A model generated the notes under the pieces. That model was given only the letters and a program-made list of their open reading frames with translations. It was not told where the DNA came from and ran no database searches. The position numbers and the translations under genes are program-made. Of a stretch of DNA of 64,000 nt, positions 1-64,000 are shown in pieces (the first letter of the stretch is position 1; each line of letters starts with the position of its first letter). The DNA comes from Tetrahymena elliotti 4EA (taxonomy: Eukaryota; Ciliophora; Oligohymenophorea; Hymenostomatida; Tetrahymenidae), in the NCBI GenBank assembly GCA_000231825.2, contig JH720303.1:1610918-1674917 (forward strand), in the 5' to 3' direction.

Positions 1-1396
1 AAGGAAAGAAAAAGCCTCCTAAACAATTAGATATGAATATTACTGGTCTCGGTTTAGATATTATTAGTTTTACTGATACTGGAATGCCTGCTGCTGATCT
101 TCCTGTTTTAAAAATTTTAGCAGGTAACCCTAAAAAGGGAAACTTTGGAGCAATAGGTATGATTATAAGATAACTAGATAATCTCATGTAAATATATTTT
201 TAAATAATTAGGTGAGTTTTATAAATAGAAGGGAGATGAAGAAACAGGTAAAAAGGCATCTCAAGCTATTGAGTCTTTAATTTAACTCAAATAGGTAGAA
301 ACACTTTTAACAACATTTATTATTCCACTCAGAGAATTAGCAGACAAAGATGGTAGAATACATTGCTCACTTAACATGAACACAGAAACAGGAAGAATTT
401 CAGCTAGAAAGCCAAATTTGATGAATCAACCTTCACATGATAAAGATGTTTACAAAATTCGTAGTGCTTTTTAAGCTGGAAAAGGTAAAAAACTTATTGT
501 AGCTGATTATGGTTAATTAGAACTTAGAATTCTTGCTCATATGACAAACTGCAAAGCTATGATTGATGCATTTAAAATGGGTAATTTAATATTGAATGAT
601 TAATATAAAAATAATAAATAATAATTTTTATAATTTATTTATAATTTTTATAATTAAGGTGGTGATTTTCATAGTAGAACTGCTATGGGTATGTATCCCA
701 AGCTTAAAGAAGAAATTGAAAAGGGTGAACTACTCTTAGAATGGGATAAGTCTCAAGGAGAGCCCCCTGCACCCTTACTCAAAGATAAGTATTCAAGTGA
801 AAGAAAGAAAGCAAAGATGATGAATTTCTCGATAGCATATGGAAAAAGTGCACATGGTTTTTCTAAAGATTGGAATTGCTCTATGAAAGAAGCTTAGGAA
901 GCACTTGATGCTTGGTTTGCTGACAGAAAGGAAGTAAAAGACTGGTAAGATAACACTAAGAAAATTGCTTTGGAACATGGTTACACATAAACAATGATGG
1001 GAAGATACAGAAACCTAGAAAGGCTAACTCATTCAAAGAGTGCTAGACATTTAGTTTAACATGGCTTAAGAGCTTCTATTAATACACCCATTTAAGGTGG
1101 AGCAGCAGATCTAGTTATTGCAGCTATGGTTAAAGTATCAAAAGATCCTAAGCTTAATGAACTTGGTTACAAGCTTTTACTTTAAATTCATGATGAATTG
1201 ATTCTTGTAAAATGTTTTTTCATTTTTTAATTAATTTTAAAATTTATTTGAATACAAATAGGAAGGACCAGAAGAGCATGCACAAGAAGCTTTATAAAGA
1301 GTAATAGAAATAATGGAAAATCCTTTAGATGCTGAATTGCTACTTAAGATGGAAGTAGATGCTAAAGTTGGCAATAATTGGTATGAATGCAAATGA
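1..1396 (+). CDS. Organellar (plant/protist-type) family A DNA polymerase, 3' part
   Basis: Cut by the left edge; codons run from base 3. Exons are 3-156, 212-580, 659-1206 and 1262-1396, joined by GT..AG introns of 55, 78 and 55 nt, with stop TGA at 1394-1396. The protein shows the polymerase core of the POP family: motif A 'VADYGQLELRILAH', the helix with 'KAKMMNFSIAYGKS' (fingers, dNTP binding), 'NTPIQGGAAD', and motif C 'LLLQIHDELIL' with the catalytic HDE. Order and spacing match plant organellar DNA polymerases rather than bacterial Pol I. The expected role is replication and repair of mitochondrial DNA. In-frame TAA/TAG fall at Gln positions, including the Q of motif A. The N-terminal targeting region and exonuclease domain lie outside the window. 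Confidence 0.93.
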
Positions 1397-2120
1397 AAAA
1401 ATAAAAATTTCAATAAAAATATTAAAAATCTAACAAAATTAATTTCAAAAATGTTTTTAAATCTTCAAATTTATTTTTCTTTTATACAATTATATGATTT
1501 ATATTAAATTAAAATTATCAAATATTTATTAAAATTCTCTTTTGATTTATTGACTCTCATCTATCTATCAGAAAACGTTTTTATATTTAAAGTTTATGGA
1601 AATGGAAAATAGTAAAAGTTAATCAAACTTTTTAAATGTGAGAAACATAAAATAATTTCAGGCATTTCTAAAATTTTTTCTATACTAGTAATCATTCAAA
1701 AATGTAGAATCATCTCATTAACTTTAAAATAGCTTTATTATGCTGAAAGCTTTAGAAAAAATAAAAGCACTACTAAATTCATTTTAATAGGCTTTTTAAC
1801 GAACAAAATAAAATTTGTTAGGAAGAAATAGTTCTTTTATTTTGATAAAGATCATGATTTAAGTTTGATTTATCAAAAATAAAATTAATTGATATTAAAA
1901 AATAAAAGCTATCTTTTTTAAATAATAAATAATTAAATTTGTCTTTATGAAATCAACTAAAACAAACAGTTCATATTATTCTAGACTTTAAGCCTTTTAA
2001 AATCTATTAAAAAAATGTAATCAAAATAATTTATAAATTTTATTTTATTATGTATTAATTTTAATTAAATGTAACCAACATAAAATTAATTGCATTTATT
2101 TTATTATATATACTTTTAAA
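1397..2120. other. Intergenic, convergent 3' ends
   Basis: AT-rich sequence between the 3' ends of the polymerase (+) and the alpha-galactosidase (-). I see no frame with coding character; it probably holds the two 3' UTRs. Confidence 0.7.
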
Positions 2121-3723
2121 TCATACAGGAACAACTTTAACAACAACAACTCCGTGTTTAGGAACTGGAGAAGAGAAAGAATTAGAGAAGACACCCAAAT
2201 CTTCATGTGAGTATAAATCTCTAATGGTGGCAGGTCCATTGATTCCAATTTCTTTGAAAGTAAAAGATAAATTTCTTTCCCAAGCAGAAGTGTTGAAAAG
2301 AATTACAGCAACACCATCAACAAGTTTACCCACCCAAAGTTACCAACTCCAGAACCAGAATCCAGATTTCTTAACTCTGTGGCCTTAGATACCCAAAGGA
2401 TCTTGGTTAATAGCAATAATTTCCTTGTTTGTTAGAATTCTAATAGTGTCATCTGACATATTGCTAACATCGCAACCAATCAAAAGAGGAGCCTTTAAAA
2501 GAGCCCAAAGAGCAAAGTGAGCTTCATATTCGTGAGTAGTCATACCACCATTACCGACTTCTAACATATCAGGATCATTCCAAGCACCAAAACCAGAATA
2601 CTTTTCTAATCCAACCTTTTAAAAATTAAAATTAAAAGTTTAAAATTTAGATTTCTATACATAATTGCTAAGTGTTTGGTTATTATAAATATGAGGCTAA
2701 TAATCAAAACTTGTTACACTTATAAATAAATAATTAAAAATAGTAATAAATCATTACTATAATCTAAAACCAAAGATATCCTTTTTTAATGGATTTAAAC
2801 ATCATAACAATTATAAACATTAAAAATAAGATGCTTATTTAATCCATAAATTAAAAAATGTGTCGTCTTGATTAAAAAAAAATTTTGAAGTCATCATAAT
2901 GCGTTTACCACATTTAATATAAATTAAGTGCAATGCTTTAAAATAAAAAGATTGAAAAAAGAAGATATTATATCCTACCTATTGTTCAAGAATTGATAAG
3001 AATGAATAGTAGTGGTCAGAAATATCTAAAGTAGTTCTCCAAGAGTTACCTACTTCAGGAGCCCAGGTAGCAGGATTTTATTGACCCCATTCGCACATAG
3101 AGAAGTAAATAGGACGACCAGTGGCATTAAGAGCATCTCTCATAGGAGGATATCTCTTCTTGGGGCTGATACCTTTGTTGAAACAGTTATCGTACTTAAG
3201 GTAGTCAACACCCCATTCAGCATATCTTTAAGCATCCTTAACTTCATATCCTAAAGAACCAGGTCTTTTTTGGCAGGTGTATTCACCGGCATCACTGTAA
3301 AGACCAAATTTCAAACCCTTGCTATGAACGTAGTCAGCCAAAGCCTTAATACCAGAGGGGAACTATATAAAATTTGTAATAAAAATTAGTAAATTGTATG
3401 GCTTTTGGATGCATAGTATGATGTTAAATATTTAATATAAAAGGATGATTATATACCTTTTCCTTATCTTCAACGATGAAACCATCTGCATCTCTTGAAA
3501 TTTACCAACAATCATCAAGATTAATATAGGTGTAACCAAGAGCAGCGAGTCCAGAGTTGACAATTTGATCAGCAGTTGCTTTAATTAAATCTTCATTAAT
3601 ATTGCATGCAAAGTGATTCCATGAGTTCCAACCCATTGCAGGAGTTATAGCTAAGCCGTTATTTAAACAGCTAACAGTGCTAATAGCACAAGCAATTAGC
3701 AAAATAGAGATCAATTTTCTCAT
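2121..3723 (-). CDS. Secreted/lysosomal alpha-galactosidase, GH27
   Basis: Minus-strand exons are 3457-3723, 2979-3362 and 2121-2615, with introns of 94 and 363 nt, giving 381 residues and stop TGA at 2121-2123. ATG at 3721-3723 is followed by a hydrophobic signal peptide ('[19 protein letters not shown]'). Hallmarks of GH27 clan-D glycosidases are present: '[12 protein letters not shown]' near the mature N-terminus, 'INLDDCW', 'YLKYDNC' carrying the nucleophile Asp, '[15 protein letters not shown]' around the acid/base Asp, and '[10 protein letters not shown]'. Length fits the family. The predicted reaction is release of terminal alpha-galactose from oligosaccharides or glycolipids, probably in lysosomes/phagosomes or outside the cell. 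An open frame extends upstream to a TTG at 3771 but has no ATG. Alpha-N-acetylgalactosaminidase, a close GH27 relative, cannot be excluded. Confidence 0.95.
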
Positions 3724-5831
3724 TTTTTTCGATTGTTTACTTTTTTTAATATGAATTATATTATTATTCAATTATTTTAAATTTAATGAATTTACTTCCA
3801 CCCTTTTAATTAATAACACTTATTTTTTGCTGTCTAAAAACCTCAATACCTTAATGTTTTAAATAAATAAATTATTGCAAAATAAATATTTTTAGAGTAA
3901 GCCAAAAATTTGATGTTCAAGTATCATAAAAAAAACTTTAATGATTGTTGAAAGATGGTATGTAATCTTTCTATTTTTATCATCACTTTTATGCTATTTA
4001 AAATCTTTTAGTTTTGAATTAAAAATATTAAACTATCTTTGCAATAAATCTGTGACTCTCATTAAATTTTAAATAATTTATTAGTATTTTAATTTCTAAG
4101 AGTAGATGTCAGTCAGATATAATTAAATAAAATATTTTGACTCATGAGGTTTTTTTACTAAAATAATCATAGAAAGTATTTGTATACATAATTGTCATAT
4201 TTTTAGGTTTTGTAAGCAAAATGAGTTGTCACCTATTAAAGATAAATATTAATTTAATTAAAACTGTAATAATAAGATAGATTATGTCATTTATGATATC
4301 AACTAAAGAATTTATTAGAAATAGTAAAGATACTATTTAGAAAATTAGTTGGGCAAAATATCTTGAAACGCTATTGATCATTATTATCTTGATTATATTG
4401 ACTAAAGATTACTATTTACTTTACTTCTTAAATGGGATATTTGAAACAACGTTTTAATTTTTAAATTTAAAATAAATAAAAAATAAATTTCATCATTACT
4501 TACTGATTTTTATGGTGTAATATTTGACCTTTTCATAAATTTTCTATTATTTCTAGAAGTAAATTCTTTTATTAAAATTGGCTAATTCTTTCTTTCGCCT
4601 GTAAACTTAATTAATTTCAATTATGATCCTCAAAAAAATTAGTAATTTTGTAAGCTCCACAATATATTCCATTCTGATCACACAATTTTCTTTTCAAATT
4701 ACATAGACACTAAAATGATTACTAAATAATCTATGCTAAAATTACTTCATAAATAAACACATAATGATTTTAAATGTAAAGTAATCATATTTTTAATATG
4801 ATTTATTTGATATTTAATACTTTTGAAGAATGACTTATCATCAAATTTTAAATTTCGCTCTTTATGCATATCATAAAATCAGCATCCAAATTTTTTTTAG
4901 AGCTTTTTAATTTTTTTAATCTCTTGAATATCTTGAATTTCATGAATTATTTATTTTCCATATTCTAGTAATTTTAAAGTACTAAAAAATATTATTCTTA
5001 TAATTAAGCTTAAATTTGAGAATATTTTAAATATAATTAATTTAAACTAGACAAAAAAATAAAATTATTTTTGAAGATAATAAAATCTAAAGGATAAAAC
5101 GGAAAAATCAAAAAAGATAAAATAATGAAAAGAGACTAAATTCAATTCTAAATATTGTTTACTTTTACAAATTTTAATCGAGATAAAATCTAAAGGAAAG
5201 GATAGATAATTCACAAAAGATATTTATTTTAATTTTATAATTTCATATTTAAATCTCAAACGCACAAATATTTATAAGTAATTTTTTGTCTATTCATAAC
5301 TAATAATATTTTAAAATGATTATTATTTTTAATGGTCTTTAATATTACAATTGTTAGGATTTGAGATAAAAAATCCAAAGAAAAATTTGAAAACAAAATT
5401 TTTAAGAAAATAAGAATAGATTTGTTTGATTTTAATTTTTTATCCAATCAAATAATCTACTAAATAATTTTTATTTTCATTCCTTTTGATAAATTTTTTT
5501 TTAATATTAAATACTTATTAATTAAAATATTATTTATGATGATTGTTAGTGATGGAGTAGTTTTATAAACAAATATTTTCTTCTTTTAGTAATGATTAGG
5601 GTTATGTTTTTTTTTAAATTTTCTTTGTCAGATTGTAATTAATTAAAAAATTTTCTTCAGGAAAAAGTAAAAGAAAAATAATATATCTGATCAAAAATAA
5701 AGAAATATTAAGAACTAGCAACAAAAAGTTTTAATTAAGATCATAAGTAAAATAATTGAAATTTTATATAAAGTAAAGTATTAATATATAGCTTGTTTAG
5801 TTAGCTTGCTTGTTTGCAAAGTTGAAATTTA
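3724..5831. other. Long AT-rich intergenic region
   Basis: Region upstream of the alpha-galactosidase start and downstream of the next minus-strand gene. Apart from the weak frame at 4284-4718, listed separately, I find only AT-rich non-coding sequence. Confidence 0.6.
4284..4718 (+). CDS. Weak ORF, 144 residues, possible membrane protein
   Basis: Open from ATG 4284 to TGA 4716 in the ciliate code. The first ~60 codons look more coding than the rest (a membrane segment around 'YLETLLIIIILIIL'). The middle is intron-like, with a GT at about 4450 and 'ttctag' near 4556. No family recognised. A 145-codon frame without TGA can occur by chance here, so it may not be a gene. Confidence 0.2.
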
Positions 5832-6995
5832 TCATAATTTTACTCCATTACTGTAAATTTTTATGACTCTGTTTTCATTGTTAGTGTATGTTAATAATTT
5901 GTTCTTATCTGTAATCTTTTAGCAAATCCATTACATACAAGTTAAACAGAAATTGCATGTGTGAATTTCTATTAAATTCATTTCTTGATCTTTAAAAATG
6001 TCTGAATTTTTACTGTTGAATGAGCTTTAACTATACGCATTAAAAGCAAGTTAGAAAAAGTTGTACTTATTTAAGCTTAAATACTAGCCAATATTATCCG
6101 TCTGCTAAAGTGTTTTAAAATTTCTAGCATTGATAATAATTATGAAGCGCTTATAATCTAATCTCAAGAAGTTATTTGAAACTAAAATTGATTATGGTAT
6201 TTTCTTTAAGTTCAATCTCTTTAAGAGCTTAAATTATTCGTTAGCTTGGACATTAAAAATCATAAGATTTGCATTTTCAAAAAGTATACCTATCCTTTTC
6301 TTGTTAATCATAAAGGCTGCTATCATTAAATAAGTTTATGATAAGAACTATGTTTCAACACTAGATAAATAAAGAAGAGTATTAGAGTCATAAACCAACA
6401 AGTTTCCTGCAGTATTTTAAATCAAAAGATATCTTTCTCCTAGCAAGTAAGCTCTATGAATTGCAGTATTTCTATGGTATTTAAAAAATCCATTTTTAAG
6501 TAAATGTAGATTTTCTTCTACTTCTTTTAATCCCTATTCTATCTGTGTTATTACAATTTTATTTTTTATTGCTTAAACAAAATAAGATGACCATATTTTG
6601 CAGCTTATTTTTTGCTTCATTTAGTTAATCTAATTGAGTATTTAATGAGATTTATTCAGACTACTCTAAAGCTTATGAACTAGCTCTTAGTTTTAAGAGT
6701 AAAGATTATCTTATTTATTTGCTTAATTTACTTGCTATATATAATAATTACACTTTTCTTAAAGTTTATCTAAGTTGATTGCTGATATTTCCTTTTAGAC
6801 CTCTTAATAAATTAACTCAAAAAGTAGAATTTGTACCTTTCCTTTAAGGTTTTTCTTTTCTAAGTAGCAAGTCTCACACATTAAAGAGTCTATTGACTGC
6901 AATTCTATGCAAAAGTACTTTATCAAAAGGCCATGCTTCAAGCAAGTTTGACTGAGAATGGGATTGCTTTAACTTTCAATTCTGTTTTCCTCCAT
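5832..6995 (-). CDS. B-box-like zinc finger / coiled-coil protein, function unknown
   Basis: A single uninterrupted minus-strand frame of 387 residues, visible only when TAA/TAG are read as Gln; ATG at 6993-6995, TGA at 5832-5834. Residues ~18-43 have the spacing C-x2-H-x7-C-x10-C-x2-C, resembling a B-box, but the final histidine pair is not evident. A Q/N/K-rich stretch follows (~60-170) that could form a coiled coil. The C-terminal half has short beta-like segments such as 'NLLVYDSNTLLYLSS' and 'RVIKIYSNG', suggesting degenerate WD/propeller blades. That architecture is common in ciliate proteins of unknown role. The gene call rests on length, start and zinc-ligand spacing; function is not known. 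Confidence 0.75.
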
Positions 6996-8159
6996 GAAGA
7001 TAAGCTTTTTATTTGTTTTTATAAGTTAGAATAATCTGATATTTAAATTCTTAATTAGTTTTTTTTATGAGAAATCAACTATTAAGTTGATGACTATAAA
7101 AAGTGATCAATTTATTATCTTTTTTCTGATTTGTAAAATTTGAAAAATTTATGTTTTTTTAAATTTCTTGACAAGGTTTTAAGTTTTTCTATTTCTTTTG
7201 ATTATAAAATAAATTTTAATAAATAAACCATTGAGATCAACATACATATAATTAAAAAAATGAGAAATTCTTGAATAAAATAAAGAAATTAAAAAAATAA
7301 ATTAAAATTTTCATTAAAAAAAAAAGTTTTCCAATCGGCATGAAAGTTTTTGATAGCTTGAAGTTTAAATATTTCCAAATAATAATTAGAACATTCGTTT
7401 TATTAGCCATTTATAATTCTTACAAATTGATAAAAAAGGTAACTCCTTCAACAACAAAAATATAAATTTAGTTTCTTTGATTATGAAGATGGATTTTAAA
7501 GCTTTAATAAAAAGTGATAAGAAACATTTTTAAGATCTGTTGTAGAACAAACATTATCATTTAAAAATCAATAAAAAAATAGGAGATATATTGAATAATA
7601 GATATCTTACTTGATTAAAATAACTTTATTATCTCTAAAAGGCATCTTTAGCAATTAAAATCAAAAAAATATTTTAAATGGTTTTATTTATTTAAATTTT
7701 TATTAGTTATCATCTATCTTAGTAATAGTTCTTTTATTAAAAATTAATTACATTTATTTAAATATAAAACTTATCTCATATTCAAAGGTCATAAGTTTGA
7801 AAGAATATTTTATAAAATACTCACTTTTTTATCTGAAATTTAGTTGATAAATAGTAACTTATTCATAAGTTTAAGACAATTTGATTTTTTAGGTATGTTA
7901 CCAATAATATTTGCTTGTTGTAAAAAGTTATTAATTACTAAGAATGTTGAAAATATTTTAATCAAGATAAGTTATTTTAACTTTAAATAAATGAGTGGGG
8001 GAAGGAAGGTATAGATTATAAAATAAATATTTTATTAATTTCTACCTTTTTGAGAATTTTAAGAAGAGATTTCAAGCTTAGAATTATTAAATTTTTTATT
8101 TTTAAAATTAGTTTATATAATATATATAATTTATTGGAGATCTCATTTATTAAACTATT
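6996..8159. other. Divergent intergenic region
   Basis: Lies between the starts of the B-box-like gene (-) and the RING gene (+), so it should hold both promoters. AT-rich; no further gene or repeat recognised. Confidence 0.6.
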
Positions 8160-8615
8160 ATGGATTTAAATAGACTTTCTAGATACTTTTCTAATCAAAA
8201 TTCATCAAATCAATAAACAAATCCAGACAAGATATTAGAAGAAGAGCTTAAATGCCCTATTTGTCTCGAGGTATCTAGAAAACCTATAACAACTAATTGT
8301 TGTGGCTCTATTTTTTGCGAAAGCTGTATTAAAGACATTAATAGTTAGAAATGCCCAAAGTGTAATTAGGCCAGATTTACTTATTCTTCGAATATATTTG
8401 CAAATCGATTAGTCAATTAGTTCCCTATCTAATGCAAATATGGATGTGGACATGTTTCAGGTGGATCTGAAATAGGCAACCATGAAAAGCAATGTCCTAG
8501 AAAGATTTTTAAATGCTAATATTGTATTTTTGAAGGAAATTATGATAGATTTGTGTATCACATATTAAATTAACATATAAATTAAGTAGTATAATTCTTT
8601 GAGAAAAAAGAATGA
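8160..8615 (+). CDS. Small RING-finger protein with TRAF-like zinc cysteines
   Basis: Intronless 151-residue frame from ATG 8160 to TGA 8613. Residues ~32-75 form a RING: 'CPICLEV' (first ligand pair), 'TNCCGSIFCESCI' (middle ligands; the usual His position reads as part of C-C-G) and 'CPKCNQ' (last pair). Cys/His pairs follow ('CKYGCGHVSG', 'NHEKQCPRKIFKCQYC'), resembling a TRAF/Siah-type zinc finger. The likely role is an E3 ubiquitin ligase or adaptor that recruits an E2, but no substrate can be inferred. Loss of the central His would make it a C4C4-like variant. Confidence 0.85.
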
Positions 8616-9492
8616 TATTTTTAGTCAAATAAAGGACTTATTGTATTTAAATTAATTTATTAACATTTCATTTAGTTTTTAGTTGAGTGAGCACATGTAA
8701 ATTAATAATTGCAACAAATGGAATATTTGAATATTTTCTAATTATTTTTACTTGATATTTGTTCTATTTTATTTTAGTCTAAATGTAACCATCATTTTTA
8801 AAAGCAACTATCTTCAATCAATAAAATTCATTGAGAATGGCTAAAATTAATAATTTGAAAAACAAAAATTTTTGATATCTAAATATTTGTGTTAAATAAT
8901 TTTGAAAAACATAATTATTCATTCAATCCAAATTTAATTTTAACTTTAGCATTTTTTACTGTTATTTTTGATGGAAATTTGTGTATTATTTAGTGATAAT
9001 AAATTTAAACGAAGGTTAAAGAAATCTTATTTTGTCAAAAGCATTTTTAGTTGAGATTTTTATCCAAATCTTATTTTTAAATGATTTTACCAGATTTTTT
9101 CTCCAACTAAAAATTAAATTTGGTTCTGCCTTTTTCTTTTAAATTTAAAGTGAAGTTTCTCAATAATATCTTTTTTTTCAGACAATAATTTTTATTTATT
9201 TTTAAATTTTTAAAACATTAAAAGTATCTAAATTAAGTAAGCTGTATAAAAAGCCAGCATTGGTTCCTTAATTACAATAAATAGTAAATCAGTGTACTTG
9301 GAATTTATAAATTAACAAAGATTTCCATTAATTAAAAATAAGAAGATTTTTAAAGAAAATAATCTTTCAAATAATAAACTAATTAAGTAAATCTATTAAA
9401 GTAATAAAGCAATAAATCAATCCATCACCCTTAGCGAAATCAACAAAAAAACCATATCATTTAAAATATTATTTTGATTTTCTGTAAGTTTG
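8616..9492. other. Intergenic
   Basis: AT-rich 5' region of the TRP channel gene. No coding frame or RNA gene recognised. An in-frame TGA at 9475-9477 bounds the channel gene's N-terminus. Confidence 0.6.
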
Positions 9493-12400
9493 ATGAGGAA
9501 CATCTTTAATATAGAACAAAAAAGTGCAAATGATGTAAATTAAAGGACGGTGACTTTTAATAAAAGTGAAAGTATAATTGTTTCTAGTGATTTTGTAAGG
9601 CAAGAGAATAATGCATCTCCTAATAATTAAATTTAAAATTAAAGAAAAAGTTTTGAAAGTATAGCAATAGATGAGCAAGATATTATATATTAAGAATACC
9701 TTTATGATAAGTTCTTGCTCTCTCCAATAGAAAAATACCAAAAGTATGGAAAATGGCCAATCAAGCTAATTGTACATGTAATGTTAGTGCTTTTAACAAC
9801 ATCTCAAATTTTGTATTCTTCGAATACTCTGAGTACTAATTCTACCGAATAATATGAACAATGGAGATAGCTTTTTTTTCAAGAGCCATCCAATAAAAAT
9901 GTTAAAAATGAGGAATTTGAAAATAAAATGATCTATTACACCACTGTATAAAAGTTTTAAAACTAAACACTTTTAATGTTTGATGAGATGAATGAAAATA
10001 ACACTAATCGTATTCAAGATGTCTACTTTAACTACTCCGACATATCTCTTAAAGTATATTACAATTACCCAATGGATCCACATCTTTCAGATTATATTAA
10101 CAAAATTGAGGAGGATGATGGGGAAGATGACGATAAAGATGATGACAATAATGATGATAAAAATTAATAAGAAGAAAATGAATTTGATTAAGATTTAGAG
10201 TAAGATAAAACAGATTTAAAACCTGACTAGAACAATTAAAAAAAAACACCTAAAATGCTTAATTAAAGAAATTTTTATGAAGAATTAAATCTCAATATGA
10301 AATAAGATATTCAAAGAAATCTTTTAAATCGTAGTAACTAATTTACTTAACAAAGATTTAAATAATAGAAATATAATTAAGTTCAGTTAGTTTACCCAGT
10401 AAATAGAGCTGTTGGTATATAGTAGCCTTTTGATATAAATAATATAACCTAAATAAAATAAATATTTCAGTTTACAAATCATATGGAATTAGTTATTAAT
10501 AATGTTATTTTGATTAAATCTAATTTAATATCTTGCTGGGAATTTAATATCATATATAATTTATATGGACATGCTACTATATAAGCTTTACTTTTAGCAG
10601 ACGGTGGTATTTGTACTGAAGATTTATTTTAAAAAGGAATTTTATTACATCAACAGGAGTATTTTAATTCATATGCTAAACCAAGTAGAAACATGAAATA
10701 AAATTCTTAGGGAACAACTAAATTATAAGATAATTTAAATTAATAAGATGAGGAATTAGCAAAAAAAAGAGAGTAGATGAAAGTAAGAGGTACAAGATAT
10801 AATACTTTTCCTTCTCCTTCTTCATCAAAAAAGTAATAAAAGAAAACAGAAAAATTTGGCGAAAATCGGAAGAAAGCAGAACAGCCAAAAGGATAAAAAT
10901 TCAATAAATAGTTATTAATTGGAGGTAATTTAAAGCCTCCTGATTATGAAAGAAATGGAAATTTGTATAAAAGTGGTAATTTGCTATTCATAGGATTTAA
11001 TACATTTATAGATGTGATGACTTTTGGTTGCAGTGCAATTTCTCTGATTTTATCCTTAAAATATCTAGTTTAAATTATAGATGTTTACATTTAAACTTTT
11101 GAAAAATCTACCAAAGCCTATATAAGTAAAGATTTAAAGAAGAAATAAAAACTTTAAAAAAAAAAGGGTAAATACTTAACCTTACAACGTATTCTTGCAG
11201 AGTAAAGAGGATGGAATGAGCTCAGCTTATGGGAAAAGATCTCATATTTTGATTTATGGTTTTTTGTAATTTTAATAGGAAATTTCTTTTAAATGGTTGG
11301 AAGTATTTATTTGATTTTCTTAGATTCTTAATCTGAGTTAGATTAAAAAACTATTATTGTTAACTGGACTATTGGTGTAGGTTGTTTTTGTGCATGGTGC
11401 TCTTTGATGAAATATTTTGAGCATAGTAAATCTATGGCTATCATATTAGATGTGCTTAAATTTGCTCTTCCTTAGCTTTTTAAAGTTCTTATAGAATTCT
11501 CTATTTTATATATTTCTTTCATTATTATTGGAATGACGAGCTTTTGGCAGTCTGAGCGTTTTTCTGATATCTCATCAACTGCAGTAAAAATTATTGCTCA
11601 AAAATTTTATGATTTACAATTTTTTAATTTTAATATAGGTAACTTTATTTGGAGTTGTGTTGTCTGATTCTATTTTTTATGTTGCTCAAGATTGTGAATA
11701 GAATGGAGTTCTACCCAGATTCATGGCTGATTTATATGTCATAATATTTACCTTATTATTTATTATTTGTGTTACAAATATTATGATTGGTATCCTTGAA
11801 GATGGCTATTCTAGAAACAAAATGGAACAAAAATTTAAAAAAACTATTGAAAATGTTGATAACGAAAAGGATAGAGCAGTTATTTCTAAAATGGTTCAAA
11901 AGAAAGAATTAGATAGAGGAAATATGATATCAAGAAGACTAGGGTCCTTTGATTCAGATGATGGCATCAACTATGGTAAAAATAATACTGCTAATCTTCT
12001 CTCACCTTTCTCAGGTGCACACTAATAGTCTCCAAGCTTCAAGACATTTACTCCTTCATAAAAATCTCTATAGACCTCACCTTTGAATTTTCCAAAATCA
12101 CCGAAAACTAGTGATAAATCTAAAAGCAGTCCTTTAGTCTAAATGAAAATGGTGTAAAATGCTGGAATAGCAATCTAAAAAGCTAAAAGATTTGTTTAAA
12201 TAAAAAGAAAAGAAAAGTAAGAGCAAGAAAAACCTTAGTCAGCAATAGCTTTTCCTATAATAGACCAATCAGAAGAAAAAGATATTTCTATGTTTGATGA
12301 CTAAAACTAATTATTTTTCCAGATAGATTAAAAAGAATAAATAAACCAAGAATAGGTTCAATAAGCTCCTCCATAAGTAACATAGTTAAAAAAAGAACAA

Positions 12401-13036
12401 AAGTCAGTTGAATTCTTTGATCAAGATTAGGAGCAATAAGAAGAAATTAAGGATGAAACTTTAGAATAAGAGTTAGAGCGTCAAAGATAGCTTTCTCAAA
12501 GGAGAAAATTAAAAAGTAAAACTCTACACCACTTAATGTACTAAACAATAGATGAGTAAGACTCAAATGATTCAGAAAAAGATGAGAAATAATCATCATT
12601 ATAAAAAATAACCTCTTTCTAAAATATAGAAGAAATACCATAATAAAACTTACAAAAAGCAAATAGTCTATAAGAAGAAGACAATAATTTAAGTTTTAGT
12701 CGCCCTCTAACATTTGGAAGTTAAACAAATCAATTCTTTTAAGAACTTAAAACACAAAGATAACTAAGTGCTTCTTAAGTTTTTAAAAGAGAATTAGAAA
12801 CCTTGAAACAAAAAGAAATATTTGTTGAAAAAACAAATTAAATTTTTAATGGCGGATACAAAAAGATCAAATTCTATCTTGAAGAATCTTAAAAGCTGGT
12901 CATAAACACTAAATTTTTGTAGGTTACAAGATAGCAAAAGAGATACTTATTCTAAAAGTATTCATCATACCTTTAATATTTCTAATAAAGAATAGCAGCT
13001 AACTTATTAGAATTAGAATATTTTAAATTAGATTGA
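9493..13036 (+). CDS. Mucolipin-like (TRPML/PKD superfamily) cation channel
   Basis: Exons 9493-11583 and 11639-13036 (55-nt intron), 1162 residues. ATG 9493 is the first Met after an in-frame TGA. Order: cytosolic N-tail with 'EKYQKYGKWPIKL' before TM1 (~88-106); a long luminal loop with an acidic D/E/N run (~204-222); TM2 (~495-520); TM3 ('DLWFFVILIGNFFQMVGS'); TM4; TM5 with 'LPQLFKVLIEFSILYISF'; a pore region 'FGVVLSDSIFYV'; TM6 ('ADLYVIIFTLLFIICV', ~726-750) ending 'IMIGILEDGY'; then a Q/E/S-rich cytosolic tail of about 400 residues. Layout and motifs resemble mucolipins, which release Ca2+ and other cations from endolysosomes. The pore motif of animal TRPML (NGDD) reads LSDS here. The luminal insert and tail are longer than in animals. 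Confidence 0.88.
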
Positions 13037-13565
13037 ACTTAACAATATTTATATATTTTTGTTTTAGTATCAAATCAAACTAAGAACAATTCATTCATAC
13101 TCTCAAATTAAATTATTAAAAGAATTTTTTTTCATCTTTCATTTCACTTTTAATTTTTATCTACTTATTGCTTAAATAATAGTAATTTTAATACTTATTT
13201 TATAAGTATTTATTTTTCATACATTAGAATGATGGAAACAAATATATTAGAATTAAAATATTTTAAATTTTGTCAAATTAACAAAATAAATATTTCATTT
13301 TTTTGTAGTTCTCGAAATTAAATTATTTTCTATTTTGCACAAAAGCTAAGCTATTTCAAATTACCAACTCATTATCATATTATTTTTTATAGTTTATTTT
13401 TCAGTTTTAAGCCTAATTTTAATTTATATCTACTTATTTCATCTAACCATATTTTACTTACTCAAAAAGTATTTTTCATATCTTGAATATTTTATCTTAA
13501 AGAATAGAAATAAACTAGTTAGAATAAGAATATTTGAAATTAGATTAAACTAACAAAATATGTAT
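12957..13565 (+). repeat. Three decayed tandem copies of the channel gene's 3' end
   Basis: The last ~80 coding bases and stop of the channel gene (copy 1, ~12957-13055) recur in decayed form at ~13205-13295 and ~13468-13565. Each copy starts with an 'aagtatt..tcat' block and ends with a 'ttagaat.agaatattt.aaatt' block followed by 'aacaaaata'. Spacing is ~248 and ~263 nt. The intervening sequence also matches weakly ('tatctacttatt'). Confidence 0.55.
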
Positions 13566-14956
13566 TTTGATTTTCAATCTTAAATTTTTATTAATCTTTC
13601 AAATTTTATTATTTCTATTTTAAGTTATTTTAAGTGAGGTTAATGAAATTTTCTATTTATTTAATATCATTTTTTTTAACTTTTCTTTTTCAGTTTAAAA
13701 AATTTTTTTATTTTTTTAGATTTTTTCCTTCCTAATTAATTTTATAAATTGAGAATTTTATTTTTATTGAATTATTCTGAAAAATAAATTTTTTGTTTTC
13801 AAAAAACTTTTTAATGAAAATTTATTTTTAGCATAAAATTTAATTGTAAAAAGAATTTATTTAATTNNNNNNNNNNNNNNNNNNNNNNNNNNNNNNNNNN
13901 NNNNNNNNNNNNNNNNNNNNNNNNNNNNNNNNNNNNNNNNNNNNNNNNNNNNNNNNNNNNNNNNNNCCAATTTTTCAGAAAAAATTAAAAAATATTTTTC
14001 AAAACATTAAAATTTTTAAAAGATTAAAGTTAAAAAATAAACTCATATAAATTAAAAATTTCTAATTAATTGTCTATTTTTAGAAAATAAAAATAATCAA
14101 GTAATAAGAGTAATGAAGTTTTGAAAAGATTTGAAGCAAATTATTTGCTTACTGAACAGTGTTTTGATTAATAAGCTTGAATTTGATTTTAAGAGAAATT
14201 TATTTATAGCATAAATCAATAAAATAAAATGTCAATTAGAAACTAAGCTGATTATTTTTTAAGTAAAAAAGCATGAATCTCAAAGAAAAAGAAAAAAATG
14301 TTATTCCAGAAATCTAAATTTTATCAAACAAGAAGAAATTAAATAAAATCTTAAAAAATGATATTTGAGAAATATTTAAATAATTAAAGTTTAAAATAAC
14401 ATTTTTTTTATTTTTAAGTTTTATGTAAATTTGAATAAAATAATTAATTAGTGAACATTTAATAACTGCATGAAAGAGTTTTAAATGGTATAAATGATGA
14501 TAATAACTTATAAATTCGAATTTACTTTTTTGAGTTTGAATGATTACTTTAAAATAGAAAAAAACAAAAAATTAAATTGATGTTACAAGTTACTTAATGC
14601 TACTGTGTATTTTTTAAATTTCTAAAGCATGAATCAATCAATAGAAAAGCCGAAAAATGTAATAAGACAAAATATTAATAAAATCTAAGATTTCAACAGA
14701 TAAGTTTAGTTTCTTTGTTCTAAATAGGATAGAATTTTAATAGTTGTTTAAGCAAAAAATTAGTAAATTAGTTAAATGAATATATTTGTATTTGATTGAT
14801 ATTTAAAAATCTTAATAATATTCCGTTTTAGTTGATAATTAATTTTTATTGATACAATTTAGTTAGAATTAAATAATTTAGCTAAACATTTAGGTTTTAT
14901 TAAGGGATTTTTAAAAATATTATAGAAACTAAAATTTTAGTTAAAAGACTACAAAT
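13566..14956. other. AT-rich intergenic region containing an assembly gap
   Basis: Non-coding sequence around the N run. Two short similar blocks beginning 'aaagcatgaatc' occur at ~14270 and ~14627, possibly an old duplication. No gene recognised. Confidence 0.55.
13867..13966. other. Assembly gap, 100 Ns
   Basis: Exactly 100 N characters, the usual placeholder for a gap of unknown length. The decayed repeat just upstream may be why assembly stopped. Confidence 0.99.
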
Positions 14957-17900
14957 ATGGCCTGCTCATTCATAGGAGGTGATTAATCTTCATTAGAAAA
15001 ATCATTTGCAGAGAGTATTCTTTTACTGAATACTCCCAGTAAATAGGATTAACTTGTCTACAACTTTGAAATCGAAAAGTAGAAAGAATAAACAATCATC
15101 AATTTACCTAGAGGAGGAATAATTATTAAAACTTCTATTGGCAACATCTAGTATGGATTCCCTCCTGAAACAGTTAAGGATTCTATTAATATGAAATTAA
15201 AGGTTCCCACCCACTTCATAGTACCATCATAAAGATTTGATAAGAAAGCAAATTTGAACGTTGCAGAGTTTGAATTCCCTGCATACTACAACTTTTTCAT
15301 TCACAAAAAGAAAATTAATCTCGTTTGTGATGCTGAATGCAAATCAGCCATTAGAAATGCTTTTCAAGAAACACTTTGCGGACCTCTTAGCCATGATGTA
15401 AATTTACAATCTGAAAAACTTAAAAATAGAATTCTCGTAAATACTCAATTTAAATATTGAGTATTTCGAAGAAAATAGCATAGACAGAATTTAAAAATAA
15501 CAATTATTCTTGTAATAAATATAGAAACTTTAAGACGATTTCCATTTTTCTTATCCTAAATCAGGGTATCCAGACTTCTTTAAAGAGAGATCAATTCTTT
15601 CAGGAGTAAGAAAATTTAGCAGTTTTTAGATTTTTATTTCTGACATTTAATAATTTTGAAAAAAGGCTATACAAGATCCTAGCTTTCATACTGAGGTAGA
15701 TACCTTACTTAGTTTTAGCTTATTTGACCAAAGCAATGCTGTAGAATTGAAATTCGATTAGAATATAGTAAGAATAGAGAGAAGTCATAATTTAGAATAG
15801 GATGTTAATTACTTTAAAATAATTGATAATGGTAAAGAAATTGCAAACATTAAGGACTAATGCAATTTAGTTTCCTAAGAGCTTAAAATGGATAGACATA
15901 GTTCTTTAGAAGATTTAGAAGATATTCTTAAAGATTTAAATACAAATAAAAAAGGTTGCAATAGAATAGGCTCTGGTTTGGAATTAGAAGTAATTCCAAA
16001 CATAAGAGATACTTTCTAACCACCTGATTTTGGTATTACTGTTTTAGGAAGTAGTCATGGTAAATTAAATTTAAAAAATTATTGGAAAAAAATAATTAAT
16101 TGATTCCTGATAACCTCAAATCAAAAAATAATTAAATTTTGTATCTAAAGTTATTTCACTTTCTTTAAGAAAACCAAAATACTTACAAATAATGTTTAAA
16201 CGAAATTATTAGGTTTTGATCCTTGTGGTCATACAACTGGTTTCGTTATTTGGTGCTATGGTAAAGGTATTATGGTTGACCCACCACCATTCTCTAATGA
16301 CTACTTGAAGAAAATGGGTATTAATCCTGATAAAATATCAGCAATTATTATTACTCATTGCCATGCAGATCATGATGCTGGAGCTTTTGAAAAGATTTTG
16401 TTAGAAAAAAAGATAGAGGTAATTTCTTTGTTTGCTAATTAGTTTTGAGAAACTTAATTGCAATTTCTTTTCTTCAAATTTGTATTTTTTTTCTTCTATT
16501 TGAAATAATTTTGTTCATCAAAAAATTTTTTTCAGTAAAATCAACTAACTTTATTTTATGATTATTAATAAAGGTTATTACAACTAGAACCATAATGAAT
16601 TCATTTTTGCGTAAATATTCTAATGTAACTGGAATGAGAAGAGAGGAAATCAGAAAACTCTTCATTTTCCGTCCTGTTGTTATTGGCAGTAGAATGAAAA
16701 TATTTGGTGGTTCATTTAATTTCTTTTACTCTTTCCATGTTATCCCTTGTATTGGTTTTGATATTGAACTCAGTAAAAAATCACTCTACTTTTCAGCAGA
16801 CACTTTTTACTGCCCTATCAAGTAATTAATTTATTGTGTTTTTCTTGTATTTTTGTTTACACTTACTCTTAAAAAATCAATAAATTCTTAACATTTGTAT
16901 TTAGGCTAAAAAGATATTTTGAATGGGGTTATTTGTAACAAGAGAGGTACTAGTAATTAGCAAACATTGATTTTGATAAATTTGATCTTATTTTGCATGA
17001 GGCTGGAGTTCCTCCTATTCACACAGCCTAGGAATCATTTATGCATTTATCTGCTAAAGCAAAATAAAATTTATACTTGGTCCATATTGCAAATAAAGAT
17101 TTAAAAAAGGAACTAGGATTAAAAATTGCAAAATCAGGTATTGAGCATACTATTGTCTTAATACCTGCAAATGCTAACAAAGAAATGACTTAACTTAAAA
17201 GATTAGATCTAGTATCTAACATAGATATATTTTAGTCATTAAATATTAAAAACGTTAGATATTTGCTTGATTGCTTAGATATCTTAGAAGTAAAAAAGGG
17301 AGAGCTTATCTTCCCTGAAAATTCTATAGGTAATAAATTCTTTATTGTTGAGTCCGGTTTAGTCAAGATTGTCTCAAGAAATAATAAAGATTTTGAAAGC
17401 TTTATTGGACCTGGAGATTACTTTGGTGAAATAAGTCTTATTGATGAATCACATACTAGAAAAGCTAGGTATTTTAATTATTTTATCAAACTGTTAAAAA
17501 AATAGAACCAACAAATTTATTAATTGTTTTGGTGATATAAAAATCTACTTTTACAATGAAAAACTAAATTAAAAAACTCTAAATCATCATATTTTAAAGA
17601 CCCCTTTTCACTTTTTAACCTACTCTATACCCAAAAATTTGAATTAATTGAAATTATTTCAGAATTTCTTTAAATTTACTGATTTAGAGTAAATAGTTTT
17701 ATCTAAAAAGGAAAGTTTATCATAAACTCTCAATATTGTGAGAACCTGGTAACTTATTATTTTTATCAAAAAAGTGCTTTTGCTGAAAAAGATTGTGTTC
17801 TTTTGACTTTAGAAAGACATGATTTTTAGTTCTTGTTTGGAGAAGAAGATGGTTCAGGTGAAGTTCTTAAAAGATTAAAAGAATTAACTGAAGCTAGAAA

Positions 17901-18339
17901 AAAATTTGTTATTGTTTATTTAGAGAAGTAATATTATTTCTATTTTTATATACATTAAATACTTATGAAAAAATCTAGGAATTCACTATTCAATTAGCTT
18001 GAAAAAAGTTAAAAAGTTATTCTAGAAATGATTGTTAAAGAGAAAAAATTCTTAAAATCTGAACAAATTTGGAAGAAGGGAGAAAAGCCATATGGAATCT
18101 ATATTGTAAAGGAAGGTGAATGTATTTATGAAAAGTAAGACATACCAGCAAAAATTGTTAGATAAGGAGAGTTTATAGGAGAAACTTTATCTATACAAAG
18201 AAAGTAAGCTGTCAATACATCACTAAAGGCATTAACTAATTGCACACTCTTATTTATTGATTCTTAAAATTGGCTAGAATTTTTGGATAAAAACCCAGGT
18301 TTCAAAGTACTTATTGATGAGAAGGTTTACTTCAAGTGA
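14957..18339 (+). CDS. Metallo-beta-lactamase domain fused to cyclic-nucleotide-binding domains (apparent +1 frameshift)
   Basis: Exons 14957-15605, 15666-16059, 16213-16418, 16574-16821, 16905-17468, 17775-17927 and 17979-18339, about 857 residues. The N-terminal region has 'GGIIIKTSIGNIQYGFPPET' and 'FEFPAYYNFFIHKKK'. A metallo-beta-lactamase core follows, with 'GFDPCGHTTGF', the metal site 'THCHADHDAGAF' (HxHxDH, ~395) and 'FSADTFYCP'. After it come cNMP-binding folds, 'FPENSIGNKFFIVESGLVKI' with 'FIGPGDYFGEISLID', and a second ('EKPYGIYIVKEGECIY', 'RQGEFIGETLS'). The likely role is a hydrolase, possibly phosphodiesterase-like, gated by cAMP/cGMP. Between 'FQETLCGPLSH' and 'NLKNLKIEFSQILNL' (~15385-15410) the frame shifts by +1, and summed exon length leaves one extra base. 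This may be an assembly error, a mutation or programmed frameshifting. Confidence 0.85.
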
Positions 18340-19902
18340 AATCAATAAAAAATTTTTTATTTAATTAGCTGTTTCTTGATTCTGATAATAAAAATACAAA
18401 AAACTACTAAAATAGAAACTAAATTTGAAAATTTTTAAATATTTGTTTTAGTAAAAACAAACAATTTAAAAGTTCATGTTCTGAAATATATAAAAATATT
18501 TTCTTTATTTATTTTGTTTCCTTTTTAAAGAGTCTCTGATTTTTTTGAATAAAAGAAAATACAAACAATTTTTATAAATTTTGAATTTTACTTTTTAATA
18601 TTTTTTCAAAATTAACAAGATTTTTTTAAAATTTAAATTTCTTTGTATTTATATTAAATAAATTGATAAAAAATTCAAGATAAAATATATCTTTAAGAAT
18701 TTTAATTGCATTTTAAAATGTCATTATTTCAAGCAAATCTATTTTAAAATTATTTATTCTAAAAATCAACTTTATAGAGCATATCTTCTGTGAAAAATAT
18801 CAATACAATTTAATAATATTACTCATTTTAGATTATTCTCTTAGCATCAATCAAAAAAAATAATACAATTTTTTTATTTTAAATCTTTATTAAAATGAAA
18901 AACTTAATTAAGTTGGTACTTGAATGCATAATTTTGTAAATACTGATAAACATTTTGTACTCAGCTAGAAATATAATAGTTGGCAATATTCTAAATCTAG
19001 CTCATAAATTTTTTAGTTGATAAATATGGTGAACTTTAATACAAATAATTTAATTTATTTACATGATTTGATGGTAAAAAATAGGCTTAATCATTTTCTA
19101 TTAATTTCAATTATTAGTTATACTTAATTTTATTTTGTTTATTTTTTATTTAAATATTTATTTATCAAATTATTTTTTTATTTATCTAATTTTTTTATAT
19201 ATTTTTTAATTATTTAATTTTATTTTTTTATTAGAGGATAGTTTAAAAAAATCTAAAAGAAAGAGAAGCGAAGTAGCATGATTGTTTTAAAGATTTATTT
19301 GATTTTGATAATACTTTACAAGATAATAAGAGAGAGCTTTTCAATCTCAAATTTCTCGATTTTAAATATAAAATAATAAAACTGTGATGAATATCTCTGA
19401 AAAAAGGATGTAATTGATGAATCTTTAAGATAAAATGAATATATCTTTTTTAATAGAATAAAAAAACATCTACCTATTTCTAGGTAACCGATAATCAAAA
19501 TGATGTTTTAAATTTATTCTATTTTTGGCTTTAAAAACTTATTTGATATTCAGATCATTATTATTATTACTTTATTTACTTTTTTATTTTTTTGATTTTG
19601 TCTTTTTTTATGTTTTTACTTTTATAATTTTTTCAAAACAAAATTATGTTTTGTTTATTAATTAATTGACCAATTTTGAAAGATGGATAAATAAGTTGGG
19701 AAAAGTTAATAATTAATTAATCAATTAAATATTTTGAATAGATTTGAAAAATGAATGAGTGTTAATTAGTTAGTTTTGATTAAATATAATGAATATTTTT
19801 GCTTTTCTTTGTATAAATAACTATATAAAATAAAACTTATAAAGCAAAAGAGTGAAACTTAATTCATACATATAAATTATTTGATATTGTTGAGGATATA
19901 AA
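18340..19902. other. Intergenic
   Basis: Very AT-rich with long T and A runs. No coding frame in either direction that I would support. Confidence 0.6.
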
Positions 19903-20637
19903 ATGAATAAAAGGGTTTTCAAACTTTAAGAGGAATTAGAAGAAAAACAATTTTAGTTAGAAGAAGAATACTACTTCTAAGTACGTGAAACAGAAAAATA
20001 TTGGGATAGAGATAGCAAATGCTCTTTAAAGATATAATCGATTTATAAAATGTTTACATTAAGATAGAGATTCACAAAATTAAAAGAGTCTGTTATTAAA
20101 ATTCAAACAAGATTCAGAGGATTTTTAGCAAGAAAGAAATTTTAAAAGAAGAAGGAGGATAATATTAACTTGATGAATGTTAAATACTTTTCTCAGTAAG
20201 CTATTACTATTCAAAAGGTATTTAGAGGCTTTTACTAGAGGAAATTTACTCACGATTTCTATGCACGTAAGAAATTCTTGTAGGAATTGGGTGATTAAAA
20301 TACTCGCTTCTAAGGCGAAATGAACTAAATCGCTGATGAAGAGAGAATAGAAGAAAAGAAAAGATAAGAAGCCTAAGCAAGAGAAGAATTTTCATAATTA
20401 GCTTAAAATTTACATCATTTAGCCAGTACTCACTAAATACCAGGTGTTTACAATCCTCCTTATGCAATTTCTAAGCCTACAGCTTTCAACGTAGAGGTTG
20501 AAACCCATTTAAAAGCAACTTTTAAGGCAAATTATACATGGAAACCTCCTACTCGCAAAAGCATAGCAACATTTTAAATAAAATAAAATAAAAAAATTAT
20601 TACCACTTAATCTTCTATAAAAGTAAATCAAAAATGA
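19903..20637 (+). CDS. SPATA17: SPATA17-like IQ-motif ciliary protein
   Basis: Intronless, 244 residues, ATG 19903, TGA 20635. Two IQ motifs ('VIKIQTRFRGFLARKKF' at ~66-82 and 'AITIQKVFRGFYQRKF') should bind calmodulin or centrin. A charged helix rich in E/R/K/Q is followed by 'LHHLASTHQIPGVYNPPY', a close match to the diagnostic 'LLSTKQIPGIYNSPF' segment of animal SPATA17. The protein stops soon after, so it is shorter than the vertebrate form. SPATA17 is associated with motile cilia and sperm flagella, which suits a heavily ciliated cell. Confidence 0.88.
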
Positions 20638-22123
20638 TCAATCAGAGTTTGATAACCAATACAAAATATACACAAAAACTATCTAAATTCATTGGAAAAA
20701 CAAACAAATTAAATAAATAATAAGTAAAATCCATAAAATATATTTTTAACATGCCACACTTTAATAAAATGTAAAAATTAGTGTAATTATTCAATCAACC
20801 AACTACTTGCTTTCATTGTTATTAATCTATTATTCTATTACCGATTTTCTTCATCTCTAAATTTTAGTTATAATTAAATTTTATATTTATACAGACTACA
20901 CCCATTTATTCAAATATCTTATTAATTTAGATAATATGATAAAAAATATTTTAAACCAATATTTATTATTTATTGAAAGAAGATTTATTTTAAAATGAAC
21001 AATAAAATCTAAAAATATTTATTGGAAAGGTAAAGAGAGTATTTAGAAAATATTTTATTCTTGTTTAATTATTATAATTTTGCTTACTTAAAGTTGCTAA
21101 ATAACTTGAGACTCATTTAGTTTATTTTAATGTCATATTCAAAAATAAATTTGAGTATTTTTTCTCAATATCAAAATATTTTAGAACACCCACTTTTAAT
21201 CAGTAATAACTCCTTCTTTTCTTTACTTAAAAATAAAAAACTTACAATAACATTTAGTTTAATAATTATTCATGAAAAGTACCTTATCTAAATGCTAATT
21301 TTTGGAATTTTTTTATGCCAAAATTTTATATTATTTGAAAGAGAAATATTTTTTAAAAATAATATCATTTACTTTACAAAATATTGCCAATTATACTTCA
21401 TTTAGCCTTACTTGGATTATTTTCAGAATAGATTCTTTATTAAAATTAAAAGCTCATTTCTATCTAAGCATTTTAACAAAATATTTTCATTAGTTAAACA
21501 AAATTTTTCATGTTAAGACATTTTATAATTTAAGATTTTTATTACATACATTTTGAATTTATTTTTAAAATATAACAAAAATTTTTTGCTATTTCTTCTC
21601 AAAATTATTTTTATGAAACAAATTTAATTATTAGATTTTTAAAAGAGTAGGATTTTATATTTTAAGTCAAATAAATGCCAAATAATTTAATATTTGTAAA
21701 ATTTTGATTTCTTCAAAAAATTTTGGTTGTGAATAATTTTTTTAAAGCTTTATCTGTAAAAGAGAAAACTCAAAAATATTTTTGAGAGCATATTGATTTG
21801 TAAATTTGTAAACTTTGGAATTTTAGAAAAAAATTAGAAATTGAATAGAATAAATTTTTTACTGTGGCGGCGTTTTTAATAAGATAAATAAATAGTTATT
21901 AAGGACCAATTATTTCTTACCTTATAAATTAAATAATAATTATTGCAAATAGAAAAGTTAGACACACATAAGGGAAATTTAATAAAAAGATATATTTTAT
22001 AAATAGCTTAAGATAAAAAGTAGAAAGCTCTATATCTATCTTTAGGATTTAACAAGTTAATAATAATATAAAACTACTAAGCAAGCACAAATTTAATAGT
22101 AAAATAATATAATACTAAAAATA
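20638..22123. other. Intergenic
   Basis: AT-rich stretch between SPATA17 and NF-YB. No supported gene, RNA or repeat. Confidence 0.6.
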
Positions 22124-22884
22124 ATGGACGGAGGGGATTCAGGATAGCAAGACAAGTAATGAGATTAATATTTTTCTCTATTTCATTTGAAGGTTTTGAT
22201 CATAAAGACCATTGAATGGATTAAATTATCTAAATAGGATTTATAAAGCAAATACAAATTCTAAATATTTTAATTTTCAATTTTAAAATTTAACAGTAGA
22301 TAGGTGCCAAATTATAGCAGATTCTTACCTATTGCAAACATAAGCAGAATAATGAAAAAAGCATTACCAGAAAATGCTAAGATTGCTAAAGATGCTAAAG
22401 AAACTGTGTAAGAATGCGTATCTGAATTTATTAGTTTTATCACTAGTGAAGCTTGTGATAAATGCAAATCAGAAAAGAGAAAAACTATAAATGGCGAAGA
22501 TTTATTACATTCAATTACTACTCTTGGTTTTGAAAATTACTACGACATACTTAAATTATACTTATATAAATATAGAGAAGTAATCATTTTTTATTACACA
22601 CACTTAATTTAAAAATTTAATCTAAATATCTATTTATTAGTCTTTTTTTTTAAACCTAATTAAGGAATGTTGATATTTTTTGCACAAATATATTAAAAAC
22701 CCAAAAATAAACCATATTTATCTTCAAATTTTTAATAAAGGCTGTCAAGGCATAGGAAAGTAAAGAAGGTGGTGCTGTAAAGAAACCTTAAAAGAAGACT
22801 AAGGAAGAAGAATACGATGAGGAAGAAGAAGATGATGATGAAGACGAAGAAGAAGATTCTCAAGAATAAGGTGGTGATAACTGA
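22124..22884 (+). CDS. NFYB: NF-YB / HAP3 histone-fold subunit of the CCAAT-binding factor
   Basis: Exons 22124-22155, 22297-22579 and 22741-22884, 152 residues (the second exon could begin 3 nt later). The core is unmistakable: '[17 protein letters not shown]', '[19 protein letters not shown]', '[19 protein letters not shown]' and '[14 protein letters not shown]'. Together these give the H2B-like histone fold that pairs with NF-YC and docks NF-YA on CCAAT boxes. The N-terminus is short (~15 residues). The last ~45 residues are Lys-rich and then almost purely acidic (E/D runs), a tail not typical of animal NF-YB that may serve in activation or nuclear retention. Confidence 0.95.
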
Positions 22885-23842
22885 GTTTTACATGAAATAT
22901 ACAAATTAAGATAAGTAATTAACAAAAAATATTCTTTAAGAGGGTAGAGATAGAGTCTGTGATAAATAATTAAATCTTTCTTTCTAATATATAAACTTCA
23001 TTCATTCATAAATAAATAAACTAGCAGAATAAATATAAAATAAATATTATAATTTTAAAATACTAAATCTTCTGAGAACTAGATGATAATTTACTTATTA
23101 TTCCTTCAATATTGTTTATATTGTTAGTCACTTAAAATTATTTTTAACTAAGTCATTTATTTACCTTGTCAAAATTATTTTAACACTTTTCTTTTTTGTT
23201 TTTACACAATTCACACTTTAATTTATGTAATTTTATTTTCAACATTCTTAATCTTACCATTTGAAATATAATTTGTATTTATGCGTGGAATGAATAAATT
23301 AACCAATTTTTTTTACTTACGGGTTAATCATTAAATACTTTATTCATTTAAATTTGGAAATAATTAATTTTTTATTTTAAAAAGTATTTGTAAATTTTTT
23401 TAGGATAACTAAGAAATTTTAATTAATAGCCTTTCATATATTATTTGTTCTATTTTTTAGTTTGATTAGTTTGCTCTAATAAATAGATTGGATCATGCTT
23501 TATACTTAATTTATTAAAATTTTTTTTTGAAAAAATATCAAACAAGAAATTAATTAATTAATGCTTTATAAATTATTTGTAAGAAAATATCTTTCTCAAT
23601 AAATGAGAAAATGAAATAATTTTAGGAAACTACTAATTCGATAATTAATGTACCTACCTCTATTCATTTTATTAAACATGTAAAGACAAATAGATTAGTT
23701 TTATATATTTATTTCAATAGACTTTTGCTGTTATAGTTAGCTCTTTATTATTTATATGTGCTAAAATTTAAAGATAGATAATTTATTTATCTAATTTAAT
23801 AGCTTTTATTAAAATTTAATTAAATTATTTTATAAATTTAGA
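22885..23842. other. Convergent intergenic region
   Basis: Lies between the 3' ends of NF-YB (+) and mitochondrial EF-G (-). AT-rich; nothing further recognised. Confidence 0.6.
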
Positions 23843-26631
23843 TCAATCTTGACCCTTATCCTTTCTTCTAATTTGATATTATTTCTTAACTTCTTCAGCT
23901 TGAGAAGGATCAATAGGTTCGTGACTTTTGTATTCCATGGAGAATTCACCCTTTTTAAATTCAAAATTATCAATAATTGTTAAATGTTAAATTTTTTTAC
24001 TTGACCGGAAGTTAAACCTCTCAATTCAGTAGCAAAACCAAACATAGAAGAAAGAGGACAATCAGCGTTAAGAATGAAGATATCACCTCTAGATTCAGTG
24101 TTTGTAATTAAACCTCTTCTTTTAGAAATAGCAGCCATGACAGTTTGCTATATTTTAATAAAATTAAATATTTTATTTTTTTTATTTAAAAGATTATACA
24201 TATTCAGAAGCAGCACATGTAACTTCGACATTCATGAAAGGTTCAAGAATAACTGGACCAGCATCATTGAAGGCCTTATTGAAAGCATATTTAGTGGCAA
24301 TCATGAAAGCGTTAGAAGAAGAATCGACAACGTGAGTTTGGCCATCTTCTAAGACAAATTTCAAGTTAACGACGGGATAACCAGTTTAAGGACCCTTTTC
24401 AATAACATCGTAGAATGATTTTTCACAAGCAGTTACGTATTCATTAGGGACATTAGTACCAATAACTTTGTTAGAGAATTAACAGCTGAAATCTTGAGGA
24501 TCATCAGGATTGACCATAGGTTCAACATAACCTAAAAATTTAAAAGAAAGAATTAGATCTATAAAATGATTTTAATCAAGTATTTATTACCAATAACTCT
24601 AGCAAATTGACCAGCACCACCAGATTGCTTCTTGTGAAGATAATCAAAGTGAGCCTTTTAAGTGATAGTTTCTCTGTAGTTGACAGTGGGATTACCAAGG
24701 ACAACATCAACATCGAATTCTCTTCTCATTCTTTCAGCATAGATTTGTAAATGCAATTCACCCATACCTGAAATAACAATTTCTTCACTTTCTTTATCAA
24801 TACTAACTCTGAAAGTAGGATCTTCTCTTGTGAATTTCTTCAAGGCTTTGTTGAATTTAGCACTTGATTTATTGTCCTTAGGTTTAATACTCAAACTAAT
24901 AACAGGAGCGGGGACGTGCATACTACTGCATCTAGCCTATATTAAATATGATTGTTTAAATTTCCTATTTCTAATGGAATTAATAAATATCTATTTACGG
25001 TATATGACATATCTCCTTCACAGAGGGTATCACCAGTAGCACATTCGACACCAAAAATAGCAAAAATTTCACCAGGGCCAGCTTCATTAATTTCTTCCAT
25101 CTAATTGGCATGCATTTTAATCATTCTGGAGATTTTCATTCTCTTCTTAACAGTAGTGTTATAAACGTTGTCACCTCTCTTAAGTTTACCTTGATAAACT
25201 CTAACATAAGTCAATTAACCGAACTTACTTTCTTCAAGCTTGAAGGCATAACCAACAAAAGGTAGTTTAGGATCAGGGATAAATTCAATCTTTTCTTCAG
25301 CTTAATTTTCTTCCTTTTATAAATAACCAACATTCTTTCTTTCTTCAGGTTTAGGTAAGTAATCCCTAACACCATCTAAAGCTAATTAAACACCCTATTA
25401 TATTTATATAAATTTTTTATTAATTGTTGCTAGTTTTTATTAATTATTAGAAGATTTTTTTATTCTAAATTCATTGTGTATTTAAAAACGTTTTATAAGC
25501 AAATTACTTTATTCTTGAAAGCAGATCCCATAAATACAGGAGAGAACTTCAAGGCAATAGTTTATCTACGAATGGCAGCCTTGATTTCTTCTGCAGTTAG
25601 TTCTTCTTCAGCAAGATACTTTTCTTCAATTTGAGGATCAATTTCAGCTAAGACTTCAATGAGTTCGTGTCTTTTTTCCTTGGCAAGTTCCATTAAATTG
25701 GCAGGAATATCCTAAACATTTAAAATTTCACCACTTTCACCTTCAAAAATAATAGCTTTCATTTGAATGATATCAACTAAACCTTTTAAACTTTGATCAA
25801 TACCAATAGGAATTTAGACAGCGGCAGCATGGATATTGAGTCTCTTTCTGACACTATCAATAGCAGCCCAAGGGTTAGCACCCATTCTATCAAGCTTATT
25901 AATGAAAATGATACGAGGAACTGAATATCTAACCATTTGCTTAAAGACTGTGAGAGTTTGAGGTTGGACACCAGCAACACCACAGAGAAGTAAGACACCA
26001 CCATCAAGCACTCTAAGAGCTCTTTCGACTTCAATAGTAAAATCTACGTGACCAGGAGTATCAATAACGTTAATACTGGATCCGTTCCATTTTAAATGAG
26101 TGGCAGCACTTTAAATAGTAATACCCTTTTTATAACATTAAAAATGTATTAAATCTACATCCAAAATATAATATAATTCAAAGGAAAGCCTTGAAAAATG
26201 TAACTCTATTTTTGATTTAAACATTTCTCATTCAGAGTAAAAATAAAATATTTTAGTATCCATTGATTTTTATCTATAAGAAATGTAAAGATATATTAAT
26301 GTGAATGATATGAATTATAAAGTAATAAAAAAATCTCTTGTTTTACCTTTTCTCTTTCTAAGTCCATGAAATCCATGGTAGCACCAACACCATCAGTACC
26401 CTTGACATCGTGGATAGAGTTAATTTTACCAGCGTAGAAAAGAACTCTTTCAGTAAAAGTGGTTTTACCAGAATCGATGTGTGCAGAAATACCAATATTT
26501 CTTAAACAGAAATTATAGTAGGGGTTGAAGGAGAGGGCATTGAACTTGTTAGCGAATTAAATGTTGCTGTGCTAGTATTTTTAAGCAGCTCCAATTAACT
26601 TAGATTGATGAGCGAATAATCTACCAAACAT
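23843..26631 (-). CDS. GFM1: Mitochondrial translation elongation factor G (EF-G1mt)
   Basis: Seven minus-strand exons: 26347-26631, 25508-26125, 24999-25394, 24591-24936, 24200-24531, 24001-24147 and 23843-23950. They give 743 residues, the family's usual length. GTPase motifs: G1 'AHIDSGKTT', G2 'GITIQSA', G3 'DTPGHVDF', G4 'NKLDR' and G5-like 'GSAFKNKG'. Later domains show '[15 protein letters not shown]', '[11 protein letters not shown]' and 'SKRRGLI'. The sequence follows EF-G1 (translocase) rather than EF-G2 (recycling), e.g. '[21 protein letters not shown]'. The first ~45 residues are basic/amphipathic without acidic residues, as in a mitochondrial presequence. It drives tRNA-mRNA translocation on the mitoribosome. 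In-frame TAA/TAG encode Gln. Confidence 0.96.
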
Positions 26632-27466
26632 TTTATCTATTTTAATTATGATTTTATTTATATGAACCTTGCTATTTATGTCTGCTTGTTTATACAAATA
26701 TGCTTGACTTTATTTTTTATAATTATAATATCTTTTAAAGATTTTTTTTGAAAAAGCTCTCAAAATAATAAGTTAAGATTAATTTCTTTTTTGTATCTTG
26801 TCCAATATTATTTCTTAATTAAAAATTAACTAGGGCTCAAAATCAAAATGAATATTTCAGAAATTTCTAATTGATAGCTAATTCCTATTTATCAAAAATC
26901 ATTTAAAAAAATATATAAAACAAACAAAAAAATCAATATTTTCAAATTCATCTCATCAAATTATTTACAAGCGAGGAGACCGACTCCTCCAAGAAAAGAT
27001 AATTTTTTATATTGAAAAAATCTTACTAAAAAGTTATATTTTATATTTTCAAAAAAATAAATTGAGAAATAATTTTTAATTTGTAAATTATTTTAACAAA
27101 AAAAATAATCATTTATTCATTAGAATAAAAATTAATATTAAAGACTTATTAAATTTATACTATATTTAGTTAATAAAATAAATCAAAGGAATTTATATTG
27201 TTTACAGATTTAATTTTGAAATATTGAAAATAAATAAATTAGCTGTTAATTTTGCAGAATTATTTGATAAAGAATTTTAATATTTTGAATTTGTATTTAA
27301 TCATTAACTAATTAATTTAACAAATAAAGACGACTTCTAATACTAAATTGTTATTATTTTGTCTGTAATTAATAATATCTAGTAAGAAAAAAATTTATCA
27401 GTAAACTAGCTAAAAAAAAACTAAAGCCATACATTTCACATACTTATTGATTATATTCTAGGTTAG
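26632..27466. other. Divergent intergenic region with a GC-rich hairpin
   Basis: Shared upstream region of mitochondrial EF-G (-) and the pseudokinase (+), almost wholly A/T except for the hairpin at 26973-26989. Confidence 0.6.
26973..26989. other. GC-rich inverted repeat
   Basis: GAGGAG, loop ACCGA, CTCCTC: a perfect 6-bp GC-rich stem in otherwise A/T-only sequence, about 340 bp upstream of the EF-G start. It could be a protein-binding palindrome or part of a small RNA. Function unknown. Confidence 0.5.
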
Positions 27467-30400
27467 ATGGGAAATACAACTCAAGTAGGACACATATAGA
27501 ATAATAAAATAACTTTCTTAAGAGATAAGTATATGAAATCTTTTGGAAATGTTAAAATTTATGAAGTGAAGCATTTTAATAAATAAGTGGTAGGTATACC
27601 ATGTTAGTTACCTGTTTCAGACCCTTAAAAACGCATAGGTATTTATTTTTGAAAGAGTTTCTTAAAGCTATTGAATCATATTATTATTTATATACTTTAA
27701 AAGATCTAAGACATCCTAATCTACTTAATGCTCTAGCTTTCGAGCACTAGTTTATGGAAGTGTTTGGGCTCAGCAGTAATAATTTAATATATTTTTTTGA
27801 ATACGTAGAAGTTTAATTAGCCTAAGTTCTTCACCAAAGAATTTCACTCAATTCGAGATTTCCTGAAGGAGATATCAAAAGAATCGCTTCTGAAGTACTT
27901 AACTGTTTAGTTTATTTGTAAAAATTTGATATTGCTATGGGAGATATAGAACCCTGCACAATATTTCACGATACAAATGAAAATTGTATCAAAATGTATG
28001 ATACAACTTTAATTTTAGGTGAACATCCAGTTTATAAAATGGCTAAGAGTTAATTTTAAGGAAGAAAACCTTATTATACACCTGAGGTTATTTATGCTCT
28101 TACATTTAATTAAGAAGAAGTCCTTAACAAGTATAAATTTTAAAGTGATATATTTTAGTTAGGATTAACTCTATTAGAACTTTGCTCTTTTTAAGACTCA
28201 ACTTAATTAATTGATACAGACAAGAAAAAAATCAATACAACAGAAATGGATACTAGGTTATAAAGGATTTGCCCAACATACTCTCTTAAATTATAATAAG
28301 TTATAAAATCCATGCTAAATTTGGATCCAAGAAAAAGACCATCAGCTTAAGAACTATTGACTTAAATTCAATCTTCAACTATATTGCCTGCAGCTACACC
28401 TGCACCATTTTAATCTAATTCATAGAGCTAGCTTAACACTAGAAGATCTTAGACTCCTAATCCCTAGATTATTTTTCAAAATTAGTAAATTACTAGTTCC
28501 CCTAATATAATTTAAAATAGAAGTAATTATCCTACTAGCCCTGTAAGTCCATTAATTAAGCAAAGAAACATCCCATTAGAATAATTTACTTCAAGGAATC
28601 CTTCATAAGTTATTTTCCCTAAAAACTAAGATAATAGTACACTTAACTGCTCATCAAATAATCTATGTAAATTAATATCTTTTTTTTATTTTTACAGAAT
28701 TTTAAAATTTCAATTTAATATAAAATATAGTGGATAACAATAACTCTCACAATGGTAGTTTTATTACATATACTAACAGCAATAATTAAAGTTTTATCAA
28801 CAATAAAAATAATAACAGCTCAAATGTAAGTTTCCAACAAATACAATAAGTACCTCCAAATTAAGTTGTTGCATAAAATTAAATTTTCCAAAAATAAGTT
28901 CCAACATAAAGAGTTAGATTTGAAGAGAGATCTGCTAGTCCAAGTTATTAATTCTAGCAATACTATAAGCCAAATTATAAAAATGCAAACTCTTTTGTTA
29001 GTTAATCTAAAAGTTAGAATGTTTCGCCTGTTAGAAGTGTTAGTAATAACCCTTCTATTTGTATACCAAGTAACTAAATTAATAACTAAAAGTAAAATCT
29101 AAGTTTTGCATAATTATTACAGCAAGATTATCTAAAAAACAATAAAATAATAAAATAAAAAAACAAAGAACAATTATTTGAATCAAAAGAATCAGAACCT
29201 AAAGTATACAACAGTCAGTAATCACGCTTGACTTTAGCAGACAAAACAAACTTAGTCGTTAACTAAAAGAATACAGTATAGTCTAAACCATCTCCTTTCA
29301 TAAAACATAATAGCAACAATAATATATCTGTTGCTAATAATGAAACTTCTTTTTCTAATAACTCAAGTTTTGTTTAGTAAGTTTAGAATCCATCTTACTA
29401 TTTTTATCAAAATTTATCTAATTATCCAAACAATGAAAATAATCCTGATCCAAACAGCAGAAGTAGAAAAGAATCTTATTAATTGTAATAAAAAAATAAT
29501 AATATTATCCACAATTATTCAAGCAATAAAATTAATATTAGCAATTAAAATGATTCAAAGCTTTTAAATGAAAATAGTTTCTTGGCTAATTAAAAGTAAA
29601 GCTAATTCCAATCAAACAATCCTTAATATTAGCAAGTAATAAACCAATCACCAATACTTTCTAAAGTAATTAAACCTTTAAACACTAGGATAGCTAATCC
29701 TATACCTAAAATAACTGTTATAACTTCCACTAATTAAAGATCTCTATCACCAATAGTAGGTAGAATAAATAAGTCATAATTTATCATACCTCCTTAAATA
29801 TAAATTACACCTGTTATCCCTTCAGTGATGGCTAATTACAATTCACCAATTCATTAATTGAGTAAAATTTAAATTTAACCTCACATTTAATCTCCTTAAG
29901 TAAATGATGCTATTAGTTAACAAAATATTATTCACAGTAATATCCATAATCCTGTTTCATAGTTTGAAAATTAATCTCAAAATTAAGGAAAATTAACTTA
30001 ATTAGCAGAAATTAAATAGCAACCTACTATAGAATCTGATAAGTATTCTCTTGCTAGCTTTAGTAATCCATAAACTTTTGTTTAAAAACTATAAAACTAA
30101 TAAGAGAATGAAAAAAATGAATATTTAGAAAGATATACTTTTAATGAGTTAGGATCAACTCCATCAAACTCAGATCAGTACTAAAACTATTATTAAAATG
30201 GGAATTCAGATGAATTGGTTTAAACAGGAGGAGACCAATAAAATAAATAAATTAAAAAGTAAGAATAAAACATATTTCAATTTTTCAATCAATCTGATTA
30301 AATAGATCCAGAGTTAACTGCTATGGCTAGTCCAACCTCATAAATTATACCATAATTTTCTTAAAATAACAATATTCAATTTAATCCATAAAACTTAAAT

Positions 30401-30661
30401 AAGGCTTTTGATACAATTCATGAAAACCAATACTTTTAATAATACTAATAAAATAATAACTATGAATCAAATGATTAGAAAAATTATGAGAATAATGACA
30501 ATAACAATGATACCAATTAGTTCTCTCTCAACAATTTTTAGAATTAGAAATATGATTAAACAGTTTAGAGGATTTAAAATAAACTTAACTAAATGGGTAA
30601 TCTAGAAGAGAGATTATAAAATCTAATATAAAAAAATTATGAATTATAGCAACATGAATGA
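27467..30661 (+). CDS. Pseudokinase with a ~720-residue Q/N-rich tail
   Basis: Exons 27467-27593, 27656-28666 and 28731-30661 (introns 62 and 64 nt), 1022 residues. Residues ~1-300 follow a protein-kinase fold: 'LKDLRHPNLLNALAFEH' (after helix C), 'YFFEYVEVQLAQVLHQR' (hinge), 'IASEVLNCLVYLQKFDIAMG' (helix E), 'YYTPEVIYAL' (APE-like), 'DIFQLGLTLLELC', and 'MLNLDPRKRPSAQELL' (the helix-H/I Arg). The catalytic loop reads MGDIEPCT instead of HRDxKxxN, DFG reads YDTT, and no glycine-rich loop is evident, so it is probably catalytically dead. The tail is Asn/Gln/Ser/Pro-rich, with most Gln as TAA/TAG, and is likely disordered or prion-like. ATG 27467 lacks competitors. Both introns are inferred from frame continuity. 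Confidence 0.85.
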
Positions 30662-31069
30662 ATTAATATATCTAAACAAAATATTAAATTGATATCTATA
30701 TAAGAATATTATTTATTTGTCGTACAAAGATATTCTTCTAACAAAATCTAAATCTAAGTAAATTTATGAAAAAGTAAAAAAATTATAAAAAATACACAAG
30801 CTTATATTGAATTTTCTTTTATTAAAATTTATTTATTACTTACTTAGTTCATCAAAAATTTTATCAAAAGTTTTGTTATGATTTTAAAGTATTTAACAGA
30901 AATTTAATCAAATTAAAAAAATTTGTATTTTTCTCATCTTTGTTTAATTATTTTATTTATTTGGCTTTAAAATGAATTGAAGTTTATTTAAAGTAATTAT
31001 TTTATAGGTTTATCTATTTCTAAAAATTATCTTGAGCAAAGTTATTTACTTTTTAATAAAGTTCTGTTA

Positions 31070-31535
31070 CAGATTTAATTATCCAATTATTGTTAAAAAT
31101 AATATATCAATTCAATTATAAAAGAAAAACTGTTTTAAGGGGCAACTAGAAGTGTATTATAAAACCTATTGATTGAATAATTTATTTGAGTGATAATAAA
31201 ATCTTAATCTCCAATCAGAAATTAGTATAAATTTTTCTAATAAGGTATCTATTTCATATAAATTATCTCTATTCATCTATTCAGATCTTTTTTATTAATT
31301 CTATTATTATTAAACATACCACATATGAAATCTAAATAATTAAAATTGCTAGGATACCTAAATTAGTAGTAGTAACATTAATAATAATTTTAAAATCCTG
31401 GAATGTAATATTAACAATAATAATATTACTAATGATAAATAAGAGAATAAAATTATAGTAAATACTTTAATAAACTTTGTTTTTTATTTTCTATTAAGTT
31501 TATCTATTTAAATTTTTTTTATTTTCGATTTTTAG
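31070..31535 (+). pseudogene. Internally deleted copy of the 33428-34919 segment
   Basis: Bases 31070-31323 match 33428-33671 (roughly 88-90% by eye), with a short continuation to ~31345. From 31351 to 31535 the match jumps to 34733-34919, near-identical (about 96-97%). The copy therefore lacks about 1 kb, comprising the leader, start codon and all four membrane segments. It keeps the final ~27 codons (a Q-run and 'FQNPGMQYQQQQYYQ'), the stop and 3' flank. The join is at ~31350. Confidence 0.7.
31073..31189 (+). pseudogene. Candidate 38-codon terminal exon, copy 1
   Basis: After an acceptor-like 'gttctgttacag' a frame of 38 codons runs to TGA 31187. The same frame and length occur at 33431-33547. 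Differences include synonymous changes (AGA/CGA, CTG/TTG, ACT/ACC, GCA/GCT), which suggests the ancestor was protein-coding. It encodes 'ATRSV' and 'QNLLIEQFI' near its end. No family recognised; the rest of the gene is not found nearby. Confidence 0.35.
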
Positions 31536-31957
31536 TAAAATAGATTGAATTTGATTTATTATTTTGATAATTTTATCTTTATATTTTAAGTTAATTTATT
31601 TGATAAATTAAAACCCAAAAAAATAATTCATTTTTAATGTTGAAATATTTCTATTCTTCTTTAATTTATTTATCTTACCAAATTATTCAATTTTTGATGA
31701 TCTTTCTCTAATTTCTTAAAACAATAATTAAAAAATAGCTAATATCATTTGAACAAAACTATTTCCTGTGGGTGAGAAATAATGTTTAGATTTTTATCAT
31801 TTTCTTTAACTTTAAAGCTCACAACTTAGACTTGTATATTCTTTACTCCTTTATAATTTTCTTCAATTTTTTAAAACCTATTTTTATAGTAAAAATGTTT
31901 TTCTAAATATATAAGTAAGTTCTTTATTAATATTGTTATGAAAAATATTTCTTAAAA

Positions 31958-32600
31958 AGAATAGCTAATTCAAATAAACAGTCCTTAATATTAGCAAATA
32001 AAAAATCAATCACATATAATTTCTAATAAATAAATAAATCTGTGAGCGCTGGATATCTAATCCTAAACAAAAAACAACAATAATAATTTCCACTAATTCT
32101 CTATTACCAATAATAAATATAATAAATAAATAAACTACCATTTAGAATACCTCCTTAAATATGGTTTTCCCTTACTAATTTTTCTGTATTGACTAGTTAG
32201 AATTATTCAATTCGTTAATAGAATAAAATTTGAATCAAACTATAAAATACCATTTAAGTTATAATAGTAAATTAATAAACAAATTTCAAAATTAAGAAAA
32301 AATTAATTAATTCTTTGAAATACAATAAAAAATCCTATAAATAATTTAATCATATTTATAGTTTTAAAATTGTTGAGATACATTTGTATTATTGTCATTA
32401 TTTTAATAAATAATCAAAATAAAAACAAATTTTTAATGGGATGAAGATAAAAATTAAATATTTGTAAGAAAAAATAATTTTTGTTTTTAGAAATAAAATG
32501 AATGTAATTTTTGAAAAAAATATTTAAAAATACTCACATCACAAAAGATTTTATCAAAAATTTTGTATAATATTTATTATTAGAAATTTAATAAAAACAA
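31958..32600 (+). pseudogene. Decayed copy of the pseudokinase tail and 3' flank
   Basis: Bases ~31958-32315 track 29591-30010 of the pseudokinase gene in order ('ccttaatattagcaa', 'tttccactaatt', 'atacctccttaaatat', 'tcaaaattaa'), with many indels and in-frame TGA. Bases ~32530-32600 then resemble 30848-30910 downstream of that gene ('attttatcaaaa.ttttgt', 'agaaatttaat'). The copy is much shorter than its source (~650 versus ~1300 nt), so it has lost internal sequence. Confidence 0.6.
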
Positions 32601-33053
32601 TATAATTTTATTAATATTAGAAAGACATAAACTCAAATAAGATAAATGATTAGACAGTTTGAATAGTTAATATAATCTTATTAATAATTTCCTCCTACAT
32701 CTACTTTTCAGAAAGAATTTTTCACTTATTGTTATAAATATAGATGTATTTATTTATAAAAGTAAGATTTTTTATGAAGAACACAAACATTATCAAACCC
32801 TGATTCATTTAATCAATCTATTAACTGATATAATAAGTATCAAATCATAATTAAATAAAAATAAATTTATCTAATAAGTTTAGATTCTCAATTCCAAATC
32901 TTTTTATAAATTTTGAAAAAACCAAATATAGGAGAAGGTTTAAGTTGTGAATAAAAAATCTATCTAACTTAAATCAGTTATTATCTTTAAAAATTTAAGA
33001 AATTAATTATTAAAAAAATCAAACAATCAAATTTGAAATAAAATTCATTAAAA

Positions 33054-33530
33054 ATGGAAAATCAACTTTAGACTAAAGGCTTTAAAAGCTTCTTATCGAA
33101 TTTTAATTAAATATAAAAAAATAAATTATGGCCAATAATTATTTGTTAAATAATTAAAAATTAAAGGTTTTATTATCTTATTTTCATTCAAATTAAAAAT
33201 AAAATTTTTTAGTTTAAAAATCAATAATTTTTTATTTCCCTTTCTATTTTAGGATTAAAGTCTTCATTAATACCTTCTTTCAATCATCATAAATTTCTTA
33301 AGCCTAATATCAATCTATTTAACTTATTAGAAAAACGATTAAGAAAAAGATAAAGTCTGATAAGGTGTATGATCAGAGTGTTTTTTAATTAATTTTATTC
33401 TTCTTTATTAAGTGCTAATGTATTTTTCAGATTTAATTATCCAATTTTTGTTAAAAATAATGTATCAATTCAATTATAAAAGAAATATTGTTTTAAGTAG
33501 CTACCCGAAGTCTTTTCTAAAACCTATTGA
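33054..33530 (+). pseudogene. Fragment resembling the 5' end of the four-TM gene, open for 158 codons
   Basis: ATG 33054 begins 'MENQLQTKGFKSFL', similar to 'MDNQLLIVQAKDFKTFF' of the intact gene at 33812; its upstream bases are also similar. Similarity stops after about 20 codons. The frame stays open to TGA 33528 but reads as low-complexity non-coding sequence and runs into the repeat at 33428. Confidence 0.35.
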
Positions 33531-33547
33531 TTGAATAATTTATTTGA
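33431..33547 (+). pseudogene. Candidate 38-codon terminal exon, copy 2
   Basis: Partner of 31073-31189, preceded by 'gtatttttcag' and ending at TGA 33545. It reads 'ATRSLFQNLLIEQFI' where copy 1 has 'ATRSVLQNLLIEQFI'. It lies about 265 nt upstream of the intact four-TM gene but in no recognisable gene. Confidence 0.35.
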
Positions 33548-33811
33548 ATGATAATAAAATCTTAATCACCCATCAGAAATTAATATAAATTTGTCTAATA
33601 AGGTATCTTTTTTTATAAATTCTCTCTATTCAGATCTTTCTTACTAATTTTGTTATTATTAAACATACCAGCAAATATAATCAGAAATATGATTAAAAGC
33701 TCATATGTAATCTAATTACTTAAAATTGTTAATGGTTTCTAACTTTAAAAATTAAAGAAATAATTTAAAAAAAATAGGAAAACAGAAATAAATTAGTAAA
33801 ATTATAAAAAA

Positions 33812-34817
33812 ATGGACAACTAACTTCTCATAGTATAGGCTAAAGATTTTAAAACTTTTTTCAGATAAAATCATCAAAAAACTCTCAATTTGTTTTATAT
33901 TTTTATCTGTCTACTAGGGGTAATCTCAATACTCTTTATTCTCTCCTCAGTTTAACTTAAACAAAAAGAGTACCATAATGGCTTATAAGTAGGAATCGTA
34001 ATAGTATCAGCTTCCTTTGGAGCTTTTCTAATAGCTTCTATTTATCTAGTTTGTAGTACTAATGGTAGCAGCACAGGCTTCACATTTGTTAGTTTGATTG
34101 TCTTCTTACTGAACGGAATATCCTGCACATTAACTTTCATTAGCTAAGTTTTAAGAATTTTTGATAGTTTTTGCAGTAAATTTTTTAAATTGACTTTTTA
34201 AAAATGAATGAAATTTATTTTTTTAATAATTAGATTACAATGTCACTCATTCAGAACCATTTGATGGGTATTATATTATATCTCATCTTAATAGCTATAA
34301 TTATAGTGTCTGCAGTTCAATAACCCATTCTAACTCACCTTCCGTTGTTTATAACCTCAGTTTGTAATATCTTAGTTCTCTTTGTAATAAGAATGCAACT
34401 TGTATTGATTAGGATTCTTTAACTGTTTACTACATGTATGATGAAGCATCATTTCAATTAGCTACTCTTATTATTGCTGGCATTTTTGAATTCCTTTACA
34501 TATTTGTGATTATCAAAATCAGGAATATAATCAAATCAACAAATTTAACTGTAACAGGTAATCCTGTGATTAATGAAGTAATAGCAGTTTAACAAGTGAG
34601 CCCAAATAGAATTGCAACTGTATCTCCAGTCTAGGTTAACCCTTAAATTATTATTCCACCTCCTCCTAGAATCAATTAAGGTTAGCTTAACAATTAAAAT
34701 TGTTATAATAATCCTGTAAACTATTCAAACCAAGGATACTTAAATTAGTAGTAGTAACAATAATAATAATTTTAAAATCCTGGAATGTAATATTAACAAT
34801 AATAATATTACTAATGA
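33812..34817 (+). CDS. Four-transmembrane protein with tetraspanin-like topology
   Basis: Exons 33812-34175 and 34234-34817 (58-nt intron), 315 residues. Hydrophobic segments lie at ~27-48 ('LFYIFICLLGVISILFIL'), ~60-80 ('GIVIVSASFGAFLIASIYLV'), ~89-110 and ~205-228 ('LATLIIAGIFEFLYIFVI'). A Cys-containing loop of ~90 residues between TM3 and TM4 ('SVCSSITH', 'SLCNKNATC') has the layout of tetraspanins, but I see no CCG motif. The cytosolic tail is Pro/Gln-rich ('IIIPPPPRINQG', then a run of Gln encoded mostly by TAA/TAG). Function unknown. It is the intact member of the local duplicated family; its 3' end is nearly identical to 31351-31535. Confidence 0.8.
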
Positions 34818-35644
34818 TAAATAAGAGATTAAAATTATAGTAAATACTTTAATAAACTTTGTTTTTTATTTTCTATTAAGTTTATCTATTTAAATTTTTT
34901 TTTATTTATCCATTTTTAGTAATATAAATATAATTTAATTTATAATTTGTTTTTAATTTATGTTTAAATTACAATAAATATATTATTAAACTTTAAATAA
35001 ATATTTTTATAATAGGATTTAATTAATAATATTTAAAATTTAAATTTTTACATTAATAATTTTTCAAACAAAACATTTTTTTAATTATCTTTTGATTTTT
35101 AAAAGGTTATTTTATATCAAGCAAAATATTTAATTTAAAAATGTTTGTTTTAAAAAATTAATTGTAATGTCATTAAATCTAGCCTCAGATTGTAAAGAAA
35201 GATATTTTATTGAAAAAATTTAACTTTTTTATAAAAAAGAGCTTTAAAATATAGCTTGATAATAATTTGTTCTTTAATAAATTTGATCTTGTAACAGTAA
35301 TAACAAAAACTAATAAAATAGATTGAAGTGTTAAATGACAGTTCAAACAATGCTCTTTTACATTAAAAAATGACGATATCTAAATTTTAATGATCCTTTT
35401 AAATAAAAATTAATCAGATTGATTTCTTCGAATAATTAAGGATAAAAAAAAAAATTTGAATTTGATAAAAAGCTTAATTATAGTTTTGTATTTAAAAATA
35501 GAAAGAACTTCTAAAGATCAATTTACTAATTAAAAAAAATTTTCTGATTAATTTTGATCACTCTTATCCTGTAAAAAAGAAATTAAAATTTAAAGTATAA
35601 TTAATATGAATAAAAAATAAAATTAATATACATATCCCCTAATT
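34818..35644. other. Intergenic
   Basis: The first ~100 bp are the duplicated 3' flank shared with 31425-31535. The rest is AT-rich upstream sequence of the ABC transporter. Confidence 0.6.
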
Positions 35645-40121
<4,477 letters not shown>

Positions 40122-40726
40122 TGATACTACTGATTAAAATTTTTTCAAATTTAACTTAATTTAAAATGTATGAAATTATTGCATTTATTATTTGTATTTT
40201 AGGTAGAATTTATTAAGTTTAATATTTATAAGAACAACTTCATTTTTTTATCTTACGTTTTCAAATTGAATTCTCAAAAATGAATTGAGTTTTTTAAATT
40301 TTTGTTTGAAAAAAGTGTATACTTTATATGATCATATATGATGTCAAAGCTTAGAATAATATTATATAAGAATAATTAAAAGGTGATTAGAGATGAGTAT
40401 GTGATTTTTGTGTTCATAAAACAATATGTAAAATATGAGTGTAAGAAATAAGAAAACAAATGAATATTGTTACATTTCTAATTGTTAGTTAAGTTTATGA
40501 ATGCATGATTGTGTTGTGAAATTCAAGTAATTAAATTTACTACTTTTATCTTATTAAATAGTATTTAGATACATAAATAAAAATAGATCTGTAATAAAAA
40601 TACATATATATTAACATTAATCAGCTTAGTTGTATAAAACAATTAAAGTAAAAAAAAAGCTTATAATATTATATTTCAGTCTAATTCCTTTTTTACAATA
40701 TTATTAGGAAATTTATAAAAATAAAA
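40122..40726. other. Intergenic
   Basis: AT-rich 3' flank of the transporter and 5' flank of the desaturase. Nothing else recognised. Confidence 0.6.
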
Positions 40727-42034
40727 ATGGTTTACTGGCTTGTTGCTGAATAGTTAGGTTTCCTTAGCATTGATAGAACTAAAGTGATGCAAGACGCTAA
40801 AGATCATATTAGCTCTTCTGTTAGATTAATATAACTCGACAAAATATTCCCTGCTTTTTCATAGTTGATTCTTGATTCTGCAGGTTAATAATTTGGAAAC
40901 ATCTTAATTGAATACATCTGCACTCTTATCCATACCATAGTTTTTGCATTTATCCTTTATTTCACTGCAGCCACTACTTCCTACTTCTACTTCTTTGTGT
41001 AAAAATATATAATTATTAAATATTTTATTTCTAAATATTATTATAATTAGTTACAAGAAAAAGAAATACTTACCTGAGTTCTAAGGAGATTTAAAGATTG
41101 CCTTCGATATTAAATGGTCCTGCATAAACATTATAGTAGAATCCTTTTTAGTTTCTGCCTTAAGATTAGCTATGCCAAGATTTTCAATGATCTATTACGA
41201 CATTAATGATTATAGTTGGTTCTATATCCCTTTTAGTATTTTGTTTCACATGATGTTTGATGAGACTTTAACTTACTGGGTTCATAGATGGCTCCATACA
41301 TTCCCCTATTTATATACCAAAGTATTTTCTTTTAATTATTTAGTACTCCTCTAGCATAGTTAGCTATCTTTTGAAATAGCTTTTTATTAATAGTATATAG
41401 AATTAGATTTAATTAGTAGTTTGATTTAATGTGCAAAATTCAATTATAATTATCATTGCATCAATAATTCAATTTATTAATTTTTACACAAATCTGATGA
41501 AATCAAATATTTCTTTGTTAAATTAAATTTATTTCAATATCTTCTTCATATTAACAAAATCTTTTATATTAGCTGCATGTTGTTCATCATAGATCAAAAG
41601 ATGTTACACCTTTTTCTGGCTTTGCTTTCCATCCTCTTGATGCTTTTGCCCAAGCAGTTCCAACTTTTGTCAGCTGTTATTTCTTCCCTCTTCATATCAA
41701 CATCTTACTCGGTTTCTCATTAATAACTACTATCTGGGCTATTTCTATTCACGACAATGTTCCTCTTATTCCTTGCAAACTCTTTTTGTATAGCACACAT
41801 CACTCTATTCACCATGAAGCTGGTAGAGGATAAATGACTAACTATGGTAAATTTACTACAGTATGGGATAGATTGTGTAAAACCTATTGGGATCCTGACA
41901 GAATTTACTTTGGCTGGGATGAGTGGAAATAAAGAAAATCAGTTTTTTGTAAATTTAATGAGTTTTACAACAGAATTGTGCCTGATAGAAGCTCTGAAGA
42001 ACTAAATAGATAAAATAAATAAAAAAAAAATTGA
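40727..42034 (+). CDS. C5-sterol-desaturase-like enzyme (fatty acid hydroxylase superfamily)
   Basis: Exons 40727-40998, 41051-41321 and 41573-42034 (introns 52 and 251 nt), 334 residues. Three histidine clusters bind the di-iron centre: 'HRWLHTFPYLYTK', 'LHVVHHRSKDVTPF' and 'HHSIHHEAG'. Other family residues are 'FAFHPLDAF', 'TIWAISIHD' and 'NYGKFTTVWDRL', which track SC5D/ERG3 closely. Three to four membrane segments place it in the ER. The predicted reaction is O2- and cytochrome b5-dependent introduction of the C5 double bond into a sterol. Ciliates such as Tetrahymena are known to desaturate dietary sterols at C5. A hydroxylase acting on another lipid cannot be ruled out from motifs alone. 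Confidence 0.92.
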
Positions 42035-42854
42035 TTTAATTATCTAGAATTTAATTTTCGTATTTTGAGGTTTGATAAAAACTTTTTAGTTAAAAATATT
42101 CAATCAATTATTTACTATTTTTTTTGGAAAAAATTTGAATTAAAAATTATTGGTTTTTACTTACTTAACAAACAATACAAATTTTTATATGTTAATTGCT
42201 TGTTAGAATTTTATTATTTTAATCACTAACTTTTTTGTATTAATATGAATAAAATAAATGCATTTTTTACAGATGAAAATTTAAGTTCAAAGTAAAGTCA
42301 AATTTAAGTCAAATTTTTTAAATTCTTAGGTTAATTAATTATTTATTTTTAAAGATTTTTAAATTTATGAAAATGTTATAAAATTAAGAATTTTTAGTAA
42401 CATTAAATTGTTTCATTTAAATCACTTTAGAAAGTGAAAAAATCAAAAAACAATATCTGATTGTTTCTGTTTTGATTTAAAATTTATTAAACTTCTTAAT
42501 TTGTATTGTAATTATGAAAACTTGTAAGAGTCCCAAACTTCTATTTTCTATTAAATTATTATTGTTGGTTTTAGATTTAAGAAAAATATTCAATTCATGA
42601 AGAAGTAAAATAAAATCAAGGAATTGGTAAGCTATTTGTTTGAAATAAAATAAGGAGTAAACGATGATGTCTTAAAATTAAAAAAAATTAAAACTCTTTT
42701 TTCTAATTTTTAGAAATATCTATTGGATATCTGGTTATCGGAATAATGCATTTTTGAAATTTGAATTAAGGAGAATATTTATAAAATTATTACAAATACT
42801 GAAACTTTAATCTTTAACTTATAATGAATATAGTATATCTTTTAAATAATTATA
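42035..42854. other. Convergent intergenic region
   Basis: 3' flanks of the desaturase (+) and the acid amidase (-). AT-rich, no gene recognised. Confidence 0.6.
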
Positions 42855-43901
42855 TCAATACCATTTTTAGGCATAATAATAATTGGTTTTAGGGCACATA
42901 ATATCTGTTGTAAGAGTTGAAGAGTTTAAATTAGGGTATTTATCTAATGTGTTAAAGATGTCTTATTCATTGAAATCAGAGAGTAATTATTTCATCTTTT
43001 CTTCTTCAGCAGTTCTTCTAGGATCACTTTCAGGATCAGGGATATCTCTATCATAATTTGTCTATACAAGGAACCAATTACCTTCAGTTAAAAAATAAAT
43101 AGCATGAGAGTCATCTCTATTTCTTTCAATAACAGCTCCTTCATTTCCTTATAATCCACTCAAGATAAAGAAGGTATTTGTAGCAATTTTTGTTTTGCTC
43201 AAAGCTTCAAGGGCTTATTGATAAGTTTATTTTTCACGAAGTACTTGGTGAATGAGATAGCAAGGAGGTGTATATTAAGCAATCAGGAGATAATACAAAT
43301 TCAAAGCTCCTCCTTTTTTAAATCTATCATTAAGGGTAATACCAAAACCATTAAACCTTATACCACTAGCTATAATAAGAGTTCCCATAATCATATCCGA
43401 TTAGTAAACTGGTTATCCATTTTTAGTAAATGTAATAGATGCCATCATTTTTGGTAAATAATCAACAAATCCGAAATCCAAATTACGAGCATGAATAATT
43501 CTATTTTCAGAATTTCTTGCAACTACACTAGTGCAAGCCAAAATTGTTGATAATTCATTTAGCCAGTTAAGGGAAAGTGCTAAGCCAAAATCAACTTCAG
43601 CTATTTCAGATATAGCTCTAACTTCTTCAATAAATTCTTGGTCATGATAAAAGTGACTAGCATAGAAAGTTAACCCTTTAGAAAATTTAGTGATAATTCC
43701 GCCTTTATCAACATATTCGAAAAATGATTGAATAGCAGGCTTATAGATAGTTAATACTTCTCTCCATCTATCCTTAAAAGGTAGATCCATATTTACTGTA
43801 TATTGAGGTACTGGTGTTGGTTAGTTTGGAACATCTTTTACCTCAGCAAAGCAAAAAGCTTAACTAGTAAATAGCAGCAAAAGTAAGTAATGTGTATTCA
43901 T
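42855..43901 (-). CDS. Acid ceramidase / NAAA-like N-terminal-nucleophile hydrolase
   Basis: Intronless minus-strand gene of 348 residues; ATG 43899-43901, TGA 42855-42857. A Leu-rich signal peptide ('MNTHYLLLLLFTSQAFCFA') sends it to the secretory pathway or lysosome. The key feature is 'LACTSVVARNSENRIIHARNLDFG': Cys123 would become the N-terminal nucleophile after autocleavage, and the following Arg and Asp match the active site of ASAH1/NAAA. Further matches are 'WLNEL' before the cleavage site, 'GALNLYYLL', and 'DRDIPDPESDPRR' with the conserved D-x-R-R. It should hydrolyse fatty-acid amides, either ceramide or N-acylethanolamines; motifs do not decide which. Several related copies are common in ciliates. 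Confidence 0.9.
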
Positions 43902-45571
43902 CAAAATTTTGCTTATTTTGAAAGTAAATGGTATTTAGAAAATTGTTAAATAAATTATTTATATTAAAAAGTATTGTTATCTTTTATAATAATAATGTTT
44001 ACTATAAAAATTCTTTTATTAAATAATTCTTACTTTGCTTTAGAAAAGTCAATTTTATAATTTTTAACTAAAAATCAAAAGCGCTAAATAAACAAATAAC
44101 TCTTTTAGTAAATTAAATAGTGTCAAAATATATTTTTTTTAAATATCAGTTCTAATGATTGAAGATATGAAATTTTTAGTCTAATTCTTCATTTCTCTTT
44201 AGTTATCATGATGTGTGTAAATTTTATTTGAAATGATTGGCTCTTGTCTTTTCTTTACTATTTGCTTAGTTATCTTAGAAAATCATCATTAATACTCATA
44301 AATTAATTTCGTATGACGTTTAAGGACAGTGCAGAGTAGCTTAACTTTAACTTTAAAAAATTTGCTTACTTTTTTTAATTGATAAATAATGTTTTCTCTC
44401 CAAAAAAGTAACAAATATTTATAAAAACATGATCAATCCAACTTTTTGCAAGAGTATAAGTTACTCATAATAAAGCTAATCAATTTTCATACATTCTTAA
44501 TATTTTTGAATCCAAATACAAAAATTTGCATTTTTTAACTTTAGGTAATATTCCAAAATTTCTTTAATTTAATAATTATGAAGTAAATTATGATAAAATA
44601 TTTTTTTTAATTCTTGCCGTAAATTTACTGATAAAATAAAAATAATTATTTTAATTAAGCGAAATTTACTGTTCCTTTTGAATTTGAATAGATTTTCTAA
44701 TATTTTTGCAAATATTATTTTTTAAATAAAATAATATTAAATGTCCTTCAAAATATTTATGAAACATATACTTTAAAATCCTTAAATATGGCTAAAAATC
44801 ATCTAAAAAATAGGTTGGAAATCGTTTTTGAAACTAAATAAATAAAAAATTATTTTTTAACAAATCTTTATAATAGAAATAAAATAGTAAATATTCAATT
44901 AAAATTTTTAAAAAAGGAAAAGTAAAGAAATTTTTTATTTAATGTCTTGCAAAACAATTTGATAAGCTTATTTTATTGAGATATAGAAAAATAAATAAAT
45001 ATCTTAAAGTAACAGATGATTAAAAATAAAGATAAATACTCTTCTACTAAAAATTAATCATTTTTAATGAAAAAATGAAAATAATAAAAAAATTTTAATA
45101 AAATATTCCTCACTAAAAAAATGATAATTGCCAATATATTTTTGATAAGATTTTTTGTATATTTTTTATCTAGAAATTTAACATACTTAAATAAAAAATA
45201 AATTTAAGGGGATTAGTGATTGAACTGAATTTTAGAGTAAAAGTAAGTTAAAATAAATATAAATAAGATAAAATATAATTTATTATTAGTATGTTCAGTA
45301 ATTAAATATAAAAGTCAAATTATATCAATAATAATTTGTAGATAAAAAATTATATATTTATCTTAGTCTCCCTATTGATTATTATACTTTAAATTTTGGT
45401 TGGATTAGCATTGACCATCATAAAAAACAACTATTACTGAATTTATTTTATTACTCAAGATTGCTCATATATTTTTAATAGTAAATATTTAAACATTTGC
45501 AATTAAGTTTTTTATTAATATTTTGAGTAAATTATCTACATAAATACATACATACACACATTCATATCAAA
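43902..45571. other. Divergent intergenic region
   Basis: 1.7 kb of AT-rich sequence between two divergent starts. No supported gene. Confidence 0.6.
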
Positions 45572-48500
45572 ATGAATTAATAATAAACTCAAGATAAGTA
45601 AGAAAATCATAATAGAAAAATACTAAATTATGGACCTACAACAAGCCTTGTTAATAAGATTATTCATTCAAAAAACATAATAAATAGCATAGCTAAAGAA
45701 GACTAAATGAATGATCAATATGCAAATTCTCCAATTTCAACGCCTTTTAAAAAAATTAGATATTCTATATTAAGATCTGAGCAAATGAGTTCACCTGAGT
45801 AAACTACACTTAATTTATCTCTTTCTAATAACTAGAATGCAGTTTTTTCTGGAACATTTTATGGAGGAGTAAATTTATCCTAAATGTAAAACAGTAAATA
45901 AATACTAGAAAATGTAAGAACAGAATATTTTTAGCATAACGCATAAAATTAAAACTCCATTTAACAGAGTACTGCCTAATCAAGGATTAATTCTTTTTAA
46001 AATGAACAAAAAGGATCAAATCAAAGTAAATAAATTAATTTAGTGCCTAAGCTAAGGTTAAGTAAAGTTGTTAGTGGCTATGCTAATTAAGTTAATTCCA
46101 TAGAGAGTTTAGATATTGATTCTTCAAGTTATACCAAGTAATTAAATTAATTCTATTTACAATCATATACTTAAGCTTTTTTTTAGAACATCATAAGAAA
46201 GGAAGGGAAGTATCGAAAGCTTCAGGAGCAAGATTATTGTAAATGGATTCTTTACTGAGAGAAAGTAAAGTAGTTTAAAGTAAGACAGAAGCAGAAAAGA
46301 AATAGAAATAAGCCCAAAAATAAAGAGAGTGCTTAAAGAAAAGGATACTAATAAAAAATTGATGAGTCTTTAAAAAATTTTTAATTAAGAGAATACAAAT
46401 GATAAAACCACTTTAAAATAACCACTAACAAAAAACGAAAATACAAAATTACCTCTAAAAAATTCTCAAAAAATGTAAGAAGAAGAATATCTAAATCCTT
46501 CACTAGAATTTGAACACTTAAATTAAAGAAGACTTTCAACTCGACCTGTATTTAATAAGGAAACAGAAAAAATGCAAATTTCATAAGATAGCTTAATTAA
46601 TGGATATTTTTCACCTATTGTTTCATAAAATAATATAAAAATATAGCAATCAATAAAGAGGAATTCGATAAGCACTATTTAAGAAAACACAAATACAAAA
46701 ACAATAAAATAAGATTAAGAAGGTGTAGCCAACTAAAGTTAGGTTAAATCTATCAAAAATAATTCTACCAATTTTTATTAACTCTAACAATTAAAATCAA
46801 GTTTAAAATAAAGCAAAAATTAAGAATACTAAGTGCCTATTTCTAACTAGTTAGTAAATTTAACAATTAAAAAATGCATATCTAATTAAAGTTATTCATA
46901 AAAATCCCCAACACTCTCTTCTAATAATTCTAAGAGGGAAAAATTAAATTTGAAAAAAGAAGATAATTTAAACAACTAATCTTACAAGATACCTGATAAA
47001 TAAATCTTTTTCTTAGACTCAAGCTAAAAAACACCAAAAGATGGTGCATTTTATAAATATAAGACTGAAAGTGATTTATATAAACATGCAATTTCACCTA
47101 AATAAAAAAATGGTCTATAATTCAATCTCACTACAGCTGAGTAAGAAAGGGTGGAAGAGGATGAAATTAATTCAAGTGAGAACTTAAACGAATTTTAAAC
47201 ATACAACACTAAAAGTGTACCTAATTTAAACAAAATGTATAAAAATGGTTTGTAAAAGATTGTAAATACAATCAAATCCCAAAAAAACTTTTCTAAACAG
47301 TCTAAGCTTCAATAATTCATTAAAGAGTAAACAGAAAAAAAATAAAGCAATAAAATTAACATACCAAAAGGATTAAATGTAAAAAATCAAGAAGATCTCA
47401 TTTAATTTTGGAATACATTGAAAGAAAAAACATATGCAAAAAATAATGTCGAGTTGGTCTTTAAAAAAAACAAATTTGAATAAAAATGCTTGGATGCTTA
47501 TATGGAAATAGTAGAAAATATTTATTAATTTACATAAAATGAGCAGGTTAATTATTGGCAGTATAACTAATTCATAGATTTTTTTAGTGGCTAGATCAGT
47601 TTACTGTAACAAAATTAGTAATTATCATATTATTTTTTAATTAGACTATATTCAATTTAAGGTAAATTTTCATATTAATGTGGAAATATTTACAATGCCT
47701 TGAAGTCGTTCTTAGCAGCTAAACGTTTAGCTAATTAGTATAAAGATTATAAATTTAAGTTGAAAATGCACAAACATTTAGGATATTGCTTTAAGTTGAT
47801 TATGGATTTACGCTAAGCAAAATCTTAGTTTATTAAAATGTTACTTCTTTCTTGGGTACTTAATGATAGAGATTCTGAATTACACTCATACGATGAATTG
47901 GGTATTATTTTTTATTACGAGTATGATATTCCTTTAGCTCAAAGATTGCATAAGAGATTATGTTTTGACATTGTAGAAGATGAAAATTCAAAAGCTAAAC
48001 AATCAGCTGTAGATAATTTTAAATAAAAACTAAAATATAATGAACAGCAAAAAAATATGGAATTTTCTGAAGAGTTTTAAGAAAAATTGAAATCATCAAG
48101 AAAAATAAAAATGAAAAATAAAAATAATGACATAGAAGAAGTTAATTTCTCAGACTCAAGTGAAGAAGAGCCTGATTATTACTTAAGAGAAATATTATAG
48201 CAAGATTTATAAAAATAAGAGTTACAAGAAAATGAGAAGATGGAGGAATAGAAAAGTGAAAACTCATAAAGAAATATAAAATTAAGATATTCAAAGCTGA
48301 GTTAAGAGCGTGAACAGTCTAGAGAACAAGCTTTAATATATTAGCGTATATAAAATTCCCTTTTGTTTTCTCAATAAATTGAGTAAGAAAAGAAGAGAAA
48401 TCCTACCATTTTAATATCTCATTTAAGTAGAAATAGAAGTAGTAACAATTATAAAGAATCAACTGTTAAGGAATACCAATATTTTCATTGGAAAAAATAT

Positions 48501-48848
48501 TAGGAGCACATATAAGAAATTAGAGATTTATAAACTTCATAAGTTGCTCCTTCCATCATATAAAATTTTAAGAAAAATTAAGTAATCAGATTTAATGATG
48601 AATAGACACCTCTCAGCTTAACTAACATAAAAACTTAAAACAATTTAGAATAATTCCAAATTGAAAATACAGAGAGCACTAATTTATTTAGATTTGTTGT
48701 TTCAAATAATACTCAAAAGAATCTCATTATTAATCTTGAAAAGGTCAGAAAACAAACGTTATTGCTTTTAGAAAATATAGAAAGATATGAAGCAAATTTG
48801 AGAAATTAGAGTATTCCCATGAAGAGAGCAGGATTTTTTTTTCATTGA
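45572..48848 (+). CDS. Q/N/K-rich protein of unknown function, 1075 residues
   Basis: Exons 45572-46137 and 46187-48848, with a 49-nt intron that restores one frame. The first ~600 residues are low-complexity Asn/Gln/Ser/Lys. A compact, non-repetitive region at ~630-810 ('DLIQFWNTLKEKTYAKNN', 'KHLGYCFKLIMDLRQAKSQF', 'LLLSWVLNDRDSELHSYDEL', 'YEYDIPLAQRLHKRLCFDIV') looks like a folded helical domain. Acidic and charged coiled-coil-like sequence follows. No family, catalytic motif or membrane segment recognised. Most Gln codons are TAA/TAG, so the gene is invisible under the standard code. It could be a ciliate-specific cytoskeletal or scaffolding protein, but nothing in the sequence proves that. 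Confidence 0.75.
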
Positions 48849-49311
48849 ACAGACAAAACTAAATAGCAGTTACTATTTTTATTAACTTTCTTTTTGCAAT
48901 TTTATTATATATTTAGTTAGTAATTTTAGGTTAATTTAATGTTTTATTTGGGATTTGAAGAAATTGTGTGGTGGGAAATAATCTACTCTTAATTTTTAAA
49001 AATGAGTTTATATTTTTTCAAAATATTTCCTTTTTTTATCTAATTTACTCTAAAAATTACTTAATTTTACATTAAATTAATTATAATCTTAAAATTTTTA
49101 TATTTAACCAATATAATTTAAGAATTAATCTCCCAAGTTTTAAGTTGTCAGTTAGATAAAAAGCATAAAAAACAACTATATTCATCTAAATACATTTATT
49201 GCAAAGAATAAAAGTGTGAACGTTATTTCTTATTTTTCAGAAATAGAAAAACATCTAATTAAAGTAAAAAAAAAATTAATAAAAAGTAAAAGTGAATCTA
49301 CAAAAAAAGCT
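48849..49311. other. Intergenic
   Basis: AT-rich. The frame of the next gene stays open for ~30 codons upstream of ATG 49312 but without another ATG, so 49312 is the likely start. Confidence 0.55.
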
Positions 49312-51451
49312 ATGAAGAATTTTAGATGGGATATTTTTTCAGCAGAATTTCTTTTTAATTTAGAAGGGTCAAGTTAAAGAAAAGGTACATACCATGGTAT
49401 GCTTTTATCAATAGTATCTATCGGTCTTGTATCTTCTTACTTGATATACTTACTCTACCTATTTGTAAACAATTTTATTGATCCATAGTATAGGTCTTAA
49501 AGTTTTATTACTTCAGAAAGGAAAGAAATAAAATTAGATACAGATTTTATTGGATTTTACTTTAGGTAAAACTATTCTACTACATTAGAATAGCTGTAGG
49601 CTCAAAAAAATAAAACATATTTAGTTTATTATCCTTTGTATCATTATATTGATAAATAAAATAACAAGGAAGAAGTATTACCATTAGAAGTGATTGAATG
49701 TACTAGTCCTCTACTAAAAGGCTACAGTTGTATTGATTTTTCTAAATTGGGTAACCGCACATTGATGCTTGATAACAATAACAGAATTTTATCTTAGATA
49801 TACATTAATATTTATGGTTGTTTAGATTTAGATAATGTAAAAAATACAATTCCTGATAACTGTGCAAATTAAAATGAAATAGATGCTCTCATTAATGGAA
49901 TGCAAGCAGGGATAAGCATTTAACTTAAAACAGAATAGTTTAACACTACTTCAAAAAAGTTTTAGGTAAATTATAGATTCAGGTATATCTTCAGCAATTC
50001 TAATTAATATGTTGTTAGCAGTTTAGAGACTTAATTGCAAGAAACCCAAATCGATGAAGGTTTACTTTTTCAAAGATAGAAATTTTACTCTGCTCCTATA
50101 TAGTTTGACTAAGAAAATTATATCTTTGAAAGAAAGCTCTCTTTAGAAGCAGGATTTGGTCCATATAATTAAGTTATTATTAAATTAGATTAAATTGTCT
50201 AATAAACGCAAATATAATACCCTACTATTACTCAAATTTTAGCATTGGCTAATAGTTTTAGCTTTATATTTATCATTTGTAGAGCCCTTGGAAGATTTGC
50301 TTCTTAATATTCAATCAAAAAAGACCTTTTTGTTCTTATTTTTAGAAACTTGTTTTAAGAAAAGTGTTAATAAATTCTCTAGCATAATAATTTAATCAGT
50401 AAAAGTGATACTTGCCTAGAAATTAATAAGAAGTAGGAAGTTATACTTAATGATATGGAAGAGTAAAATGACAATTCAAACATACTTTTACCAAGCTGTT
50501 TTTATAAATTTATTTAAAAGGGATAAAATACAAGTAATTTTTTAGATGAAACTTAAATTTCAAGTTTATAAAAATAGAGATTAAAAAAATTCGAAAGAAA
50601 AAGGAGAAGAAGTTTTAATGACTAATCAAAAAACACTGCTAAATAATTTATAAATTTAGCAAAACCAATCTAATTTACTTACAAATATCTAAAAAATTGA
50701 GAAAACTGATAAAAACATGTAATAAGATTTACAGATAATACAGCTTTCAGATAGTAAAACATTTATTTTGAATAAAAAAAATAGTAATAACCAAAAAACA
50801 CCATATAATACTTAATCTGAGTTTCTCAAAAATAAGCTTATTCCTACTAAAAACAATTAAAAAAAAGATTAGTCAAAAGTAATCTCTAAAAAATTGAAAG
50901 TTTTATAAAGTAAACAAATGGATAAATCTATTCAAAAGACAATTTTTAATTTTAAGTAATCAAATTCTTTCTTAAAATATATTAAAAATTTTTAATAATT
51001 CAGGTTATGCAAATTTAAAGAGTTTCTATAATTAAAAATTATTGAGTAAGATTAGATGAACTCAATTAAAAAAGAAGTTGAAAACAGTTTAAATATTGCT
51101 GAACTCTTAAAAGATATTATCTATTTGAAAAAAGCTGTTAGTATGTTATTGAGTTTAGATTAATTAGCAGCTATCTAATTTGTTGGTTTGACTGATGATT
51201 TTCTAAACACCAAAGACCCAAAAATAAATATTACAAGTAAATTTGATTGTAAAAATAGACTATAAATTTATCTATTTATAAAAGATGGAACAAACAATTT
51301 AAATCATTTTGAGAGATTTTATCAATCATTAAAATGTGAGGAGATGTAGATTAGTTTAATTTAAAAGTTTTTTTTTAAATGTGAAGAAGAAAGTGATTTA
51401 ACTGAAGTTGATTAAAGAATAATCTCATCAATAATAAAAATAAATAAATGA
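49312..51451 (+). CDS. Two-transmembrane ciliate-type membrane protein, unknown function
   Basis: ATG 49312 ('MKNFRWDIFSAEFLFNLEGS'), then TM1 at ~28-52 ('SIVSIGLVSSYLIYLLYLF'). A large presumably extracellular domain (~55-300) carries Cys and N-glycosylation sites. TM2 lies at ~308-330 ('LANSFSFIFIICRALG'), then a long basic, Q-rich cytosolic tail ending with 'ENSLNIAELLKDIIYLKKAV' and 'LLSLDQLAAIQFVG'. The architecture recalls a large set of ciliate membrane proteins I cannot name. The first frame ends at TGA 50698, while the tail uses the next frame. A 139-nt intron 50612-50750 ('gttttaatg' to 'ctttcag') joins them into 666 residues, but both frames look coding across that stretch, so a single-base frameshift is an alternative. 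Confidence 0.7.
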
Positions 51452-52286
51452 ACTCATTATTTTCTTTAAAAAGATATTTCATCTTATTTTAAAAAATTTA
51501 TATCAAAAAGCTTTTTAATTTATTATAACATATTGTTATCTATTTTCAATTAATTAATTAATTAAAAAATTAACACTCTATTTTAAATTAATTTTATTAA
51601 TTTTTCTTATATATTTTGAGAAAAATAAATATAAAATTTATGAATAAATACAGTAATTTTATTGTCTTAAATACTGGTATATCTAATTATAAATTACTGC
51701 TAGTTGCCTTTTTTTTTGTACTAAAAATTTTCAAAATAAACCATTTTGGTTTTTTATTTTTAAAACTTTTGATCCACTGTGTATTTCTAGGAAGAGTTAG
51801 AAAAAAGTTATTTACATTAGTATTAAAAAATTTTTGAAGATCTCAATTAATTAAAATCTAAATTTTTTCATGCGCTTTTAATATAATTTTTTTTTTAATT
51901 TTTCCAAATAAAATGAAATTTTTTGAGAAGATAAAGAAATTAAAAAATAGATCAAATATTTAAGCTATAATTTTTAATAAATATAGATAGTAAATAAAGT
52001 TAAAAAATACTGTTTTTATTCATAAAAATCATTTTTAAAAAATAATTTATCTTTAATTTTTAACTCATTAAAATGTCTATTTTACATTTAAGAATAAAAG
52101 AATCCTTTTTGACTGTCACATGTTTTCTTTTTTTATCAAATTATGATGTTTATTAGAACAAAAGAAGAATTAATTTCGAAATCTGTAGTTTGTATAAATT
52201 AATCAGTATATTTGATATAAAAGCTTAAAACAACAAAATTATTAAAAAAAATCAATCTAATTTACTGAATAATTAATTAAGTAAAC
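51452..52286. other. Intergenic
   Basis: AT-rich, containing only the weak small frame at 51640-51837. Confidence 0.55.
51640..51837 (+). CDS. Weak small ORF, 65 residues, hydrophobic
   Basis: ATG 51640 to TGA 51835. It has no TAA or TAG over 65 codons, somewhat unusual in this AT-rich background, and a membrane-like segment ('KLLLVAFFFVLKIF'). Codons are otherwise non-committal and no family is recognised. May be chance. Confidence 0.2.
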   Translation: MNKYSNFIVLNTGISNYKLLLVAFFFVLKIFKINHFGFLFLKLLIHCVFLGRVRKKLFTLVLKNF

Positions 52287-52646
52287 ATGGGCTGATGCTT
52301 TAGTTGCCAGAATAGCAACAACAACAATTGTAATTCTTACCAGCAGGTTAAAGTAAATAAAAACAAGGTTTTTATTGTTGAAATAGAATATTGGTAAGAA
52401 GGTGGATATGAAGTTGATGCTTCTTAAAAAATAAATTACATAAAATAAGTGTTCCCTTTTATTCAATATTAACTAACTCCTGTTTCTCATGAAAAGACTT
52501 TAAATATCTACTTGAGTGATGTTAATAATTCCTAAAAAAGGTTTTTATTTTATTCTCGCTAGTAGCATAAGCTTTGGGATGGAAACCAAATGACGACCTA
52601 ATAGTATCTAAACTACTTAAAAGAATTTGTAGATTCTAATTTTTGA
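52287..52646 (+). CDS. Probable selenoprotein, Sec at codon 3, Rdx/SelW-like
   Basis: ATG 52287-52289 is the only ATG after an in-frame TGA at 52266. Codon 3 is TGA (52293-52295), and the frame then stays open for 116 codons to TGA 52644. The start would read Met-Gly-Sec-Cys-Phe-Ser-Cys. A SECIS-like element 52 nt downstream supports reading the TGA as selenocysteine. The body, 'VFIVEIEYWQEGGYEVDAS' followed by 'INYIKQVFPFIQY', has the strand-loop-helix pattern of Rdx proteins (SelW, MIEN1), whose motif is Y-C-x-x-U/C-G-Y. Here the redox positions read W..G. Met-Gly plus adjacent Sec/Cys resembles an N-myristoylation/S-acylation signal. Alternatives are a spliced N-terminus from an unseen exon, or a decayed gene. 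Total 119 residues. Confidence 0.65.
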
Positions 52647-52697
52647 ATAATATTTAAGAAAGTGAATTCAATACATGTTAAAAATGAAGATAAAGTT

Positions 52698-52773
52698 TAA
52701 AAAGACTCCAATGAAGGTGAGTGTTTAAAAACAAGCAAGATACAATCCTGAAAAAAAAAAAATAGTCTTTTTA
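52698..52773 (+). promoter_or_regulatory. SECIS element (selenocysteine insertion)
   Basis: Lower stem 52698-52707 pairs with 52764-52773 (10 bp, TAAAAAGACT / AGTCTTTTTA). The core has ATGA at 52711-52714 opposite TGA at 52749-52751, the non-Watson-Crick quartet. The upper stem includes GG/CC (716-717/747-748), TG with CA, and TGTTT/AAGCA (722-726/733-737). The apical loop is AAAAAC, giving the unpaired A pair 12 nt after ATGA. This is the consensus layout and spacing of eukaryotic SECIS elements. The upper stem has internal mismatches, which families tolerate. Confidence 0.75.
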
Positions 52774-54485
52774 TTCTTTTTCTTCAAAAAGATGTGTGAA
52801 ATGATTGTTATAAATTAAAATAAAATGTCAATTTTTATATTAATAGCATATTAGATGTTTGAAATTAATAATTAAAAATCAATACTTAGTTATATTTTAT
52901 TTGCACAATATTTTTCTTAACAAATGACAAATTGGTTTTCATTCATATATCTTTTCATCAAAAAGCATGTTGCTATTTTAATTTGATGCATTTTTAGTGA
53001 TATTTAATTTGTTCTAAAACATTTCAAAATTTTCTTATTAAAATGCTTACCTTTGATCAAGTTAGTTTTCTTAAAAAAACAATGATTTTTTAATGTTTTA
53101 AAATGATAAAGGTTTTGTATAAATTCTTCTTCTTTTTTCATATTTTGTTTCTGAAATATTTTGAGTAATAAATAAAATTATTCACAAATCATACATAATA
53201 AGAAAAATAAATAAAATTTTTAATTCATTTTTTTATTTTCTTTTCATAATAAATTTCGGCCATAAAAATTAAGGATTCCAATAGTGAATAATCATTAATT
53301 AGAAAATTAAAAATATTTTAGCTTTGACTAGAAATATTCTCATTATTTTATTCATTATGAATATGAATTATTTTAAAAGAGTATCCAATTTATTTATTTA
53401 TTTGAAATGAATGATAAAAAGTAATTAACTATTTTAAACTATAAAAAATATAAATCTTTATCTATCCTCTTAGATAGTTTTACCTCAAAATAAAGTTTGA
53501 AGTTTGTATTTAAGAAAGTATTTATAAGATTTTTTAATTAAAGTATACTTTGAAATTGTAATTGAGAAAAAAGAGTTTTATATGTTTTATTTTTGTAGAT
53601 GTGGATATTTTTAAATTAATCATCAATTTATCAAATTATTTATTCTTTATTGATGCTATAAGAAAATAAAATTATGAGGCATGAATATTAATTTTCCATA
53701 TTTATTTCAAATGTTTTATTTTTGTTTAATTGCCACCAATTTAATTTGATAATACTATGTAACGATAAGATCTTATTTATCATTTGAAAGAAAGTATTAT
53801 GAATTTTAAAAATAAAAAATATCTTTTTTTTGTGAGAACTCCAATAACATAATTTTATCTCAAATTAAAATTTTTTTAGAGGGCTTTTATTTGTTAATTC
53901 GATTTCCACTCAAATCTTAACTTGTAAAAATGAATAATTTAGATTTTTAAATAAATCCTCATTTTTCATAAAAATTTTTTATCTTGATAGATCTTAATAA
54001 ATAAAATTTAAAATAGTGAAAGATAATAAATATTTTATGGTCTTTACTCAAGTGATTAGTAGATTGAAAATAAATATCAATAAAAATATACTAAAATTCA
54101 TTTAATTCAGTTTTATTATGGTATTTTAAAGGCTTTTTTGTTTGTTTTTTTAATTTTTAAATATTTTGTTTAGAAAAAATGCCATTTTAGATAAGCTATT
54201 ATGTTTTATTTATAATTATCTCGCTTTATTAATGCTATTGTGATTAACCACATATCTGATTGACATGAATTAAAAATTATGGAAAATATTGATGAATTAT
54301 GATTTATTTGAGATAGAACTATTTTATATCTTAATTCTTTAAAACTAATTCTTAAATATTTTGAAAAGATTCTTAATTAAAATTTATGTATAAAAAGTAG
54401 ATAAGAAATATCATTTTGTAATTCTTATTAATTCAATTTTAATAAATTAAGTAGAAAAAACCAAATAAGCAAATTAACAAATAAA
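52774..54485. other. Intergenic
   Basis: AT-rich sequence between the SECIS and the dynamin-like gene. No gene or RNA recognised. Confidence 0.6.
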
Positions 54486-56651
54486 ATGATTACAACTTCT
54501 GCCAATAGCTTTGAAAATATTAAAGAAGTTATCAAAGTAATTAATGAGCTCAAAGATTGTGGAGTAGAATCCGATAAGATAGTTCTTCCTAAAATTGTTG
54601 TCATAGGTGTTTAATCTTCTGGAAAATCCTCACTTCTTGAACAAATTGTGCAGCTAGATTTTTTACCCAGAGGTACTGGAGTTGTTACTCGTTGTCCTTT
54701 AGAAATAAGATTGATTGAAGTTACTAACTATGATAGAAATTTCAAACCCTATGCATATTTCTATGACTAAAGAAGTAAGATTTATGAAAATTTTGAAGAA
54801 GTAAAAACGAAAATATAAACAATTACTGATGAAAAAGCTGGTAAAGGTAAAATGATAGTAGATGAAACTATCGTATTGACAATCTATTAAACAAAGTGTC
54901 CTACCTTAACCTTGATAGATTTACCTGGTATGACACTCAATTCTATTGAAGACTAGGTTGATATTGAAAAAGTTACTTAAGATATGACTTTAAAATACAT
55001 CTAAGAAGAGACTACAATCATCCTTTGCGTTATTCCTATTAACTAGGATTTAGAAAATTCCCTAGCTTTAAAACTTGCCAGAAATGTTGATAAAACAGGT
55101 AATCGCACTATTGGAGTTCTTACTATGATTGATATTATGAACCCTGGTACTAATTGTGACAAAGTATTAAAAAATTAACAAATTCCTTTAAAACACAGAT
55201 ACTATGGAATGAAGCCACGTAATCAAAAAGATATCAACAATAAAATGACTGTTGAGTAAGCTATCTAATTAGAATAAGAGTATTTTGCAAACCATGATGT
55301 TTACAGATAATATCCTGATTACACTGGTACAGCCTCATTAACTTTGAAGCTGTCTACTCTACTTGATAGTCATATTCGTCACTTCTTGCCATCTATTTAT
55401 TAAAAGATATAGACTACACTTGCATAAAGAATATAACAAAGAAAGAAATTAGGTGATCCTTTTCCAACCAACCAGAGAGAATAGTAGAAAGAATTAAGAG
55501 AAATTATTAACAAGCAATTAAATTTATTTAATTCAATACTAAAGACAAATCATGAATGTGATGGATCTTTAGATAATATTAAGGCAATCTAAATTGAAGA
55601 TAGAATAGGTAAAACCTAGATTGACTATCTTATGGATAAATATGCAGAAAAAAATAGAGAGTTATTTTCTCAAAATTTAAAAAAGATTGATATGAAAAAA
55701 GCTCTAGAATAACTTCAAAAATATAGAATTCCAGTTAATGGTTTCCTTCCAATTTAGTCTCTTGAAACATAGGTAAGGAAATATATTAAGGAATATGAAT
55801 ACAAATCTCATGAATTATTAGATAGCATTAAGGAATATATTAAAAGAGTATTAAATTTTTGCATGGATTAGTTTCCATTACCTAATTATTTTACTAGAAA
55901 AACGATTTCTGATATTATCTAAAAGAATGTTTTGAAGGAATTTAAATCAACTAAAGATCATATTTAAACAACATTTGAATGTTTCAGATCATCTGTTTAT
56001 TCAAGGTCTATAGATGTCCATGGCTATGAAACTAAAATAAAATAAGCTGAAGTTACTAATTCATCAAACATTCTTTAAAAAAAGTCTCTTTACGAATATA
56101 TTACTAAACATAAAAACTTCATGAAATGGAGCATCTATGATGCAGTATAAATATCAGAATAACTTCAAGGAAAAAATATAAGTTCACTAGAATTTAGTGA
56201 TTTTATTACAAAGACAGAAGAAAAACATAATACAGATGAAATTTTCAGATATTGCTTAATATTTTACACCTACATGGATAACTTTTCAAAATAAATAAGT
56301 GATTAAATTCCTTAGTTCATTGATACATTATTTCTCTAGACTTTGCAGGCGAAATTATTTATAAATGTTGTCAATTCTATTGAAAGTGAGTCTCATATGG
56401 AAACATTGAAAGAAAATTTAAAAGAAGATGTGAAACTAGCAAAAGAAAGAAAAGATATTATCAAATCACTAAAATAACTCTCAAAAGCTTATTAAACACT
56501 TAAATCTTTGTAAGAAAACAGTTTTGATCACTATTCATCCTCTATAAGCCATGCTAATGAGGAACTTATTTCTCAAATTCAATTTGAAGATTATGACTTG
56601 GAGTTTGATGAAGAAAATGAAGATAAAGATAAAAAAACTTCTGTTGATTGA
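54486..56651 (+). CDS. Dynamin-related GTPase
   Basis: Intronless, 721 residues, ATG 54486, TGA 56649. The GTPase domain (~1-300) has P-loop 'GVQSSGKSS' (~40-48), switch region '[15 protein letters not shown]', G3 'LIDLPGM' and '[14 protein letters not shown]'. At G4 the dynamin TKxD motif reads TMID, so the usual Lys is Met. A helical middle/stalk region follows. The C-terminal helical region (~620-700) has GED-like coiled-coil character, and the end is acidic ('[13 protein letters not shown]'). No PH or Pro-rich domain, as in DRP/Mx-type members. It should assemble on membranes to pinch or remodel them; Tetrahymena has several DRPs in endocytosis and nuclear envelope work. Which paralog this is cannot be told. 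Confidence 0.92.
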
Positions 56652-57620
56652 AGAACTTTACAAGTTTTTTTACACTTTTTAGAAGTAAGAAATTTCTGAT
56701 AAAAAATGCTTATAATCCATCTAAATTAAAAAAATCTTCAATTATATCATTTTAATTTAAAATCAAAATTAACAATTATAATTTTAACTTGTAGGATTAT
56801 TTTTTCTAAATTTTTATGGCTCTTTTATTTAGCTTACATTTTTTTTTCATAAAAATAAAAAAGTTTTTCCTCATTGTTATGTTTTGAATTATTTGATTTG
56901 TTAAAAAATATAATTTCCACAAAAATTCAATTAACTATTTTTTGGAAATATTAATTTTTACTTTCTAAGTTTTAGCTTTTTTTTTCCTTCAAAATATGTA
57001 AAAAGTTTTTAATGAATAGATTTATCAATCCTCAAAAAAATTGATTGAATTAGTATCTAATAAAGATAAAATTATAAGAATATTTCTAATCACTTCATAA
57101 GAAAAATTTACCTTTAAAAGGACTAAAATTTAAAAAAGACAAAATAAAATGATATTTTAACAAAATGAAAGTTAATTTTGGTTGATTTTTTTTTTATTGG
57201 AATTTTTAAAACTGAAAAATTAATGATTTAAATTTAGAAAACCTTCTCATTTATTAAATAAAGATAAGTAAGAGTATCAAGTATTAATTTTGCACATACT
57301 TTGTTACCAATTCCAAAAAAAATCAATAAAAAGTAAAAATATATGTGGAGATTCTTATTTTTAATCACCTAATTTTTCATGAGAGCTAACTTATGATTTT
57401 TTCCCCTCTTACATAGTAATATTTTGCAAGCTTTTAGTATTAATTATCTATTTTAGATCCAATAAACAAAAAAATTGATTGACACATTTAGAATACTAAA
57501 GAATTTGATTTTAAAAAGATATTATAAAAAAAGAGAATTATAGAGATATTAATAATCAAGAAAAAAAACAAACAAAATTACTAAAAAAGTAATCACAAAA
57601 AAACTTTAATTAATTATTTA
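56652..57620. other. Intergenic
   Basis: AT-rich, no gene recognised. Confidence 0.6.
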
Positions 57621-59174
57621 ATGTCAGAAGCAATAGAGTTAAAAGCAAAATAGTTCTTGACATAGTAAGGATATACTATCTAGGAGCTTCTTGGAAAAGG
57701 CTCTTTTGGTATTGTTTACAAAGCTCATGATTTTTCGAATAATAGATAAGTAGCAATAAAAGCTTTAATTCCAAACTACACTTCAGTAAGTTCCATTTTA
57801 GAAAACTTACTCAAATCTTTCAAAGAGATCCAAAATTGCTAATCACTAAACTCCGAAAATGTAGTCAAAATATACAACTCTTATATTGATGAAGAGATTT
57901 TCGTTATTTTCATTGTTTAGGAATTCTGTTCAAGAGGCAATTTAAGCAAATACATGTAAGGATTTAAAAATCCTTCTGAAAATGCTTTGAAAAATATAAT
58001 TATGTAGATATTAAAAGGAATGACTGATATTCATGATAAGAGTATTATTCATTCAGATATTAAACCAGAGAATATACTTGTAGATTCAAATGAAACTATC
58101 AAGATTGCTGATTTCGGAGAAGCTAAATAATTGTAACATAATAAAAACTAGACTTAGGCTATTGGAGCTTCACCTATATATGCAGCGCCAGAGGTAAATA
58201 ATTAAGGTGTAATTTCAAATTAATCTGATTACTATTCAGTAGGAGCAGTAATATGTATTATATGTGGTTTAGGTTTTGAATAACTGAAATAAATTTAATA
58301 AGGGTGCTTACCAGATGTTAGAAATCATAAATTTAAGTATCTTCTCTTATTGGCCTTTAATATGATGTCATTTAAGCCTGATAAAAGAGCATCTTGCCAA
58401 AAAGTTTACTAAATACTCTCTCAAACAAATAGTACAAATAATGAACATACTAATAAAATTTTATAGGAACTATCAACTTAATGTAATTAAGAGGCTTTAA
58501 ATTAACTGAAAAATAATTACTAAGGTCATTTATAACAAGCCAACTAAAACAACTTGATACCTGTTAATATGCAAGAACTAAAATGGAAACGCTTATATTA
58601 ATTTTATTGGATTATTTGGATAATATTACCTTTAATTTTAGCAGGTATTTCAATATATTTTATGACTTTATCTTGCTCTATATTCCAACATTTGGTGTAT
58701 GTAGTCATTTGTTTAATGCTTTCATACTTTTCTGCTACCTCTTTCTTTACCGTATTGTTTGATTAAAAATTAAGTAAATCAAATTCAATTATGGAATTCT
58801 TTCTAAATGTGATCTTTATGGTAGCAGGTATATTTATATCTATTTTAATAGGTTCAAATTATCCATGTAATACTTTGCGTGTTTGCACATCATTCTTTGA
58901 TATAAACTCGAGTAAATTCTTATATTAACCTACAGAAACCTAAACTGAGTAAAACTCACTTCATGACATTTGTAAAATGTAGAATCCTTAAAGGATAAAC
59001 CAATTAGAATAATATTTATAATAAAGGTATAGTCCTGAAATTGAAATAACTCATTATTTTGAAATTGATTATTGGTAGATTCTCTATGTTATTATTAATA
59101 CTTTGATGTCAATATGGATACTAGTAAAAATTATGTAAAATTTATCTTCTCTTAAAAATAGATTTTGTAAATGA
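57621..59174 (+). CDS. Protein kinase with C-terminal membrane segments
   Basis: Continuous frame of 517 residues, ATG 57621, TGA 59172. The kinase domain (~18-280) is intact: '[15 protein letters not shown]' (Gly-rich loop), VAIK Lys, '[13 protein letters not shown]' (HSD in place of HRD, with the catalytic Asp, Lys and Asn kept), 'IADFGEAK' and 'YAAPEV'. Replacement of the HRD Arg suggests no activation-loop phosphorylation is needed. After a Q/N-rich linker, hydrophobic segments start at ~340 ('[18 protein letters not shown]', '[19 protein letters not shown]', '[16 protein letters not shown]', and '[18 protein letters not shown]' at the end). A kinase N-terminal to a multi-pass membrane domain is a typical ciliate arrangement. 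The gene may continue: see 59331-59594. Confidence 0.85.
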
Positions 59175-59895
59175 TTCATGTAAATTTATTTACTTTATGA
59201 ACAATTAATAACAGATTAGAATACTGAATGAAGTGTTTTGTTTGTTATCAGAAATCCAATTTATTTTTAAAATTAATATGGTCATTTATTTTTCATGTTT
59301 TATTGTTAATATTCCCTACATTTTTATAGATGTGAATACGAGAATTCTACTACACTTACGCAGTTTACAACAATAATATTCAATAATTATTTAATTTCAT
59401 TTAATTTTTGTGGCTCCTTCATTTCTGACTGCCTACTCAATGTTATGATTGGCATATATATGCAATTATCTATTATCTTCTAAGTGATAGTCTCATCTTA
59501 AATAGTGTTTATAAGCTTTATACCAAGAAAAATCCAGAATTTAATTAAAAAAAACTGGGTAAAAAATTAAATTTTTAAACATTCATTGAAATGATTTCTG
59601 AAATTAAATAAAATTGAATAGCAGACTTATTTCTATTTATTCATATATTTTTCATTCACAAAATATTTAAAAAATTATTAAAATCAATTATTATTTTCTC
59701 AATATAAAAAAATATTCAGAAGTTTACAATAATTAAAATTAAATTTAATTTTAATTTATTATTAATTATGTTTTTCAAGAAGAAATTGATGGAGGTTTAC
59801 AAAAATAAAGAAGGAAAATTGTATTTTATAACAAAAAATTAAGGAGCGATTTAAATTATTAATATGAATTATTTATTCTACACTTATTTATTATC
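59175..59895. other. 3' flank of the kinase gene
   Basis: AT-rich apart from the coding-like stretch 59331-59594. Two overlapping frames are open around 59208-59446, so the exon structure here is unresolved. Confidence 0.45.
59331..59594 (+). CDS. Possible extra 3' exon of the membrane kinase gene
   Basis: After 'ttttatag' a frame of 87 codons runs to TGA 59592. It has mixed codons and two hydrophobic runs ('FCGSFISDCLLNVMIGIYM', 'QLSIIFQVIVSSQIVFISF') ending with basic residues. A donor inside the last kinase codons (at ~59131, 'gtaaaattt') would splice in frame and extend the membrane domain. Alternatively it is the remnant of a separate gene. Confidence 0.35.
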
Positions 59896-61281
59896 TCAAT
59901 TTTTTTAATAATATTAAAGTAAATCTGCAGCATCTTTGTGGTTTGGGTCTATTTAAAGAACCTTTTTACAAAGTTCCATGGCTTTTGATTTATCATAAGT
60001 TAATTTGTAAACTTTAGCTAACTAAAATAGAAAGTCTGTGTTATCTGGTGTTTACTTAAGGGCATGATTGAATGTATCTATTGCTTCTTTATAATTTTTT
60101 TATTTAATTTATATGATACCTTTAGAGAGTATAGCAGAGTTATTATTAGGTTAAAGGACAAGACCTTTTTCATAGTAATTGATAGCTTACTCTAAATTCT
60201 TTGTAAGATTATATGATAAAGCAATATTAAAGTAAATTTATGCTTCTTCATTGTTCATTTCAAGAGCCTTGAAAAATAGCTCTTATGCTTAAGAGATTTC
60301 ACCTTTTTGAAGGTGAATAACGCCCATCTAGTTATAAGCTAAATGTTAGATATTATTATTATTGAATTGAAGGCATTTTTCTAACATCCTTTAAGCATCT
60401 TCTAATTTATTTTGAACCTATAAAATTTTTGCTTCATATAAGTATTTCTTGCTGTGTTGGTTTTCAATTTATTCTGCTTTCTAAAGATATTCTTGACTTT
60501 TTTCAACATTTCCTCTAGTAAAATAAATATATCCTAGTTCTACAAGAACGTCAAACTAATTTTAATTTTAGACCAAACAATTTTCTAATGCTTCCAATTC
60601 CTTTTATTAGTCTCCTTTTAAATGGGAAAATCTTGCTAACTCAAAGTAAATATCATTTAGATGAGAGGGACAATTTTATACAGCTTCTTCTAACATTTTG
60701 ATTCCTTCATCTATTTGATTGCTACGAATATAAATATCTTTTAGTATTGTATAAGCTAAGAATCTGTTTTCTTCAGATTAGAAAGATGAAATATTTTATA
60801 AGATTTTAGGGATTAAATTTACTTGATCTTCTTCCATTAAACTCATCAAAGCAAATGCTACTTGTTAACCTTCATCTTCTTTATTATGTTCAATTATCCT
60901 ATTTTGTATTTGATCAATTTAATCATCAACATTATCCTCTAACTATTCCAAGATTTCCATGATTAAAATATTTGATTCGATATCTCCAGGATGAATTTAA
61001 ATAATCTTCTCTAAAGTTTTTAAACCTTGCTCATATTCAGATGATTATATTTATGACTTTGCTAAAAGTCTGAGGTATTGCAAATCAGAAGAGTTTGTGG
61101 ATTTAATTTAATTCAATTTTTCTAAAGCTTTAGAATAGTTCTCCTATCTAAAATGACAATATGCATTAGTGAAAATAAAACTAGGATCTTGCTAAATTGA
61201 ACAAAAAAATTTATTTTTTAACAAATGCTGAGTATTTAATCTCATAAGCATTAGTGCGTTAACATTTTTAAGAGCGAACAT
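59896..61281 (-). CDS. TPR-repeat protein, likely mitochondrial
   Basis: Intronless minus-strand gene, 461 residues, ATG 61279-61281, TGA 59896-59898. The N-terminus ('MFALKNVNALMLMRLNTQHL') has Arg/Lys and no acidic residues, as in a mitochondrial presequence. About ten tetratricopeptide-like helix pairs follow. The clearest are 'NDIYFELARFSHLKGD', 'QHLAYNQMGVIHLQKGEISQ', 'AQIYFNIALSYNLTKNLEQA', 'NNSAILSKGIIQIKQKNYKE' and 'TDFLFQLAKVYKLTYDKSKA'. TPR arrays bind partner proteins. The role could be assembly or translation in mitochondria, but no partner is visible and the precise family is not recognised. Confidence 0.88.
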
Positions 61282-62611
61282 ATTTTATTTCCTTAAAAGT
61301 AAACTGCTATAATCTACAATTATTTATTCTATACGTTGTTATTTCTTGAATATTCTGTCAAAAATTCTGCAAAAATAAGTAAATTAATTTAAAGATTAAA
61401 CAACCTTAAAATAAATAAAACCTCAAAGATTATTTTTTTAAATATTTACTTTTGATATATTTGGCTTTGAATTGATACTTTTTTATTTATTAAAGTAAAA
61501 AGAACAGTATAAATTATGATCAATAATAAAAAACTAAAAACAATTTTAAAGCAAAAATTAAAAATTATTTCTGTTTAAAAAATATCCAAAAAAATTGTTT
61601 TGTTAATTTCAGTTAAAAATTATTTTAATTAATTATTAATTTTAATACCTATTTCATCTTGTTTAAAAATTATAAAAATTAATTAAAAGTGTAAAAGAGA
61701 ACATATAAATCTATAAAAAAAGAAATATCATTTATTATCTAATTCATAATTAATATTAAATTAATGCTAATTAGCACTATTTAAAGAATGATTCTTCTAC
61801 TAATTACTTTTTAAATTTCTTTTTTAAATTGCCCACAAATTTACAACAAACAGAAGAAGAAATCTTCTGATTCTTAGATTATTATAACAAAAAAAATAAA
61901 ATTCTAATTCAAATAAATAAATCTTAAAAATATCATTTATGTTATTACTCCAAAATAATATTTAATTTTTATTGTTTAATTCTTTTCAAAAATCTACTGT
62001 AAAGGTTCATTTCTACTTAATAGATAATTAATAGAAAAATCCTCATTGAGTAACAAAAAGAATAAATAACAAAAAGAAATTTAAATAAGAAATATTATTT
62101 TTCAAATGTTTTTTTCAGCTCCTTTTTTATTAGCTTAATTAGCTTATCAATTGATAATAAATAGAAGTTAGCCCCCTTATATTTGATAAAAAAGAAAAAT
62201 CCCCTAATTAGTAATAAATTACATAAAGTAAGCATTTTTAAGGATGTGTTTTAAAAAAATAGATTTTTTGTAGGCTTTATTGTACTAGTTTCCATATTTT
62301 TCTAGAGCTTTTTGAGTCTTATCAAAATTTCAAATCATCGATGGGCCTGTAATTATGACGTTGGTCTTCTTCTCTTTGAAGCCAAAAGTTATGAAACCTA
62401 ACTTCTCGAGAAAAATTCGATGAAACATTATTTATAGTATCATATGATATATGATGTTAAGTAAATGCTATTAATCAAGAAACTTTGATGATAATGACGT
62501 ATTTGTTGTGAGGCGTTTCGATAGAAAAATTCAAAGATATCCTTCGAAATAATAAAAATTATTAAATTAATTAAAAAATTTAACTATTAATTCTTCTTAG
62601 AAAAAGTAAAA
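61282..62611. other. Divergent intergenic region with a GC-richer island
   Basis: AT-rich from 61282 to ~62330. Bases ~62330-62545 are noticeably richer in G and C and contain coding-like frames on both strands. The last bases form the peroxiredoxin 5' leader. Confidence 0.55.
62330..62428 (-). CDS. Micro-ORF, 32 residues, or last exon of an unseen gene
   Basis: ATG 62426-62428 to TGA 62330-62332. Codons are unusually GC-rich for this window (GGC TTC AAA GAG AAG AAG ACC AAC GTC), the style of highly expressed genes such as the peroxiredoxin next door. No family recognised and no upstream exon found. The opposite strand is also open here, so the evidence is codon style only. Confidence 0.3.
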   Translation of the reverse strand: MFHRIFLEKLGFITFGFKEKKTNVIITGPSMI

Positions 62612-63223
62612 ATGTCAAAGGCTTTTGTTGGTAAACCTGCTCCTTCTTTCAAGACCTCCGCTTGGGATGGTGCTGTCAAGACCATTGATTTAGAATAATA
62701 CGCTGGCAAATGGGTCTTATTATTCTTCTACCCCTTCGATTTCACTTTTGTCTGCCCCACTGAAATTATCAGCTTTTCTGATGCTGCTGAAACCTTCAAG
62801 AAGATGAACTGTGAAGTCCTTGGTTGCTCTATTGACTCTCACTTCGTCCATGCTGAATGGTGCAAGAAGCCCAGAAAAGAAGGTGGTTTGGGTAACATGC
62901 AAATCCCCTTATTGGCTGATGTCTCCAAGCAAATCAGCTCTGACTACGGTGTCTTGATCACTGAAGGTGACAACAAGGGTGCTGCTTACAGAGGTACTTT
63001 CATTATTGACCCCAAGGGTATTATTAGACATATTTCCATCAACGACTTACCTGTTGGCAGAAACATCGATGAATACATCAGATTAGTCCAAGCCTTCTAA
63101 TTCGTTGAAGAACACGGTGAAGTTTGCCCTGCTAAGTGGAAACCTGGTGCTAAGTCTATGGTCCCTGACCACAGCTCTACCAAGCTCAAAGAATATTGGG
63201 AAAACGAACATGCCAAGAAATGA
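62612..63223 (+). CDS. Typical 2-Cys peroxiredoxin
   Basis: Intronless, 203 residues, ATG 62612, TGA 63221. Peroxidatic Cys48 sits in '[13 protein letters not shown]' and resolving Cys172 in 'HGEVCPAKW'; Thr45 and a downstream Arg complete the active site. It reduces H2O2 and organic peroxides using thioredoxin. 'GGLG' is present, but the C-terminal YF helix of sensitive eukaryotic Prx reads 'KEYWEN' (YW), so overoxidation sensitivity may differ. There is no targeting sequence, so it is probably cytosolic. Codon use is strongly biased (C-ending codons, few TAA/TAG Gln), unlike its neighbours, which suggests very high expression. Confidence 0.97.
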
Positions 63224-63916
63224 TTAAGCTGAATTATTTTTACAATATGTTATAAGAAGATAAATATTTGCCATTATTGTTAATTAGTAGTATTTACATA
63301 AATTATAAATATTTTTTTTGTGTTGCAATCATGATTAATAAATATGGTAATTCTATCCAATTTTTCATCCTCAAAAACTAACTTTATTGCTTTTATGTTT
63401 TCAGTTATTCAAAGATTGTTTGTGTACTTTAGTTAAACATCTAGCTTGAACAAACTTTTTGAGTTTAAATTAAAAAGATGAATAAGGATGTGTTCATTAT
63501 TAAAATAATCAACTGAAGCTTATTGCGCAAAATAAGCGAACAAATTTTTATACAAATGATAAAAAATTAGAAAATTTTTAGAAGTTTTTTAATTATTCTT
63601 TATTTCATTATAAGTAAAAAGGAACTTTTATTTGTTAAAAAAGCAAATTTTTAACTTTTCAAACAAATTTTAATTACACTTAGTACACACATAAAAATTT
63701 ATGAGTGAATTTCAATTGTTTTAGAAGGAAGATTCTAAATTATTATTAATATATATGCAGTTTTATTTTACTTATTTTAAATTTTAATTCCATTAATTAA
63801 TCAACCAATCATAGAAATAAAAACAATTTTTAGAATTTTATTTTGCATGAATGAATTTTTTTTTAATTTTCTTCTGTTTATTATTTTAGCATTTTATTTA
63901 ATATTAAAAAATATTT
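63224..63916. other. Convergent intergenic region
   Basis: Peroxiredoxin 3' flank up to the tRNA on the opposite strand. AT-rich, nothing else recognised. Confidence 0.6.
63906..63911 (-). terminator. RNA polymerase III T-run terminator
   Basis: Six Ts on the minus strand, 5 nt after the tRNA 3' end. Confidence 0.75.
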
Positions 63917-63987
63917 AGCAGAGAGAGGTTTCGATCCTCCGACCTTTGAGTTATGAGCCCAACGCGATTCCACTTCGCCACCCTGCT
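63917..63987 (-). tRNA. tRNA-Met(CAT), initiator type
   Basis: A 71-nt cloverleaf on the minus strand. Acceptor stem AGCAGGG/CTCTGCT begins with the A1-U72 pair typical of eukaryotic initiators. D arm GCGAAGTGGAATCGC; anticodon stem TTGGG/CTCAA with loop CTCATAA, i.e. anticodon CAT; T arm with ATCGAAA instead of TTCGAAT. The A at T-loop position 1 and the A1-U72 pair mark initiator rather than elongator tRNA-Met. No intron; CCA is not encoded. One T-stem pair is G-U. Confidence 0.95.
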
Positions 63988-64000
63988 AGACTTGAAATAA

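Follow-up and report, generated by a model that had tools for sequence, protein, structure and literature searches.

The window, by which we mean the whole 64,000-nt stretch of Tetrahymena elliotti DNA analysed here, carries on its forward strand a short coding frame at 52287-52646, followed by a SECIS-like hairpin at 52698-52773. Translated with the ciliate code and TGA as Sec, the frame gives 119 residues (MGUCFSCQNSNNNNCNSYQQVKVNKNKVFIVEIEYWQEGGYEVDASQKINYIKQVFPFIQYQLTPVSHEKTLNIYLSDVNNSQKRFLFYSRQQHKLWDGNQMTTQQYLNYLKEFVDSNF) and ends with a TGA stop at 52644-52646. TGA occurs in it only twice, as this final stop and as codon 3 (52293-52295), the putative Sec codon, and the 116 codons that follow codon 3 include nine TAA or TAG. 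Because the next Met after residue 1 is residue 102, the ATG at 52287 is the sole useful start of the unspliced frame, and our re-translation of 52287-52646 agrees with the sequence-only reading of this locus, in which a lone usable ATG, GGC and TGA were followed by 116 open codons. A tRNA gene is found on the reverse strand at 63916-63987, just before the end of the contig, which is also the end of the window.

The codon score of the candidate frame is 25.5 bits, the best of the six frames (18.0, 9.7, 6.4, 13.2 and 14.5 bits in the other five), and was equalled by 2 of 2000 base shuffles, under a rough codon model whose training set was the long ORFs of the window, some overlapping one another. 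The GC content rises at the ATG, being 16% in the 300 nt upstream, 28% in the frame and 20% in the 300 nt downstream. An open frame alone proves nothing, because the two strands of the window hold 353 frames of 100 codons or more bounded by TGA on both sides; the total codon score places the candidate 65th among them, the per-codon score 40th. When an ATG was required to be followed by a TGA within 10 codons and then by at least 100 open codons, 42 arrangements were found on both strands of the window, and a strict SECIS-like hairpin lay within 350 nt of one of them, the candidate. In the 90-Mb genome, ATG-GGN-TGA-TGY occurs at 25 sites, three of which open into at least 100 codons, and one of these three, again the candidate, has a SECIS-like hairpin; neither of the two such long frames among the other 24 MGUC starts has one, and two of the short-frame sites have a weak and distant hairpin each. 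The combination of frame and hairpin stands out from the chance expectation, whereas the length of the frame by itself does not.

The genome is equipped for Sec. Rfam detects tRNA-Sec at 62.5 bits, above its cut-off, with UCA in the anticodon loop, whereas ARAGORN reports no tRNA at the same locus. In T. thermophila, an eEFSec and an SBP2-like gene are named in the part of PMC7409322 consulted. We found nine selenoprotein loci of known types and used their SECIS elements as yardsticks; TGA is visible at the Sec site or tail in eight of them, namely two GPx (L020, L019), SelT (L021), two SelW (L025, L026), two TrxR (L044, L045) and SPS2 (L048). The ninth, TrxR L042, was accepted by its hairpin rather than by a TGA, because that hairpin is nearly identical to the one of a T. 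thermophila TrxR, and the SPS2 hairpin, missed by the scan, was chosen by eye. By visual comparison, the six T. thermophila elements in the accessible portion of PMC2612030 have their counterparts in six of the nine hairpins; that portion gives six putative T. thermophila selenoproteins, none of them SelW or SelT. The SelT gene L021 and the SelW genes L025 and L026, all with SECIS, are of types outside that set as far as this portion goes. The SelW genes of the present genome share 66 of 69 and 64 of 70 residues with two SelW fragments annotated in T. malaccensis. The SECIS of the Sec-GPx L020 (L020:2226) resembles that of T. thermophila GPx TTHERM_00141160 in the same portion of PMC2612030, and a Sec-GPx without detectable SECIS, TtGPx12, is mentioned in the consulted part of PMC7409322. 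The tails of two TrxR genes hold at least two TGA codons at short distance from each other (TCUAU at L044:1900-1915; TSCUAUAAU on the reverse strand in L045), so that their real stops are not obvious.

In the candidate hairpin, a 10-bp lower stem (52698-52707 with 52764-52773) carries ATGA (52711-52714) opposite TGA (52749-52751), and the 11-nt loop (52727-52737) begins with AAAAA. Folding of 52697-52775 gave this structure at -11.7 kcal/mol (z -2.03), a value matched by 8 of 200 shuffles, in agreement with the SECIS-type lower stem, core and properly spaced A-rich loop that had been described from the letters. The paired upper stem described with them holds in part: a helix is present, but it is interrupted by a 3x3 mismatch, the two 11-nt arms between ATGA and TGA pair at 8 of 11 positions, and its energy of -2.3 kcal/mol is weaker than in any of the eight known elements measured, which span -3.4 to -13.0. 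The core lies 65 nt past the stop, against 42, 61, 70, 84, 88 and 115 nt in six known elements (L019, L042 and L045 excluded), and the core-to-AAA distance is 11 nt, as in several known elements.

How often such a hairpin arises by chance depends on the rule. Under a loose energy rule the candidate is the best of 25 matches in the window (-12.2; next -10.3), and in the 165,093 bases of window plus loci ten of 75 rows rank above it, six of them known elements (five distinct) and four not, which puts it 11th; because of this rank and of a rate of 6.3-8.6 as-good matches per Mb in Markov sequence, the loose rule is not specific. A stricter symmetric rule is passed by seven of the nine known elements (L044 and L048 fail) and by the Rdx gene L023, and in the window the candidate is its only forward-strand match, besides one weak match on the reverse strand. 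Markov sequence of window composition (91.45 Mb) and of flank composition (129.2 Mb) contained 6 and 21 strict matches, respectively, with an equally strong lower stem, 302 and 960 with a lower stem at least as stable as -5, and 1942 and 8070 with any lower stem, rates that flatter the candidate because the pairing limit was chosen so that it just passes. For the 42 arrangements (14.7 kb of 3' flank) the corresponding expectations are 0.001-0.002, 0.05-0.11 and 0.3-0.9 hairpins. The case rests on the lower stem of the hairpin and on the protein similarity described below.

Profile models were also used. A model trained on 15 known elements, from which the candidate was left out, placed it at the top of the window (22.8 bits; next 21.3), the known training elements scoring 29.5-47.1 bits. 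A second model, trained without both SelW elements and the SelT element, recovered a single one of these three, at 27.8 bits; the candidate was absent from its matches, as were the other two. Rfam SECIS_1 did not report the candidate hairpin. Of the known elements it recovered three out of nine in one search and, when short stretches were searched, two out of four others. Because they miss some known elements, these models are too insensitive to decide on the candidate. By SECIS criteria, the core, the spacing and the lower stem fit, and the silence of Rfam and the second model, which extends to some known elements, neither confirms nor excludes it.

The protein similarity, together with the loss of the redox site described here, is new relative to the sequence-only reading. 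Residues about 17-119 (52335-52643) look like a diverged selenoprotein W of the Rdx fold, judging from alignment and modelling, the best match in this genome being the Met-Gly-starting SelW L026 (BLASTP E 5.7e-5). Similarity to four of five relatives tried was reached by none of 2000 shuffles, and that to the fifth, SelW L025, was no better than chance. With Rdx HMMs three shuffles outscored the candidate, which came 4th of 2000 scored rows, and with the SelW-subset HMM it was 62nd. An AlphaFold model built on the SelW alignment has a pLDDT of 73.7 (below 50 for residues 1-22), and SelW-type PDB entries are its top structural matches; AlphaFold on the single sequence with Foldseek gave no confident fold. 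Pfam gave no Rdx (PF10262) match at E up to 10. We therefore file the candidate as SelW-like rather than as an orthodox PF10262 member, because the similarity and the modelled fold are present and the Pfam match and CxxU site are absent. A match to Pfam PH_11 (E 0.019, below the cut-off) and weak PDB sequence matches pointed to a PH domain, a reading that was rejected, the SelW signal over the same residues being stronger.

The Rdx-family CxxC/CxxU site between strand 1 and helix 1 is absent from the candidate: the end of the first strand reads IEY-WQEG-GY, as against IEY-CGSU-GY in L026, so that Trp36-Gln-Glu-Gly39 (52392-52403) takes the place of this site. All Cys and the predicted Sec are at residues 3, 4, 7 and 15, and the folded part has none. 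In the Rdx gene at L027:1430-1525 an intron splits the first Cys codon of the CxxC site (TG^T), where the window gene reads TGG TAA GAA. A donor-like TG^GTAAGAAGG at that place was considered and rejected, and WQEG was taken as coding, because no acceptor keeping both the frame and a SelW-like C-terminus was found by eye. A search for paralogues of the candidate in the genome gave a chance-level match only (E 1.8), and the environmental SelW-like protein P0026 as query, in a search run without a positive control, gave no match in the genome.

The start of the candidate, Met-Gly-Sec-Cys-Phe-Ser-Cys (52287-52307) if codon 3 is read as Sec, is of acylation type. N-myristoylation follows a pattern of a Met-Gly start with Ser or Thr at residue 6, and MGUCFS, with Gly2 and Ser6, fits it, the modification itself being predicted. 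Met-Gly starts are found in the same genome in SelW L026 (MGANIT) and in the GPx genes L019 (MGACFF; reverse strand) and L020 (MGSLLY), where they are possible myristoylation signals, and also in the environmental SelW-like proteins P0006 (MGICGS) and P0026 (MGGSYQ). Because such starts recur among relatives, a membrane-tethered SelW lineage is a reasonable background, and the candidate would be a member of it with selenium shifted into the anchor. In the Met-Gly relatives L026, P0006 and P0026, which are not orthologues of the candidate, position 3 is Ala, Ile or Gly and never Sec or Cys; P0006 has Cys4. The protein search yielded no orthologue. Several environmental SelW proteins (P0007-P0018) have a C-terminal Cys-x-Ile-Leu-like tail that may signal prenylation, another route to a membrane-bound SelW. 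Among the open-access papers listed, judged by titles and the beginnings of abstracts, none deals with a myristoylated selenoprotein or with Sec as the third residue.

Taken together, the locus is, in our fairly confident judgement, the gene of a small selenoprotein. It would be a diverged paralogue of the Met-Gly SelW L026 that has lost the CxxU site and receives Sec at codon 3 through the 3'-UTR hairpin, giving an acylated redox tail. The proposal of Sec at residue 3 in the sequence-only reading has thus been strengthened in its selenoprotein part, by tRNA-Sec, the nine loci, the SECIS spacing and the SelW kinship; the residue-3 position is still deduced from the frame, and the Met-Gly relatives have Ile, Ala or Gly there. 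As we infer the process, the ribosome would initiate at the ATG at 52287 and read GGC as Gly at codon 2, the hairpin would bring tRNA-Sec to the TGA of codon 3, and translation would terminate at 52644-52646. Removal of Met would probably be followed by myristoylation of Gly2 and palmitoylation at Cys4 or Cys7. The product would be a thioredoxin-like SelW fold with WQEG and no CxxU, serving as a binding module, and a flexible Gly-Sec-Cys-Phe-Ser-Cys tail, from which the selenol would act at the membrane, in the simplest form as a Sec3-Cys4 or Sec3-Cys7 selenenylsulfide switch. More tentatively, and as something we consider possible rather than probable, a Tetrahymena SelW lineage may have relocated Sec from the dead site of the fold to residue 3 of a myristoylated and palmitoylated tail, decoded at the second elongation step, where a membrane-tethered selenol would cycle with Cys4 or Cys7 or be itself acylated. 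In the part of PMC3737529 consulted, Euplotes SelW incorporated Sec with higher efficiency at position 85 than at position 9, its natural place, and a low Sec yield at codon 3 would therefore be no surprise.

The weightiest caveat is that a SECIS can be present without Sec at the expected site. The Rdx gene L023 (L023:1416-1900) has Cys in its site (IKYCVSCGS) and a strong SECIS 71 nt past its first TGA, which scored 38.4 bits in the second model although outside its training, and it is the only locus above 20 bits among 14 loci of Cys-type and other homologues searched with that model; this SECIS may be a relic, or the first TGA may encode a C-terminal Sec (QENKQ-U-LIKKEKSKK). The consulted part of PMC7409322 likewise describes nine ciliate GPx genes that lack Sec but carry a SECIS, as well as Sec genes in which SECISearch3 finds none. 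If SECIS relics persist, the hairpin of the window could be one, its start replaced by an upstream exon that is spliced past the TGA, for example after the AG at 52302-52303, so that codon 3 is never read, or the hairpin could be there by chance. A short upstream exon has some room, because 20-codon windows upstream reach 4.5 bits, near the candidate mean of 4.7 (maximum 11.4). We nevertheless regard this explanation as unlikely: the 20 nt before that AG, the one acceptor examined, have 45% GC, against 5-15% at four intron ends identified by eye, the 300 nt upstream have the low GC content given above, and the Met-Gly start is like those of L026, P0006 and P0026.

MGCC is a common acylation start, and a recent TGC-to-TGA change in an ancestral Met-Gly-Cys-Cys start, or an assembly error, could have produced the same letters beside a relic or chance hairpin, in keeping with the relatives, in which position 3 is not Sec. 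Such a pseudogene or error is in our view improbable, because the remaining frame is open and has the best codon score of the six, because no annotated Cys form was found in a protein database that includes T. malaccensis, and because a relic hairpin would need to have outlasted the wide divergence from L026. That no gene exists, and an open frame lies by chance next to a chance hairpin, appears very improbable; the number of long frames in the window, the ranks of the candidate among them, and the 0.3-0.9 hairpins expected when no lower stem is demanded would suit it, but the SelW similarity lies in exactly the frame of the candidate, few shuffles reach its codon score, the GC boundary coincides with the ATG and the lower stem is strong.

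Sec is usually located in the active site of a fold, and selenium at residue 3 of a membrane-anchor-type tail would be out of the ordinary. If the favoured reading, a SelW-derived gene with Sec at codon 3, is true, Sec lies outside the fold in a lipid-anchor motif, meaning that the SECIS system can shift selenium chemistry to a new protein site, and the gene tests how soon after initiation the decoding of UGA as Sec becomes possible. More such genes may be hidden, because ordinary annotation ends them after two codons.

Among known systems, SelW L026 (MGANITIPED...IEYCGSUGY) is like the candidate in its Met-Gly start, in the NKN..F.V.IEY...GY stretch, in the modelled SelW fold and in a 3'-UTR SECIS, located 70 nt past the stop as compared with 65 nt; unlike the candidate, which has WQEG there and TGA at codon 3, L026 has Cys and Sec in the fold. 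The environmental P0006 (MGICGS...) and P0026 (MGGSYQ...) share an acylation-type Met-Gly start before a SelW-like domain, and P0006 shares also Cys4 and Ser6, but their fold sites are intact (EYCGGWG and EYCQAWG, the W being probably TGA read by another code) and position 3 is Ile or Gly. The Sec of Euplotes crassus SelW presumably occupies the normal CxxU site. According to the part of PMC3737529 consulted, that protein resembles the candidate as a ciliate SelW with Sec near the N-terminus, and differs in that its Sec is at position 9, not 3. MIEN1 (PDB 2ljk) is unlike the candidate in being prenylated at the C-terminus, with its redox motif in the fold and no N-terminal Sec.
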